Assembly (NCBI GenBank): GCA_013298545.1
Contig: JAAFIA010000028.1
Coordinates: forward strand, 1-50,772
Direction: 5' to 3'
Source: Bacteroidota bacterium
GTDB taxonomy: Bacteria; Bacteroidota; Bacteroidia; Palsa-965
Length of the DNA stretch: 50,772 nucleotides
Shown: in pieces, positions 1-50,772 of the stretch
Layout of the letters: each line of letters opens with the position of its first letter
Numbering within the stretch: position 1 is the stretch's first letter
Translations under genes and position numbers: made by a program
Notes under the pieces: generated by a model
The model's input: the letters and a program-made list of their open reading frames with translations, nothing else
Told to the model about the DNA's origin: nothing
The model's database searches: none

Positions 1-135
1 GTCTCCGCTTGAGTAGCGGCCAGATCCAGCCATACGGCCACCTGGAATAGCGCCATTTTCCCGGGCATTTGCCGAAATGGTCAGGGCTACGAGAGCCAGA
101 GCCGAGAGAAATTTATAGTGTCGCTTGATATTCAT
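1..135 (-). CDS. Exported protein, N-terminal fragment (cut by window edge)
   Basis: The first 45 codons of a minus-strand gene are visible, starting at the ATG at 135 and running off the left edge. The translation begins with a clear signal peptide (MNIKRHYKFLSALALVAL, then a small-residue cleavage region ISANA) followed by a Gly/Arg/Ser-rich start of the mature protein. It lies 66 bases downstream of the large TonB receptor on the same strand, so the two are probably co-transcribed and the product is an exported envelope protein. Too little is visible to name a family; PorV-like or other outer-membrane proteins often follow such receptors in Bacteroidota, but nothing here proves that. Confidence 0.6.
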   Translation of the reverse strand, partial: MNIKRHYKFLSALALVALTISANARENGAIPGGRMAGSGRYSSGD

Positions 136-201
136 TTGCTTCCTTATTTAATTGTCCTTAATAACTGGGTTCTTTGTCTGTATTGGTAATCACCATTGCG
201 A

Positions 202-3200
202 TTAGAAATCTAACATAACTCCGATACGGATACGGCGGGGGATGCTGTAATTCGTCGGGTTGTTGACTTTCACGGTGTACAGATCGCGGAACGAATTAGG
301 GTCGTTGGTGCCATTGATCTGAGCCTGATTCTCAGTAGCAGCCAAGTAACCATCATCGTTTGCGTTTCCAGTGAAACGGTAAACTGAGAGTACGTTTCTT
401 GTGTTGAGGATGTTGAGTACCTGAAGGTAAACATTCAGGTTTGCAGCTTTTTTGCCTGTACCGTCAGCTTCACCACCCCATGTAAGGTCGATGTTCTTGT
501 CGATACGCAAATCTGCGCGGAACTGCCAAGGCAAACGTGAACCATTTACAGAACCATCCAATTGTTGACGTTTCTGAACACCAAACTGTGCTTCTGGAGT
601 TGTATTTGATTGACGTGTGTATGGAGTACCTGAACCAGCGCGAAGAACCATGTTTGCGCCTACATTGTCGAAAATTTTGACATTTTTCTTTCCAACCATT
701 GGTCCGTGGTAATTAGAACCAGAACCGAAACGGTAGTCAATGTTAGTTACAATTGCATGACGCTGATCGAAGTCGAGTGGAATGGTTGTCCGCAAGTTTG
801 GTTGACCATTGCTTACCAAGTTTTGCGCTTCTGTTGCACCAGAACCAGTTCCATCAGCAAATTGAAGTGTGTAACTTGCTGTCAACTGAATACCACCTGT
901 ACGACGGAGGTCATACGCTACTGAGAAACCTTTTACGGTTCCAAAGTCGATGTTTCCATAGGTAAGGTAGTTTACGGGATAAGCGTAGTTGATTGAAACA
1001 ACCTGAATCAAATTACGCATCTCGCGGTAGAATGCAGAGATCGTGATGGCTGAATTTTTACGCTCGGTCAATGTTTGTGTGAAACCTAATTCGTAGTCAG
1101 TTGTACGCATTGGTTTCAAATCAGGGTTGTTGTTGAACAAACCTACACGATTCTGAATGTAGTAATACTGAATTGGATCGAGGCGGTAACCATCTGTAGG
1201 ACGTTGTGTCAATACATCGTAGTGCGCGAAGAAGTTTGCTTCTTCAGAGATTGGGAACGCAAACGCAATACGCGGCATGAAATTCAACTGTGGTGCGTAA
1301 TCGCGGAAAGCTTTAGAAGTAACTGTCTTTTGATTTGGATCAACAAGGTAAGGTGTAATCTGACCAGAGTTTGAAGCATTCGCCAAAACAGCAGGGTCAG
1401 CGATTTCATTACCTTCTGCATTGTACCAAGTATTTCCGTTACGGTAACCAACAACACGGTTTGCAGCTTGATCGTCAACATAAACAACATAATCACTACC
1501 CATGTTTGAAGGGTGAGTAAAGTTATCTACTTCGGCTACTGTTTTTGCTTCATAGAACAAAAACTTGTCTTTCAATACTTGTTGGTTGGCATCGAAACGG
1601 TCGATACGAAGACCAACGTTGAACTTGATGTCTTTGAAGTCAAATTTATCTTGGATGTAACCTGCCATGTAAATTGGGCGGAAAGCACCAATTGCACGTG
1701 TGTAGTTTCCATTTGCATCTTTCTTGGTAAAGAAATCGTCGAATGAAGGTGTTCCTGTTGTACGCTTTCCGGTATGGTCGTAACCGTTGTAGCTTACAAT
1801 GTTGTTACCATCAAGCAATAAATCATCAGCACTAAACATATCGAGTGTAAAGAAATCTGGATCATACGCATCAATGTCGATAAAATCGGTATTGTTTGCA
1901 GGAAGACCAAGTTTCTCACGCAATTGAACATCGAAATAACGCTGTTGTGCTTGATCGTAGAAGCGATCAAACGTAAAGGCATCGAAAGTACCATAATCAA
2001 CTTGGGTTGGGTTAGCTAAATCCAACTGGGTTGTATGTGCGTTTGCCAGTTGACGCATGCGTGTCCAAAGTCCGATTGGAGAAAGGTCATAACTGCGTTC
2101 AGAACGTTGTTCAAATTCAAAACCGACTTGAATGGCGTGGTCTTTAATATCGGCAGAGAAGCTGGTGAAAACACGGAATTGTGTGTTATCATCGACGTTG
2201 TAGCCATTAAACTGACGACCGGTATTGTACCAAAGTGAATATACGTCAGTAGGACGTGATCCGTTGAGCAGACCGAGGTTAGCCAAAACCTGATCGCCAT
2301 TAGCAACATTACCACCAAGATTATCAAATACATAATCGGTGTAGTTTGCCATAAACGGGTTTTGTGTACCGCTTTCGTAAGTCAATGCGGAATCAGAGAA
2401 TGCTTGTTGAACATAGCCAAACAAAGTATCACCGCTAGGCATAACAACTGTTCCTGGAGCAAATACACGGGTTTTGTACTGGTTGAATTTCCCTACATAA
2501 CCGTAATCGAAATAATTTTCTTTGTGTGTATCGTCCTGACGGATTTTCTTATAAGATGTATAACCTACTTGTAATGTATAGAACGCATTTTTGATATTTG
2601 AAGCTGATTGCTCTTCTTGAGATGCGTTTGGATTTCCGAAGCGTTGTTGCAAACGGGCATAAACACGCCAAGTTGTTTCGTTTGTGAGTGGGTTGTTGCT
2701 TGGATTGAACAAAGCATACTCATAAATATAATCATGGCGGTTATTGTAATCGATTGAACCACCGAAGGTGATGTTGAGGTTATCGGTTGGCTTGAAATCT
2801 AATTTTACGTTCAAACGCAAGCTGCGACTGGTTACGTTTTGACGTGCTTTGATTTTTTCAAGGTCATCGAATGATACAAACTCTGCGTTACGAACGAAAC
2901 CAGCACCGTTTGGAGCAGGACGAAGTGGATTTTCTTCCAATTCTTTGAGTTTTTCGTCGTTGATACGGTAAGTACCGATGGCCGATGGATCAGGATCTTT
3001 TTCAATGCTTGCTTCACCAGAAATGATGAATCCAAGACGTGGTTGTTTGTTACCAGCACTATCTGTCTTCATCCAAATTGGACCGCCCACGCTAAAACCG
3101 ATAAAGTTGTAGCCGTAAGCGTCGAGCAATTCGGAAGAGATCAATTCCACACCACCAAAATACTGGCTTTGTGGGCCACGGGTAGTAATGTTGATAACAC

Positions 3201-3858
3201 CACCAGTAGCATCACCAAACTGAGCAGGAATACCGCCTGTAATAACGGTTACTTGCTCGATGGATTGCTGCGGCAGGTTTGCAGAACCGATTACGCGCTG
3301 TCCGTCGATGAAGTATGCGGTAGCGTTTCCGCGTTGTCCGCGAACGTTTACCTCATCACCTTCGTCGCCTTGATAAACACCAGCAGTAGTAGCGGCAACT
3401 GAATTAATGTTTTTAGATGGCATCGCAAGGAACTCCTCGCGTGTTACTGTTCCACCCGATTTAGTATCTGGGTCGATCAGAGGTTCTTTATAACTGACAA
3501 TTTCAACGCCAGTTAATTGAACACTTGCAGCCGTAAGTTCGATGGTGAGGTAAGTCGTTTTCGATTCGGAAACGATAACACCTTGAACTTCTTGTGACTG
3601 ATAGCCGGTGTATTGGGCTTTTACCGAGTATTTACCCGGATTGAGTGGTTTAATCAAAACCTCGCCATTGAGGTCTGTGGCACCACCGCCAGCAGTTACA
3701 CCATTAAGCGTTGCGGTACATACCGCAAACGGGATGGTTTCCTTGGTTGCTTTATCAACCAATTTCACCTTGATTGCGCCGCCGGTCTGAGACCAGGCTA
3801 GGCTTGTGCCGACCAATAAAATGGCCAACGTAACGTAGAGTTTTCGCAGCATACTCAT
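202..3858 (-). CDS. TonB-dependent outer-membrane receptor with carboxypeptidase-like N-domain
   Basis: Large outer-membrane beta-barrel receptor of about 1218 residues. The chosen ATG (3858) gives a compact signal peptide (MSMLRKLYVTLAILLVGTSL ending near AWSQ); the upstream ATG at 3894 would add 12 polar residues ahead of it. Then come a carboxypeptidase-regulatory-like beta-sandwich (about residues 25-115), a plug domain (about 130-230, with the motifs VNVRGQRGN, YFIDGQRV and GVINITTRGP) and a long barrel ending in an aromatic residue (RIGVMLDF), as expected for BAM-inserted proteins. No SusD partner is adjacent, so this is not a standard SusCD glycan pair. The substrate cannot be read from the sequence. 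A -33/-7 promoter is visible upstream. Confidence 0.93.
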   Translation of the reverse strand: MSMLRKLYVTLAILLVGTSLAWSQTGGAIKVKLVDKATKETIPFAVCTATLNGVTAGGGATDLNGEVLIKPLNPGKYSVKAQYTGYQSQEVQGVIVSESKTTYLTIELTAASVQLTGVEIVSYKEPLIDPDTKSGGTVTREEFLAMPSKNINSVAATTAGVYQGDEGDEVNVRGQRGNATAYFIDGQRVIGSANLPQQSIEQVTVITGGIPAQFGDATGGVINITTRGPQSQYFGGVELISSELLDAYGYNFIGFSVGGPIWMKTDSAGNKQPRLGFIISGEASIEKDPDPSAIGTYRINDEKLKELEENPLRPAPNGAGFVRNAEFVSFDDLEKIKARQNVTSRSLRLNVKLDFKPTDNLNITFGGSIDYNNRHDYIYEYALFNPSNNPLTNETTWRVYARLQQRFGNPNASQEEQSASNIKNAFYTLQVGYTSYKKIRQDDTHKENYFDYGYVGKFNQYKTRVFAPGTVVMPSGDTLFGYVQQAFSDSALTYESGTQNPFMANYTDYVFDNLGGNVANGDQVLANLGLLNGSRPTDVYSLWYNTGRQFNGYNVDDNTQFRVFTSFSADIKDHAIQVGFEFEQRSERSYDLSPIGLWTRMRQLANAHTTQLDLANPTQVDYGTFDAFTFDRFYDQAQQRYFDVQLREKLGLPANNTDFIDIDAYDPDFFTLDMFSADDLLLDGNNIVSYNGYDHTGKRTTGTPSFDDFFTKKDANGNYTRAIGAFRPIYMAGYIQDKFDFKDIKFNVGLRIDRFDANQQVLKDKFLFYEAKTVAEVDNFTHPSNMGSDYVVYVDDQAANRVVGYRNGNTWYNAEGNEIADPAVLANASNSGQITPYLVDPNQKTVTSKAFRDYAPQLNFMPRIAFAFPISEEANFFAHYDVLTQRPTDGYRLDPIQYYYIQNRVGLFNNNPDLKPMRTTDYELGFTQTLTERKNSAITISAFYREMRNLIQVVSINYAYPVNYLTYGNIDFGTVKGFSVAYDLRRTGGIQLTASYTLQFADGTGSGATEAQNLVSNGQPNLRTTIPLDFDQRHAIVTNIDYRFGSGSNYHGPMVGKKNVKIFDNVGANMVLRAGSGTPYTRQSNTTPEAQFGVQKRQQLDGSVNGSRLPWQFRADLRIDKNIDLTWGGEADGTGKKAANLNVYLQVLNILNTRNVLSVYRFTGNANDDGYLAATENQAQINGTNDPNSFRDLYTVKVNNPTNYSIPRRIRIGVMLDF

Positions 3859-3905
3859 TCTGTTTCGTGATTTCGTAAAAAAACAGGTACTCATAATGAA
3901 GGCGG

Positions 3906-3938
3906 TAAATATAGAGAGAAATGTTTCTGAACGCCAAA
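3906..3938 (-). promoter_or_regulatory. Promoter of the large TonB receptor
   Basis: On the minus strand TTTG (3935-3938) is followed after 21 bases by TATATTTA (3906-3913). This matches the Bacteroidota -33/-7 arrangement (TTTG, about 19-21 bases, TAnnTTTG) except for the last base. Transcription would start near 3900, about 40 bases before the chosen ATG. Confidence 0.5.
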
Positions 3939-3982
3939 TTTGATTTTAACATTTTTTTAATACTTAGATTATCGACTGATAA

Positions 3983-4462
3983 TCAGCGTATTAAACCTTT
4001 TGGCGGCCCTAGTATTTCACTCCAAATTACGGCATTTACTAAGTTATCATCTTCGGCGGAGGGGGATGTGGTGAAGATGGGTTCGGTTTCCGTATTCTCC
4101 AGGGGGATGTTGGTAGAAACCGTAGGTTGACTTCTTTCGCCCGAAAGTGATTCGTATTGATGCACTTCACTTTCAATTTCAAGTTCCGAATCATATTGAG
4201 TTTCGTTATCTAAAATTCGTGGAGTGGTATTCTCCAACGTAAAACGTTGCGAAACATTCGGAACTACTGGGCTGGGTTGTTGACTTGAAAGAACGTACTG
4301 TACTAGTTGCTCTGGACTCATTTGCCCAGCATTTGATTGGCTGTAATCAACTGTTGGAGGCGGAGTTGGATGTTGTTGGCTCGTTTGTTGCGCCTTCTTT
4401 ATCCGCCGATACATATTGAATACAAAAACAAATATAGCAATTAAAATGTAGAAGTAGTTCAT
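3983..4462 (-). CDS. Small membrane-anchored low-complexity protein
   Basis: 159 residues. One N-terminal hydrophobic segment (about residues 3-16, ILIAIFVFVF) is followed by a basic stretch (YRRIKKAQQ), a Pro/Gln/Ser/Glu-rich low-complexity middle, and a conserved-looking tail (NAVIWSEILGPPKGLIR). Similar 'AVI-SEIL-pP' tails occur at the end of small Bacteroidota membrane-anchored proteins, a recollection I could not verify. The topology would put the long tail in the cytoplasm (positive-inside rule). Function is unknown. It ends about 40 bases upstream of the TonB receptor promoter and could be transcribed alone. Confidence 0.75.
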   Translation of the reverse strand: MNYFYILIAIFVFVFNMYRRIKKAQQTSQQHPTPPPTVDYSQSNAGQMSPEQLVQYVLSSQQPSPVVPNVSQRFTLENTTPRILDNETQYDSELEIESEVHQYESLSGERSQPTVSTNIPLENTETEPIFTTSPSAEDDNLVNAVIWSEILGPPKGLIR

Positions 4463-4529
4463 GTCAGCGGCTCTATTTTTCGTGCGGTCTTATTTTAAAG
4501 GTATCCGGTTGCTTTTTTAGGCTATCTGG

Positions 4530-4874
4530 CTAATGCCTTCTTCTTTTCAGCCAACGTTTCACAAAGAATTCGCGTTTATTTTCATTGTGCATCTCTGCTT
4601 TCTTGCGCGTTTTCTTCATTCGCTTACGCGTTTTCTTCGTATTCTTTTTATTGTATGCTTTGACTTTGCGCTCTTGCTCCATTTCTTCTTTGCGCTTCTT
4701 CTTCCACTCTTTTTTTGCTTTTCGGCGCGCTGCTTTGCTTTGAGGTGGTTTTGCATTTTCTGTACCTTCACCACTCCCGCTTCCTCCACCAGCATCGGTT
4801 TGTGCTTGCGCTGCCGTAGCCATGAGTAAGCTAACTAAAAGCAATCTGAGTATTTTCTTCAATGATGTATTCAT
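4530..4874 (-). CDS. Small secreted Lys/Arg-rich protein
   Basis: 114 residues. A signal peptide (MNTSLKKILRLLLVSLLMAT, cleavage near AQAQ) is followed by a Gly/Ser linker and then a mature part made almost entirely of Lys, Arg and Glu (for example KAARRKAKKEWKKKRKEE and WLKRRRH at the C-terminus). The predicted mature charge is strongly positive. Such short basic exported proteins recur in Bacteroidota and have no assigned function; binding to acidic polymers in the periplasm or at the cell surface is only a guess. The 5' end faces the plus-strand lipoprotein gene at 4966. Confidence 0.75.
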   Translation of the reverse strand: MNTSLKKILRLLLVSLLMATAAQAQTDAGGGSGSGEGTENAKPPQSKAARRKAKKEWKKKRKEEMEQERKVKAYNKKNTKKTRKRMKKTRKKAEMHNENKREFFVKRWLKRRRH

Positions 4875-4953
4875 GCTTTACAAATTTAACGGTTTTTCTT
4901 TGATCCCAAAGCAAACCAATATTGTCAAACAACGTCTTCTACATACAGTTTCT

Positions 4954-4961
4954 TACATTTG
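4954..4961 (+). promoter_or_regulatory. -7 box immediately before the 4966 start codon
   Basis: TACATTTG matches TAnnTTTG exactly and ends four bases before the ATG at 4966. The usual start about 5-7 bases downstream of this box would fall on or next to the ATG, giving a leaderless or nearly leaderless message. No good -33 box was found at the usual distance. Confidence 0.45.
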
Positions 4962-4965
4962 TAGC

Positions 4966-5391
4966 ATGAACCTGCAATCTGTTACGCTTTTTCTCTTGTT
5001 TTCGTTGCTCGCCTTTTCTTGTAAAAAAGAAAGACAACAAGGTGTTCCGTATGTTTATGTCAACAAAACAATTTATGTAACCGATCCGCAATACATCAAC
5101 CTTACAACCATTGGTGGTTGGGTTTATCTCGATGGTCATGGTGTTCGCGGGCTATTGCTTTACCGCAAAAGCCAAAATGAAATTATTGCATACGATCGGG
5201 CCTGCCCTGTCGATGCTGAAAATCCAAATGAACGTGTTCGCGTCGATTCTTCCAATGTGATCGTGGAAGATGGCAATTGTGGCTCCAAATTTTTATTGAG
5301 CGACGGAAGCACCATTCAAAACCCCGCTCTCGTTCCACTCAAAATGTATCGTACCAGTTTCGATGGAACAACCCTTGTGATTTTCAATTAG
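4966..5391 (+). CDS. Lipoprotein with a Rieske-like fold lacking complete Fe-S ligands
   Basis: 141 residues from the ATG at 4966. An upstream ATG in frame (4822) would precede the signal sequence with 48 unlikely residues and overlap the neighbouring gene. The start MNLQSVTLFLLFSLLAFSC is a lipoprotein signal with the lipobox Cys at about residue 19. The C-terminal half has the layout of a small Rieske domain: ACPVDAEN, later GNCGSKF, then a beta-rich end. Each box keeps a Cys but has no His two residues later, so a canonical 2Fe-2S cluster is not expected. A structural or binding role in the envelope is an inference. Confidence 0.75.
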   Translation: MNLQSVTLFLLFSLLAFSCKKERQQGVPYVYVNKTIYVTDPQYINLTTIGGWVYLDGHGVRGLLLYRKSQNEIIAYDRACPVDAENPNERVRVDSSNVIVEDGNCGSKFLLSDGSTIQNPALVPLKMYRTSFDGTTLVIFN

Positions 5392-5399
5392 GCTTAAAT

Positions 5400-5417
5400 T
5401 AGTTGATCGATCAACTA
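5400..5417. repeat. Perfect 18-bp palindrome
   Basis: TAGTTGATCGATCAACTA is a perfect palindrome just after the lipoprotein stop codon. It has no T-run after it, so it is not a typical intrinsic terminator; an operator or a simple transcript-end hairpin are alternatives. Confidence 0.4.
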
Positions 5418-5515
5418 GTTTCATCACAAACGAATTCCACTTTTCATTATCACTTGCCTCGGCTTTCGTTCAATGAAGCTTATCGCTTGCCATTAATTTG
5501 GCCCAATATTCCCAT

Positions 5516-5547
5516 AAAAAAAGGCCAACCAAAAATGGAAGGCCTTT
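5516..5547 (-). terminator. Intrinsic terminator of ahcY
   Basis: On the minus strand AAAGGCC pairs with GGCCTTT around an inner CCA/TGG pairing, followed by a run of seven T. It sits about 20 bases after the ahcY stop codon. Confidence 0.8.
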
Positions 5548-5566
5548 CTATGAAGATATACATCGC

Positions 5567-6886
5567 TTAGTAACGGTACAATTCAGGTTTAAATGGTCCT
5601 TGAACTGGCACACCGATATAATCGGCCTGTTCGTTTGAAAGCACATCCAACTCCACACCAATTTTGCTCAAGTGAAGCAACGCAACTTTCTCGTCCAAAT
5701 GTTTAGGAAGGGTATATACTTTCTTCTCGTATTGAGCAGTATTCATCCAAAGCTCAAGTTGAGCAAGTGTTTGGTTGGTAAATGAATTGGACATAACGAA
5801 AGAAGGGTGGCCAGTAGCGCAGCCCAAATTCACCAAACGGCCTTCTGCCAATACAATGATGTCTTTTCCATCAACTGTATATTTATCAACTTGCGGTTTG
5901 ATTTCGTCTTTTGTTGAACCATGATTTTTGTTCAACCAAGCCATATCAATTTCGGTATCAAAGTGGCCGATATTGCACACAATCGCGTTGTGCTTCATTG
6001 CTTTGAAATGGCGATCAACAACGATATTCATATTTCCGGTTGCGGTAACAATAATGTCGGCACGTTTTACGGCATCGTCCATCTTTTTTACTTCGTAACC
6101 ATCCATCGCCGCTTGCAAAGCGCAGATCGGATCGATTTCGGTAACAATTACACGAACGCCTTGGCTGCTCAATGATTGTGCAGAGCCTTTACCAACATCG
6201 CCATAACCAGCAACAACAGCAACTTTTCCAGCAAGCATAACATCGGTAGCACGACGAATGGCATCTACCAACGATTCGCGGCAACCATATTTGTTGTCAA
6301 ATTTCGATTTGGTTACCGAGTCGTTGATGTTGATTGCAGGAACCATCAACGTACCTTTTTTCATGCGCTCGTACAAGCGGTGAACACCAGTTGTTGTTTC
6401 TTCAGAAAGCCCTTTGATGCCAGCAGCCAGTTCAGGATATTTATCAAATACCATGTTGGTCAAATCGCCGCCATCATCGAGAATCATATTCAATGGTTTA
6501 CGCTCTTCGCCAAACCAAAGTGTTTGCTCAATGCACCAATCAAACTCTTCTGCGGTCATGCCTTTCCAAGCATATACAGAGATTCCAGCAGCAGCAATCG
6601 CAGCAGCAGCATGATCTTGTGTTGAGAAGATATTGCAAGAAGACCAAGTTACTTCAGCGCCAAGTTCAACGAGTGTTTCGATGAGCACGGCTGTTTGAAT
6701 GGTCATGTGCAGGCAACCCGCAATACGAGCACCTTTCAATGGTTTTGTAGCGCCATATTCCTGACGCAACGCCATAAGGCCGGGCATTTCGACCTCAGCG
6801 AGTTTAATTTCTTTGCGGCCCCATTCGGCTAGCGCAATGTCTTTCACTTTAAAGGGAACAAATTTGTCCACAGCTGCGTTGCTCAT
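5567..6886 (-). CDS. ahcY: Adenosylhomocysteinase (S-adenosyl-L-homocysteine hydrolase)
   Basis: 439 residues, full length for bacterial SAHH. It hydrolyses S-adenosylhomocysteine to adenosine and homocysteine with bound NAD, removing the product inhibitor of SAM-dependent methyl transfer; it is cytosolic and normally a tetramer. Visible motifs are the substrate region [15 protein letters not shown] (about 80-95), the catalytic stretch [14 protein letters not shown] (about 185-200), the NAD-binding loop [11 protein letters not shown] (about 225) and the C-terminal KPELYRY, whose Lys and Tyr reach into the neighbouring subunit's NAD site. It has its own promoter and terminator, so it is a single-gene unit. 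Confidence 0.98.
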
Positions 6887-6913
6887 TTTTTATGTTTTTT
6901 TGATTTCGGACTG

Positions 6914-6944
6914 CAAAAGTAAGGCTTTTTGCAACAATGACCAA
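6914..6944 (-). promoter_or_regulatory. ahcY promoter
   Basis: On the minus strand TTG (6942-6944) is followed after 20 bases by TACTTTTG (6914-6921), a close match to the Bacteroidota -33/-7 consensus. The predicted start near 6908 gives a leader of about 22 bases. Confidence 0.7.
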
Positions 6945-7160
6945 GCAATCGCCACAAACCAAATAGTCAATGAGCCTTCTTGCTGAAAATTATGCTGCAA
7001 GAATTGCTATTCAGATTTCACACTTCAAAATCGCTTATTAAATGGTTTCTTGTACTTTCCCATGCATTGTTTATCTTGTTAACATATTTGCAAACGAATT
7101 GGCTATCCCGTTCACTATTTTAGTTTAGTTTTATGCCATAAACTAAATCTAAAAAAATCC

Positions 7161-9470
7161 ATGAAAAAATCTTACTTTTTAGCTAGTTTGTTGGCGGGTC
7201 TCTCGATGGGGCTTTCTGCACAAACTTCTACTTACAATTTTACGGGAGGCATCCAAACCTTTACGGTTCCTTGTGGTGTTACTTCCGTATTTGTTCAAAC
7301 CTGGGGTGCGCAAGGCGGTGCTGGTGCTACTGGCGGAAACTCCGTACTTGGCGGCTCTGGTGGCCTTGGCGGGTATGCCGAAGGTTTTCTTGCAGTAGCC
7401 CCTGGCGATGTCCTCAATATTTTTGTTGGCGGCCAAGGTGCTACACCAACAGGCGGATTTAATGGTGGTGCCAATGGTGGCTCACAAAACGCTGGCGGCG
7501 GTGGCGGCGCATCTGATGTGCGTAGAAATGGTACAGCAGAAGCGAATCGCGTAATAACTGCTGGCGGCGGCGGCGGCGGTGGCCGTGGTGGTTGCCATGA
7601 AGGCAGTGGAACTGGTGGTGTTGGTGGAAACGGTGGTGTTGGCGGCGGTGGCGTTGGCGTTAACGGCAATGACTCTCCTCAGAGTTCTGGTGTTGCTGGT
7701 GGCGGTAAAGGCGGTAATTTCGGAAGTGTTCAAGGTGCCTCTGGCTCTGCGGGCGTTGGGTGCTCTGGATTTCTTGGTGGCCCTGGTGGTACATCAGTTA
7801 CTGGTACTGGTGGTACTGGTGGTGCAGGACAAACCTGCTGCTGTTCTTCGTCCAATAGTGTTGTTGGCGGCGGCGGCGGCGGTGGCGGCCAAATTGGCGG
7901 CGGCGGCGGCGGCGGTGGTTCTGCTGGAACTACGGGTTGCGCTGGAAACTCGAAAGGTGCTGGCGGCGGCGGCGGCGGCGGTTCATCGTACATCGGTGGT
8001 GTTACTAGCGGAGTTGTGAATAATGGTATTTGGCTCGGACCTGGTCAAGTTGTTATTTCTTGGACTGCCCCTGTTCCTCCTTCACACGTTATTTCAGGTG
8101 CTTCAACAATTTGCCAAGGTGCTTCAACTAACTTAACTATTCCTGCCGATCAATTTTCAACATTCTATACATGGACTGTCCCTAGTGGATTGACATTTAA
8201 TAGTGGACAAAACACAACAGCTATTAATATTACTGGAGCAACTGCTGGTACTTACATGGTATATGTTGTTGGTGTAAATGGCCCTTGTAGCCTCACTGGT
8301 CCAATGGATAGCATTATGGTTACTGTAAACGCTCTTCCTACTGTTGCAGCAACTGCTGGTCCTGCGGTTTGTATTGGCGGCTCAGTGCAACTTGATGCGA
8401 CGGGTGCAGTTACCTACGATTGGCAACCCGGATCATTAGTTGGTACACCAGTTACAGTTTCTCCTTCAACTACAACAACCTATACGGTTACTGGAACAGA
8501 TGCGAATGGTTGTGTTAATAGCAATGTCGTTACTGCAACAATCAATCAGCTTCCAACGGTTACGGCCAATATTTCAGCAGTAACTGTTTGTAGTGGCGAC
8601 TCTGTTACACTTTTCGGTCAAGGTGCATCCACTTACGCTTGGACTGGTGGTATCACGGATAACCTTCCTTTCGCAGCAACAGCAACAACAACCTATACGG
8701 TAACGGGAACAGATGTTAACGGATGTTCTAATACAGCGTCTGTTGATGTAACGGTAAATCCACTTCCTGCAGTGAGCGCAAATCCATCATCGGTAACCGT
8801 TTGTAGCGGCGATTCGGTGGTGCTTTCTGGTCAAGGTGCAATCTCTTACACATGGTCTGGTAATATCTCAGACAACACTCCATTCATTCCAAATGCGACA
8901 ACAACTTATACTGTAACCGGAACAGACGCAAACGGATGTACCAATACTTCTACTTCAACCGTAACCGTTAATCCATTGCCACAAGTTTCTGTTGGAACAC
9001 TCGGAACACATTGTGTCAATGATGGCAGTTTCACTTTAACACAAGGATCTCCTGCGGGTGGATCATACGCTGGCCCAGGTGTTAGTGGAACAACATTTAC
9101 CCCAGCAACAGCAGGAACAGGTACACATACCATCACTTACACATTTACGGATGTAAATGGCTGTACAGCTTCTGCATCAGCAACAGTTGTGGTTAATCCA
9201 TGTGTTGGTATTGCTGAAATCGCTGGTTTCCCAGGAGTTGTTTATATGCCAAATCCGGCTACAACAACACTCCAAGTACGTTGGGATGCTTCGAAAGTAA
9301 CTGTAAATACAATCGAGGTGCGTGATATGACCGGACGCTTGATTTCTACACAACCTGTAACCGGAAACGGTACAACAGATGTTAACGTAGAAACATTGCC
9401 TGCTGGAAATTACAACCTCACGCTTATTTCTGAAACCGGTAAAGCAAATTACCAGTTTATCAAACAATAA
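7161..9470 (+). CDS. Secreted glycine-rich, Ig/PKD-like repeat protein with T9SS sorting domain
   Basis: 769 residues. A signal peptide (MKKSYFLASLLAGLSMGL, cleavage after SAQ) leads into a glycine-rich domain (about 25-300) that starts with a beta strand pattern (YNFTGGIQTFTVPCG) and continues with many GG-rich loops, like the Gly-rich fold seen in surface proteins. It is followed by at least four roughly 80-residue Ig/PKD-like repeats, each with VCxGxSVxL and TTTYTVTGTDxNGC. The last 75 residues (VVYMPNPATTTLQV to YQFIKQ) are a T9SS type A sorting domain. The protein should cross the outer membrane by T9SS and be released or attached as an adhesin or matrix component. A strong terminator follows. 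Confidence 0.92.
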   Translation: MKKSYFLASLLAGLSMGLSAQTSTYNFTGGIQTFTVPCGVTSVFVQTWGAQGGAGATGGNSVLGGSGGLGGYAEGFLAVAPGDVLNIFVGGQGATPTGGFNGGANGGSQNAGGGGGASDVRRNGTAEANRVITAGGGGGGGRGGCHEGSGTGGVGGNGGVGGGGVGVNGNDSPQSSGVAGGGKGGNFGSVQGASGSAGVGCSGFLGGPGGTSVTGTGGTGGAGQTCCCSSSNSVVGGGGGGGGQIGGGGGGGGSAGTTGCAGNSKGAGGGGGGGSSYIGGVTSGVVNNGIWLGPGQVVISWTAPVPPSHVISGASTICQGASTNLTIPADQFSTFYTWTVPSGLTFNSGQNTTAINITGATAGTYMVYVVGVNGPCSLTGPMDSIMVTVNALPTVAATAGPAVCIGGSVQLDATGAVTYDWQPGSLVGTPVTVSPSTTTTYTVTGTDANGCVNSNVVTATINQLPTVTANISAVTVCSGDSVTLFGQGASTYAWTGGITDNLPFAATATTTYTVTGTDVNGCSNTASVDVTVNPLPAVSANPSSVTVCSGDSVVLSGQGAISYTWSGNISDNTPFIPNATTTYTVTGTDANGCTNTSTSTVTVNPLPQVSVGTLGTHCVNDGSFTLTQGSPAGGSYAGPGVSGTTFTPATAGTGTHTITYTFTDVNGCTASASATVVVNPCVGIAEIAGFPGVVYMPNPATTTLQVRWDASKVTVNTIEVRDMTGRLISTQPVTGNGTTDVNVETLPAGNYNLTLISETGKANYQFIKQ

Positions 9471-9491
9471 GTATTTGATTCTCGATTAAAA

Positions 9492-9532
9492 AAACAGCAG
9501 AGGCCGTCGCAAAACGACGGCCTCTGCTGTTT
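9492..9532 (+). terminator. Strong hairpin terminator after the T9SS-secreted protein
   Basis: Perfect 18-bp stem (AAACAGCAGAGGCCGTCG with its exact complement) around a CAAAA loop. The plus-strand T-run is short (TTT), while an A-run precedes the stem, so it may act in both directions. Confidence 0.85.
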
Positions 9533-9659
9533 AAAATTCACCCACACGCATCAACACATTTGTTCGATCGCTGCAATTAAAATCAATTTCGCTCAACTGT
9601 CATCCAAAGGTTTTTAACTACATCCGTTTCGTATTTATTAGAAATGTCGCAGCTGATGA

Positions 9660-9689
9660 TTTGTAGCAACCATCGAAAACCGTAATTTG
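9660..9689 (+). promoter_or_regulatory. Promoter of the PPTase-led operon
   Basis: TTTG (9660-9663), a 19-base spacer and TAATTTG (9683-9689), which is one base shorter than TAnnTTTG. A possible TTG start codon at 9687 lies inside this box, so the ATG at 9699 is preferred; the 5' leader would then be only a few bases. Confidence 0.45.
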
Positions 9690-9698
9690 GCAAACGAT

Positions 9699-10331
9699 AT
9701 GCCGCTCCTGCATCAACGTATTTTATCTCAAACACAAATTTTGGGCATCTGGCAACTCACCGAGTCAGAGGATGAACTGCTTGCGCAACACACATGGCTG
9801 CCTGAATTTGCAACCATTCCCCCTTCCCTCACCCACCCCCAACGCCGCGCGCAATGGCTCGCCACACGCGTTCTCCTCGCCGAACTTCACCAACGCGAAG
9901 AAATCAACTACGATGAGAATGGTAAACCGTTTCTCGGCATCACAAACAAACACCTTTCGATTTCTCATTCCAACAATTTAGTCGCGCTAATCATCGACAC
10001 CAAACCCGTTGGCATCGACATCGAACACATCAGTCCAAAAATTGAACGCATCGCCCGAAAATTTATGCAACCATCCGAGATTGCCGATGCCATGCGCGAA
10101 GATACCGTTCGCAAAATGTATGTCTATTGGTGTGTCAAAGAGGCCCTCTACAAAGTCAATGGCGACAAAGGTGTTTCGCTTCTACAAAACATTGCCGTTG
10201 AACCATTTTCTATTTATACCGATGCAGAACTCACAGCGCACGTGCGTTTCAAAACCTATCACCTCACACGCAAACTTCGCTTCGAGCAATTTGGCGAGTT
10301 TATGCTTGCCTACACCGTAACGGAATCATGA
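9699..10331 (+). CDS. 4'-phosphopantetheinyl transferase family protein
   Basis: 210 residues from the ATG at 9699. It is an Sfp-type enzyme that moves phosphopantetheine from CoA to a Ser of carrier proteins. Visible motifs are the ISHS segment (LSISHSNNLVAL), the Mg-binding PVGIDIEHI and the WCVKEALYK signature (the WxxKEAxxK box). The size fits the two-fold pseudodimer Sfp class rather than the short AcpS. The stop overlaps the next start (ATGA at 10328), so it is translationally coupled to the GGGP synthase. No polyketide or peptide synthase is near, so the likely client is the fatty-acid acyl carrier protein. Confidence 0.9.
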   Translation: MPLLHQRILSQTQILGIWQLTESEDELLAQHTWLPEFATIPPSLTHPQRRAQWLATRVLLAELHQREEINYDENGKPFLGITNKHLSISHSNNLVALIIDTKPVGIDIEHISPKIERIARKFMQPSEIADAMREDTVRKMYVYWCVKEALYKVNGDKGVSLLQNIAVEPFSIYTDAELTAHVRFKTYHLTRKLRFEQFGEFMLAYTVTES

Positions 10332-11074
10332 ACCAGTCTATCTATACGTTTTTAGTCGATGCGCATCAAGCCAAACGTAAATTATTGGCCGTGCTCATCG
10401 ATCCCGATAAAACAACACACCTGAATCGTCTTCTCGAAATGGCGGCAAAAAATCCACCCGATTTATTTTTAGTCGGTGGAAGTTTACTGCACGAAAATCG
10501 CATCGAAGAAACCATTGCAACAATCAAAAAACACCTCCCTGTTCCTGTTTTACTTTTCCCCGGAAGTCATTTGCACCTTGCGCCCAATGCTGATGGATTA
10601 TTGCTTTTATCGGTAACCTCTGGACGCAATCCCGATCTGCTCATTGGTCGTCATGTACTCGCCGCACCCGCTATTCAACGCAGCGGAATCGAAATCATAC
10701 CAACAGGATATTTGTTGATCGAAAGCGGTCGCACAACTGCAGTTAGTTACATGAGTCAAACATCACCTATTCCAAACGACAAACCAGAGATTGCCGCGGC
10801 AACAGCACTCGCTGGCCAACAACTGGGTTTGCGCTGCACCTACTTAGAAGCGGGAAGTGGCGCGCAAGAAACAGTTCCCGTTGCAACAGTTGAAGAAGTA
10901 CGTCAAGTCCTTTCACATCTTTTACTGGTTGGTGGTGGCATTCGCCAACCCGCACAAGCCCACGCACTCGCACAGGCTGGCGCAGACATCATTGTGATCG
11001 GAAATATCTTAGAACAACAGCCTGAGCTCCTTCCACAATTTGTTCAGACCCTTCACGCATTCCAACATTCATGA
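10328..11074 (+). CDS. Geranylgeranylglyceryl phosphate synthase family (PcrB/GGGPS-like)
   Basis: 248 residues, TIM-barrel prenyltransferase. Family members join a polyprenyl diphosphate to sn-glycerol-1-phosphate, forming an ether bond; archaea use this for lipids, and Bacteroidota carry a related group. Visible are the N-terminal LLAVLIDPDKT, the phosphate-binding region LFLVGGSLL, the barrel segment PTGYLLIESG, the active-site-like YLEAGSGA and the late phosphate loop LLVGGGIRQ followed by GADIIVIGNILEQ. It overlaps both neighbours by ATGA, so the PPTase, this enzyme and the TenI-like gene form one transcription unit. The product in this organism is not known from the sequence. Confidence 0.9.
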   Translation: MNQSIYTFLVDAHQAKRKLLAVLIDPDKTTHLNRLLEMAAKNPPDLFLVGGSLLHENRIEETIATIKKHLPVPVLLFPGSHLHLAPNADGLLLLSVTSGRNPDLLIGRHVLAAPAIQRSGIEIIPTGYLLIESGRTTAVSYMSQTSPIPNDKPEIAAATALAGQQLGLRCTYLEAGSGAQETVPVATVEEVRQVLSHLLLVGGGIRQPAQAHALAQAGADIIVIGNILEQQPELLPQFVQTLHAFQHS

Positions 11075-11715
11075 AACTAATCGTCATCACCCCTACTAAA
11101 ATTCTGGAAAACGAAGCGCGTTTAGTTACCGAACTTTTTCAGCATGGCTTACAAACGCTCCATCTCAAAAAAATCAATTCCACAACCGCCGACGTTCGCG
11201 CATACCTCGAAGCCATTCCAAAAACATTCCATCCAAACATTGTCCTCCACAGCCACCACCGACTCGCAACATCGTTTGATGTTCAAGGCATACACATCAG
11301 TCGCGCTCACCGCAAGAATACCATGCGCCAACGTTTGCGCGAATGGTGGCTGAAAATTCGCAGACCCAACCTTTCCTATTCGCGCTCGTACTACAAACTA
11401 CTTCAACTACACGAAGACAAAAAACAATTTCAGTACGTTTTTCTTTCACCCATTTTCGATCGGCTGACACACGATTTTGCAGCAGGATTTAGTGCTGCTA
11501 CGCTTCGTGTTGCTTTGGAAAAATGTAAAACTCCTGTCATTGCCCGCGGACACATTGAAATTGATAAAATACCTATTCTAAATGGTCTCGGATTTAAAGG
11601 AATTGCCATTCAACAAACCATTTGGGAAAGCGAAAATCCAATCAACACATTTCTCGAATTTGAAGAACGTATTCGCGAATTAAATCCAACGCACAAACAA
11701 AACGCACATGCTTGA
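11071..11715 (+). CDS. TenI/ThiE-like thiamine phosphate synthase family protein
   Basis: 214 residues, a (beta/alpha)8 protein of the thiamine phosphate synthase/TenI superfamily. It has the opening strand LIVITPTKI, the glycine-poor central strand NIVLHSHHRLA, SPIFDRLTHDFAAGFS and PVIARGHIEID. The SPIFD-x-x-x-x-D/K-x-G pattern is typical of the TenI branch (thiazole tautomerase-like), and the classic ThiE phosphate motif is not obvious, so synthase activity is uncertain. It overlaps the GGGP synthase by ATGA and the PnuC-type transporter by 8 bases. With the TPP riboswitch 1.1 kb downstream this supports a thiamine locus. Confidence 0.8.
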   Translation: MKLIVITPTKILENEARLVTELFQHGLQTLHLKKINSTTADVRAYLEAIPKTFHPNIVLHSHHRLATSFDVQGIHISRAHRKNTMRQRLREWWLKIRRPNLSYSRSYYKLLQLHEDKKQFQYVFLSPIFDRLTHDFAAGFSAATLRVALEKCKTPVIARGHIEIDKIPILNGLGFKGIAIQQTIWESENPINTFLEFEERIRELNPTHKQNAHA

Positions 11716-12310
11716 ACGTTTTATCGCAGGTGTGATGCACACCAGCAGCAGCGAATGGCTTGCTGTCTTGTGTGGAATTATTTATGTTGTTTTAGCCGTC
11801 AAAGAATCGTATTGGTGTTGGCCATTCGGCATCATCAGTTCGGCCCTGTATATTTTTATCAATTACCAATACACGTACTATTGGGATGCGCTGCTCCAAA
11901 TTTATTATTGCCTTGTCGGAGTTTATGGTTGTTGGATTTGGTATAAAAATCCGCCGCAACAAAAAAGTGCTTTACACATTTCGAAAACACCTCGGTCTAA
12001 ATTGCTCGGCTTGTTTGGCCTAATCGTGCTACTCGCTGGTGTTATGGGCTATCTCGCCGACATCAAAACAGATTCTACGGCGCCGTATGCCGATGGCGCG
12101 CTTACAGCAGCAAGTTTCATCGCAACGTGGATGACCGCGCGCAAATGGCTAGAAAACTGGTTACTTTGGATCATCATTGATCTCGCATACATTCCACTTT
12201 ACCTCACACGCGATGCAGAACTCACAGCTGTTTTGTATCTGATATATGCGATCTTTGCTGCAGCCGGATTCATCACATGGAAAAAGCAAATCAGGACATC
12301 AAACGTATAG
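11708..12310 (+). CDS. PnuC/PnuT-family vitamin transporter
   Basis: 200 residues, about seven membrane helices. PnuC-family proteins take up nicotinamide riboside, thiamine or related vitamins by facilitated diffusion, trapped by phosphorylation inside. Family marks are the N-terminal WLAVLCGIIYVVLAVKESYW with WPFGIISS, and the C-terminal WLENWLLWIIIDLAYIP followed by the late Trp in FITWKK. It overlaps the TenI-like gene upstream and the NadR-like kinase downstream (34 bases), so all are coupled. The TPP-riboswitch-controlled receptor next door makes thiamine (PnuT) the more likely substrate; nicotinamide riboside (PnuC) remains possible because the partner kinase resembles NadR. Confidence 0.9.
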   Translation: MLERFIAGVMHTSSSEWLAVLCGIIYVVLAVKESYWCWPFGIISSALYIFINYQYTYYWDALLQIYYCLVGVYGCWIWYKNPPQQKSALHISKTPRSKLLGLFGLIVLLAGVMGYLADIKTDSTAPYADGALTAASFIATWMTARKWLENWLLWIIIDLAYIPLYLTRDAELTAVLYLIYAIFAAAGFITWKKQIRTSNV

Positions 12311-12816
12311 CCATCATTGGTGCAGAAAGTACAGGCAAGACAACCTTGGCCCGTTCGCTTGCGTTGCGCTATCAAACCATTTGGGTTCCTGAATATGCAC
12401 GCGAGTACATGACCGTCGTTGACTATTCCGACTATACGCTAGATGACATCATCAACATTGCCAAAGAACAAAAGCAGCAAGAAGAACAAGCCATTGGCAA
12501 TGCGAATAAACTACTCATCACCGATACCGAATTTATAACGGCCAAAGTATGGTGCGAAGATGTGTTTGGCACTTGCCCCAAGTGGATTGAAGAACAAGTT
12601 CAAACCAACCGATACGATTTATATTTGCTCACAGCAAACGATTTGCCATGGGTTCCCGATCCTGTTCGCATCAATTCGCAACGTCGCGAATATTTTTTTA
12701 ATTGGTACAAACGAGAACTAGAACAAGAGCAACTACCGTTCGAGATTGTCAGCGGCAAATACGAAGCGCGTCTTTTCTGTGCGGTACAAGCCATTAAAAA
12801 AAGATTTGCCATTTAA
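12277..12816 (+). CDS. NadR-like ATPase/kinase
   Basis: 179 residues, P-loop kinase resembling the C-terminal ribosylnicotinamide kinase half of NadR. It has the Walker A loop IIGAESTGKTTLA (about 12-24), VPEYAREYM, and a Walker B-like LLITDTEF. It lacks the N-terminal regulator and the NMN adenylyltransferase parts of full NadR. The gene overlaps the PnuC-type transporter by 34 bases, a typical pairing in which the kinase traps the imported nucleoside-like vitamin. Beside a TPP riboswitch it could phosphorylate thiamine; beside a true PnuC it would phosphorylate nicotinamide riboside. The promoter of the downstream receptor begins inside its last codons. Confidence 0.87.
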   Translation: MEKANQDIKRIAIIGAESTGKTTLARSLALRYQTIWVPEYAREYMTVVDYSDYTLDDIINIAKEQKQQEEQAIGNANKLLITDTEFITAKVWCEDVFGTCPKWIEEQVQTNRYDLYLLTANDLPWVPDPVRINSQRREYFFNWYKRELEQEQLPFEIVSGKYEARLFCAVQAIKKRFAI

Positions 12817-12834
12817 TTTCCTTTTGTACTTTTG
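12805..12834 (+). promoter_or_regulatory. Promoter of the TPP-riboswitch/TonB receptor unit
   Basis: TTTG (12805-12808), an 18-base spacer and TACTTTTG (12827-12834), an exact -7 match. The -33 box is inside the 3' end of the NadR-like gene. The start near 12840 falls right at the 5' edge of the riboswitch aptamer. Confidence 0.7.
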
Positions 12835-12842
12835 TAGCAAGA

Positions 12843-12957
12843 TCCGAAAGGGGTGCCTGCGCGCAAACTGCGCAATGGCTGAGATCACACCCTGCATCGT
12901 TGTTCTAAAAAAAACAACCTTGCACACCTGAACAAGATAATGCTTGCGTAGGGAAAA
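12843..12957 (+). promoter_or_regulatory. TPP (THI-element) riboswitch
   Basis: All conserved THI-box blocks are present in order: GGGGTGCC (about 12850), a GCGC/GCGC helix, the CTGAGA core (12879-12884) with CACACCC closing the helix, a variable arm with GTTGTT and its complement, then ACCTGAACAAGATAATGC (12926-12943) and GCGTAGGGAA. Thiamine pyrophosphate binding should reduce expression of the TonB receptor at 13023. No other gene is downstream in this unit. Confidence 0.95.
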
Positions 12958-12961
12958 AGAT

Positions 12962-13006
12962 GGAATCGATTCATTGGCGGTTTCCCTTTACCGATGAATT
13001 TGTTCC
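12962..13006 (+). promoter_or_regulatory. Candidate riboswitch expression platform hairpin
   Basis: Between the aptamer and the ATG, 12968-12977 can pair with 12991-13000 (eight to ten pairs including one or two G-U), closed further by GGAA (12962-12965) with TTCC (13003-13006). The loop holds TTTCCCTTT, which can pair either with AAAAGGAA (13012-13019, upstream of the ATG) or with AGGGAAA at the end of the aptamer. No T-run follows, so control of translation is more likely than termination. Confidence 0.45.
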
Positions 13007-13022
13007 GTCGCAAAAGGAATAC

Positions 13023-15410
13023 ATGAAACTAAAATTGACACTCGCGCTCGCTTGCATACACGCATGCCTCAGCGCACAAATCTGCGGTACGGTCATCGAT
13101 GCTGCGACACGCGAACCCATTCCGTTCGCCATCATCCGGCTTGACAGCACACAACTCGTTACCACCAGCACACGCGATGGTTCGTTTTGTTTGCAAACAA
13201 ACCGCACGGGAAATCTAATCGTGCAGATGCTCGGCTTTCAAACAAACACGAGCAGACAAACGCCACCAGCTTCGGGCTTACAAATTGAATTGCAAGCGGC
13301 ATCATTCGTTCAAGATCAAGTATTAGTTTCGGCAACACGCGTCGATGAGCGTTCGGCTATTGCACACACAACACTTTCGAAAGAAGAAATTGAAAAACAA
13401 AACTTCGGACAAGATGTTCCGTTTTTGCTCGCCAGTCAACCATCGAGTGTTGCTTCGTCCGACAATGGAACGGGAATTGGTTATACCGCTATTCGCATTC
13501 GCGGAACAGACGCTACGCGCATCAACGTTACGGTAAATGGTGCGCCCGTAAACGATGCCGAATCGCAAGGCGTTTTCTGGGTCGATCTGCCCGATATTTC
13601 TTCCTCTGCCGAAAATATTCAAGTGCAACGTGGTGTTGGCACATCAACAAATGGCGCGGGGGCTTTTGGTGGTTCCATCAATTTACAAACGAGTCAACTC
13701 AGTGAAAAAGCATTTTCTACACTCACGATTTCGGGCGGTTCGTTCAATACCAAACGCCTCACCGCAAGCGCAGGAACCGGATTGCTCAACAACCACTGGG
13801 CATTTGACGGGCGCTTATCGCGCATTGTTTCTGACGGATACATTGATCGGGCAACTTCTTCGCTTAGTTCTTGGTCGATGAGTGGCGGTTGGCAAAACGA
13901 AAACGTATTGATCAAAGCCTTGGCTTTTTCGGGTTCAGAAAAAACGTATCAAGCTTGGGATGGTGTGAATGAAGATTCTATTCGCGCAGGAAATTTCACC
14001 TACAACCAATTGGGTCAATACTCCGACTCGCTTGGCAATATTTATTATTACAACAACGAAACCGATAATTACAAACAAGATAATTACCAATTGCTTTTTG
14101 CTTGGCGTACAAACGATCATTGGTTTATCAATGCAACACTTTACAGCACCATTGGCAAAGGCTATTACGAGCAATTCAAAGAAGACCAAACGCTTGCTGA
14201 CTACGGACTATCAAACATCACGCTTGGAAATACAACCATCACCTCAACCGATTTGATTCGCCAACGTTGGCTCGACAATCAATTGTTTGGTATCGTTGCA
14301 TCGGCGCAATACCGCAGTTCAAAACGACTCGATATGGTTCTGGGTGGTGGCGCAAGCCAATACAACGGCAGACACTTTGGCCAAGTTATCTGGGCACAAT
14401 TTCTTCCGGCAAACACGTTAAACGATCACAGGTATTACGACAACGATGCCATCAAGCAAGATGCCAATGTGTATGCACGCGCCACTTACCGCATCAGCAA
14501 TCAGTTTTCGTTTTTCACCGATTTGCAGTTGCGTTATGTAACGTATCAGTTTGAAGGGTTTGACGAAAATTTACTTCCGGCAGCACAAGAAATTGCTTTG
14601 TTGTTTTTCAATCCCAAAGCAGGAATCACCTACGCATGGAATGAAAGCGCAGAAGCGTACGCATTTTTCGGCATTGCGAATAAAGAACCCAACCGCACAG
14701 ACTATACCGAATCGAGTGCAAGCAGCAAACCCAGCCACGAAACGCTCTACGACACCGAAGCCGGCATTCGCATCCGAAAAACAAAAACACGTTTTGGAGC
14801 CAATGTGTATTTCATGAATTACAACAACCAACTGGTGGTTACCGGAAAAATAAACGACGTAGGTGCCTACACGCGCGAGAATGTCGAACAAAGTTACCGC
14901 GCCGGAATTGAACTTGAATTCAACTGGCAAATCATCAAACCACTTCAGTTTGTTGCCACCACCACATTCAGTCAAAACAAAATTCGCAACTACACCGAAT
15001 ACATTGACGACTACGACAACGGCGGACAAAAAGCAACCTTCTATTCCGAAACCGACATTGCCTTATCGCCCGCACTCACCGGATTTGGTGGGCTCGAATA
15101 TCAACTTGGAAAACACATTTCGTTCATGCTTATGGAGCGTTATGTAAGCAAGCAGTATATTGACAATACGTCTTCTGACACGCGCAGCATAGATGCATAC
15201 GCGCTCACCGATTTACGCATCAATTATGCGTTTCAAGGCAAGCAACTCAAATCAGGAAACATTGGCCTTCAAGTCAACAACATCACCAATACCCGTTACA
15301 GCGCCAATGGGTATAGTTACGGCTACATCTATGGCGGCGAGCAACGTTTCAATTTTCTTTTCCCGCAAGCAGGCACCAATGCAATGCTGATGGTGCAGTT
15401 GAAATTTTAG
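13023..15410 (+). CDS. TonB-dependent receptor under TPP riboswitch control (predicted thiamine receptor)
   Basis: 795 residues. The ATG at 13023 is chosen because it starts a good signal peptide (MKLKLTLALACIHACLSAQ); the earlier ATG at 12960 lies in the riboswitch platform. A carboxypeptidase-regulatory-like domain (about 20-100, GTVIDAATREPIPFAIIR) precedes a plug (about 110-225, AIRIRGTDATRINVTVNGAP, then GAFGGSINLQT) and a barrel ending in MLMVQLKF. The riboswitch predicts that it imports thiamine or a derivative through the outer membrane with TonB energy, feeding the PnuC-type transporter and kinase encoded just upstream. It is terminated by a hairpin at 15428. Confidence 0.93.
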   Translation: MKLKLTLALACIHACLSAQICGTVIDAATREPIPFAIIRLDSTQLVTTSTRDGSFCLQTNRTGNLIVQMLGFQTNTSRQTPPASGLQIELQAASFVQDQVLVSATRVDERSAIAHTTLSKEEIEKQNFGQDVPFLLASQPSSVASSDNGTGIGYTAIRIRGTDATRINVTVNGAPVNDAESQGVFWVDLPDISSSAENIQVQRGVGTSTNGAGAFGGSINLQTSQLSEKAFSTLTISGGSFNTKRLTASAGTGLLNNHWAFDGRLSRIVSDGYIDRATSSLSSWSMSGGWQNENVLIKALAFSGSEKTYQAWDGVNEDSIRAGNFTYNQLGQYSDSLGNIYYYNNETDNYKQDNYQLLFAWRTNDHWFINATLYSTIGKGYYEQFKEDQTLADYGLSNITLGNTTITSTDLIRQRWLDNQLFGIVASAQYRSSKRLDMVLGGGASQYNGRHFGQVIWAQFLPANTLNDHRYYDNDAIKQDANVYARATYRISNQFSFFTDLQLRYVTYQFEGFDENLLPAAQEIALLFFNPKAGITYAWNESAEAYAFFGIANKEPNRTDYTESSASSKPSHETLYDTEAGIRIRKTKTRFGANVYFMNYNNQLVVTGKINDVGAYTRENVEQSYRAGIELEFNWQIIKPLQFVATTTFSQNKIRNYTEYIDDYDNGGQKATFYSETDIALSPALTGFGGLEYQLGKHISFMLMERYVSKQYIDNTSSDTRSIDAYALTDLRINYAFQGKQLKSGNIGLQVNNITNTRYSANGYSYGYIYGGEQRFNFLFPQAGTNAMLMVQLKF

Positions 15411-15427
15411 AAATATTTTAACGGCAT

Positions 15428-15466
15428 AAAAAAAGCGACGTGTTAGGCATGTCGCTTTTTTGTTTT
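15428..15466 (+). terminator. Terminator of the thiamine receptor; left copy of a repeated hairpin
   Basis: AAAAAAGCGAC pairs with GTCGCTTTTTT, followed by T-rich sequence. The loop carries GTGTTAGGCAT. A near-identical hairpin in the opposite orientation ends the LRR gene at 17467-17502. Confidence 0.85.
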
Positions 15467-15564
15467 TTGTGGGTTTGTGGCTTTGCGTTCGGGCGAATCT
15501 CGAAGCACAAAACTACACCTTTACACATCATCCCGCATGGCGCAAAATTCGTATTTACAAATGT

Positions 15565-16017
15565 TTATTTTTCCCAATTTTCAGAATCTTCATAATGCCA
15601 AAAATTTTTCGTTATTGGAGTTGTTGAAAGATCATCAATCGACCACTTACTCAAATCCACTCTCCATTTGAAAGAAATTACGCCAGTATATTCCGTTTTA
15701 AAATGAACGTGCGCTTCAGTCCAACACAAGTTCTGGAGTAAGTTTTCAAATTTCGCCTTCCATTCCGTCCATTCGTGTTCCACAGATTTAAGGGAAGCAG
15801 CAAAGTGAATCGTCCGTCCCCAATACTCCAAGTTTGGCCCTTCAGTTAATTTGTCATTTTTTGTAATAGAGAACATTTCTTTTGACAAAGGTGGCCAAGA
15901 GTCGGAAGTAGGGAGATTATTAATCACATGCTCATTATGAGCATAAATTTCTTGCAGTTTCTTGTGACTCAATCCATATTCTTGAATCACTCCGTATATA
16001 ATAGTGGTCATTCCCAT
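15565..16017 (-). CDS. Hypothetical protein of the AT-rich island
   Basis: 150 residues, no signal peptide and no membrane segment. The sequence is rich in Trp, His and Glu (for example NLEYWGRTIHFAASLKS and HEWTEWKAKFENLL) and begins MGMTTIIYGVIQEYGL. I do not recognise the family; a small immunity-type or cassette-borne accessory protein is possible on context only. It stands alone on the minus strand between the repeated terminator and the long palindrome at 16028-16165, the position of a gene in a cassette-like unit. Confidence 0.65.
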   Translation of the reverse strand: MGMTTIIYGVIQEYGLSHKKLQEIYAHNEHVINNLPTSDSWPPLSKEMFSITKNDKLTEGPNLEYWGRTIHFAASLKSVEHEWTEWKAKFENLLQNLCWTEAHVHFKTEYTGVISFKWRVDLSKWSIDDLSTTPITKNFWHYEDSENWEK

Positions 16018-16027
16018 TTTTCAAATA

Positions 16028-16165
16028 TTGGTTAACGGTTTTGGGCTTGGGGAGGTTGCGAGCTTCAGAGCGCATTATTTTCTGTTAAAAATGAAATTTC
16101 TTGCGAAATGTAAAAGTGAATTTACCACAAAATTCGCAATCTTGCCAGACGCCTGTTAGTAGCAG
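16028..16165. repeat. Long imperfect palindrome, attC-like
   Basis: The 154-base gap between two island genes is an imperfect inverted repeat. The left end on the plus strand reads TTAACGGTTTTGGGCTTGG then GGAGGTTGCGAGC; the right end on the minus strand reads CTAACAGGCGTCTGGCAAG then ATTGCGAA. Nested inside are TTGCGAA (16101) with TTCGCAA (16133) and GTAAA with TTTAC, and near the right end GCCTG with CAGGC (16151-16167). The size, TAAC/GTTA ends and imperfect pairing resemble an integron attC site, although the 7-base core boxes match only partly. Confidence 0.5.
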
Positions 16166-16171
16166 GCATAA

Positions 16172-16483
16172 TTATAATTTGGAGTTTTTTTTTATTCTTT
16201 CAATTGATTCAGCCGTAAAATAAACATAATAGACTTCGTTTGAAATCAGATCAAATCTCTCAATCATAATTTCAGGTGATAATACAACACCAGTTACAAT
16301 TCGGTTTTTTTTATTAGTAATTTTGATTTTTTGGCCATGCGCAGGCATGCTTACAAATGATATAGCAGTAACTATTCCATCAAATATTTCATAGCATTTC
16401 TTTCCATTATGTAATTTGTCAACTAGCTTTTTCTTGAAATTTCCCTCGACAGAGAAGCCGTTTATTTTGAAGTTATTCACCAT
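16172..16483 (-). CDS. Hypothetical 103-residue protein coupled to the GNAT gene
   Basis: 103 residues, no signal peptide. It is basic and beta-rich by eye (KKLVDKLHNGKKCYEIFDG, then KIKITNKKNRIVTGVVLS and EVYYVYFTAESIERIKK). I do not recognise it. The start overlaps the end of the acetyltransferase-like gene by 11 bases, so the two are translationally coupled and probably work together. It has no ribbon-helix-helix pattern, so it does not look like the antitoxin of a known GNAT toxin pair. Confidence 0.65.
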   Translation of the reverse strand: MVNNFKINGFSVEGNFKKKLVDKLHNGKKCYEIFDGIVTAISFVSMPAHGQKIKITNKKNRIVTGVVLSPEIMIERFDLISNEVYYVYFTAESIERIKKNSKL

Positions 16484-17336
16484 GTGTAAGTGTAGGATTT
16501 TGTTCGTCCCAAAGTTTATGTAAATTAATTTGTGTACTTTCTTTTTTAAGAAAATATATTAATTCTTTCATAATATTACTTGGAATTGGTTTTCCTTTTG
16601 TCTCAAGAAGATTACCCTTGAAGTCAAACTTCGTAAATACATTTTCTGACTTGTTATCAAAATGAAAGTGCTTTTTACCGTTAATTAAATGGTCATTGGA
16701 ATACACATTAAATTTATAACCATATTTTAATTTCCATTCGGAGACTTGTTGAAATTCTTCGTATCGAATTCCTTTTTCTATTTCTTCATGAGTTAAATTC
16801 CCTTTAATGATTTGAGTTAGCAGATCATCAAATATTAGCTCTATTGTTTTTACAGTTTCTAGAATGTAGAGCGCGATTGTTTTCCCTGTTTTGCCACCAA
16901 CATAAGAATTACCAACTTTTTGAAAATCTAATTTTTCCAAAATAAATTTCATAGGATTTGATTCACTTTCTTCTGTTGTCGCGAATAAACTCTCTCTACC
17001 CAAACTAGAAATTAGTTGACGACTAATTTCTTTTCCTAGGCCTTTACCTCGAATTTCGGGATGGTCTATTACATACAAGTATCCAAGCTCATGATTGTAA
17101 AATGACTTTAATTCGGAAACTCCAGCTTTATCAAATTGAGTTTTATAACCTTGTTTAATTGCTCCAATACCAATTAATAGATTATCATATTTAACAAAAC
17201 ATAGTAAATAACATCCTTTAATTTTATCAATGGAAGGATTTATAATTTGATTTTGTTCTATCAGTAAATTCAAAAAACTTTCTAACTCTTTAGTTGGAAA
17301 ATTAATTGGTTTGTCTATTGTAATATCAATCATCAT
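16473..17336 (-). CDS. GNAT acetyltransferase-like domain fused to a DUF4160-like domain
   Basis: 287 residues. The N-terminal part (about 20-155) looks like a GNAT acyltransferase: a central strand GYLYVIDHPEIRGKGLGKEI gives the acetyl-CoA loop RGKGLG. The C-terminal part (about 205-280) has YKFNVYSNDHL, KKHFHFDN, FDFKGNLLETKG, then a helix ending NLHKLWDEQNP. That order matches the small DUF4160 family (Y-NDH, HFH, a G-x-I/L strand, LH-x-x-L-x-x-W); this is my reading, not a search result. The gene is strongly AT-rich compared with flanking genes, overlaps the 103-residue gene, and lies inside an island bracketed by inverted terminators. Confidence 0.75.
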   Translation of the reverse strand: MMIDITIDKPINFPTKELESFLNLLIEQNQIINPSIDKIKGCYLLCFVKYDNLLIGIGAIKQGYKTQFDKAGVSELKSFYNHELGYLYVIDHPEIRGKGLGKEISRQLISSLGRESLFATTEESESNPMKFILEKLDFQKVGNSYVGGKTGKTIALYILETVKTIELIFDDLLTQIIKGNLTHEEIEKGIRYEEFQQVSEWKLKYGYKFNVYSNDHLINGKKHFHFDNKSENVFTKFDFKGNLLETKGKPIPSNIMKELIYFLKKESTQINLHKLWDEQNPTLTHGE

Positions 17337-17466
17337 TTAGATTATTTTCCGATTTATTGAAAATGCTTGCCTATAACTTCCCCCCCCAATTTACAAAATC
17401 CCCAAACAACAAAGAGACCACCGCATTAAATCTCAAAACCGCACAGCCCCCCCCTCAAAAAAACAC

Positions 17467-17502
17467 AACAAAAAAAGCGACATGCCTAACACATCGCTTT
17501 TA
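17467..17502 (-). terminator. Terminator of the LRR gene; right (inverted) copy of the repeated hairpin
   Basis: On the minus strand AAAAGCGA pairs with TCGCTTTT and a run of seven T follows. Read on that strand it is almost identical to the terminator at 15428-15466 (about 32 bases with one mismatch and one indel), loop included. Confidence 0.75.
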
Positions 17503-17507
17503 CCTTC

Positions 17508-18152
17508 TTACTGATTGCATTTACAAGGCGGCGAAAAATAAACCGTTGTGCCAGGAAGCATCGCGCGAATACGATTTTGCTGATCTTGGTTGATGAGAAT
17601 CACGCGCAAATCGAGCACTTTTAACGTTCCACTCAGTTGCTTCAATTCCTCTGGAAACATCGAAAGGTCGTTGCTCCACAAATCCAGTATTTCTAATTTT
17701 TTCAATTTCCCAATCTGCGGCGGCAACGCAACCAATTCGTTTTGGTTGATGTTCAAAATTTTCAAATTGCTCAAGTCGCCAATCTCGCGCGGCAATCCTT
17801 GTATTTTATTCTTCGACAAAATCAAAACTTGCAAATTGTGCAACATGCCAATCGAATCAGAAACCTCCTCGATTTGATTTTTCGTCAAATCCAAATACTG
17901 CAAATTCGGAAACAAATACACTTCTTTCGGAATAGACTTTAAGCGCTGTTTCCGCAACGACAATTTCACCACCTGCTCCGGATTTTTCATGGCCTCTTCA
18001 ATGCTTGTAAACTCACGCATCGTATCTAAGGCAATGGAATCGTAAAGTGGTAAAATCACGGTAGGCACTTCAACTGGCCCTTGTGCCGAAAGGTTGAACG
18101 CCACAAAAAGTGGCAGCAACAAAAGCCATTTAATTTTTGGGGATAGTTTCAT
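17508..18152 (-). CDS. Secreted leucine-rich repeat protein
   Basis: 214 residues. A signal peptide (MKLSPKIKWLLLLPLFVAFN, cleavage near LSAQ) is followed by about five leucine-rich repeats of 23 residues (for example LQYLDLTKNQIEEVSDSIG, LQVLILSKNKIQGLPREIG and LKILNINQNELVALPPQIG), and a C-terminal cap with CKCNQ. The repeats are of the LxxLxLxxNxLxxLPxxIG type used for protein binding. Partner and role are unknown; location is periplasm or surface. It overlaps the end of ribF by 23 bases and is likely co-transcribed with it. Confidence 0.88.
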   Translation of the reverse strand: MKLSPKIKWLLLLPLFVAFNLSAQGPVEVPTVILPLYDSIALDTMREFTSIEEAMKNPEQVVKLSLRKQRLKSIPKEVYLFPNLQYLDLTKNQIEEVSDSIGMLHNLQVLILSKNKIQGLPREIGDLSNLKILNINQNELVALPPQIGKLKKLEILDLWSNDLSMFPEELKQLSGTLKVLDLRVILINQDQQNRIRAMLPGTTVYFSPPCKCNQ

Positions 18153-19074
18153 TGGTCAGTATGTTCAAAGTCTGTTCACGATCGGTATGCAATTGCGCTT
18201 TCAGCGCATCTAGATTTTCAAATTTTTTCTCGTCCCGCAAACGCGTTGCAAAACGCAATCCGATTTGTTCGCCATACAAATCGCCCTCAAAATTCAGCAC
18301 ATGCACTTCGAGTGTACGATGCACACCATCAACCGTCGGGCGCATTCCGATATTCATCATAGCAGGCCACAAGGTATTTTTGATGCTTACCCAAACGGCG
18401 TAAACACCATCAGCCGGTATTAACTTATACGCATCAAGCACTTGAAGGTTTGCCGTTGGAAAACCGATGGTACGACCCAACTGACGACCTTTCACCACAG
18501 TTCCCGAAAGCGGATACGCATAGCCCAACAAATGATTTGCCGTTGAAACATCGCCGGTATGAATCGCATTTCGGATTTTGGTTGAACTCACTTCGACATG
18601 ATCCACTTCGTGTGCCGGTATTTCTTCCACTTCAAATCCATAAACCGGGCCAAACTGCCGCAAATGCTCAAAACTACCTTCACGGTCGCGGCCAAAATGA
18701 TGATCGTAACCAATGACCAAACGTTCTGTGCGGAATTTCTTCACCAGCACATCTTCCACAAAAGCACGCGAATCAAGCATCGAAAATTCCCGCGTAAACG
18801 GATGAATCACCAAATGGTCAATTCCGGCCTGTTCCAGTAAAGCGATTTTCTCGGCCTGCGTATTCAGCAAAACCTGTTTCCGGTCGGGAAATAAAACCAT
18901 ACGCGGATGCGGGAAAAAGGTCAACAAAATCGTTTCGCCCCCCACCCGCACGGCCGTCTCACGCAAACGCGCAATAATTTGACGATGCCCCGCATGGACA
19001 CCATCAAACGTTCCAGTTGTTACAACTGGATGGGCCACCGCCCCAATTTCATCAATGTGGTAATAGACGTTCAC
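18130..19074 (-). CDS. ribF: Bifunctional riboflavin kinase / FMN adenylyltransferase
   Basis: 314 residues, the usual length. It converts riboflavin to FMN and FMN to FAD in the cytosol. The N-terminal adenylyltransferase half shows the nucleotidyl-transferase pattern TGTFDGVHAGHRQII (HxGH at about 28) and the late motif VSSTKIRNAI. The C-terminal kinase half shows GRTIGFPTANL, MNIGMRPTVDG and LEVHVLNFEGDLYG. The gene precedes the LRR gene with a 23-base overlap and is divergent from atpD across about 250 bases. Confidence 0.96.
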   Translation of the reverse strand: MNVYYHIDEIGAVAHPVVTTGTFDGVHAGHRQIIARLRETAVRVGGETILLTFFPHPRMVLFPDRKQVLLNTQAEKIALLEQAGIDHLVIHPFTREFSMLDSRAFVEDVLVKKFRTERLVIGYDHHFGRDREGSFEHLRQFGPVYGFEVEEIPAHEVDHVEVSSTKIRNAIHTGDVSTANHLLGYAYPLSGTVVKGRQLGRTIGFPTANLQVLDAYKLIPADGVYAVWVSIKNTLWPAMMNIGMRPTVDGVHRTLEVHVLNFEGDLYGEQIGLRFATRLRDEKKFENLDALKAQLHTDREQTLNILTNETIPKN

Positions 19075-19278
19075 AAATTTGCCGCAGTAAATGTAGAAAG
19101 TTCCACCTATTCCTTACCCGTATATTTCAACTTCAAGACGAAAAAACACCTAAAAGTGGCCCAGAAACTTCAAATAAACCACCAAACCCAATACCACAAA
19201 GCGATTCAACCCATTTTAGCCCCTCGCCAAAATAAGTTTCGCTCATTTTATTAACACAACAGCATTATTTCCCGATAA

Positions 19279-20826
<1,548 letters not shown>

Positions 20827-20828
20827 GT

Positions 20829-21065
20829 ATGCTACTCGAAATCATCACCCCCGACAAAAAACTCTTTACGGGCGAAATCAAATCGGTATCGCTGCCCGGA
20901 CTTGACGGCTCATTCGGCGTTTTGAACAAACACGCTGCTATGATTTCGGCACTCAAGAAAGGACGTATCAAGGTGATTGATGCACAACAGCAAACACAAA
21001 CATTTGATATTAATGGCGGTGTTGCTGAAGTTTTCCAAAACAAAATCATCGTTTTGGCCGAGTAA
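20829..21065 (+). CDS. atpC: F1Fo ATP synthase subunit epsilon (short form)
   Basis: 78 residues. It corresponds only to the N-terminal beta-sandwich of epsilon (LLEIITPDKKLFTGEI, LPGLDGSFGVLNKHAAMISAL, FDINGGVAEVFQNKI). The C-terminal helical hairpin that in other bacteria inhibits ATP hydrolysis is absent, so epsilon-type inhibition by that hairpin is not expected. Short epsilon subunits are usual in Bacteroidota. It is co-transcribed with atpD. Confidence 0.95.
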   Translation: MLLEIITPDKKLFTGEIKSVSLPGLDGSFGVLNKHAAMISALKKGRIKVIDAQQQTQTFDINGGVAEVFQNKIIVLAE

Positions 21066-21086
21066 TTCGCATTCATCTTTTTTCAT

Positions 21087-21123
21087 AAAAAACCTTCCGT
21101 TTCTAATGCGAAGGTTTTTTTTA
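21087..21123 (+). terminator. Terminator of atpDC
   Basis: AAAAAACCTTC pairs with GAAGGTTTTTT around a loop of about 11 bases, followed by further T. It begins 21 bases after the atpC stop. Confidence 0.85.
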
Positions 21124-21156
21124 TGTTGTTATCGCCAGAAATATAGTGTCTCAAAT

Positions 21157-21424
21157 CCGCGCGGGAATGCGGGAAGGGAAAAGCGACTCACTTTTTAGAC
21201 ATGAGACAAGAGATTTGAGACATGAGACGGCGTAGGAAAATGCGCAAAAAAAGTCTCACGTCTCATGTCTCTTGTCCGCGCGGGAATGCGGGAAGGGAAA
21301 AGCGACTCACTTTTTAGACATGAGACAAGAAATTTGAGACATGAGACGGCGTAGGAAAATGCGCAAAAAAAGTCTCATGTCTCTTGTCTCTTGTCTCATG
21401 TCCGCGCGGGAATGCGGGAAGAAA
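21157..21424. repeat. Tandem direct repeat (119 and 126 bp units plus a partial third) with internal inverted repeats
   Basis: CCGCGCGGGAATGCGGGAAG occurs at 21157, 21276 and 21402. The first two units are nearly identical throughout; the third is only the first 20-odd bases. Within each unit GAGACATGAGAC (minor variants) is later followed by GTCTCATGTCTC, so the unit can fold into a long hairpin. It fills most of the 379-base gap between atpC and the SRPBCC gene; no gene is seen in the gap. It does not resemble CRISPR (no short spacers) or a known insertion sequence. Confidence 0.85.
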
Positions 21425-21444
21425 AAAGTAGCTCTCCAACGCAA

Positions 21445-21903
21445 TCAACTCTCCAGCATTCCTTTCAATTTCTCCAAATACCTTTTCATCCTTGGCTTAT
21501 ACCACATCCGTACAAAAACAGCAGGCGGCTCAACCGGAAGAATCTGTTTTAGATTATCTAGCGTAAACGAAAGCTGAACCGTAATCTTCGATTTTCCTTC
21601 GCTTACCAATTCAATACTGCGAATGCAATGCACCCACGTTGGATGCGAAGGTTGCGTTTCGATTTCGAATACATGCGGATGATCGAGTCGTTTAATTTCG
21701 ACGGGCGTTACTATTTTAAAAAAACGATAAATACGAATGTGCTCGGTTATCACACACCCCACCGCACTCCCACCGCTCACATCCATCCGCTCAACCTCCG
21801 CGCGCCACGCATGATCGTTCCGCAAATCGCTCACATAAGCATATACACGCTCCGGCGATACATGGATTTCAATGGATGCAACAAGTTGAATACGCTGCGA
21901 CAT
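21445..21903 (-). CDS. SRPBCC-fold (polyketide cyclase/START-like) protein
   Basis: 152 residues, no signal peptide. The pattern is that of the SRPBCC fold: an opening strand LVASIEIHVSPERVYAYVSD, a helix with HAWRAEVERMDV, central strands, and a long C-terminal helix (MWYKPRMKRYLEKLKGMLES). Members bind small hydrophobic ligands in a deep pocket; the ligand cannot be told here. It follows the Ter operon on the same strand but is separated by a strong terminator at 21935-21969, so it is probably not part of it. The 3' end lies beside the tandem repeat. Confidence 0.85.
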   Translation of the reverse strand: MSQRIQLVASIEIHVSPERVYAYVSDLRNDHAWRAEVERMDVSGGSAVGCVITEHIRIYRFFKIVTPVEIKRLDHPHVFEIETQPSHPTWVHCIRSIELVSEGKSKITVQLSFTLDNLKQILPVEPPAVFVRMWYKPRMKRYLEKLKGMLES

Positions 21904-21934
21904 ATTTCCCTTTTTTAGTTCGCGTTTTCGTTAT

Positions 21935-21969
21935 AAAAAAAATGCCTGAGCAAATCACTCAGGCATTTT
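21935..21969 (-). terminator. Terminator of the Ter operon
   Basis: On the minus strand AAAATGCCTGAG pairs exactly with CTCAGGCATTTT around TGATTTG, followed by a run of T. It starts nine bases after the terC-like stop and closes the ten-gene operon. Confidence 0.85.
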
Positions 21970-21977
21970 CAATTTCG

Positions 21978-22760
21978 TTATTCGGCACTACCGCTTCCAC
22001 GTTTGGGCCAATTCAATAATGTACTTGTCAATAACGGAACAAAGAAAATCGCTACCGTCAAGATCGAAGTTCCCCAATCAGCAGCATGACTTCCTAAAAA
22101 CTTGCTGAACGCTTGATCGGGATAAAAATGTTCGTACAACGACAACAACAATTTCAAGCCAAGCACTGCGATAACCACAAAGGCTGCCGTTTCCAGAAAT
22201 GGATATTTTTCCATCAGTTTGACAAACGCTTGCGCAACAAAACGCATCGCTAAAATGCCGATGAATACACCAATCCAAATCAGAATCAGATTCTCGCTAA
22301 ACGCAACCGCTGCAAATACGTTATCAATTGAAAAAGCCATATCCATCAATTCGACCAACGCAACCGTTGCCCAGAAATTTCCAAACGCACCAATCGTTGC
22401 CCGATACAACCAATTTCCTTTTTTATCCAATACATCATCATCTTTACTTTCCGTCTGTTTCCCTTTATACCAATCGTAAACCAAATACAAAAGGTATAAA
22501 CCACCCAACGGTTTCAAAAACCAAAACTGAATCAGGAAACCTGCAAACAAAAGTGCTAAACCACGAAACACATACGCCCCAATAATGCCATAACGCAAAG
22601 CCTTGTTGCGCTGCTCGCCCGGTAAATCCATAACCATCGTAGCCAGAACCGCAGCATTATCAACCGACAATAAACTTTCGATGACAATCAAATTGCCAAT
22701 GATCGCTAAGGCCGTCATCGGTTGGTTCACGATTTCTTGTAACTGTGCAGCTATATCCAT
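21978..22760 (-). CDS. TerC-family integral membrane protein
   Basis: 260 residues, about seven to nine membrane helices. The two internally related halves carry the family's acidic motifs: ESLLSVDNAAVLATM (about 28-42) and ELMDMAFSIDNVFAAVAF (about 137-154), where the E/S-x-D-N residues sit within helices and probably bind a metal ion. TerC proteins are thought to act as metal (often manganese) exporters and as membrane anchors for TerD-type complexes. It is the last gene of the Ter operon, 41 bases after the kinase gene. A cytoplasmic loop rich in Lys and Asp separates the halves. Confidence 0.92.
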   Translation of the reverse strand: MDIAAQLQEIVNQPMTALAIIGNLIVIESLLSVDNAAVLATMVMDLPGEQRNKALRYGIIGAYVFRGLALLFAGFLIQFWFLKPLGGLYLLYLVYDWYKGKQTESKDDDVLDKKGNWLYRATIGAFGNFWATVALVELMDMAFSIDNVFAAVAFSENLILIWIGVFIGILAMRFVAQAFVKLMEKYPFLETAAFVVIAVLGLKLLLSLYEHFYPDQAFSKFLGSHAADWGTSILTVAIFFVPLLTSTLLNWPKRGSGSAE

Positions 22761-22801
22761 AAATGGTGTTTGTTTTAGATGATGGTAAAAGTACGATGAA
22801 T

Positions 22802-24319
22802 TTAGTTAGCCACCAGTTGCACAATGATCAATCGACCACCGGCTTCTGTTGATAATAAGATCTTTTTTCCTTCGGTCAATTCAACCGCCGAACCAATCGG
22901 AATTTCTTTATCCTCACTCACATCTTTCAACGATGTCAGTGTTTGATTGATCAATTGCCATTTGCCGCCGTGAAACACAAAATAACCAACTGGTTTTACT
23001 TGCTCTGCCGTTAATTTTTCGTTCGGAAAAATGCTGCGGTTTACATGCCACGGATACAAATACTGATTGTTGTAAACCATCAAGCGTTGATTTTCTAAAC
23101 CAAACTGGCCATCCGGTTTTTTGTAATACAAATTCAGCACAGGCAACTGGCCGCGATACGGCGTTCCGCAAAACGGACAAACTGGCTTCGTTGTATTCGC
23201 AAACACAAACCATTTCTGATCGCACATGGTATTTTGGCAAGGCTGCATCAAATCAACCGTTTTAATCAAGGCCGATTCCCAATCGTCAGCCGTTGGTCGT
23301 GCCGAAGGATTTTGCAAGCCATCAATAAATGCCTTGTTGAATAAATCCGTCAAATAGGGGCCGCAAATCGTATAAGGAATTTTGTTTACGTCAGCCCAAG
23401 GCAAATGCGTTGGTTTCACTTGATTCAATTTCGGGCGATTGCTCAAATCGGTAGGATGCTCTACAAACAAAGCTTTAGAACCCATGCCCAACTCTTCATC
23501 CTTCTGCGGATCGGTATCGTGAATTTTTCCACCACGCAACGGATGACGGTACAACAAATACATATAAATCATCACCGCCAACGCATGCCGATCGGTAGCA
23601 ATACTTGGCAATTTCCGGTTCGGATCGGTTTTGCCCAAATGCTTCGTTGACATCACTTCCGGCGCAATAAAATCAGGCGTTCCAATCACGTCTGGCGCAA
23701 ATTTGCCGGGCACAACCAAGCCATCAATATCAATGATTGCCGCGCGTCCAGAAGATGGATCTATCAACACATTTTTGTACGACAAATCCGAATGCGCCAA
23801 TCCTGCCGAGTGCATCCGACGCACCGCACGACTGATTTTAATACACACTAAAAAATATTTGAACCAATCGCCTAATTCCGATTTGTCTAAATGCAATTTA
23901 AAACTCTTGCTGCGAAACTGCGCCGATGCAAACCATTTGCCCTCTTTCTCTTTTCCACGAATCGACGAGATTTGATTGCCAGAAGGATTGTAACCCGTTT
24001 GAAAGAAAAAATGTTTTTGATATGTAGGCACAACAATTCCCGTGCGGCCATTGTATTCAACCATATCGTAAGGCCAACAAAACAAATCTTTCCAATAATC
24101 GCCACCAGCCTGATTGAAAATGCGTTCGCGGTAATTCTTCACGATATTCGTCAAACGCTCTTTGGAATTAAAGTCTTGCTTGTCGCGAAAAAAGGCAACC
24201 ACATACGAACGGTCCGGCGCGAAATAAACATCCTTCATGCCGCCCTGCATCGGCGAACCATCGTCAACAAACTGATACGATTTTCCCTCTTGCGATTTTA
24301 CAGTTATTGTTTTGCTCAT
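22802..24319 (-). CDS. Atypical protein kinase with zinc ribbon (Ter-associated kinase)
   Basis: 505 residues, cytosolic. The kinase domain (about 20-350) has a glycine-rich loop GGMKDVYFA, the catalytic loop AHSDLSYKNVLID (HxDLSxxN) and IIDIDGL in place of DFG. The expected beta-3 VAxK lysine is not obvious (VVAFFRDK). A zinc ribbon follows (MCDQKW, then CPFCGTPYRG, about 365-395), and the last 110 residues are beta-rich and end in a strand pattern that recalls FHA domains (weak). Kinase, PP2C phosphatase and TerY-type vWA genes in one operon match the published Ter 'TerY-P' triad. It starts two bases after the phosphatase gene. Confidence 0.88.
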   Translation of the reverse strand: MSKTITVKSQEGKSYQFVDDGSPMQGGMKDVYFAPDRSYVVAFFRDKQDFNSKERLTNIVKNYRERIFNQAGGDYWKDLFCWPYDMVEYNGRTGIVVPTYQKHFFFQTGYNPSGNQISSIRGKEKEGKWFASAQFRSKSFKLHLDKSELGDWFKYFLVCIKISRAVRRMHSAGLAHSDLSYKNVLIDPSSGRAAIIDIDGLVVPGKFAPDVIGTPDFIAPEVMSTKHLGKTDPNRKLPSIATDRHALAVMIYMYLLYRHPLRGGKIHDTDPQKDEELGMGSKALFVEHPTDLSNRPKLNQVKPTHLPWADVNKIPYTICGPYLTDLFNKAFIDGLQNPSARPTADDWESALIKTVDLMQPCQNTMCDQKWFVFANTTKPVCPFCGTPYRGQLPVLNLYYKKPDGQFGLENQRLMVYNNQYLYPWHVNRSIFPNEKLTAEQVKPVGYFVFHGGKWQLINQTLTSLKDVSEDKEIPIGSAVELTEGKKILLSTEAGGRLIIVQLVAN

Positions 24320-24321
24320 GG

Positions 24322-25722
24322 CTAATAAAGAATTGCAATCGTTCGATCATCGTGATTTCCCGGACTCCAAAAATCCAGCCACGCCATCAATTGTTCTTCC
24401 ACCAACTCGGGCGAAGCAGAAAAATCAACCACACAACCATCATTATTTTTTCCACCCAAATCGGCCCACAACTCATTCCATTTTTCAACCCGATTTAAAT
24501 TCGCATCCGTCTGAAATTTCGGATCCGTAATCCCGTCCGTCATCAACACCAAAGCCGTAAAATCTTCCACAATTTTGTAGCGAATACGACTCACGTATGC
24601 ATTGTCAGCAAAAATATCCGACATGGTTAAAAAACGCGTCTGCCCTGCAAATTCGCCGCTGTCGGGCGTTCCCAACACAGCAACTTCATTTTTGGGCTGA
24701 TGGTATAAACCAATTCCACCATCGCCAACCCAAAACGAAGCCGTTACAAATCGGCTGTTGAATTGTTTGACAAAAGAAAAAATCAAGGTTGTAGAATAAT
24801 CCCGCATATCAGCACCATTGGCCGTAGCTTCTTCCCGAATTTTCCCTTGTGCCTGAAATGCCGCTTTGCCAATATGCTCTAAAAAAAACGCACTCAATTT
24901 TTTTTGATTCTCCTCCGATTCTTCCGCAATGTAACTTACGACCAACGTATCTGCTGCCGAAAATAATTTCGCATCCATCGTTTTGAAAAAATCTACAGCG
25001 GTTTGGCAAGCAATCTCCGAACCTTTGCGGCTATACTTTGCCGAACCAGCACCATCCGCTACCGCAACAACTCCCCAACCCGTTTCCTCGTTGAAATACG
25101 CATCAAAACCATCGTCCCGAAATTTCCCTTCATGCTCGTGGCTGCGCCCGCGCTTAGACGCCAGCACAACCGTATGCGAGCCAAACGCAACATGGGCCGA
25201 AGCAGCATCTGGCTTCCAGTATGGATCGGTTGTATCGGAATTCAATTTCTTCCACAACGATTTTGGATCGGGATTGATGATCAGCCTGATTTCTTTGCTG
25301 TGCATCGGTTGTTCACTTCCTTTGATTTGAAACTGAAGCGTCAACACATATTCGCCTTGCTCGGCCAAGGTTCCCGAAATCGTATGGTTCTCTTTCGAGA
25401 ATGTTAGCCCCGTTTGCTCCGGCACAAGCAATTCGTAATCGCCAATTTCGGAAAGCGGTTCTTTTGAAAAATCAAACGTAAACGTATAATTTTTCCCTGC
25501 CATGCCATTGGGTAAAACCACATGCAAAGCTTTCACATCTTCGACAAGTGCTTTTTGTTTCCACAAATCCAACATCGTTTGTTGTGCTTTTAAAATAGAT
25601 TGATACGCTGCAACCGTCGCTTCATCGTTGACGTAAGCATCGAGCAAAATCGCATGATGCTTCGCAACCGTTATTTTGTATTTTCCAAAAAGAGCAAGCG
25701 TGTATTCTTTTACCTGACTCAT
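24322..25722 (-). CDS. PP2C-type phosphatase with N-terminal Ig-like domain (Ter-associated)
   Basis: 466 residues, no signal peptide. After an N-terminal helical region, residues about 65-155 form an Ig-like domain of the He_PIG type (TGLTFSKENHTISGTLAEQG). The PP2C phosphatase domain follows (about 180-466) with the metal-binding motifs VVAVADGAGSAKYSRKGSEI, DYSTTLIF, WVGDGGIGLY, LVLMTDGITD and the terminal NHDDRTIAIL. It should remove phosphate from Ser/Thr, opposing the kinase encoded two bases downstream; the vWA gene ends two bases upstream. An Ig-like domain in a protein without an export signal is unusual. Confidence 0.92.
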   Translation of the reverse strand: MSQVKEYTLALFGKYKITVAKHHAILLDAYVNDEATVAAYQSILKAQQTMLDLWKQKALVEDVKALHVVLPNGMAGKNYTFTFDFSKEPLSEIGDYELLVPEQTGLTFSKENHTISGTLAEQGEYVLTLQFQIKGSEQPMHSKEIRLIINPDPKSLWKKLNSDTTDPYWKPDAASAHVAFGSHTVVLASKRGRSHEHEGKFRDDGFDAYFNEETGWGVVAVADGAGSAKYSRKGSEIACQTAVDFFKTMDAKLFSAADTLVVSYIAEESEENQKKLSAFFLEHIGKAAFQAQGKIREEATANGADMRDYSTTLIFSFVKQFNSRFVTASFWVGDGGIGLYHQPKNEVAVLGTPDSGEFAGQTRFLTMSDIFADNAYVSRIRYKIVEDFTALVLMTDGITDPKFQTDANLNRVEKWNELWADLGGKNNDGCVVDFSASPELVEEQLMAWLDFWSPGNHDDRTIAILY

Positions 25723-25724
25723 CG

Positions 25725-26789
25725 TTATCCTTGTGTACGGTTGATGTTGATCGGATCGTTGCTGCCACTAAATCCGTATTCGCCCTGATTGCCGCACCAC
25801 GGACAGGTTGTAAATTTTTCATTGCCTACACAATGCAATTTCCCGCAACGACAAACCGCAAAACCGTATTGATTTCCGCACGATGGGCAAGCCGGAAAAC
25901 CAACCAATTCATCGGTACTTACTTTGCTGCTCACACTCGCATCTGACGAAAATTCAAAATACGAATTATCAACCGGAAACGCGCCCACCAAGCGATACGA
26001 CAAGGTGCTGATGTCTAAATCGCGCAAATCGGATTGCTGCGAATCGCGGCGGTATTTGATGAGGTACGGCTTTTTTGTGTTTTGACATTTCGCTGCAAAT
26101 ACGGCAAAATTGGAATCAATATATCCTTTGTTCGGAACAGGCTTGTTGTCAAAATCAACTTTTGAAATAACGTCGCTGTTTGTTTTGGCCAGATCAAAAC
26201 CTGAACCGTTATTGTCAACGCTTTCGCTGCTCGATTTGATCGAAGCCGTTACCCAGCGGAAAAATTCTTTGTACGATTGTGCCGATGTATTTTTAAACAA
26301 CAAGACATGCTCGGTCAATTCGCGCAGCAAATGCAAATCGGTTTCGGCACCAAACGAAACGGCAACCAAATTGCATTGATTTTGCCAGTTGGTTTTCCAT
26401 TCTTTAATGGCGGCAGAAGTATCGTCTGTCGGAACACCATCGGTAAACAAAAAAACAATGGGTTTCCAATCGCCTTTTTGTTCTGATGTTGTTTTGATCA
26501 AATTGCGGCGCATTTCGTACATGAGATGCCCCAAGCCATTGCCAAGCGATGTTCCGCCACCAATCGGGAAACGTGGTGGATAGAAACTGATAATTTCCTG
26601 AAGCGGCACAAGTGTGCGCGATTGTCCGGCAAAAACCAAAATAGACACATACACCGTTTCCAGCGCATACGGATCAGATTTTAATTCTTTGATGATGGTG
26701 GCCAAACCTTCTTCAACCAATTGAATTTGTTCGCCAACCATCGACTCTGATACATCGATCAGAAAGAAAATAGGAAGTCGTCTCATCAT
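25725..26789 (-). CDS. TerY-type vWA protein with C-terminal TerY-C zinc-binding domain
   Basis: 354 residues; the second Met (26786) matches the start of its two paralogues (MRRLP) and may be the true start. The vWA domain (1-200) has an intact MIDAS: DVSES, the Thr in GGGTSLG and the Asp in FTDGVPTD. A middle beta region (about 225-300) leads to a Cys-rich tail with four CxxC-like knuckles (CPSC, CRCGKLHC, CPWC), fitting the TerY-C metal-binding domain. It is the partner of the phosphatase and kinase downstream. Metal-dependent assembly of the phospho-signalling trio is an inference. The other two vWA proteins of the operon lack this tail. Confidence 0.92.
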   Translation of the reverse strand: MMRRLPIFFLIDVSESMVGEQIQLVEEGLATIIKELKSDPYALETVYVSILVFAGQSRTLVPLQEIISFYPPRFPIGGGTSLGNGLGHLMYEMRRNLIKTTSEQKGDWKPIVFLFTDGVPTDDTSAAIKEWKTNWQNQCNLVAVSFGAETDLHLLRELTEHVLLFKNTSAQSYKEFFRWVTASIKSSSESVDNNGSGFDLAKTNSDVISKVDFDNKPVPNKGYIDSNFAVFAAKCQNTKKPYLIKYRRDSQQSDLRDLDISTLSYRLVGAFPVDNSYFEFSSDASVSSKVSTDELVGFPACPSCGNQYGFAVCRCGKLHCVGNEKFTTCPWCGNQGEYGFSGSNDPININRTQG

Positions 26790-26854
26790 GACAGCACGGT
26801 GTTTTTATGAAACATGAACACACGAAGTGTTCTGATTTTTTTATGTGTTGCCGA

Positions 26855-27112
26855 TTACCGAAACAAGCCGTAAAGCATGAGCAGAATAATCAGCAAGAGC
26901 AATTGCGACATATCGACGGCTAGTCCGTAACCAACTTGAGCAGGTTTCATAAACTTGCGAAAGAAATTGAGAATCGGACTAAATACGCGATCGAAAAAAT
27001 TAAAGATCGATTTGTATTGATTGGCGAGGCGGTCTTTGTGCGGCAAGAGTTTGGAATACAAAAACAAACCAACAATAGCAGCATACACCAATAAATGGAG
27101 CAAGAATTTCAT
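26855..27112 (-). CDS. Small membrane protein, YggT-like
   Basis: 85 residues with hydrophobic helices at both ends (LLHLLVYAAIVGLFLYS and LAVDMSQLLLLIILLMLYGL) around an amphipathic middle. The phrase SPILNFFRKFMKP followed by a helix starting D-x-S resembles one YggT repeat (P-x-L-x-x-x-R, then D-x-S-P), but the match is weak. It lies in the middle of the Ter operon, one base after the preceding vWA gene, so it may tether the Ter complex to the membrane. The 65 bases after it contain a small GAACAC/GTGTTC hairpin (26816-26832). Confidence 0.72.
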   Translation of the reverse strand: MKFLLHLLVYAAIVGLFLYSKLLPHKDRLANQYKSIFNFFDRVFSPILNFFRKFMKPAQVGYGLAVDMSQLLLLIILLMLYGLFR

Positions 27113-27113
27113 A

Positions 27114-27749
27114 TCAGATAATCAGATGAACTTCGGCAGGAGGTGGCGGTAAAACCATTTCTTCTGCTGTACCCACACTTTTATTTCCGGTTCCGATAGA
27201 TGCCGAAACCCATTTAAAAAACGACATCAGTGTTGAGCTATCTGCCGTATCGAGGTGAACTACGGTGTCGGTTAATTCTTTGAGAAAACTGTCAACCGCT
27301 TCGGCCCCCGCCGCACAAGCGACCACCGCGCCAAAATTTTTCGTTTTGACGCGTGGCACAGCTTCGCGAAATTTCGCCAAATCAGAAGGTTTTCCATCTG
27401 TCATTAAAAACAACAGTGGCCGCCAATCGCCTTTCTCTTCCTCGGTACTTCGAATAATTTCACGGTCAATCTGATCGCACAACATCAGCAAGGCTTCGCC
27501 CATATTCGTTGGCCCAGATTCGGGCGGAATAATTTCGGGCAACTGCAAATGCTCTAAATCGGTCAGCGGAAGCAATTGCTTCACTTCCCGATCAAACGTA
27601 ATGATGCTGATGTGTACCGACTCAAGTGCAAACGGATCTTGCCGGAGTTTGGAAACCAAAACCTGCAAGCCATTTTTAACCGCCTCAATGCGTTCGCCAC
27701 GCATGGAACCTGAAGTATCGAGCAATAAATAAACGGGCAATCTTCTCAT
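27114..27749 (-). CDS. TerY-type vWA protein
   Basis: 211 residues, a stand-alone vWA domain. The MIDAS is complete: DTSGSMRGE, the Thr in SGPTNMGEAL and the Asp in LMTDGKPSD. The closing helix is FFKWVSASIGTGN and the protein ends in a Pro-rich tail (LPPPPAEV). It is close in sequence to the vWA protein at 28214, so the two arose by duplication, with a TerB-like gene between them. vWA proteins of this type bind divalent metal through MIDAS and assemble complexes; its partner is probably TerD or the kinase/phosphatase pair. Confidence 0.93.
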   Translation of the reverse strand: MRRLPVYLLLDTSGSMRGERIEAVKNGLQVLVSKLRQDPFALESVHISIITFDREVKQLLPLTDLEHLQLPEIIPPESGPTNMGEALLMLCDQIDREIIRSTEEEKGDWRPLLFLMTDGKPSDLAKFREAVPRVKTKNFGAVVACAAGAEAVDSFLKELTDTVVHLDTADSSTLMSFFKWVSASIGTGNKSVGTAEEMVLPPPPAEVHLII

Positions 27750-27761
27750 GGGGTAATCAAT

Positions 27762-28142
27762 TTATGCAAGCAACGATTCGAGGTTTGCCGGGAAATTTGC
27801 TGAATGCTTTTTCAAATGCAACAACAAATTTTTCTCAACAGCATCAATCGCTCCATCGCCTTTAATTTTGTTATACAACCAATTTGCTTCGTCGATGTCA
27901 ATCTCGCCAGCAGAACCTTCGTCATCGAGCAAATAACTTGAAACGGCTTTGATAAAAAGCGTTTCCCAACTGGCGTGATTTGCTTTTCCGGAAACCGCAT
28001 TGTTGAGTTCGAAAAGCATATTCGCTTCTTCGGCATCAATTTTTCCATCGGCCATCAAAACCGCTTCGAGTTCGGCTACTTCAGCAGCATCAATCACGCC
28101 ATCGGCGAGTAATTCTGTTTTCAATTGTTCAAGACTTTTCAT
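27762..28142 (-). CDS. TerB-like acidic helical protein
   Basis: 126 residues, all-helical and very acidic, no signal peptide. It contains repeated DGxID-x-x-E units (ADGVIDAAEVAEL, ADGKIDAEEANML, GEIDIDEANWL and GDGAIDAVEKNLL), the pattern of TerB-fold proteins and loosely of EF-hands. Metal or calcium binding is likely but not shown. The position between two vWA genes in a Ter operon strengthens the TerB reading. A free-standing EF-hand-like protein is the alternative. Confidence 0.78.
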   Translation of the reverse strand: MKSLEQLKTELLADGVIDAAEVAELEAVLMADGKIDAEEANMLFELNNAVSGKANHASWETLFIKAVSSYLLDDEGSAGEIDIDEANWLYNKIKGDGAIDAVEKNLLLHLKKHSANFPANLESLLA

Positions 28143-28213
28143 GTTCTCTTTTTTTATTTCGGTGAATCCACTACGGAACTAACGTTTGTATTTCCGCTAA
28201 CACATCCTTGCGG

Positions 28214-28852
28214 TTAAACAACGATATTTACTTCTGGTGGTGGTGGTGGTAATTCATTGATTCCTCCAACTTCTTTTCCACCCGATTCAACTTTCTGACT
28301 TCCGGTACTGATCGATGCCGAAACCCATTTGAAAAACGCTTTGATTGTTCCAGAATCTGCGGTATCTAACGACACCACAACTTCGGTAATTTGACGTAAA
28401 GCACTTGTATCTGCCGCAGCACCAGCCGCACAAGCAACCGTAATGCCCACTTTGCGTTTTTGAAATTCGCTCAAGCCCGCTTGCCACGAATCGGTTGGAA
28501 CACCGTCGGTCATGATAAAGACCAACGGTTTCCAATCGCCTTTTACTTCGGGCGAAGACTTGACCAACTCGCGATCCATACATTGCGCCACCATGCTCAA
28601 TCCTGCACCCAACGATGTTCCACCACCCGCTTGAATTTCCTGCATTTGGAAAGAAGTCAAATCGGTAAGCGGAATAAGTTGGTTTGCTGTATTGGCAAAC
28701 GTGATTACGCTGATGTATGCTGTTTCAAGCGCATACGGATCTTGACGAAGTGTTGAGATCAACACTTGAACGCCATTTTTCACAGCCTCGATAGGCTCGC
28801 CAGTCATTGAACCGGAAACATCCAATACGAGGTAAACAGGTAGTCTTCGCAT
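28214..28852 (-). CDS. TerY-type vWA protein
   Basis: 212 residues, a single vWA domain starting MRRLPVYLVLDVSGSM. The MIDAS is complete: DVSGSMTGE, GGGTSLGAGL and IMTDGVPTD. The closing helix FFKWVSASISTGS and the Pro-rich end (LPPPPPEVNIVV) are shared with the paralogue at 27114. It starts seven bases after the terD gene upstream, so the two are probably co-translated, and TerD is its likely partner. Confidence 0.93.
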   Translation of the reverse strand: MRRLPVYLVLDVSGSMTGEPIEAVKNGVQVLISTLRQDPYALETAYISVITFANTANQLIPLTDLTSFQMQEIQAGGGTSLGAGLSMVAQCMDRELVKSSPEVKGDWKPLVFIMTDGVPTDSWQAGLSEFQKRKVGITVACAAGAAADTSALRQITEVVVSLDTADSGTIKAFFKWVSASISTGSQKVESGGKEVGGINELPPPPPEVNIVV

Positions 28853-28859
28853 AATTTGG

Positions 28860-29531
28860 TTATTGATAAGTATGAAGTTTCAATACATCGATGAAACTAT
28901 CCGATTGTTGTGGTTCTCCAAGCGCACGGAATTTCCAAGTACCATCGCGACGATATACTTCGGCAAAAATGAGTGAGCACATGCCATTGTAAGAAGCATC
29001 GCCAGAAAGACTGAATTTCACGATTTCTTTTCCGCGATTATCAACCGCACGAATAAATGCGTTGTCGATCATTCCGAAATGTTGGTTATTCACTTTGCCT
29101 TGGTAAATTGTTACCATAAACAAAATTTTCTGGTAGCGCTGATCGAGTGAATCCAACTTCACAATAATTTGCTCATCGTCGCCATCACCAGCACCGGTTC
29201 GGTTATCGCCAGTGAGCCAGATATGACCTGATGGATGTTGTTGCGAGTTGAAGAAAATGACATCGCCTTGATAGAGGCTGATGTTGCGGCCATCTTGCGC
29301 TTGAATGCGGCGACCAAGATCAGCCACTTTATCGTTGCTATCGAGCAAGAACGCAACAGCATCCAAATCGTAATCAGCTTCTTTCGCACCAAAAAGTCCG
29401 CTTAGAAATCCACCCGATTTTTTGCGGACATCCCAGCCCAAACCGATGGTTACAGATGATAAATCGAAGCTCTCGCCTTTATCGTTTTTACGCAGGTCAA
29501 TGGTTTGACCTTTTACTAAGTTAATGGCCAT
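28860..29531 (-). CDS. TerD-family protein
   Basis: 223 residues, a calcium-binding beta-sandwich. It starts MAINLVKGQTIDL and shows the family pattern: GLGWDV, DLDAVAFLLD, GDNRTGAGDGDDEQIIVKL (the GDDE calcium site) and IYQGKVNNQHFGMIDNAFIR. It is about 30 residues longer than the TerD upstream, with an insertion near residue 40 (KSGGFLSGLFGAKEAD). TerD proteins are cytosolic or membrane-associated and form the core of Ter stress complexes. It is the second gene of the operon. Confidence 0.96.
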   Translation of the reverse strand: MAINLVKGQTIDLRKNDKGESFDLSSVTIGLGWDVRKKSGGFLSGLFGAKEADYDLDAVAFLLDSNDKVADLGRRIQAQDGRNISLYQGDVIFFNSQQHPSGHIWLTGDNRTGAGDGDDEQIIVKLDSLDQRYQKILFMVTIYQGKVNNQHFGMIDNAFIRAVDNRGKEIVKFSLSGDASYNGMCSLIFAEVYRRDGTWKFRALGEPQQSDSFIDVLKLHTYQ

Positions 29532-29566
29532 TGCGTGTGATGGGTTTTAGTATGTATGTGTGAGAA

Positions 29567-30142
29567 TTACTTGATAATTTGCCCGCTGTAATACTTCGCG
29601 AGGAAGAATGCCAGATCTTCTTTGTAACCAATGCCAGAAGCTTCAAATTTCCATTTGCCATCGCGCTTGTACAAACGTCCAAACTCAACCGCTGTTTCAA
29701 TGGAAAAATCTTCACCCAATTCGTACTTCGCAATTTCTTGACCATTTGCATCGTCAACAATACGAATGTATGAATTGCGCACTTGTCCGAAATTCTGCTT
29801 ACGCGTAGGCGCATCGTGAATGGTTACGACAAACAAAATTTCTTCGATAGAAGCATCGGCTTTCGACAAATCAACCTGAATGGTTTCATCATCGCCGTCA
29901 GAACTGTTGCCGCCTGTTGGATCATCGCCTGTATGATGCAAAGCACCATCTGGAGAATCGGTATTTCCGTAAAAAATAAAATAAGGCTCGGCTGGAATTT
30001 GGCGGTTGCCATTGATCATAAATGCAGACGCATCTAAGTCGAATGAATTACCTGTTCCTTCGTTTGGAGTCCAACCCAAACCAATGCTCATCTTCGATAA
30101 GCCAATGTCAATTTTTTGACCTTTCTGTAAATTGATTGCCAT
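29567..30142 (-). CDS. TerD-family protein
   Basis: 191 residues from the ATG at 30142, the standard TerD/TerE/TerZ length. An in-frame start at 30205 would read through the promoter. It begins MAINLQKGQKIDIG and has the conserved blocks MSIGLGWTPN, FDLDASAFMI, GGNSSDGDDETIQVDL (GDDE calcium site), TIHDAPTRKQNFGQVRNSYI and GRLYKRDGKWKF. It is the first gene of the Ter operon. The paralogue at 28860 differs mainly by an insertion and a longer tail. Confidence 0.96.
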   Translation of the reverse strand: MAINLQKGQKIDIGLSKMSIGLGWTPNEGTGNSFDLDASAFMINGNRQIPAEPYFIFYGNTDSPDGALHHTGDDPTGGNSSDGDDETIQVDLSKADASIEEILFVVTIHDAPTRKQNFGQVRNSYIRIVDDANGQEIAKYELGEDFSIETAVEFGRLYKRDGKWKFEASGIGYKEDLAFFLAKYYSGQIIK

Positions 30143-30173
30143 AGTGTGTAATTGCTGTTTTTTTTGTGTGTCC

Positions 30174-30181
30174 CAAATATA
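30174..30181 (-). promoter_or_regulatory. -7 box of the Ter operon promoter
   Basis: TATATTTG on the minus strand, exact TAnnTTTG match, 32 bases before the first terD ATG. The -33 region is weak, which may mean that an activator is needed (inference). Confidence 0.6.
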
Positions 30182-30276
30182 TCGTTTTAAGTGCGGGAAC
30201 AGCACGATTTAACAACAAAAAAATACAGTTTTCGGCAAAATTCTGATTGAACGACTGTTAAGAGCCTGTTTAAATT

Positions 30277-31818
30277 TTATCCAGCCCAACTTTCGCGGTC
30301 TAAACTGCGGTACTGAATGGCTTCGGCCAAATGATTTGTACTAATCTCCGGCGACTCTTCCAAATCGGCAATTGTACGGGCAACTTTTAAAATACGATCG
30401 TATGCCCGCGCCGAAAGTCCTAATTTTTCCATCGCCGTTCGCAGCAATTGTTGCCCCGCTTCATCAATTTGACAAATTTCGCGCAGCAAGCCCGCTTGCA
30501 TCTGTGCATTGCAATAAATGCCGTCGTGCTTGGCAAAACGCCGCGATTGAATTTCGCGCGCACACAACACCCGCGCACGCACATCCGCACTCGATTCCGC
30601 TTTACGGCGATTCGTCAAATCATTAAACGGAACGGGCGTTACTTCAATATGAATATCGATCCGATCGAGTAAAGGCCCAGACAAACGGTTGAGGTATTTG
30701 CGCACACCGCCCGGCGGACACACGCATTCTTTATCGGGATGGTTGTAATAGCCGCACGGACAGGGATTCATTGAAGCCACAAGCATAAAACCAGCCGGAT
30801 AAACCACCGAAAATTTAGCCCGCGAAATCGTTACAATCCGATCTTCGAGCGGCTGACGCATCACTTCCAACACCGTGCGTTTGTATTCTGGCAATTCATC
30901 GAGAAATAAAACACCGTTGTGTGCTAGCGAAATCTCGCCCGGCTGCGGCACACCGCCGCCTCCCACCAAAGCCACATCCGAAATGGTGTGATGTGGCGCA
31001 CGAAAAGGACGTTGTGTTACAAGGCCAATATGCTTTCCGGTTTTGCCAGCTACCGAATGAATTTTTGTTGTTTCCAAGGCTTCACGCAAGGTCATCGGCG
31101 GCAAAATCCCGGGCAGTCGTTTTGCAAGCATCGTTTTTCCGGCCCCTGGCGGCCCTACCAATAAAATATTGTGCCCGCCAGATGCCGCAATTTCCATGGC
31201 TCGTTTGATGTTTTCTTGCCCTTTCACATCCGCAAAATCGTCGGTAAACTCAAGTTGCGATTCGTGCAGTAATTTTTGCGGATCGCTGATGAATGCTTCG
31301 GGCAACGATTCATTTTCAAAGAAGGCAATCACATCGCTCAATTGCGTCATGCCATACACCTCAAAATCGTCAATCACCGCCGCTTCCGAAGCATTGGCTG
31401 CCGGCAAAACAATGCCTTTGAAACCAACTTCTTTCGCTTGCAAAGCAATAGGCAAAACGCCGCGAATGGGTTGCAACGAACCATCGAGCGAAAGCTCACC
31501 CATAATCACATAATCCGCCAACCGCATTCCATTCAATTGTTCCGACGCCGCAAGAATACCTAAAGCAATGGTCAAATCGTAAGCCGAACCTTCTTTACGA
31601 ATATCGGCAGGAGCCATGTTGACGACAATTTTTTTTCCGGGTATGCGGTAGCCGTTGTTGCGCAAAGCGGCATCGATGCGTTGCTGACTTTCTTTCACCG
31701 CACTATCGGGAAGACCAACGAGGTGAAAATTAATTCCAGTGCTGATGTTTACTTCTACCGTTACTACTGTTGCATTAATACCATAAACTGCACAGCCAAA
31801 AGTTTTTACCAATGTCAT
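30277..31818 (-). CDS. YifB/ComM-family AAA+ ATPase (magnesium-chelatase-like)
   Basis: 513 residues from the ATG at 31818; the start at 31827 adds three residues. The N-terminal Lon-protease-like domain (about 20-170) has [20 protein letters not shown]. The AAA+ domain has the Walker [18 protein letters not shown], Walker [11 protein letters not shown], and the Cys-rich insert ([16 protein letters not shown]) typical of the family. The C-terminal Mg-chelatase-like helical part follows. ComM orthologues act as helicases that help integrate donor DNA in natural transformation. It is upstream of the Ter operon on the same strand, but a separate promoter lies between them. Confidence 0.95.
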
Positions 31819-31934
31819 AGAAAACAAAGAACGCAGATTACCATTCCGATCACAGCATCGCGAAATTCAAAATTCCTGTAAAAAGATTCATTGATTTTTG
31901 AAGTGCATAAAAAAAGAGGGAAAAGAGGTGGTCA

Positions 31935-32183
31935 GTGGTAGTTGATTCCTTGCTCGGACAAGGTGAAGCCTTGGATTGTTACAATCAAAAATTGCAGGAC
32001 ATTGCGGTAAACAAAGCACAACTTGAAAACGATGTATTGGCACAACAGTTGGATGTGATCGAAAACCAAGCAGATGCAGCGACTAAAGCGGATAAATACA
32101 AGAAGGTTTTTGGCCCATGTTGCGATACGCCGCAGTCGTGTTGTTGTGGAAATTGCAACGAAACAACAGTAGTAACGAGATAA
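31935..32183 (+). CDS. Small Cys-rich-tailed ORF, possibly a remnant
   Basis: 82 residues if the GTG at 31935 is used; no ATG lies between the upstream stop (31908) and this point. The first 60 residues are a Gln/Asn/Ala/Asp-rich amphipathic helix (KAQLENDVLAQQLDVIENQA). The end is strongly Cys-rich (CCDTPQSCCCGNC). Codon use looks like real coding sequence, but the missing normal start suggests a truncated gene. I do not recognise the family. A strong hairpin follows and then the zincin-like gene. Confidence 0.4.
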   Translation: MVVDSLLGQGEALDCYNQKLQDIAVNKAQLENDVLAQQLDVIENQADAATKADKYKKVFGPCCDTPQSCCCGNCNETTVVTR

Positions 32184-32194
32184 ATGTTAAATTA

Positions 32195-32232
32195 GACCAA
32201 CGTAGTTCCTTGCAGCAGGAGCTACGTTGGTC
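32195..32232 (+). terminator. Long-stem hairpin between the Cys-rich ORF and the zincin-like gene
   Basis: GACCAACGTAG pairs exactly with CTACGTTGGTC and the pairing continues inward (TTCCT with AGGAG, one G-U) to a six-base loop. No clear T-run follows, so it may be a weak terminator or an mRNA structure. Confidence 0.45.
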
Positions 32233-32248
32233 ATAAAAACGTAAAAAA

Positions 32249-33082
32249 ATGACTTTTAAAAATCCATGGGGTAAGGGAAACCCCAATTTTGACCGCTGGT
32301 CTAAAAATAATCCGTGGGAGGGGGGAAACGCGGAAGTATTATCCACCACTTCGCTTGAAAAAGCCTTGACAGATGATACAGGAAATCTAATCATTTTAAC
32401 AGAAGCTTTTCAAGCCTCAATTGTGTATCGCGTGTATGCAAAGCTACTGGAGAACTCGGTATTTCAGCGATTTTTAGCTCCTTTTAAAATAAGTGATGAA
32501 CACAATCTGACGTTTGATTTTGATAAGATGGATGATGGTCGAGGCTTATCTGCACAAACCGAGGTAAAGGATGAGAATACGGAAAACATCATCATAACCA
32601 TGAATGGGAACGAAAAATTTTACAGGAATTCTATAAAAGATGGGACAGTCTATAAGGTGAAACCGGCAGATATTTATATTGCTAAAACATTGATTCACGA
32701 AGCAATCCATGCTTATATTGCCGTAAATGGATATCAATATCCGTGGACTGGTGCACCAGGGCCAGTGCAAGAGCATAATTTTATGGCTACTGATTTTCGA
32801 AAGGATATTGTTGACGGATTGCGTGAGTTTGCAGAGGAGAATTTGATCAGTATGTTGGAAACAGACCTAGAAGCAATTTCTTGGGCTGGTTTGGATGGTT
32901 CAATTGCTTGGGATAAATTAACTCCAGAATTGCAGCGCGATTACATAACACGATTTGTACACTTTTCAATGCAAGTTTTTCATTCCATAAATGGGAAGGT
33001 TGTTCAAAATGATGCAGAGACTTATGGCGGCAATCTTCTTACTCCTGAACAGGCTGCGACCCGCAAACACGTTACAAAATGA
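32249..33082 (+). CDS. Putative zinc metallopeptidase-like protein (HEAIH)
   Basis: 277 residues with no signal peptide. The hallmark is TLIHEAIHAYIAVNGY (about residue 150), a HExxH zincin helix; a third metal ligand further on (candidates in EHNFMATDF or later Glu/His) is not certain. The N-terminus is rich in Asn, Trp and Gly (NPWGKGNPNFDRWSKNNPWE), like the linker region before C-terminal toxin domains. The stop overlaps the next lipoprotein start by four bases (ATGA). This pairing looks like a toxin with its immunity protein, but no secretion or Rhs domain is present. It could also be a simple intracellular peptidase. Confidence 0.7.
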   Translation: MTFKNPWGKGNPNFDRWSKNNPWEGGNAEVLSTTSLEKALTDDTGNLIILTEAFQASIVYRVYAKLLENSVFQRFLAPFKISDEHNLTFDFDKMDDGRGLSAQTEVKDENTENIIITMNGNEKFYRNSIKDGTVYKVKPADIYIAKTLIHEAIHAYIAVNGYQYPWTGAPGPVQEHNFMATDFRKDIVDGLREFAEENLISMLETDLEAISWAGLDGSIAWDKLTPELQRDYITRFVHFSMQVFHSINGKVVQNDAETYGGNLLTPEQAATRKHVTK

Positions 33083-33128
33083 AACAAACAATCATCGCTT
33101 TTAGCATTGTGTTTGCGGTTATATCCTG
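33066..33128 (+). repeat. Duplicated leader/signal-peptide segment, copy 1
   Basis: 63 bases that recur at 33727-33789 with two mismatches. It covers the last codons of the zincin-like gene and the start plus signal peptide of the lipoprotein at 33079. Confidence 0.9.
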
Positions 33129-33669
33129 CGCGCCAGATCCCAAAGCTCCACTTGGTATAGATTTGAGTGACTCTGTCTTGGCAAAACGTCCGACTTGGAA
33201 GGCATACTATTGTGATACGATATTCTACAGGTCGGATAGCCTACCTTGCATTGAATCATTTACCAGAAATGTGATACGACACGACAACTACTATATTGAA
33301 TCGACTGATCGAAGTGTTGGAAATAAAATATCTGTACTCAGAGATACTTTTTTCATTACCCCTTCTGGCAATTGGTATCAAATGCACAATGGAGCATGGG
33401 ATCTGTTTTTCTCTAAGACTTCATTTGCTTCAAAGACCAAGACCTACATCAGAAGGAATAATTTCCGCTCAGATAATCTTAAAGAATATACTCCTGACTC
33501 GCACTATGTTTCGAAAAAGTATGGGCCAATGTATCGATTCAAACTTAAATTCCCTCTAAGTCGTGAACCTGAAGATATAAGTGTAGATTTCTCGCCGTAC
33601 TATGGCCAAGTTAGTATCATCGGTAAATGGCAAATGTCAAGAATCAGCCACATTGATTCTACGCAATAG
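33079..33669 (+). CDS. Lipoprotein, possible immunity protein
   Basis: 196 residues. The lipoprotein signal is MKQTIIAFSIVFAVISC (lipobox Cys at about 17). The mature part is rich in Tyr, Arg, Ser and Asp (KAYYCDTIFYRSDSLPC, YGPMYRFKLKFPLSREPE) and unfamiliar to me. It overlaps the zincin-like gene by four bases and shares its first 17 codons almost exactly with the next lipoprotein, although the mature parts are unrelated. A membrane-anchored immunity protein is a context-based inference. Confidence 0.72.
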   Translation: MKQTIIAFSIVFAVISCAPDPKAPLGIDLSDSVLAKRPTWKAYYCDTIFYRSDSLPCIESFTRNVIRHDNYYIESTDRSVGNKISVLRDTFFITPSGNWYQMHNGAWDLFFSKTSFASKTKTYIRRNNFRSDNLKEYTPDSHYVSKKYGPMYRFKLKFPLSREPEDISVDFSPYYGQVSIIGKWQMSRISHIDSTQ

Positions 33670-33726
33670 ATAAAATGTTTTTATAAAAAAATCTGTATGT
33701 AAAAATCTTGACCAATGCAGCCCACC

Positions 33727-33789
33727 AACACATTACAAAATGAAACAAACAATCATCGCTTTTAGCATTGTGTTTGCGGTTTTATCCTG
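33727..33789 (+). repeat. Duplicated leader/signal-peptide segment, copy 2
   Basis: Second copy of the 63-base segment. The bases just before it (about 33714-33726) also weakly resemble the end of the zincin-like gene, as if a toxin 3' end had been copied with the signal peptide. Confidence 0.9.
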
Positions 33790-34279
33790 TGGCACACGGA
33801 CAGAAGTTCCTATGGGTATCGATATGAGCGATGGGGAAACAATAGATGGCGATGGAACAAATAAGGAGTCTGGTAATAAATATTGGTGGGAAGGCTTGAT
33901 TGAACCGCCTTATATGTCCCCAGAAGAAATATCAATGGCCTGTGGTGCGAGCACATTAACAGGAATAGGATTAATTATGCTAATTAGAAGTGGAGAACAA
34001 GTAACCGTAAGTGGAGAAGTGGAGTTTGCTTTTTTTGACCGATATGACTGGAAACCAGGGGATAGTGTCTTGGTCGGTTTTAGTTGGGGGCAAGCATTAA
34101 TTTATCCATTAGCTGGCTTACCACTTGAAGAATGGCCTGATTCTAACATGATTCTATTGGATGAATTTCGTGGGGCAGCAGAATTCGATATGATAGCTAG
34201 TTGGAAACAAAAGGTAAGTGGAACTATTTCTATTGGCACTTTTTCAAATGATGTAGAATTAACTTGGACTGACAAATGA
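33740..34279 (+). CDS. Lipoprotein with duplicated signal peptide
   Basis: 179 residues. The lipoprotein signal MKQTIIAFSIVFAVLSC is the same as in the gene at 33079 apart from one residue. The mature part is unrelated to it: acidic start (GIDMSDGETIDGDG), a Met/Gly-rich central hydrophobic segment (GIGLIMLIRSGEQ), then beta-rich sequence. I do not recognise the family. It overlaps the four-helix membrane protein at 34276 by ATGA, so the two are coupled. A second, orphan immunity protein is possible. Confidence 0.72.
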   Translation: MKQTIIAFSIVFAVLSCGTRTEVPMGIDMSDGETIDGDGTNKESGNKYWWEGLIEPPYMSPEEISMACGASTLTGIGLIMLIRSGEQVTVSGEVEFAFFDRYDWKPGDSVLVGFSWGQALIYPLAGLPLEEWPDSNMILLDEFRGAAEFDMIASWKQKVSGTISIGTFSNDVELTWTDK

Positions 34280-34698
34280 AGAAAGGCTCCATCATCTATT
34301 GCTTTGGATTTTGGCTATCCATCATAGTCGCTTATGCCATCAAAGGCAATTTGCATATTCTTTTCTCAGGCAGTACATTGTTAGGATTTTTCGTTGCAAC
34401 GATTCATCTAGTTGCATTGTCGTTTATTTTAACCGCGGTAGGCTCAAATTTGTCCGCAACATATCGTGTTTTTTTATCTGCTATTTGGATCTTACTACCA
34501 GTTGTTGTTATCACACTCTACATGGAAATCTGTTTTCATGTATTTTTCGTGCATACTCACGGATTCGGGTATGTAAGTGGTTTAGGGGATTCAAAAAAAA
34601 TATGGTTATTGTTCGTCGCGATTTCATTTTTTTGGTCAGTCATTTCTTATTGGTTTGTTGTGCCGAAAAAAATAAAAAATCATGAATCAAAGCACTAG
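34276..34698 (+). CDS. Four-helix membrane protein
   Basis: 140 residues with four likely membrane helices (SIIYCFGFWLSIIVAYAI, LLGFFVATIHLVALSFIL, FLSAIWILLPVVVITLYM and IWLLFVAISFFWSVISYWFV) and a short basic tail. It is coupled by a four-base overlap to the lipoprotein at 33740 and overlaps the mini-gene at 34682. I do not recognise a family. A membrane-resident immunity protein is possible by context. Confidence 0.7.
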   Translation: MKKGSIIYCFGFWLSIIVAYAIKGNLHILFSGSTLLGFFVATIHLVALSFILTAVGSNLSATYRVFLSAIWILLPVVVITLYMEICFHVFFVHTHGFGYVSGLGDSKKIWLLFVAISFFWSVISYWFVVPKKIKNHESKH

Positions 34699-34786
34699 AA
34701 AATATCTTCAACTATCGTTTGTGGCATTTGCGATATCTTTTATCGTTCTCTGTGCAACGTATTTTGTTTGCATACTTCCTGCTTAG
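34682..34786 (+). CDS. 34-residue single-helix membrane peptide
   Basis: The ATG at 34682 lies 17 bases inside the preceding gene in another frame; 34 codons follow before TAG at 34784. The product is MNQSTRKYLQLS followed by a hydrophobic helix (FVAFAISFIVLCATYFV) and CILPA. The basic start and single helix fit a small inner-membrane peptide translated by coupling. Size alone makes it uncertain. Confidence 0.4.
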   Translation: MNQSTRKYLQLSFVAFAISFIVLCATYFVCILPA

Positions 34787-34877
34787 GGTACTGATGATGG
34801 TTCGTCGCAAGTAGCATAAGGATATAACGTAATTTTTAGATTAGTAACTTCGTTCGGATAAATTTACGTCAGTATGA

Positions 34878-34906
34878 TTTGGCGTATGAAAGACTTGCTA
34901 AATTTG
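34878..34906 (+). promoter_or_regulatory. Candidate promoter before the 34980 gene
   Basis: TTTG (34878-34881), 17-base spacer, TAAATTTG (34899-34906). The predicted start is about 68 bases before the ATG at 34980. The spacer is slightly short. Confidence 0.45.
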
Positions 34907-34979
34907 GAAAATTCACACAACACTTGTTTCCTTAAAAAACTCAATTATCTTTAACCACCACAATTCAGCAACACCATTC

Positions 34980-35420
34980 ATGAAAAAACTTTTAGTAGCC
35001 ATTATTTGCTTGGCTTTTTCCACGCTGAATCTTTCAGCACAAACTGATGTCGATGCGAAAGCCGATAATTGCTACACCAAATGGGAAGAAAAATTTGACG
35101 AACGCGGTGCAGAAGAGGTAAAAGACGGAACTTACGAAGATGTCATCATCACCATTCGCAGTGGCAGCACCGCACAATGTTATGCCGGAAAAGTAGAAGT
35201 GAAAGATGGTAAAATCATTGCCATGTACCGTCGCTTAGAAGATGGTTCTTACGAAGTATTCAAACGTAAATTGAAATACGAAGTACCGATGACCATCACC
35301 AACGGCATCAGCGCAACGTTGCTGACGATGAATGATGAATTGATCAATGTTATTTTCCCGAAAACGCTCAAACCAAAGAAAAAAGGCTACGTTGCAGCAC
35401 CTGAGCCGCCACAAGATTAA
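34980..35420 (+). CDS. Small secreted protein of unknown function
   Basis: 146 residues. A signal peptide (MKKLLVAIICLAFSTLNL, cleavage after SAQ) precedes a compact alpha/beta mature part with DNCYTKWEEKFDERGAEEV, DVIITIRSGSTAQCYAG (two Cys, possibly a disulfide) and a Pro/Lys-rich end (PKTLKPKKKGYVAAPEPP). I do not recognise a named family. The DUF6157 gene begins 15 bases later, so the two may be co-transcribed, although one product is exported and the other is not. Confidence 0.78.
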   Translation: MKKLLVAIICLAFSTLNLSAQTDVDAKADNCYTKWEEKFDERGAEEVKDGTYEDVIITIRSGSTAQCYAGKVEVKDGKIIAMYRRLEDGSYEVFKRKLKYEVPMTITNGISATLLTMNDELINVIFPKTLKPKKKGYVAAPEPPQD

Positions 35421-35434
35421 TCCTGCTTTTTGTT

Positions 35435-35845
35435 ATGCATACCACTAATTACATCAACACGTTCATTGGTATTGCCGAAGATTGCAAGGCATCAACGGCA
35501 GAAATTCCACCATTAAAAGCAGCCGAAAAAACCGTTGCCAATTTGCAGTTTGAATTGTTGCGCGATCACCCGTACGAGTTTACTTCGGATGATATTTTAT
35601 TTCAGGTTTACGCCACTAAAAATAAAATTGCTGCAAAAGATTTAAAAGCTGCGCGCGAAACTTTTTTCTCTAAAGGACAAGCATGTATGCGTGCTTCCCC
35701 ATTAACCAAACGGTATGGCTGGGGCATTCACAACAACGAAGAAGGAAAAATTGCTTTAGTTGCTGTTGACTCAAAAGAGTACAAAAAACTCAGCAGCGAC
35801 AAAAAACTAAAACAAACGAAAGCCATGCGCTCATCGCGCGCGTGA
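35435..35845 (+). CDS. DUF6157-family protein
   Basis: 136 residues, cytosolic. It follows the pattern I know for this family: MHTTNYINTFIGIAEDC at the start, EIPPLKAAEKTVANLQFEL, YEFTSDDILFQVYA, ETFFSKGQACMRASPLTKRY with GWGIHNNEEG, and KAMRSSRA at the end. No biochemical role is established. The last codons (35821 onward) form the left direct repeat around a REP-like cluster. Confidence 0.85.
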   Translation: MHTTNYINTFIGIAEDCKASTAEIPPLKAAEKTVANLQFELLRDHPYEFTSDDILFQVYATKNKIAAKDLKAARETFFSKGQACMRASPLTKRYGWGIHNNEEGKIALVAVDSKEYKKLSSDKKLKQTKAMRSSRA

Positions 35846-36013
35846 GTGAGTTTAATACTTTCGCATACTTCCGTTTAAAATTGGCATTACTCATGCGCGT
35901 TTGCAACGCGTATGCCCGAAAAGCGCGTTTGCAACGCGCAAGATTTGTCTTTTAAAAAAATAAAAGTCATACGCACATCACGCGCGTGAGTATTTTCTAC
36001 TTCCGTTTGAAAT
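35821..36013. repeat. REP-like hairpin cluster flanked by degenerate direct repeats
   Basis: Two hairpins of the form CGCGTT-TGC-AACGCG occur at about 35893-35912 and GCGCGTT-TGC-AACGCGC at 35922-35939. They are flanked by two related segments: 35821-35881 (which includes the end of the DUF6157 gene) and 35965-36013 (which includes the end of the minus-strand gene at 35997), 23 of 27 bases alike at their start and again alike at TACTTCCGTTT. The stretch lies between convergent genes. Confidence 0.7.
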
Positions 36014-36671
36014 CAGCCGCTCTTCCCACATAATACGTCATCTTCACCATCTTGCCTTTTGCTGCAATGGTCGAATCTTCTTTCACCACAACGCGATTGG
36101 TATCTGCCGGAAAATTTTCTTGCTTTTCTAAATACAAAACGGATTCTGTTTTATTGTTGGCAAACGCAACGCGCAAATTGTTTCGCATAGCATTGCGGAC
36201 GAGTTTATAATCTTCCCAAAGCGCAATGCGACCTTCTTCATTAAATGCAAAATAAAGTGTGTCGGCAGAATTGCGCACTTTCATTTCGTTAATATCGACA
36301 AAATTTATTTCGAGCGGGCCAGTATAGCCGCGTGGCATTACAAATACAAAAACAGGATCGCGTTCAGGCTCGCGCAAATTGACCATGATGATTAATGGTG
36401 TAAGCACCAAGACCACTTGGGCAGCAACAGCACCTTCAAACGGCCAATCGAGTTTGTGAAGAATAAATGCAGCAAGCAAATACACCAACGCAAGCACGCC
36501 AACACCATGCATAAAATTGCTCGGCCAATCGCCCAAAGCAACTTGCATAATGAGTGTTACAAGCCATACGGCAAGCATCACATAAGCCACAAGAGCAATG
36601 GGCATACCAAACCAACGTTGCGGCTTGGCAGGTAAATCTTCTTCTTCGGAAAAATCGTCGCGGTCGTACAC
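35997..36671 (-). CDS. Membrane protein with C-terminal soluble domain
   Basis: 224 residues. An acidic N-terminus (MYDRDDFSEEEDLPAKP) precedes three or four membrane helices (about 23-100) and a soluble C-terminal half with VFVFVMPRGYTGPLEINFVD, which resembles the start of DUF6843-type domains (a P-x-G/R-y-x-G-x-x-x-I strand). That resemblance is weak. It starts 17 bases after purS on the same strand and probably shares its transcript, but no purine role is implied. Confidence 0.75.
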   Translation of the reverse strand: MYDRDDFSEEEDLPAKPQRWFGMPIALVAYVMLAVWLVTLIMQVALGDWPSNFMHGVGVLALVYLLAAFILHKLDWPFEGAVAAQVVLVLTPLIIMVNLREPERDPVFVFVMPRGYTGPLEINFVDINEMKVRNSADTLYFAFNEEGRIALWEDYKLVRNAMRNNLRVAFANNKTESVLYLEKQENFPADTNRVVVKEDSTIAAKGKMVKMTYYVGRAADFKRK

Positions 36672-36688
36672 AGGATTGGAATCAGAAA

Positions 36689-36940
36689 CTAAGCTTCGCT
36701 GATTTCAAACTCATAAAACTCCATGATCTGATTGGCCAAGAGTTTTTTGCATGCTTCGTCAACTTTGGCAGAAGCAGCATCTTTGCTATCCGCTTCGATT
36801 TCTAACGTGATGTGCTTTCCGATGCGGACATTTTCAATTTCGGGAAGACCCAAATTTTTCATGCTTCCAGTTACGGCTTTGCCTTGTGGATCTAAAAGTG
36901 CCTTGAGCGGCATCACGTCGATTTCTGCTTTGAATTTCAT
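36689..36940 (-). CDS. purS: Phosphoribosylformylglycinamidine synthase subunit PurS
   Basis: 83 residues, the normal PurS length. PurS forms the FGAM synthase complex with PurQ and PurL in purine synthesis, bridging the glutaminase and synthetase subunits. Visible: FKAEIDVMPLKALLDPQGKA, VRIGKHITLEIEA and CKKLLANQIMEFYEFEI. PurQ and PurL are not in the window. It is a cytosolic protein encoded 78 bases after pssA on the same strand. Confidence 0.92.
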   Translation of the reverse strand: MKFKAEIDVMPLKALLDPQGKAVTGSMKNLGLPEIENVRIGKHITLEIEADSKDAASAKVDEACKKLLANQIMEFYEFEISEA

Positions 36941-37018
36941 GGTCGTATGGCGAACGTATTTTTTCTCTTTCGCGGTGCAAATTTAAGCATTTACCACGCG
37001 CATGACGGGATGAAAAAA

Positions 37019-37774
37019 CTATTTCTTTTTCAGCACCCCATTCACCAACGACAGCAGCACATACAACACCACAATAACCGAAAGGGCTTTCCAGCGCAAG
37101 GCAATTGCTAGCACCAGGCTCAAGGCCAGAAAAACAACCTGTATTTCGTTCCCTTTCCAACCCAAATGCTTGATTTTAAACGAAAACATGGGCAAGGGCG
37201 AAAGCAACAAAACAGACATGATTACCGCAAGCGCAGCCAGAAAAAATGGATTGGCGATAAAATCGTATTCTGGAAATGTTTTCAGCACTTGGTGGTTTGT
37301 TGATGCTAAATTGAGCCACGAGGGAAGGCCGGCCATAAACACCGCATTGGCCAGCGTGGGCAATCCAATAAATGACTCGGACTGGCGCGTATCGACATTG
37401 AATTTTGCCAGACGAAGGCCTGAGAAAAGCGGCACAATAAATCCGACAAAGGGCAAAAAAGTTTCCCAATTTCCGTTTGGCCGACTATCATAAGCGGGAT
37501 AAAAATTTCCTGCCGCAATCAGTTGAAACATAATCATGCCCGGCACTACGCCAAACGTAACCATATCGGCCAACGAATCGAGTTCTTTTCCCATAGGCGA
37601 ACCTTTTTTAAGGCCACGCGCTGCAAATCCATCCAGAAAATCGAACACGCAAGCAAGTCCAATCAAAAACACCGCCGGATATAAATCGCCGCGAATGACA
37701 ATAAGCGTGGCCATGCAGCCGCAGAGTAAATTGCCAAGCGAGAGGAGGTTAGGGATGGAGAAGAGGGTTTTCAT
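37019..37774 (-). CDS. pssA: CDP-diacylglycerol-serine O-phosphatidyltransferase
   Basis: 251 residues, integral membrane enzyme making phosphatidylserine, the precursor of phosphatidylethanolamine. The CDP-alcohol phosphatidyltransferase signature DG-x2-AR-x8-G-x3-D-x3-D is intact (FDFLDGFAARGLKKGSPMG then ELDSLAD, about residues 44-70). About eight helices follow. The N-terminus (FSIPNLLSLGNLLCG) is typical of bacterial PssA. PS synthase is preferred over PgsA on length and start region. Confidence 0.93.
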   Translation of the reverse strand: MKTLFSIPNLLSLGNLLCGCMATLIVIRGDLYPAVFLIGLACVFDFLDGFAARGLKKGSPMGKELDSLADMVTFGVVPGMIMFQLIAAGNFYPAYDSRPNGNWETFLPFVGFIVPLFSGLRLAKFNVDTRQSESFIGLPTLANAVFMAGLPSWLNLASTNHQVLKTFPEYDFIANPFFLAALAVIMSVLLLSPLPMFSFKIKHLGWKGNEIQVVFLALSLVLAIALRWKALSVIVVLYVLLSLVNGVLKKK

Positions 37775-37805
37775 GGATTGGGAAATATCGGTTCTTTTCT
37801 ATACT

Positions 37806-40139
37806 TTAATTCTGTTTGTTAGCGTCCTTTTTATTATTAATTTTTTTAAAAACCAATCTATAGTATTCTAAAAATCTAGCCTCATTTGCCAACTTGTTTT
37901 TCCCAACGGTATAATACATCATTGTCTCTCCCGTTTTAAGGTCGTACAAAACGGTTCGATAGTGTGTATAATCCATAGGAATAAATGCATATGTTATAAA
38001 CGCTGGCAATAATGGAAAGAATATGATGCACGAAACAGTAAAAAAACCTGGCATTCTTATGCGTTTCAGCTTATAACTTACTACTGTTGTTGTCATAAGA
38101 TACCGTGTACCTAATCGTTGCATCAATGAATCATTTAGTTTGCTCTCTGCACAATTTTCAGGCATAGCATTATCAACATGTTTTTTCTTTTCGCTCAACC
38201 AACGTTGGGTTATACAGAATGTATTAAACGCCTCTACATCCGAACTATCAATATAATCAGCAGATAAAAAGTTACAATATACTCCTGTAGAGTCGGACAA
38301 CATTTTCATCGCTTTCATCATTGCCTTAAAACCATCATCAGTTTTTTCGAAATCTACCGTATAATGATAATCGCGGTCAAATTCATTTAAATAAAAAAAC
38401 ATTGGATCAATCACGGTAATACTATCAATATCAAAACTCCAAGAATCGTCCTTTCCATACTTGCCTGCTGATGCCCATGTTTTCCTAACAAATGGATACA
38501 CCATGTCGTTTTTGTGTGAGCTAAACAGGTCACGAAACAACGTATCTTCAAAAGCATCTGTTAATGCCCAACGACAAAACTCAACTTCGTTAGGATTAAT
38601 TATTCTATCGCCAGCGCTATTATTTTCAATAAATCTTTCTTTGACAGGTATTGCCTCAAATACCAATTCATTTATAGCTACAGTATCGTTTGATGTATTA
38701 TCCTTATTAGCATGCGTCTTATCAATCCTTACTGGCAAATCTTTCTTTTTATAAAAGTATGACTCATCAAGTCTATGCGAGAGATGGAGCATGGTGATTA
38801 GTTTTTCGGAATACCCAAGAAATAATTTATCGCCGGAAACTTGAAATACACTCCAATTATAATCGAGAGCGAGAATTGCTTTTTTATCGCTTGATAGATA
38901 ACAAAACAAATAGCACAAACGTTGAATATCTCCTCTGTAGTATTCTGGATGTAATCTCGTATATTTTCCATTATCGTTCGCACCACTGTTTTCTTCAGTA
39001 GGTTGATTCTCGTGTGTTTTATAAAAATAAACAGTCGGCACCTCTACAAAATAAGGGTCGATACTATATGCTGCAATTTCGAACAATGAACGTCCAATAA
39101 CAGTTTTGGGATATATCTGACCAGAATCTTCTTTTAATAAGAGATAAGCCGAATAAATCGCCTCAATATAATGCCGTTTCATCAATTGCACTTCACACAA
39201 AACATTTCGATTGATGAAAAACACACGTCGAAACCAAGCCTCAGAAACCAAAAATTCGGCACCCGATTCTTTACCTTTTACAAGTGTCAGCATTTGCTCG
39301 CGTCTGCGCTCGATATTCGGATGTGTACTAAATTTATCGTCATAATCAGATATGGCAGAGTCCATATCCAACGAATCTTCCTTGAAAACTTGAGGAAAAC
39401 GAAATGGACCGTGTTCAAAAAAAGAAAGTTCAAACGGAATTTGCTTGTAAGGCAAATCGCCATCAAGAAGCAAATCTAAGAACCCTAAACCTTCTTTTCT
39501 AGCATATCCAGAACGTTGAAAAAGTTTATATCCTAATCTATCCGCTTCGAACTCCTGCTCTTGCGAAAATGCTAGAATTCGATTGCTGTAATCTTCGATT
39601 GTTTTTATTCTTTGATTGTTCGAGATGACATTCATGTACTGACTAAAACCATGTCTTAATTTATAGTGAATGATTTCGTGCGCCAACACCATCGCTAACT
39701 GCGCTTCATTCTTGATATGCGTCAACATACCAACGGTAACTATAATCATCCCGTTATCGAGTGTAAACGAGTTCACTTCATCGTCAAGAAATACATAACC
39801 TCTAACTTGAGAACGAGTAACCGAATCATCTTTCAATAAAACATCTAAAATACGGTTGATGTACAGCGATGATGAATCATTGAACGTTACATTTCCCGAT
39901 TTCAAAAAATAATTGTAATGAAACCGTGTCAAACGAATGAACTCTTCCTCTTCAGGTGATACAAAAGTACCTGAGCTGCGACGACGATCAACCGCAATAT
40001 CTCCTTGTTCTTTTGCTGTACCTATAAACTCGCTCGGAATAACGCTATAAGATTGAATGGGTTGATATACTTGTCCGTAGCTCCAATGACAAAGAAATAG
40101 CAATATTATTGCTATAAAACGAGGGGAGAAAAAATTCAT
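37806..40139 (-). CDS. M48-family metallopeptidase, large, periplasmic
   Basis: 777 residues from the ATG at 40139, which gives a compact signal peptide (MNFFSPRFIAIILLFLCHW, cleavage after SYGQ); the start at 40151 adds four residues. The peptidase domain (about 60-300) has LAHEIIHYKLRHG (HExxH) and EQEFEADRLGYKL with the third zinc ligand. The remaining 450 residues have no recognised domain except a late hydrophobic segment (GFFTVSCIIFFPLLPAFITY, about 715-735). That is much larger than usual M48 proteases (250-450 residues). It may process envelope or outer-membrane proteins. Confidence 0.88.
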   Translation of the reverse strand: MNFFSPRFIAIILLFLCHWSYGQVYQPIQSYSVIPSEFIGTAKEQGDIAVDRRRSSGTFVSPEEEEFIRLTRFHYNYFLKSGNVTFNDSSSLYINRILDVLLKDDSVTRSQVRGYVFLDDEVNSFTLDNGMIIVTVGMLTHIKNEAQLAMVLAHEIIHYKLRHGFSQYMNVISNNQRIKTIEDYSNRILAFSQEQEFEADRLGYKLFQRSGYARKEGLGFLDLLLDGDLPYKQIPFELSFFEHGPFRFPQVFKEDSLDMDSAISDYDDKFSTHPNIERRREQMLTLVKGKESGAEFLVSEAWFRRVFFINRNVLCEVQLMKRHYIEAIYSAYLLLKEDSGQIYPKTVIGRSLFEIAAYSIDPYFVEVPTVYFYKTHENQPTEENSGANDNGKYTRLHPEYYRGDIQRLCYLFCYLSSDKKAILALDYNWSVFQVSGDKLFLGYSEKLITMLHLSHRLDESYFYKKKDLPVRIDKTHANKDNTSNDTVAINELVFEAIPVKERFIENNSAGDRIINPNEVEFCRWALTDAFEDTLFRDLFSSHKNDMVYPFVRKTWASAGKYGKDDSWSFDIDSITVIDPMFFYLNEFDRDYHYTVDFEKTDDGFKAMMKAMKMLSDSTGVYCNFLSADYIDSSDVEAFNTFCITQRWLSEKKKHVDNAMPENCAESKLNDSLMQRLGTRYLMTTTVVSYKLKRIRMPGFFTVSCIIFFPLLPAFITYAFIPMDYTHYRTVLYDLKTGETMMYYTVGKNKLANEARFLEYYRLVFKKINNKKDANKQN

Positions 40140-40254
40140 TTCATGGGTCAATTTCCCTCAAAACTAATTTTTTTTCTCAAATCCCAGTAACTTTTGCAAC
40201 ACCGATGCTTTATGCTCTCAAAATCCCCCGAAAACGGGCTAAAACACACGCATC

Positions 40255-41154
40255 ATGAACACCACTTTCGCCACCGACCGCCAAGCCGCTGCCCAACGCC
40301 TCAACCCACGCGCACTTGTGCTCATCATCGCCCTTCAATTGCTTGCCGTTGTTGCTTTTGCACAAGGCAGCGTACTTGTACCCGATGCCGTTTACATCAA
40401 AGAAAATGCGCGCAACCGCAAAGCTACACCTTACGTCAACGAACGCGAAAGCGATATGATGTGGTCTAAACGTGTATGGCGCACCATCGACCTGCGCGAA
40501 AAGATGAACTTGCCCTTATACTACCCCGAAGTAGAACTCAACGGTCGCAAAAGTTTATTCGATGTCATGAAAAAAGCCTTGCTTACTGGCGAACTTCATG
40601 CTTATGCCAATCCGGTTTTTGACGATGAGTTTAAAGTAACCATGCAACTCAACGAACTCCAACAAATGTTCCATTGGGTCGATTCTACAAACTACCAACC
40701 TGATCCAAACGATCCAAACCAACAAATTTTAATTCCGATTGATTACTACATGACATCCAAAGACATCAAACAATATTGGATCAAAGAAGATTGGTTTTTT
40801 GATAAGCAACGCGGCGTGATGGATGTGCGTATTCTCGGCATTTGTCCGCTCAAAGAAAAACTCGATCCTAGTACTGGCGAAATCATTGGTTACCAACCCT
40901 TATTCTGGGTGTATTTCCCCGAGTTCCGTCCAATTCTAGCGCGTAGCGAAGCCTTCAACACCAAGAACGATGCAGAACGCCGCACCTACGACGATTTATT
41001 TTGGAAACGTCAGTTTGGAAGTTTTGTGCACAAAGAAACCAATGTCTATGATCGTCCAATCAACGCGTATGCAACGGGTGTTGATGCGCTGCTCGAAGCC
41101 GATCGCGTAAAAGATGAAACCTTTACGACTGAGCACGACCTCTTCCATTTCTGA
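40255..41154 (+). CDS. gldN: GldN-family type IX secretion protein
   Basis: 299 residues. A hydrophobic segment (LVLIIALQLLAVVAFAQG) after a short Arg/Gln-rich start gives the export signal. The family core is clear: DMMWSKRVWRTIDLREKMN, YWIKEDWFFDKQRGVMDVRI, LGICPLKEKLDPSTGEIIGY, QPLFWVYFPEFRPILA and KETNVYDRPINAYATGVDAL. GldN forms periplasmic rings with GldK that are part of the T9SS motor/secretion complex. The gldK, gldL and gldM genes normally precede it but are absent; the upstream neighbour is the divergent M48 peptidase. Confidence 0.93.
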   Translation: MNTTFATDRQAAAQRLNPRALVLIIALQLLAVVAFAQGSVLVPDAVYIKENARNRKATPYVNERESDMMWSKRVWRTIDLREKMNLPLYYPEVELNGRKSLFDVMKKALLTGELHAYANPVFDDEFKVTMQLNELQQMFHWVDSTNYQPDPNDPNQQILIPIDYYMTSKDIKQYWIKEDWFFDKQRGVMDVRILGICPLKEKLDPSTGEIIGYQPLFWVYFPEFRPILARSEAFNTKNDAERRTYDDLFWKRQFGSFVHKETNVYDRPINAYATGVDALLEADRVKDETFTTEHDLFHF

Positions 41155-41170
41155 GGCGTGTCTTTTGCGG

Positions 41171-41236
41171 AGACTGTTTGCCGGAAAATAATCCCGATTG
41201 AAGCAAGTCAATCACACCGGCAAGCAGTCTTTTTTA
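41171..41236 (+). terminator. Terminator between the two gldN paralogues
   Basis: AGACTGTTTGCCGG pairs with CCGGCAAGCAGTCT (14 pairs, one G-U), loop of 32 bases, followed by TTTTTTATTTTTT. It implies that the second gldN has its own promoter. Confidence 0.8.
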
Positions 41237-41293
41237 TTTTTTGGAAATACTAAACTCAATTGCGATACGTTTTATATACAAGCACACAGAAAC

Positions 41294-42220
41294 ATGCACA
41301 CGCGCACAGACTCCCGCACCCGCAGCGCCATTCGCGTTATCCGTTTTGAATTGAGCGCAGCACTCAAACTTCTTTTATTACTACTCGTTCTGGTTTGCAT
41401 CACGCACAAAGTGCATGCGCAATGCGACCTTCGCCAGAACCGTCCGACACTGGAAGAAAATGTTCCACACCTCAACCGCTTCGATCGCTTGCCTTATCCC
41501 TACTCGCCCCTGCGCGAAGCCGATGTCATGTGGTCGAAACGTGTTTGGCGCACCATCGACCTGCGCGAAAAAATAAATCATCCGTATTACTATCCCGAAG
41601 TGCCGTACAATGGGCTGCGCAATTTATTCGACCTCATCAAATTGGGTTTGTATGGCGAGTGTATTCACGCCTTCGACAATCCAGCGATGGACGATGAATT
41701 TAAAACACCCATGCGGGTAGAACAAGTTGCCGCGCTTTTGGTGGATGAACAACTTGTGGATGTCGAAGACCCATTCAATCCGGGCACCTATCGCCGCGAT
41801 ACGATGCGCAACGAAATTACAGGCATGGAAATTAAAGCCTATTGGATTAAAGAAGATTGGTTTTTCGACAAGCAGCGATCGGTCATGGATGTGCGTATTC
41901 TCGGCATTTGTCCGCTCAAAGAAAAGAAAGATCCATCTACGGGCGATGTGATTGGTTATCAACCTTTGTTTTGGATTTATTTTCCTGAATTACGTCCACT
42001 ACTTGCTAAACAAGAAACGTTTTTAGGACAAAATTTTTCGCAACGTCCGACGTATGACGAAATGTTTAGCAAGCGGTTGTTTAGCAGTTACATTCATAAA
42101 GAATCAAATGTGTATGATCGCCCTATCAATAGTTATTACACGGGTCTAGATGCACAGCTCGATGCCGAACGCATCAAAGAAGACATGCGCAATTTTGAAA
42201 GCGACATGTGGCATTATTGA
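41294..42220 (+). CDS. GldN/GldO-family type IX secretion protein (paralogue)
   Basis: 308 residues from the ATG at 41294. A non-ATG start at 41198 lies inside the terminator of the previous gene. A long basic start (MHTRTDSRTRSAIRVIRFEL) precedes the hydrophobic signal (LKLLLLLLVLVCITHKVHAQ). The core matches the first copy: DVMWSKRVWRTIDLREKIN, AYWIKEDWFFDKQRSVMDVR, LGICPLKEKKDPSTGDVIGY and KESNVYDRPINSYYTGLDAQ. The two differ mainly in the N-terminal 70 residues and in a loop near residue 170. Such a tandem pair is known as gldN/gldO in Flavobacterium johnsoniae. Confidence 0.92.
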   Translation: MHTRTDSRTRSAIRVIRFELSAALKLLLLLLVLVCITHKVHAQCDLRQNRPTLEENVPHLNRFDRLPYPYSPLREADVMWSKRVWRTIDLREKINHPYYYPEVPYNGLRNLFDLIKLGLYGECIHAFDNPAMDDEFKTPMRVEQVAALLVDEQLVDVEDPFNPGTYRRDTMRNEITGMEIKAYWIKEDWFFDKQRSVMDVRILGICPLKEKKDPSTGDVIGYQPLFWIYFPELRPLLAKQETFLGQNFSQRPTYDEMFSKRLFSSYIHKESNVYDRPINSYYTGLDAQLDAERIKEDMRNFESDMWHY

Positions 42221-42621
42221 TTTTCGAAGGAATGAATTCGTCTGATGATTTGCGGAAACGAGTTGTTGGTGTTGGTATGAGATACTGGTGATGGTGGGGT
42301 ACAATTCGCCTGCGGCGGGCTTACGGTTGGGGTTTGGAAATGGAATTTTTCTGTTACCTTTTTGCTTGTCCAAAAAGGTAACCCAAAAAAGACACCACGG
42401 AAACCAAATTGCAATGAAAATGAGCCTGACGATATGGGCCGTTTAGCTCATTTTCAAATGCAACTTCGCACCTTCCGTGGACATCTCCCCGCAAATGTTG
42501 CTGCGAATTGGAGTAAATGATGCTTAAGAATAAATTGTTCATCATCTGATTTTTCGGCACAGGGAACTACTGAGGGAAAGCCGAAAATAAAACCGCCGAT
42601 ATTGAAAAATACCGGCGGTTC
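42221..42621. other. Non-coding stretch with two large hairpins
   Basis: No gene is supported between the gldN paralogue and the terminator of the protease gene. It holds GTTACCTTTTTG with its exact complement (42353-42382, loop CTTGTC), a sequence of a kind often seen after Bacteroidota genes, and a long imperfect hairpin at 42395-42480: CCACGGAA with TTCCGTGG outside, and TTGCAATGAAAATGAGC with GCTCATTTTCAAATGCAA inside. Short ORFs here have no family features. Confidence 0.6.
42588..42620 (-). terminator. Distal hairpin terminator downstream of the protease operon
   Basis: On the minus strand AACCGCCG pairs with CGGCGGTT and T's follow. It is 226 bases past the present stop codon at 42847, but only about 20 bases past the duplicated copy of the gene's 3' end at 42622-42656. 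Confidence 0.65.
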
Positions 42622-42656
42622 ATTTTTATTGATCTATCAACTAATCTTCTTCGCGA
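42622..42656. repeat. 35-bp direct repeat, left copy
   Basis: Identical over 35 bases to 42828-42862. Both contain the sequence that, on the minus strand, encodes the protease C-terminus NREED/SREED and its stop. Confidence 0.95.
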
Positions 42657-42668
42657 CTAATCAAAACT

Positions 42669-42820
42669 CCTCCGCGTTTATAACGCGGAGGCATGAGAAG
42701 CGCGTTTAAAACGCGCATTGCATGAAACACGCACACAATGATTCTAAATTTAACCATCTCTGATTTCGCATTATTAGCCAAGGCTAACGAATCTCGAATC
42801 TCCGCGCTAAAAACGTGGAG
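42669..42820. repeat. REP-like hairpin elements inside the 35-bp repeat
   Basis: CCTCCGCGTT-TAT-AACGCGGAGG (42669-42691, perfect), GCGCGTT-TAA-AACGCGC (42700-42716) and a decayed copy CTCCGCGCT with ACGTGGAG (about 42800-42820). The form matches REP elements mobilised by REP-associated tyrosine transposases in Bacteroidota; no transposase gene is present in the window. Confidence 0.65.
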
Positions 42821-42827
42821 GAGATTT

Positions 42828-42862
42828 ATTTTTATTGATCTATCAACTAATCTTCTTCGCGA
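42828..42862. repeat. 35-bp direct repeat, right copy
   Basis: This copy overlaps the last codons and stop of the protease gene (42847). The spacing between copies is 206 bases. Confidence 0.95.
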
Positions 42863-43947
42863 TTGAGCGCTACTGCGCCCATTTCATTCAAAAGAATATC
42901 GTCGTAGTGATTGGCAAACTTGAATAAATCACCAAACGTTGGAACACCTGTTTCCATGTTTAGGTCTTCGTCAAAGATCAACAGCGAAAGCATGATGTCT
43001 TGGTTATTGATGCTAAACAACAAGCCATCGAGTTTATAATTTTCGCGCAGCAAAAACTCGTAGATGGCCGCGATATTTGTTTTTGGCAATTTGCAAAGCA
43101 AAGCATCGGCAACCACAAAACGCGTATTGCTATGATAGTCGATACGAATGCGTGCGCTGCCTTCTTCAATATCCCAACTTGCTGGCCCCATGCGCGCCAA
43201 ACGCACATCACGGCCCAATTTCTCGAGAATGGATTCAACTGTTTTAGCAACACCCGTTGGCTGAAAGGGCTTGGGTTTGTATTCGTTCTCGTCAATTTTA
43301 TTGCCGCAATTGGGGCAGTAACCGCCTTCCAATTCATCAATCGAAGAAACAACGGAACAGGAATTGCAACGGAGTGCATCCTTCGTATTTTTTTGCGAAA
43401 ATTCGATGAGGCTTTCGTGCAAATGTTTGACCGGAAGTGCAAAACCCAAATTATTTCCATCGGCAATGATGAAGGTATTGACACCAACAACTTCGCCATG
43501 CGCATTGATGAGCGGCCCACCACTATTCCCCGGATTAATTGCGGCATCGACTTGAATGTAGCCCACATTGTTGTAAACACGTTCGGACTTAGAAACGATG
43601 CCTTGTGTAGCGGTATATTTCAATCCGTACGGATGACCAATAGCAATGATCGGATCGCCTTCGCGCGGGTGGCGTTCAACGGCTGCAAGCGAAACCAAAG
43701 GCATCTCTCGATTTTCGGAAATTTGAATAAACGCCAAATCATGAATGGAATCGCGATAAACCACTTTCGCCATGCTTTTGGGCATGTTACGCGCGCTAAT
43801 GACGACTTCGTTGTTTCCCTGAATGACGTGCCGATTGGTAACAATCAGCTTATGTTCTTTCAAGTAAAAACCAGTGCCGGTGCCGGAAGGTGTCGCAATC
43901 TGGAAAAGCACATTGCGGTATTGTTCGATAACGTCTTGAGTAACCAT
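42847..43947 (-). CDS. Cytoplasmic trypsin-like serine protease with zinc ribbon and YbjN-like domain
   Basis: 366 residues with no signal peptide or membrane segment, so predicted cytosolic. The S1C/HtrA-like protease domain (1-185) has the full triad: His in IVTNRHVI (about 40), Asp in SIHDLAFI (about 70) and Ser in INPGNSGGPLIN (about 142). There is no PDZ domain. A zinc ribbon follows (RCNSC, then YCPNCGNKI, about 193-215). The last 130 residues (ESILEKLGRDVRLARMG, ALLCKLPKTN, DGLLFSINNQDIMLSLLI) resemble the YbjN/CesT chaperone-like fold. It starts 21 bases after the YbjN-like gene upstream; the two form an operon. A regulatory or quality-control protease is likely. Confidence 0.87.
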   Translation of the reverse strand: MVTQDVIEQYRNVLFQIATPSGTGTGFYLKEHKLIVTNRHVIQGNNEVVISARNMPKSMAKVVYRDSIHDLAFIQISENREMPLVSLAAVERHPREGDPIIAIGHPYGLKYTATQGIVSKSERVYNNVGYIQVDAAINPGNSGGPLINAHGEVVGVNTFIIADGNNLGFALPVKHLHESLIEFSQKNTKDALRCNSCSVVSSIDELEGGYCPNCGNKIDENEYKPKPFQPTGVAKTVESILEKLGRDVRLARMGPASWDIEEGSARIRIDYHSNTRFVVADALLCKLPKTNIAAIYEFLLRENYKLDGLLFSINNQDIMLSLLIFDEDLNMETGVPTFGDLFKFANHYDDILLNEMGAVALNREED

Positions 43948-43968
43948 GTGTATAAAATATAAATGAGT

Positions 43969-45333
43969 TTAGGCTTGTGAAGTTGGGGCAAGTGCGGGTG
44001 TAAAATCGAGTACATCCAATTCTTTCAAATAACTTTTTGCAAAGTCATTGAAACTGGTATAAACGAGATTTGCCGTAATGAACGAAAAATTTGGATAGTC
44101 TTTTCGCTCTTGCGCAACAACCTCCGCAATGCGCGCATCCACACGCTCTTTGATTGGAATACCATCGACTCCAGTAAGCGGCTGAAAACCCAATGCTGCG
44201 AAAAAATCAGCATTGCAAGTTTCCATAAAAATGCGAAACATACTTTGGTAACCCGTAAACAAACCATGATTGAACAAACTATACCCGATAATGTATTCGT
44301 AAATTGTTTTCACCACATCGGGATGATTGTTTTGTACATACCAAACATCATTGGCCGATTCGTTGAAAATAAAATCGGCCACCGTTTGGCGATTTGTCGC
44401 ATTCACCAATCCAAATGTTGCGCGGGTGCGGTAAAAACTCTCGAAGAAATATTCTTTGGGTTTCTCAAGCAGCTTTTTAAAAATGTCAATGATGTCGCGA
44501 TTTTTCGCTTCCATCGGGCGGTTATCTTTTGCAAAATAAATACCGTGAATGCGTTCGAGATCGGCGACCAAAACACCTTCGGGCATCAACAAATAATCAA
44601 TACGATATGCTGTTGCAAGCAGGTAAAAAGAAATGGCACCAGCAAATTTTGTTTCGTCAAAACTGGCGGCTTTGGCAAGTGCTTCATTCACCCATTTTTG
44701 GAAGTACGCATACTTCACTTCTTTCTCTGCATCAGGAATTAAACCCAAATGCTCTTCGCCCACAGGTTGTAGCATCGAAAATTCGTCGATGAGTAAATTG
44801 TCTTGCTTATCGGCTTTTTGGCAAATTTCTTTGAGCGAGAAAAATAATTTGTTTGGCGAAGCATCGAGTATGGCCGAGCCAAACTTCATGCAGATGCGAT
44901 CGTCTTTTAAGCAAAAGCGGCTGTAATTGAGCAAGAAATTAAGTGTCATCAATTTGCGCATGAACGCCACACTTGGTTTATCAAATCGGGCCAAATCTGT
45001 TTCGGCATGAACTTTTTCGGGCGTAGAATAGCCACGAATAATTTTAGAACCTTGTGTCAAGGCAAAATCAATACGATCGCCAGAACGCGTCCATTCCACA
45101 TTGCCCACTGTTTCGTCGCGCAAGTATTCTAAAAACGCTTCGTGCGCATCTGCGTATTTTTGTTGCTTAAACAAATCGTTGGAACGTGTCCATGCATTCA
45201 TTTGTTTGGCCGATTTGTTGGCATCTGTATAGCGGCCAAAAATGATTGCTTTTGTAGGATCAACGGGCGTTGATTGTGCTGCTGGACTTCCCGACTCGGA
45301 TTTTCCGGCAAATAGATTCTTGAAAAAAGCCAT
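43969..45333 (-). CDS. YbjN-like large cytosolic protein
   Basis: 454 residues, no signal peptide. A short Ser/Gly-rich start (FFKNLFAGKSESGSPAAQ) precedes a TPR-like helix (WTRSNDLFKQQKYADAHEAF) and a YbjN-like segment (about 70-190: EWTRSGDRIDFALTQGSKI, FMRKLMTLNFLLNYSRFCLK, DDRICMKFGSAILDASPNK). The last 260 residues are helical and unfamiliar. It is transcribed from a promoter overlapping the terminator of the DUF2461 gene and leads into the protease gene 21 bases later. The shared YbjN-like module suggests that the two products bind each other or a common client. Confidence 0.78.
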   Translation of the reverse strand: MAFFKNLFAGKSESGSPAAQSTPVDPTKAIIFGRYTDANKSAKQMNAWTRSNDLFKQQKYADAHEAFLEYLRDETVGNVEWTRSGDRIDFALTQGSKIIRGYSTPEKVHAETDLARFDKPSVAFMRKLMTLNFLLNYSRFCLKDDRICMKFGSAILDASPNKLFFSLKEICQKADKQDNLLIDEFSMLQPVGEEHLGLIPDAEKEVKYAYFQKWVNEALAKAASFDETKFAGAISFYLLATAYRIDYLLMPEGVLVADLERIHGIYFAKDNRPMEAKNRDIIDIFKKLLEKPKEYFFESFYRTRATFGLVNATNRQTVADFIFNESANDVWYVQNNHPDVVKTIYEYIIGYSLFNHGLFTGYQSMFRIFMETCNADFFAALGFQPLTGVDGIPIKERVDARIAEVVAQERKDYPNFSFITANLVYTSFNDFAKSYLKELDVLDFTPALAPTSQA

Positions 45334-45357
45334 GTTTGTATGTGTAATATGTTATAC

Positions 45358-45387
45358 CAAAAGTAAAAAACCCCTGCACGTATGCAA
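45358..45387 (-). promoter_or_regulatory. Promoter of the YbjN-like/protease operon
   Basis: On the minus strand TTG (45385-45387), 19-base spacer, TACTTTTG (45358-45365). The -33 box lies in the stem of the preceding gene's terminator. The leader is about 20 bases. Confidence 0.7.
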
Positions 45388-45398
45388 GGGTTTTCGAA
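45363..45398 (-). terminator. Terminator of the DUF2461/AI-2E unit
   Basis: On the minus strand AAAACCCTTGCA pairs with TGCAGGGGTTTT (one G-U) around TACG, followed by T's. It overlaps the promoter of the next gene. Confidence 0.8.
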
Positions 45399-45430
45399 AA
45401 TAGAATTATTAACGTTGTGATAATTCTTGC

Positions 45431-46093
45431 TCAGTCGATGGCGCGTTGTAGAAAAAGAGCGAGTGGATGCATGGCCTGAAAGACTGCTGCTGCTTTTTTG
45501 GCAAAATCTTTTTTCATGACTTCCTCATCCGTTAAATCGTGAACTACGATAAAACTTTTTAGTTTCAAGATCTCAATTGCTGGATGATCTTTAGCATAGC
45601 CTTTTGGAGCGGTTACAAGTACGTTTTCTTGGCTGAGTGCACCAAAGTATTTTTTGAAATTTTTATCGGAAATAATTTTCTTGAACTCGTCCAAATTATA
45701 ATCTATTTCCTGACGCACTTTCGCCAATTCAGGCGCAGGTGGCATATACATACCACCCGCTAAAAACGAGCCACTAGGTTCAATGTGGACATAATAACCA
45801 GGTGCAACAGCCATACGTCCGCCGGGATTGATGCTTGCTCCCATATTGGTTTTGTAGGGTGCTTTATTTTTCGAGAAACGCACATCGCGAAAAATACGAA
45901 ACAGGCATTTCTTGGCCGTAAGATCGGCTTCGATGCGTTTATCAAAACCTCGAACACCGTTTAAAATCAACTCAACTTCGGCTTCGATATTTTCTTTGGA
46001 TGCGATGTAGAGGTTTTTGTTTTTTTCAAACCACTCGCGGTCGTTGTTTTTTTTGAGTTTCTTCAAAAACTCCAGTGTTGTTTTCTCGATCAT
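45431..46093 (-). CDS. DUF2461-family protein
   Basis: 220 residues, cytosolic. It has the family pattern: an opening with FLKKLKKNNDREWFEKNK, then FRIFRDVRFSKNKAPYKTNM (about 65-85), GYYVHIEPSGSFLAGGMY and PAPELAKVRQEI. The role is unknown in all organisms as far as I know. It overlaps the AI-2E-type transporter gene by four bases (ATGA) and so is translated with it. Confidence 0.92.
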   Translation of the reverse strand: MIEKTTLEFLKKLKKNNDREWFEKNKNLYIASKENIEAEVELILNGVRGFDKRIEADLTAKKCLFRIFRDVRFSKNKAPYKTNMGASINPGGRMAVAPGYYVHIEPSGSFLAGGMYMPPAPELAKVRQEIDYNLDEFKKIISDKNFKKYFGALSQENVLVTAPKGYAKDHPAIEILKLKSFIVVHDLTDEEVMKKDFAKKAAAVFQAMHPLALFLQRAID

Positions 46094-47241
46094 GTTTCTG
46101 GAAATTCGATGTGTTCATTATCGGGTTCACGCGCGGCTTCCGTGGCCTCATCAAGATCATCGGTTAGACGCTGTACAAATCTATTTTTACCAAAAAACTC
46201 TTTGGCAATGACACGCAACACCGTGTAAGTTGGAACGGCAGCAATCATCCCACCAATGCCAAACAACGTACCCGCAATGAGAATAACCGTAAAAATCTCG
46301 ACAGGATGCGCTTTTACCGTATTTGAAAAAATATACGGTTGCACCAAAAAGCCATCAACCAGATTCATCAGCAAAAACACCAATCCGATTTTACCAGCCA
46401 GTGGCATGAGTCCAGAATAAAATTCCAGATGCAGATTTGTAGATACGCCAACAACAATAGCAAATGCACCACCAATCAATGGCCCAACATAGGGAATGAT
46501 ATTCATGATACCGGCAAACAACCCAATGATGAGTGCATTCTTAATTCCTAAAATGGCCATACCGCTTGCAACAAATATGGTAACGAACAATACGTCGAGC
46601 AAAACTCCTGTGAAGTATTTCGACAACATGTGTTTGGCATCTTCAAAAACGGTATGAGTTTGCCGTTGAAATTTCTTCGGCACTAAAAGCATCAACATGC
46701 CAACAATGACAGGCCCATCTTTCAAAAAGAAAAACGTAAAAAATGAAACAACTAAAAAGCCAATGAAAAGTGAACTGACAATACTAACAATACTGTTGGT
46801 AATGGAAGATACTTGCGCTACACCAAGCAAAGCCGAGATTTTTTCCTGAATGAATTGTTCGAATGTTTGGGTTTGTGCACTCGTTTGCATTTGTTGAAAT
46901 GCAGTCTCGAGCTGCGTGATGGGTTCGTGCATCGACTTGCTGAGTTGTGCTTGATCTACACCAGAAATGATTTTCACTTCACTCACGATGACGGGCACAA
47001 AAACAGCAAGAATACCAATCAAGACAATATAAACACCAAACAACACGATAAATGCGCGCAAGCTGCGTGGTATTTTTTTCTTTTTAATGCGCACACGTTC
47101 AAGTCGTCGTTCAAAGGGTTGAACAATGAGCGTAATGATTGCGGCAACAAGGATGTAGATTAAAATGGTACGCAGAAACCAACATGCGATAAGGAATATA
47201 ATTCCCAAAACAACAAACATGATTTTTCTGCTATTCGACAT
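46090..47241 (-). CDS. AI-2E-family (TqsA/PerM-type) membrane transporter
   Basis: 383 residues from the ATG at 47241. The upstream in-frame start at 47280 would include codons made of the heptamer repeat, so it is rejected. About eight membrane helices occur; the family marks are FIGFLVVSFFTFFFLKDGP, GIMNIIPYVGPLIGG and VDGFLVQPYIFS. Members export autoinducer-2, Na+ or other solutes; the substrate here is not known. The promoter region is the heptamer minisatellite, which may affect its expression. Confidence 0.93.
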   Translation of the reverse strand: MSNSRKIMFVVLGIIFLIACWFLRTILIYILVAAIITLIVQPFERRLERVRIKKKKIPRSLRAFIVLFGVYIVLIGILAVFVPVIVSEVKIISGVDQAQLSKSMHEPITQLETAFQQMQTSAQTQTFEQFIQEKISALLGVAQVSSITNSIVSIVSSLFIGFLVVSFFTFFFLKDGPVIVGMLMLLVPKKFQRQTHTVFEDAKHMLSKYFTGVLLDVLFVTIFVASGMAILGIKNALIIGLFAGIMNIIPYVGPLIGGAFAIVVGVSTNLHLEFYSGLMPLAGKIGLVFLLMNLVDGFLVQPYIFSNTVKAHPVEIFTVILIAGTLFGIGGMIAAVPTYTVLRVIAKEFFGKNRFVQRLTDDLDEATEAAREPDNEHIEFPET

Positions 47242-47257
47242 GAGTGCAAAGATAGTG

Positions 47258-47468
47258 AGATTCCAAGTTCCAGATTCCAAGTTCCAGGTTCCAGGTTCCA
47301 GATTCCAAGTTCCAAGTTCCAGATTCTAGGTTCCAGATTCCAAGTTCCAGATTCTAGGTTCCAGATTCCAAGTTCCAGGTTCCAGATTCCAGATTCCAAG
47401 TTCCAAATTCCAAGTTCCAAGTTCCAGGTTCCAGATTCCAGATTCCAGATTCCAGGCTCCAGGTTCCA
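47258..47468. repeat. Heptamer minisatellite (TTCCARN units)
   Basis: About 30 tandem units of seven bases, TTCCAAG, TTCCAGG and TTCCAGA mixed, between the divergent AI-2E-type and ABC-F genes. Translation of the minus strand gives WNLE/WNLG-type repeats, which are artefacts. It occupies most of the 348-base gap; the rest holds a short inverted copy and the ABC-F promoter. Confidence 0.92.
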
Positions 47469-47505
47469 AAGGTGCAGCGTTCAGATTCGTGCGTTGGGAT
47501 TTGTG

Positions 47506-47537
47506 ATTTGGAATCTGGAACTTGGAACTTGGAACTT
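47506..47537. repeat. Short inverted copy of the heptamer array
   Basis: TTTGGAATCTGGAACTTGG and following bases are the reverse complement of the main array. The pair can form a long hairpin or promote inversion and slippage. Confidence 0.85.
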
Positions 47538-47574
47538 GATGCCTTCCCCATGCTTTTTTTGCCCCTGATATTGT

Positions 47575-47582
47575 TATCTTTG
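47575..47582 (+). promoter_or_regulatory. -7 box of the ABC-F gene
   Basis: TATCTTTG, exact TAnnTTTG match, ends seven bases before the ATG at 47590. The expected start falls at or next to the ATG, so the message is leaderless or nearly so. The -33 region is weak and borders the heptamer repeat. Confidence 0.6.
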
Positions 47583-47589
47583 CGGCCTT

Positions 47590-49527
47590 ATGATTTCTAT
47601 CAGCAATGTTACCGTCAGTTTTGGCGGTTTTACCCTTTACGACAACATCTCTTTTTTGATTAATCCGCGCGACCGTATTGGTCTGGCGGGCAAGAATGGC
47701 GCGGGCAAATCCACGCTCATGAAAATCATTGCGGGCTATCAACGTCCGACCAGTGGCGATGTGGCAAAACCAAATGAGTTTTCGATTGGTTATTTGCAAC
47801 AAGATATGGCCATGACCTTGGGTAAAACCGTTTTTGATGAAGCGTCAACCGCTTTTCATGAATTACGGGCATTGGAAGAAAAAATCAATTGGATTGGCGA
47901 ACAACTAACCATTCGTACCGATTATGAATCGGATGAGTATATGAACTTGATTCAGCAACTCAACGATTCAAATGAACGTTTGCACGTATTGGATGGTGGT
48001 TCGGTGGATGCACAAATTGAACAAGCATTGATGGGTTTGGGCTTTGCGCGCAGCGATTTCAACCGCTTGACGGATGAGTTTAGCGGTGGCTGGCGCATGC
48101 GGATTGAATTGGCAAAAATTCTGCTTCAAAAACCCAATTTGCTCTTGCTCGACGAGCCGACAAACCACCTCGACATCGAGTCGATTCAATGGTTGGAGGC
48201 TTATTTGAAAGATTATTATGGCGCTGTTGTACTCGTATCGCACGATAAAGCGTTTTTGGATAATTTGACAACGCGTACCATTGAAATTTCGCTTGGCAAA
48301 ACACACGATTACAAAGCGAATTACAGCCGTTATTTGGAATTGCGTAAAGAACGACGTGATACACAGTCAGCGGCGGCTAAGAACCAGCAGAAATTTATTG
48401 ATAAGACAGAACAACTGATTGACAAATACCGCGCAAAGGCGAACAAAGCATCCTTTGCACAATCGTTGATCAAAAAGCTGGATAAAATTGAAGTGATTGA
48501 AGTGGACGACGAAGACACACAAGCCATTCGTTTCCGCTTCCCCCCCGCCCCACGCTCTGGAACCGTTGTCGTTGAAGCGGCGCAAGCCACCAAAATGTAT
48601 GGCGATAAAACAATTTTCGCCGACGTTGATTTCATGATTGCGCGCGAAGATCGGATTGCGCTCGTCGGAAAAAATGGGGAAGGAAAATCGACCATGATTC
48701 GCCTCATCAATGGCGAACCGACAACTTCAGGAAGCGTAAAAATCGGATTTAGTGTGAGTGTTGGTTATTTTGCGCAAGATGCTGCCGACATGCTCGATCC
48801 CGACAAAACGGTTTTTGATACCATCGACGAATTGGCAATTGGCGATGTGCGCAAACAAGTGCGTGGCTTACTCGGCTCGTTTTTGTTTAGTGGCGATGAT
48901 ATTGACAAAAAAGTAAAAGTGCTTTCTGGTGGCGAACGCACCCGCCTTGCGCTGTGCCGTTTGCTCTTGCACCCACACAACTTGCTTATTCTTGACGAGC
49001 CTACAAACCATTTGGACATGCGCTCGAAAGATGTTTTGAAACAAGCGTTGATGAAATTTGACGGAACGTTGATTGTTGTATCACACGACCGTGATTTCTT
49101 ACAAGGATTAACATCCAAAGTATTTGAGTTCCGCAACAAAACGGTCAAACAACACATTGGCGATGTTTACGAGTTTCTTAAAACACGCAAACTCGACAAC
49201 TTGGCCGATCTTGAACTTCGTTCTACACAAGAAGTAAAAAAGACGGTTGTAGAAACGCCTAAAAATGTAGCGAATGACGAGCGCCGTCAAAACGATAAAG
49301 ATGTGCGCCAGTTAAAATCTCAGATTTCAAAAGCAGAAAATGAGATTGCGAAACTGGAAGCTGAAATAAAAGCATTTGATGATAAACTTGCGGACAGCAA
49401 TGAGTATCAGAAAATCGTCAACGATAAGGCGGCTTTTGCGGCGTACGAAACAAAAAAGAAAACGCTTGAACAGGTGATGGGTGATTGGGGGAATTTACTC
49501 ACGAAACTAGAAGAGGCGGAGAAATAA
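47590..49527 (+). CDS. ABC-F family ATPase
   Basis: 645 residues, two ABC domains, no membrane segments. Domain 1: AGKNGAGKSTLMKII (about 32), signature EFSGGWRMRIELA and Walker B LLLLDEPTNHLD. An inter-domain linker of the ABC-F type (KFIDKTEQLIDKYRAKANKA) follows. Domain 2: VGKNGEGKSTMIRLI, VLSGGERTRLALC and LLILDEPTNHLD. The C-terminal 90 residues are a coiled coil (DVRQLKSQISKAENEIAKLE) as in Uup/YheS-type proteins. ABC-F proteins act on ribosomes, rescuing stalled translation or protecting from antibiotics; the linker does not identify a resistance subtype, so a housekeeping role is more likely. Confidence 0.95.
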   Translation: MISISNVTVSFGGFTLYDNISFLINPRDRIGLAGKNGAGKSTLMKIIAGYQRPTSGDVAKPNEFSIGYLQQDMAMTLGKTVFDEASTAFHELRALEEKINWIGEQLTIRTDYESDEYMNLIQQLNDSNERLHVLDGGSVDAQIEQALMGLGFARSDFNRLTDEFSGGWRMRIELAKILLQKPNLLLLDEPTNHLDIESIQWLEAYLKDYYGAVVLVSHDKAFLDNLTTRTIEISLGKTHDYKANYSRYLELRKERRDTQSAAAKNQQKFIDKTEQLIDKYRAKANKASFAQSLIKKLDKIEVIEVDDEDTQAIRFRFPPAPRSGTVVVEAAQATKMYGDKTIFADVDFMIAREDRIALVGKNGEGKSTMIRLINGEPTTSGSVKIGFSVSVGYFAQDAADMLDPDKTVFDTIDELAIGDVRKQVRGLLGSFLFSGDDIDKKVKVLSGGERTRLALCRLLLHPHNLLILDEPTNHLDMRSKDVLKQALMKFDGTLIVVSHDRDFLQGLTSKVFEFRNKTVKQHIGDVYEFLKTRKLDNLADLELRSTQEVKKTVVETPKNVANDERRQNDKDVRQLKSQISKAENEIAKLEAEIKAFDDKLADSNEYQKIVNDKAAFAAYETKKKTLEQVMGDWGNLLTKLEEAEK

Positions 49528-49531
49528 CCGT

Positions 49532-50772
49532 TTAGTTCGGAAACATATTTTCCATGAGCGTGGCATTTCCGTAGAGCATTTCAGCGGTCATGTACATGTA
49601 TGCCGGAGCAATGTTGCACGGCAATCCGACACGGTTATCAAACACACGTTTTGTTGTTGTTTTGCCATCGCGCGTTTCATAGACATCGCGCACCATGGGC
49701 GTTTCGCCATATACGCGGGTATCGGGCGTACAAACTTCATTCAACAGAATGCGTAAATCGTTTTCTGCTAATTTTCGCTTTTCGGGGTTGTTTCGCCAAG
49801 CATACGCCATAGCGAGTGTTGTTTTTCCGAGATACCACCATTCTTTATTCAGTGCTTGATCTTGCTTTTCAAAAAATGGCACAATCTGCTCGTAGATGGC
49901 TTGTGCGTGTCCGTCGGTGCGCGAATCACTTGCCGGAAAATACATGGCTGGCCATAAAATAACGCCTCGTGGACCAAAATTGCCATACACCGCAGATTCA
50001 AACTGATTGGTTTTTTCTTTCCAGAAGTATTTCAGAATAGCTGGCTCTAGTTCTTGTTGTCGTTTTGTCCATCGCTGTATATCACCTGAATTTTCGTTGA
50101 GCAATTTTGCCGCAGCAATGGCAGATTTTAGCCCCACTAATGTTGCGCCAGCCCCCAGTGTCGTTTGACTTTTCCACATGAGGTCATCTTCGCGTGCGCG
50201 GGGCTGCAATCCGGTTTGAGCGTCTTTAAACGTTGTCAAAAAATCGGCAGCCAATTTGATGGATGGATAGACTTTTCGCAAGTACGCTTTTTGTTTTTCG
50301 CCTTCTAGAAAAAGCGCATGGTTGTAAAACATCCAAATACTAAAACCAACCTCATCAATTTCAAAATCATACATCCAACTTGGCTTTCCATTGGCGTAAT
50401 AGCATTGAAACCAAGTGCCTTTATAGCAATCGCCAGCCTGTGGTTTATAGCATTGTTCGCCTGCATTTTGGCGTTGTGTTGCCACAAAAAACAAACTGTT
50501 GCGCTCGGCTTCCTCGTGAAACCCCGCACAGTCAAGCACAAACCCCATCATAGCCGCATCGCGTGGCCAAATCATGGCATACGGTGGCTGTGTGGTTCCG
50601 GCAGAACTCGAAATGCCGCCAGCTTCGCGGTTTGTTGAAAGCAAGATATTGATGAGTGTGCGTTGCAATGTTTTCTTCATGCCCGCATCTTTTGTATCAG
50701 GAATTTTTGCGTGCTGCATACGCGCCCCCCAATACGTTCCAGTTTCTTGCATGCTTGTTTCGGCTGTTTTTT
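49532..50772 (-). CDS. GH15-like glycoside hydrolase, partial (runs off right edge)
   Basis: At least 413 codons are visible. The frame has no stop between the Met at 50752 and the window edge, and GH15 proteins are normally longer at the N-terminus, so the Met is probably internal. The visible part is an (alpha/alpha)6-barrel type: YAMIWPRDAAMMGFVLD, WMYDFEIDEVGFSIWMFYNH, QTGLQPRAREDDLMWKSQ, FGPRGVILWPAMYFPASDSR and EWWYLGKTTLAMAYAWRN. Acidic residues of the catalytic pair are likely in the PRD and E-x-D-E-x-G segments. The substrate may be an alpha-glucan or trehalose-type sugar. The gene is convergent with the ABC-F gene, four bases apart. Confidence 0.82.
   Translation of the reverse strand, partial: KTAETSMQETGTYWGARMQHAKIPDTKDAGMKKTLQRTLINILLSTNREAGGISSSAGTTQPPYAMIWPRDAAMMGFVLDCAGFHEEAERNSLFFVATQRQNAGEQCYKPQAGDCYKGTWFQCYYANGKPSWMYDFEIDEVGFSIWMFYNHALFLEGEKQKAYLRKVYPSIKLAADFLTTFKDAQTGLQPRAREDDLMWKSQTTLGAGATLVGLKSAIAAAKLLNENSGDIQRWTKRQQELEPAILKYFWKEKTNQFESAVYGNFGPRGVILWPAMYFPASDSRTDGHAQAIYEQIVPFFEKQDQALNKEWWYLGKTTLAMAYAWRNNPEKRKLAENDLRILLNEVCTPDTRVYGETPMVRDVYETRDGKTTTKRVFDNRVGLPCNIAPAYMYMTAEMLYGNATLMENMFPN

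Follow-up and report, generated by a model that had tools for sequence, protein, structure and literature searches.

A chromosomal Ter/TerY-P operon of Bacteroidota with a recurrent YggT gene and a TerC position occupied by two subfamilies

The operon and its surroundings

The window analyzed here is the whole 50,772 bp stretch of contig JAAFIA010000028.1 (assembly GCA_013298545.1), from a genome of 4.53 Mb in 154 contigs whose relatives are Bacteroidota. Between bp 30,142 and 21,978 its minus strand carries ten intact, co-directional ORFs (Table 1) in the 5′ to 3′ order TerD, TerD, vWA, TerB-like, vWA, YggT, vWA-TerY_C, PP2C, kinase and TerC, and the nine gaps between them are, in order, 35, 7, 71, 12, 1, 65, 2, 2 and 41 bp. 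An earlier note on this DNA had proposed a ten-gene Ter operon here, and the place holds one as described, with every ORF intact, no gap above 71 bp, a (weak) -7 box and a clear terminator. Profile searches with all ten proteins place the vWA, TerC and TerD proteins in Ter families; nine of the ten score above the Pfam cut-off, the exception being the 126-aa TerB-like protein.

Table 1. Features of the Ter operon in the window
Feature	Position (bp)	Strand	Evidence and remarks
Candidate Bacteroidota -7 box TATATTTG	30174..30181	-	Weak; 32 bp before first ATG
TerDa, TerD-family protein	29567..30142	-	PF02342 225 bits; Asp residues conserved in relatives
TerDb, TerD-family protein	28860..29531	-	PF02342 181 bits in two stretches; insertion after first TerD segment
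vWA1, short TerY-type	28214..28852	-	PF00092 56 bits; MIDAS (DVSGS...T...D) intact and conserved
TerB-like all-helical protein, 126 aa	27762..28142	-	PF05099 20.3 bits (cut-off 24.4)
vWA2, short TerY-type	27114..27749	-	PF00092 54 bits; intact MIDAS
YggT-family small membrane protein, 85 aa	26855..27112	-	PF02325 32.5 bits (cut-off 27)
vWA3 with TerY_C zinc-binding tail	25725..26789	-	PF15616 164 bits; VWA 49 bits
PP2C phosphatase	24322..25722	-	PF13672 (PP2C_2) 135 bits; ~190 aa N-terminal extension
Ser/Thr kinase with C-terminal zinc ribbon	22802..24319	-	PF00069 (Pkinase) 38.8 bits; kinase fold
TerC-family membrane protein, YkoY/MeeY subfamily	21978..22760	-	PF03741 174 bits
Intrinsic terminator	21934..21969	-	12-bp stem and T run; clear; downstream of terC

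The first gene is the only one in the operon with a -7-type box within 150 bp upstream, and no TTG (-33) lies 17–23 bases upstream of that box; since boxes of this type are common by chance, it is weak evidence for a promoter. A Mn riboswitch upstream of the operon was rejected as a candidate, as no part of the window reaches the gathering score of any Rfam family.

The flanking genes that can be named have housekeeping functions (comM-like, ATP synthase beta/epsilon and FAD synthetase), and in the other genomes of the genus comM is not on the contig that carries terC. For the ORF at bp 21,445–21,903 a single other genome of the genus gives a match, and a weak one; at bp 32,249–35,420 four of the co-directional ORFs have no Pfam match.

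Judged from sequence, the ten genes are the Bacteroidota chromosomal version of the known Ter/TerY-P stress system, which is widespread in that phylum. The window has the components of a TerY-P triad (a TerY-like vWA protein with intact MIDAS, a PP2C with its metal-binding Asp and a zinc-ribbon Ser/Thr kinase) together with the TerD-domain proteins that mark a Ter system, and the noted link of a TerY-P module with intact kinase and phosphatase to Ter proteins and membrane parts is borne out by Pfam scores and conserved motifs. Tens of Bacteroidota genomes share this gene order, so the operon is more than a chance arrangement. The family identity of its proteins is firm; the mechanism discussed at the end is one that we infer.

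Related loci

A scan of the genome collection gave 80 loci, 74 of which combine vWA3-TerY_C, PP2C and kinase with one or more short vWA genes and form the core set used below; because all were recruited by likeness to the window vWA3, the counts describe this branch rather than all Ter systems. TerY_C is found in two of the seven genomes of the genus and in ten of the 395 genomes of the phylum sample, and among plasmid records 2,293 have a match to the vWA/TerY_C protein. Both short vWA genes accompany vWA-TerY_C, PP2C and kinase in 70 of the 74 core relatives, TelA is present in 19, a 52-aa ORF in 16 and the TerB-like gene in four. The 52-aa ORF (beginning MGKFGFSFSLNRLLG) has no Pfam match and is conserved between vWA1 and vWA2 (L074:8953-9111 and 15 other loci). 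Three further families of unknown function recur in Bacteroidota Ter operons: one of ~137 aa (L068:7532-7960; 33 loci), one of ~161 aa (L054:9266-9748; 22 loci) and one of ~321 aa (L015:3029-3994; 24 loci).

The Bacteroidota MAG locus L030 (JAFDZJ010000036.1) agrees with the window operon in all ten genes and in their order, and its vWA3 is 70% identical to that of the window; it differs in an Alx-type TerC and in an extra 52-aa ORF between vWA1 and the TerB-like gene. The Ter/TerY-P locus of the IncHI2 plasmid pNDM33-1 (L012) likewise has a run of vWA, TerD, vWA, vWA-TerY_C, PP2C and kinase, with TerD, TerB and TerC nearby, but it consists of two opposed gene groups, its TerC is Alx-type, no YggT lies beside TerY_C, and it carries a biosynthetic group (ATP-grasp, PRTase, StiP-type and aldolase genes). 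On a plasmid of Azospirillum ramasamyi (L013), TerD genes, TerB, TerC, vWA, vWA, vWA-TerY_C, PP2C and kinase lie on one strand; there the Alx-type TerC is upstream of the vWA genes, YggT is missing and biosynthetic genes follow downstream. Since this core is shared by both plasmids, three vWA genes are the normal set, and the idea that their number is distinctive of the window was dropped.

TerD, vWA and TerB-like proteins

The MIDAS, PP2C and HxDLS motifs are intact in the window proteins and nearly invariant among relatives. The TerY_C tail of vWA3 has seven Cys (residues 235, 301, 304, 315, 320, 329 and 332) that are invariant in 93 sequences, and two further ligands that are nearly so (C313 in 85/93 and H319 in 91/93). 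One locus, L127 (L127:9535-12857), from the 88% complete genome G290, carries TerD genes, vWA, vWA, YggT, PP2C and kinase, and PP2C follows YggT there with no TerY_C protein in between; the zinc tail is thus not needed everywhere.

The small helical protein scores under the PF05099 cut-off, so “TerB-like”, as it had been called, is the fitting label. It contains four DGxID/GEID-xxE motifs, the third of which is EF-hand-like; this loop spans residues 74–85, and the relative in L093 has DENSNGEIDEQE. Copies 60–79% identical occupy the same place in five other loci, and hhalign gives a probability of 11.7% for a match to TerB of L012/L013. The predicted model (pLDDT 91.6) has seven helices, and a fold search with it gave no clear match, which is ordinary for helical proteins. 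No PDB relatives were found by sequence for the TerB-like protein, vWA3 or TerC.

Phosphatase and kinase

The metal-binding Asp residues of the PP2C phosphatase are invariant in 89 sequences. Within its N-terminal extension, residues 104–130 have a very weak Ig-like match (He_PIG, 14 bits).

The predicted structure of the kinase (pLDDT 87) shows a protein-kinase fold, and the four zinc-ribbon cysteines (C361, C366, C381 and C384) are present in 86 of 86 sequences. None of these 86 kinases has the VAIK lysine, position 44 being Phe in 58 and Tyr in the other 28. The sole invariant lysine of the N-lobe strands (86/86) is K29, which lies in the motif G-x-M/V/A-K-x-V-Y-F and opens a predicted strand at residues 29–33. 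Residue 45 is Arg or Lys in 85 of the 86 (His in one), and residue 54 is acidic (Glu or Asp) in 84. The same lysine pattern is seen in the IncHI2 and Azospirillum kinases. WNK kinases have a lysine at G-loop position 55 and none at the VAIK place (PMC1821047), and by motif assignment the window kinase has a WNK-like lysine placement, with no K72 and a G-loop lysine (a profile search meant to align its N-lobe to WNK gave an alignment that covers the catalytic loop region only). The likeness consists of the missing VAIK lysine and the invariant G-loop lysine; overall similarity is not WNK-specific, and the window kinase differs in its zinc-ribbon C-terminus. The Arg or Lys at position 45 is a possible alternative to K29.

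The YggT and AIM24 position

The small membrane protein encoded between vWA2 and vWA3 is the sole YggT match in its genome, and YggT copies in other Ter operons are 42–61% identical to it. YggT is present in 43 of the 74 core relatives and AIM24, which is likewise a membrane-linked family, in 13, with both together once; in a larger set, in which a few genomes may be counted twice, the slot between vWA2 and vWA3 holds YggT in 50 loci, AIM24 in 13 and both in one. The two avoid each other (Fisher's P = 6e-5 over the 74 loci, kinship ignored) and have been exchanged at least five times on the kinase tree. Every clear YggT match that was checked in the sampled genomes falls within a Ter operon, which in one case (L127) has no TerY_C; a YggT fragment in L158 (G266) was set aside, as it has no adjoining Ter gene and contains a stop. 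In L018 (bp 7391–7591, genome G027) a TGA breaks the YggT frame, and the remaining operon is seemingly intact. YggT had been counted among “extra membrane parts” of the operon; it is a membrane part, and it is a recurrent component rather than an odd extra.

Linkage of AIM24 to Ter genes is mentioned in PMC5822837, which cites Anantharaman 2012; no paper joining YggT with Ter genes turned up among the literature within reach of our search, which did not extend to Anantharaman 2012 itself. A chloroplast relative of YggT, YlmG, is recruited to preprotein-translocation complexes (PMC13399175), and the TerC-family proteins MeeF and MeeY co-purify with the Sec machinery (PMC10550928). By analogy, YggT and TerC might share a site near the translocon, which we regard as a lead and not a result.

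The TerC position

The last gene does encode a member of the TerC family, as had been noted, but not the classical TerC of Ter operons: it scores 246.6 bits against TIGR03716 (YkoY; cut-off 138.5) and 51 bits against TIGR03718 (Alx; cut-off 246), and the classical assignment was therefore rejected. This marks a variant and not an exclusion from the Ter systems, because ~44% of the TerC proteins in related Ter operons are YkoY-type. TerC is present in 59 of the 74 relatives (33 Alx-type and 26 YkoY/MeeY-type), in most of them directly after the kinase gene with a median gap of 31 bp. The split is clean: the two subfamilies are ~24% identical, and the YkoY-type relatives are 50–79% identical to the window TerC. 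On the kinase tree, which was built by a quick method with SH-aLRT support only, TerC type has been exchanged at least 13 times, and sister pairs that differ in it include L061/L069, L074/L081 and L091/L107. That two subfamilies have replaced each other so often suggests that what selection preserves here is a TerC function and not one gene lineage.

Each genus genome searched has one TIGR03716-level TerC, which lies within the Ter operon in the window genome and in G003 and stands alone in the other five (two of these five are incomplete). In the TerC tree the five free-standing copies group in a single clade separate from the two operon copies, so the operon TerC seems to have replaced the resident copy; elsewhere in the tree operon and free-standing copies are mixed, with at least five changes. 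The window TerC belongs to the same TIGR03716 subfamily as MeeY (YkoY) of Bacillus subtilis, but MeeY is under riboswitch control (PMC12096827), whereas nothing in the window matches Rfam. MeeY and MeeF of B. subtilis function in Mn export and, with SecYEG, in the metalation of secreted proteins (PMC10550928, PMC12096827). TerC of Klebsiella pneumoniae has a role in envelope-stress tolerance and is dispensable for metal and ROS resistance except to tellurite (PMC9933665).

Possible function of the operon

The Ter proteins were earlier proposed to form a membrane-linked complex (work cited in PMC5822837 and PMC9933665) and TerY-P to be a metal-sensing phosphorylation switch (PMC11090510). The reading that we favor, tentatively and at somewhat under an even chance, is that the operon encodes a phosphorylation switch docked at the inner membrane that would control TerC-dependent export of divalent metal, or metalation, under stress. 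The TerD and TerB-like proteins would bind Ca2+, and the vWA proteins, as adaptors that depend on metal at their MIDAS, would bring TerD, kinase and phosphatase together in a complex that YggT, or AIM24 in other genomes, keeps at the inner membrane. Kinase and PP2C would toggle phosphorylation of a vWA protein, TerD or a membrane partner, and the output would depend on TerC: Mn2+, or some other divalent cation, would cross the membrane or be loaded into exported proteins, by which the envelope may be maintained under chemical or phage stress. We count the exchangeable TerC, the slot shared by YggT and AIM24, the steady company of the vWA genes with PP2C and kinase, the conserved catalytic residues of these two enzymes, and the roles of MeeY/MeeF in Mn export and of K. 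pneumoniae TerC in envelope stress as support for such a switch. TerC may, on the other hand, be a neighbor of the operon rather than its output, given the free-standing YkoY-type copies in five genus genomes and the 15 of 74 relatives without a nearby TerC. That K. pneumoniae can do without TerC for metal and ROS resistance other than to tellurite also speaks against this reading.

An unlikely but not far-fetched alternative is a phage-defense or abortive module, in which infection would free the kinase from PP2C so that host targets become phosphorylated, with the Ter proteins as gates at the membrane and TerC serving ion balance only. TerY-P triads do occur alongside CoCoNuT restriction systems, and TerY-P-like modules whose kinase has an OB fold act in defense on their own (PMC11090510); the window kinase also matches PADLOC defense kinases, but these matches are weak and confined to its catalytic region. 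The operon has no nuclease or other effector, the named genes beside it are housekeeping genes, and its relatives retain TerC, YggT/AIM24, HAD and PRTase rather than nucleases. Reading the locus as a defense island was rejected, as the operon gives no strong PADLOC match.

Control of the production of a nucleoside-like compound, such as the title of Anantharaman 2012, a work that PMC5822837 cites, proposes for Ter systems, would bring in the HAD and PRTase (PRTase_3) genes that lie inside the operons of 43 of the 74 core relatives, and the window operon would then be a reduced, signaling-only form. This is quite unlikely: the window operon has neither gene, a search (run without a positive control) found no PRTase match elsewhere in the genome, and the nearest kinase relatives, L029 and L030, also have no HAD or PRTase.

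The earlier note had the zinc-tailed vWA protein sense metal and act as scaffold. Conservation of the TerY_C ligands would agree with that role, as would the place of this protein next to PP2C and kinase in almost every locus. The seven invariant and two nearly invariant ligands fit a structural zinc site equally well, however, the kinase has an invariant zinc ribbon of its own, and L127 does without the tail, so that metal sensing by the tail is unsupported and seems quite improbable. It is very improbable that the sensor of stress is instead the kinase, through a putative anion bound in its altered pocket, with YggT/AIM24 and the exchangeable TerC as membrane output.

Plasmids of enteric bacteria often carry Ter systems. 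The recurrent YggT part, the TerC position open to two distant subfamilies and the WNK-like kinase lysine are the fresh points here, and the YggT partner, the TerC position and the shifted lysine offer handles on membrane docking, on a metal-transport output through TerC and on sensing by the kinase, respectively.
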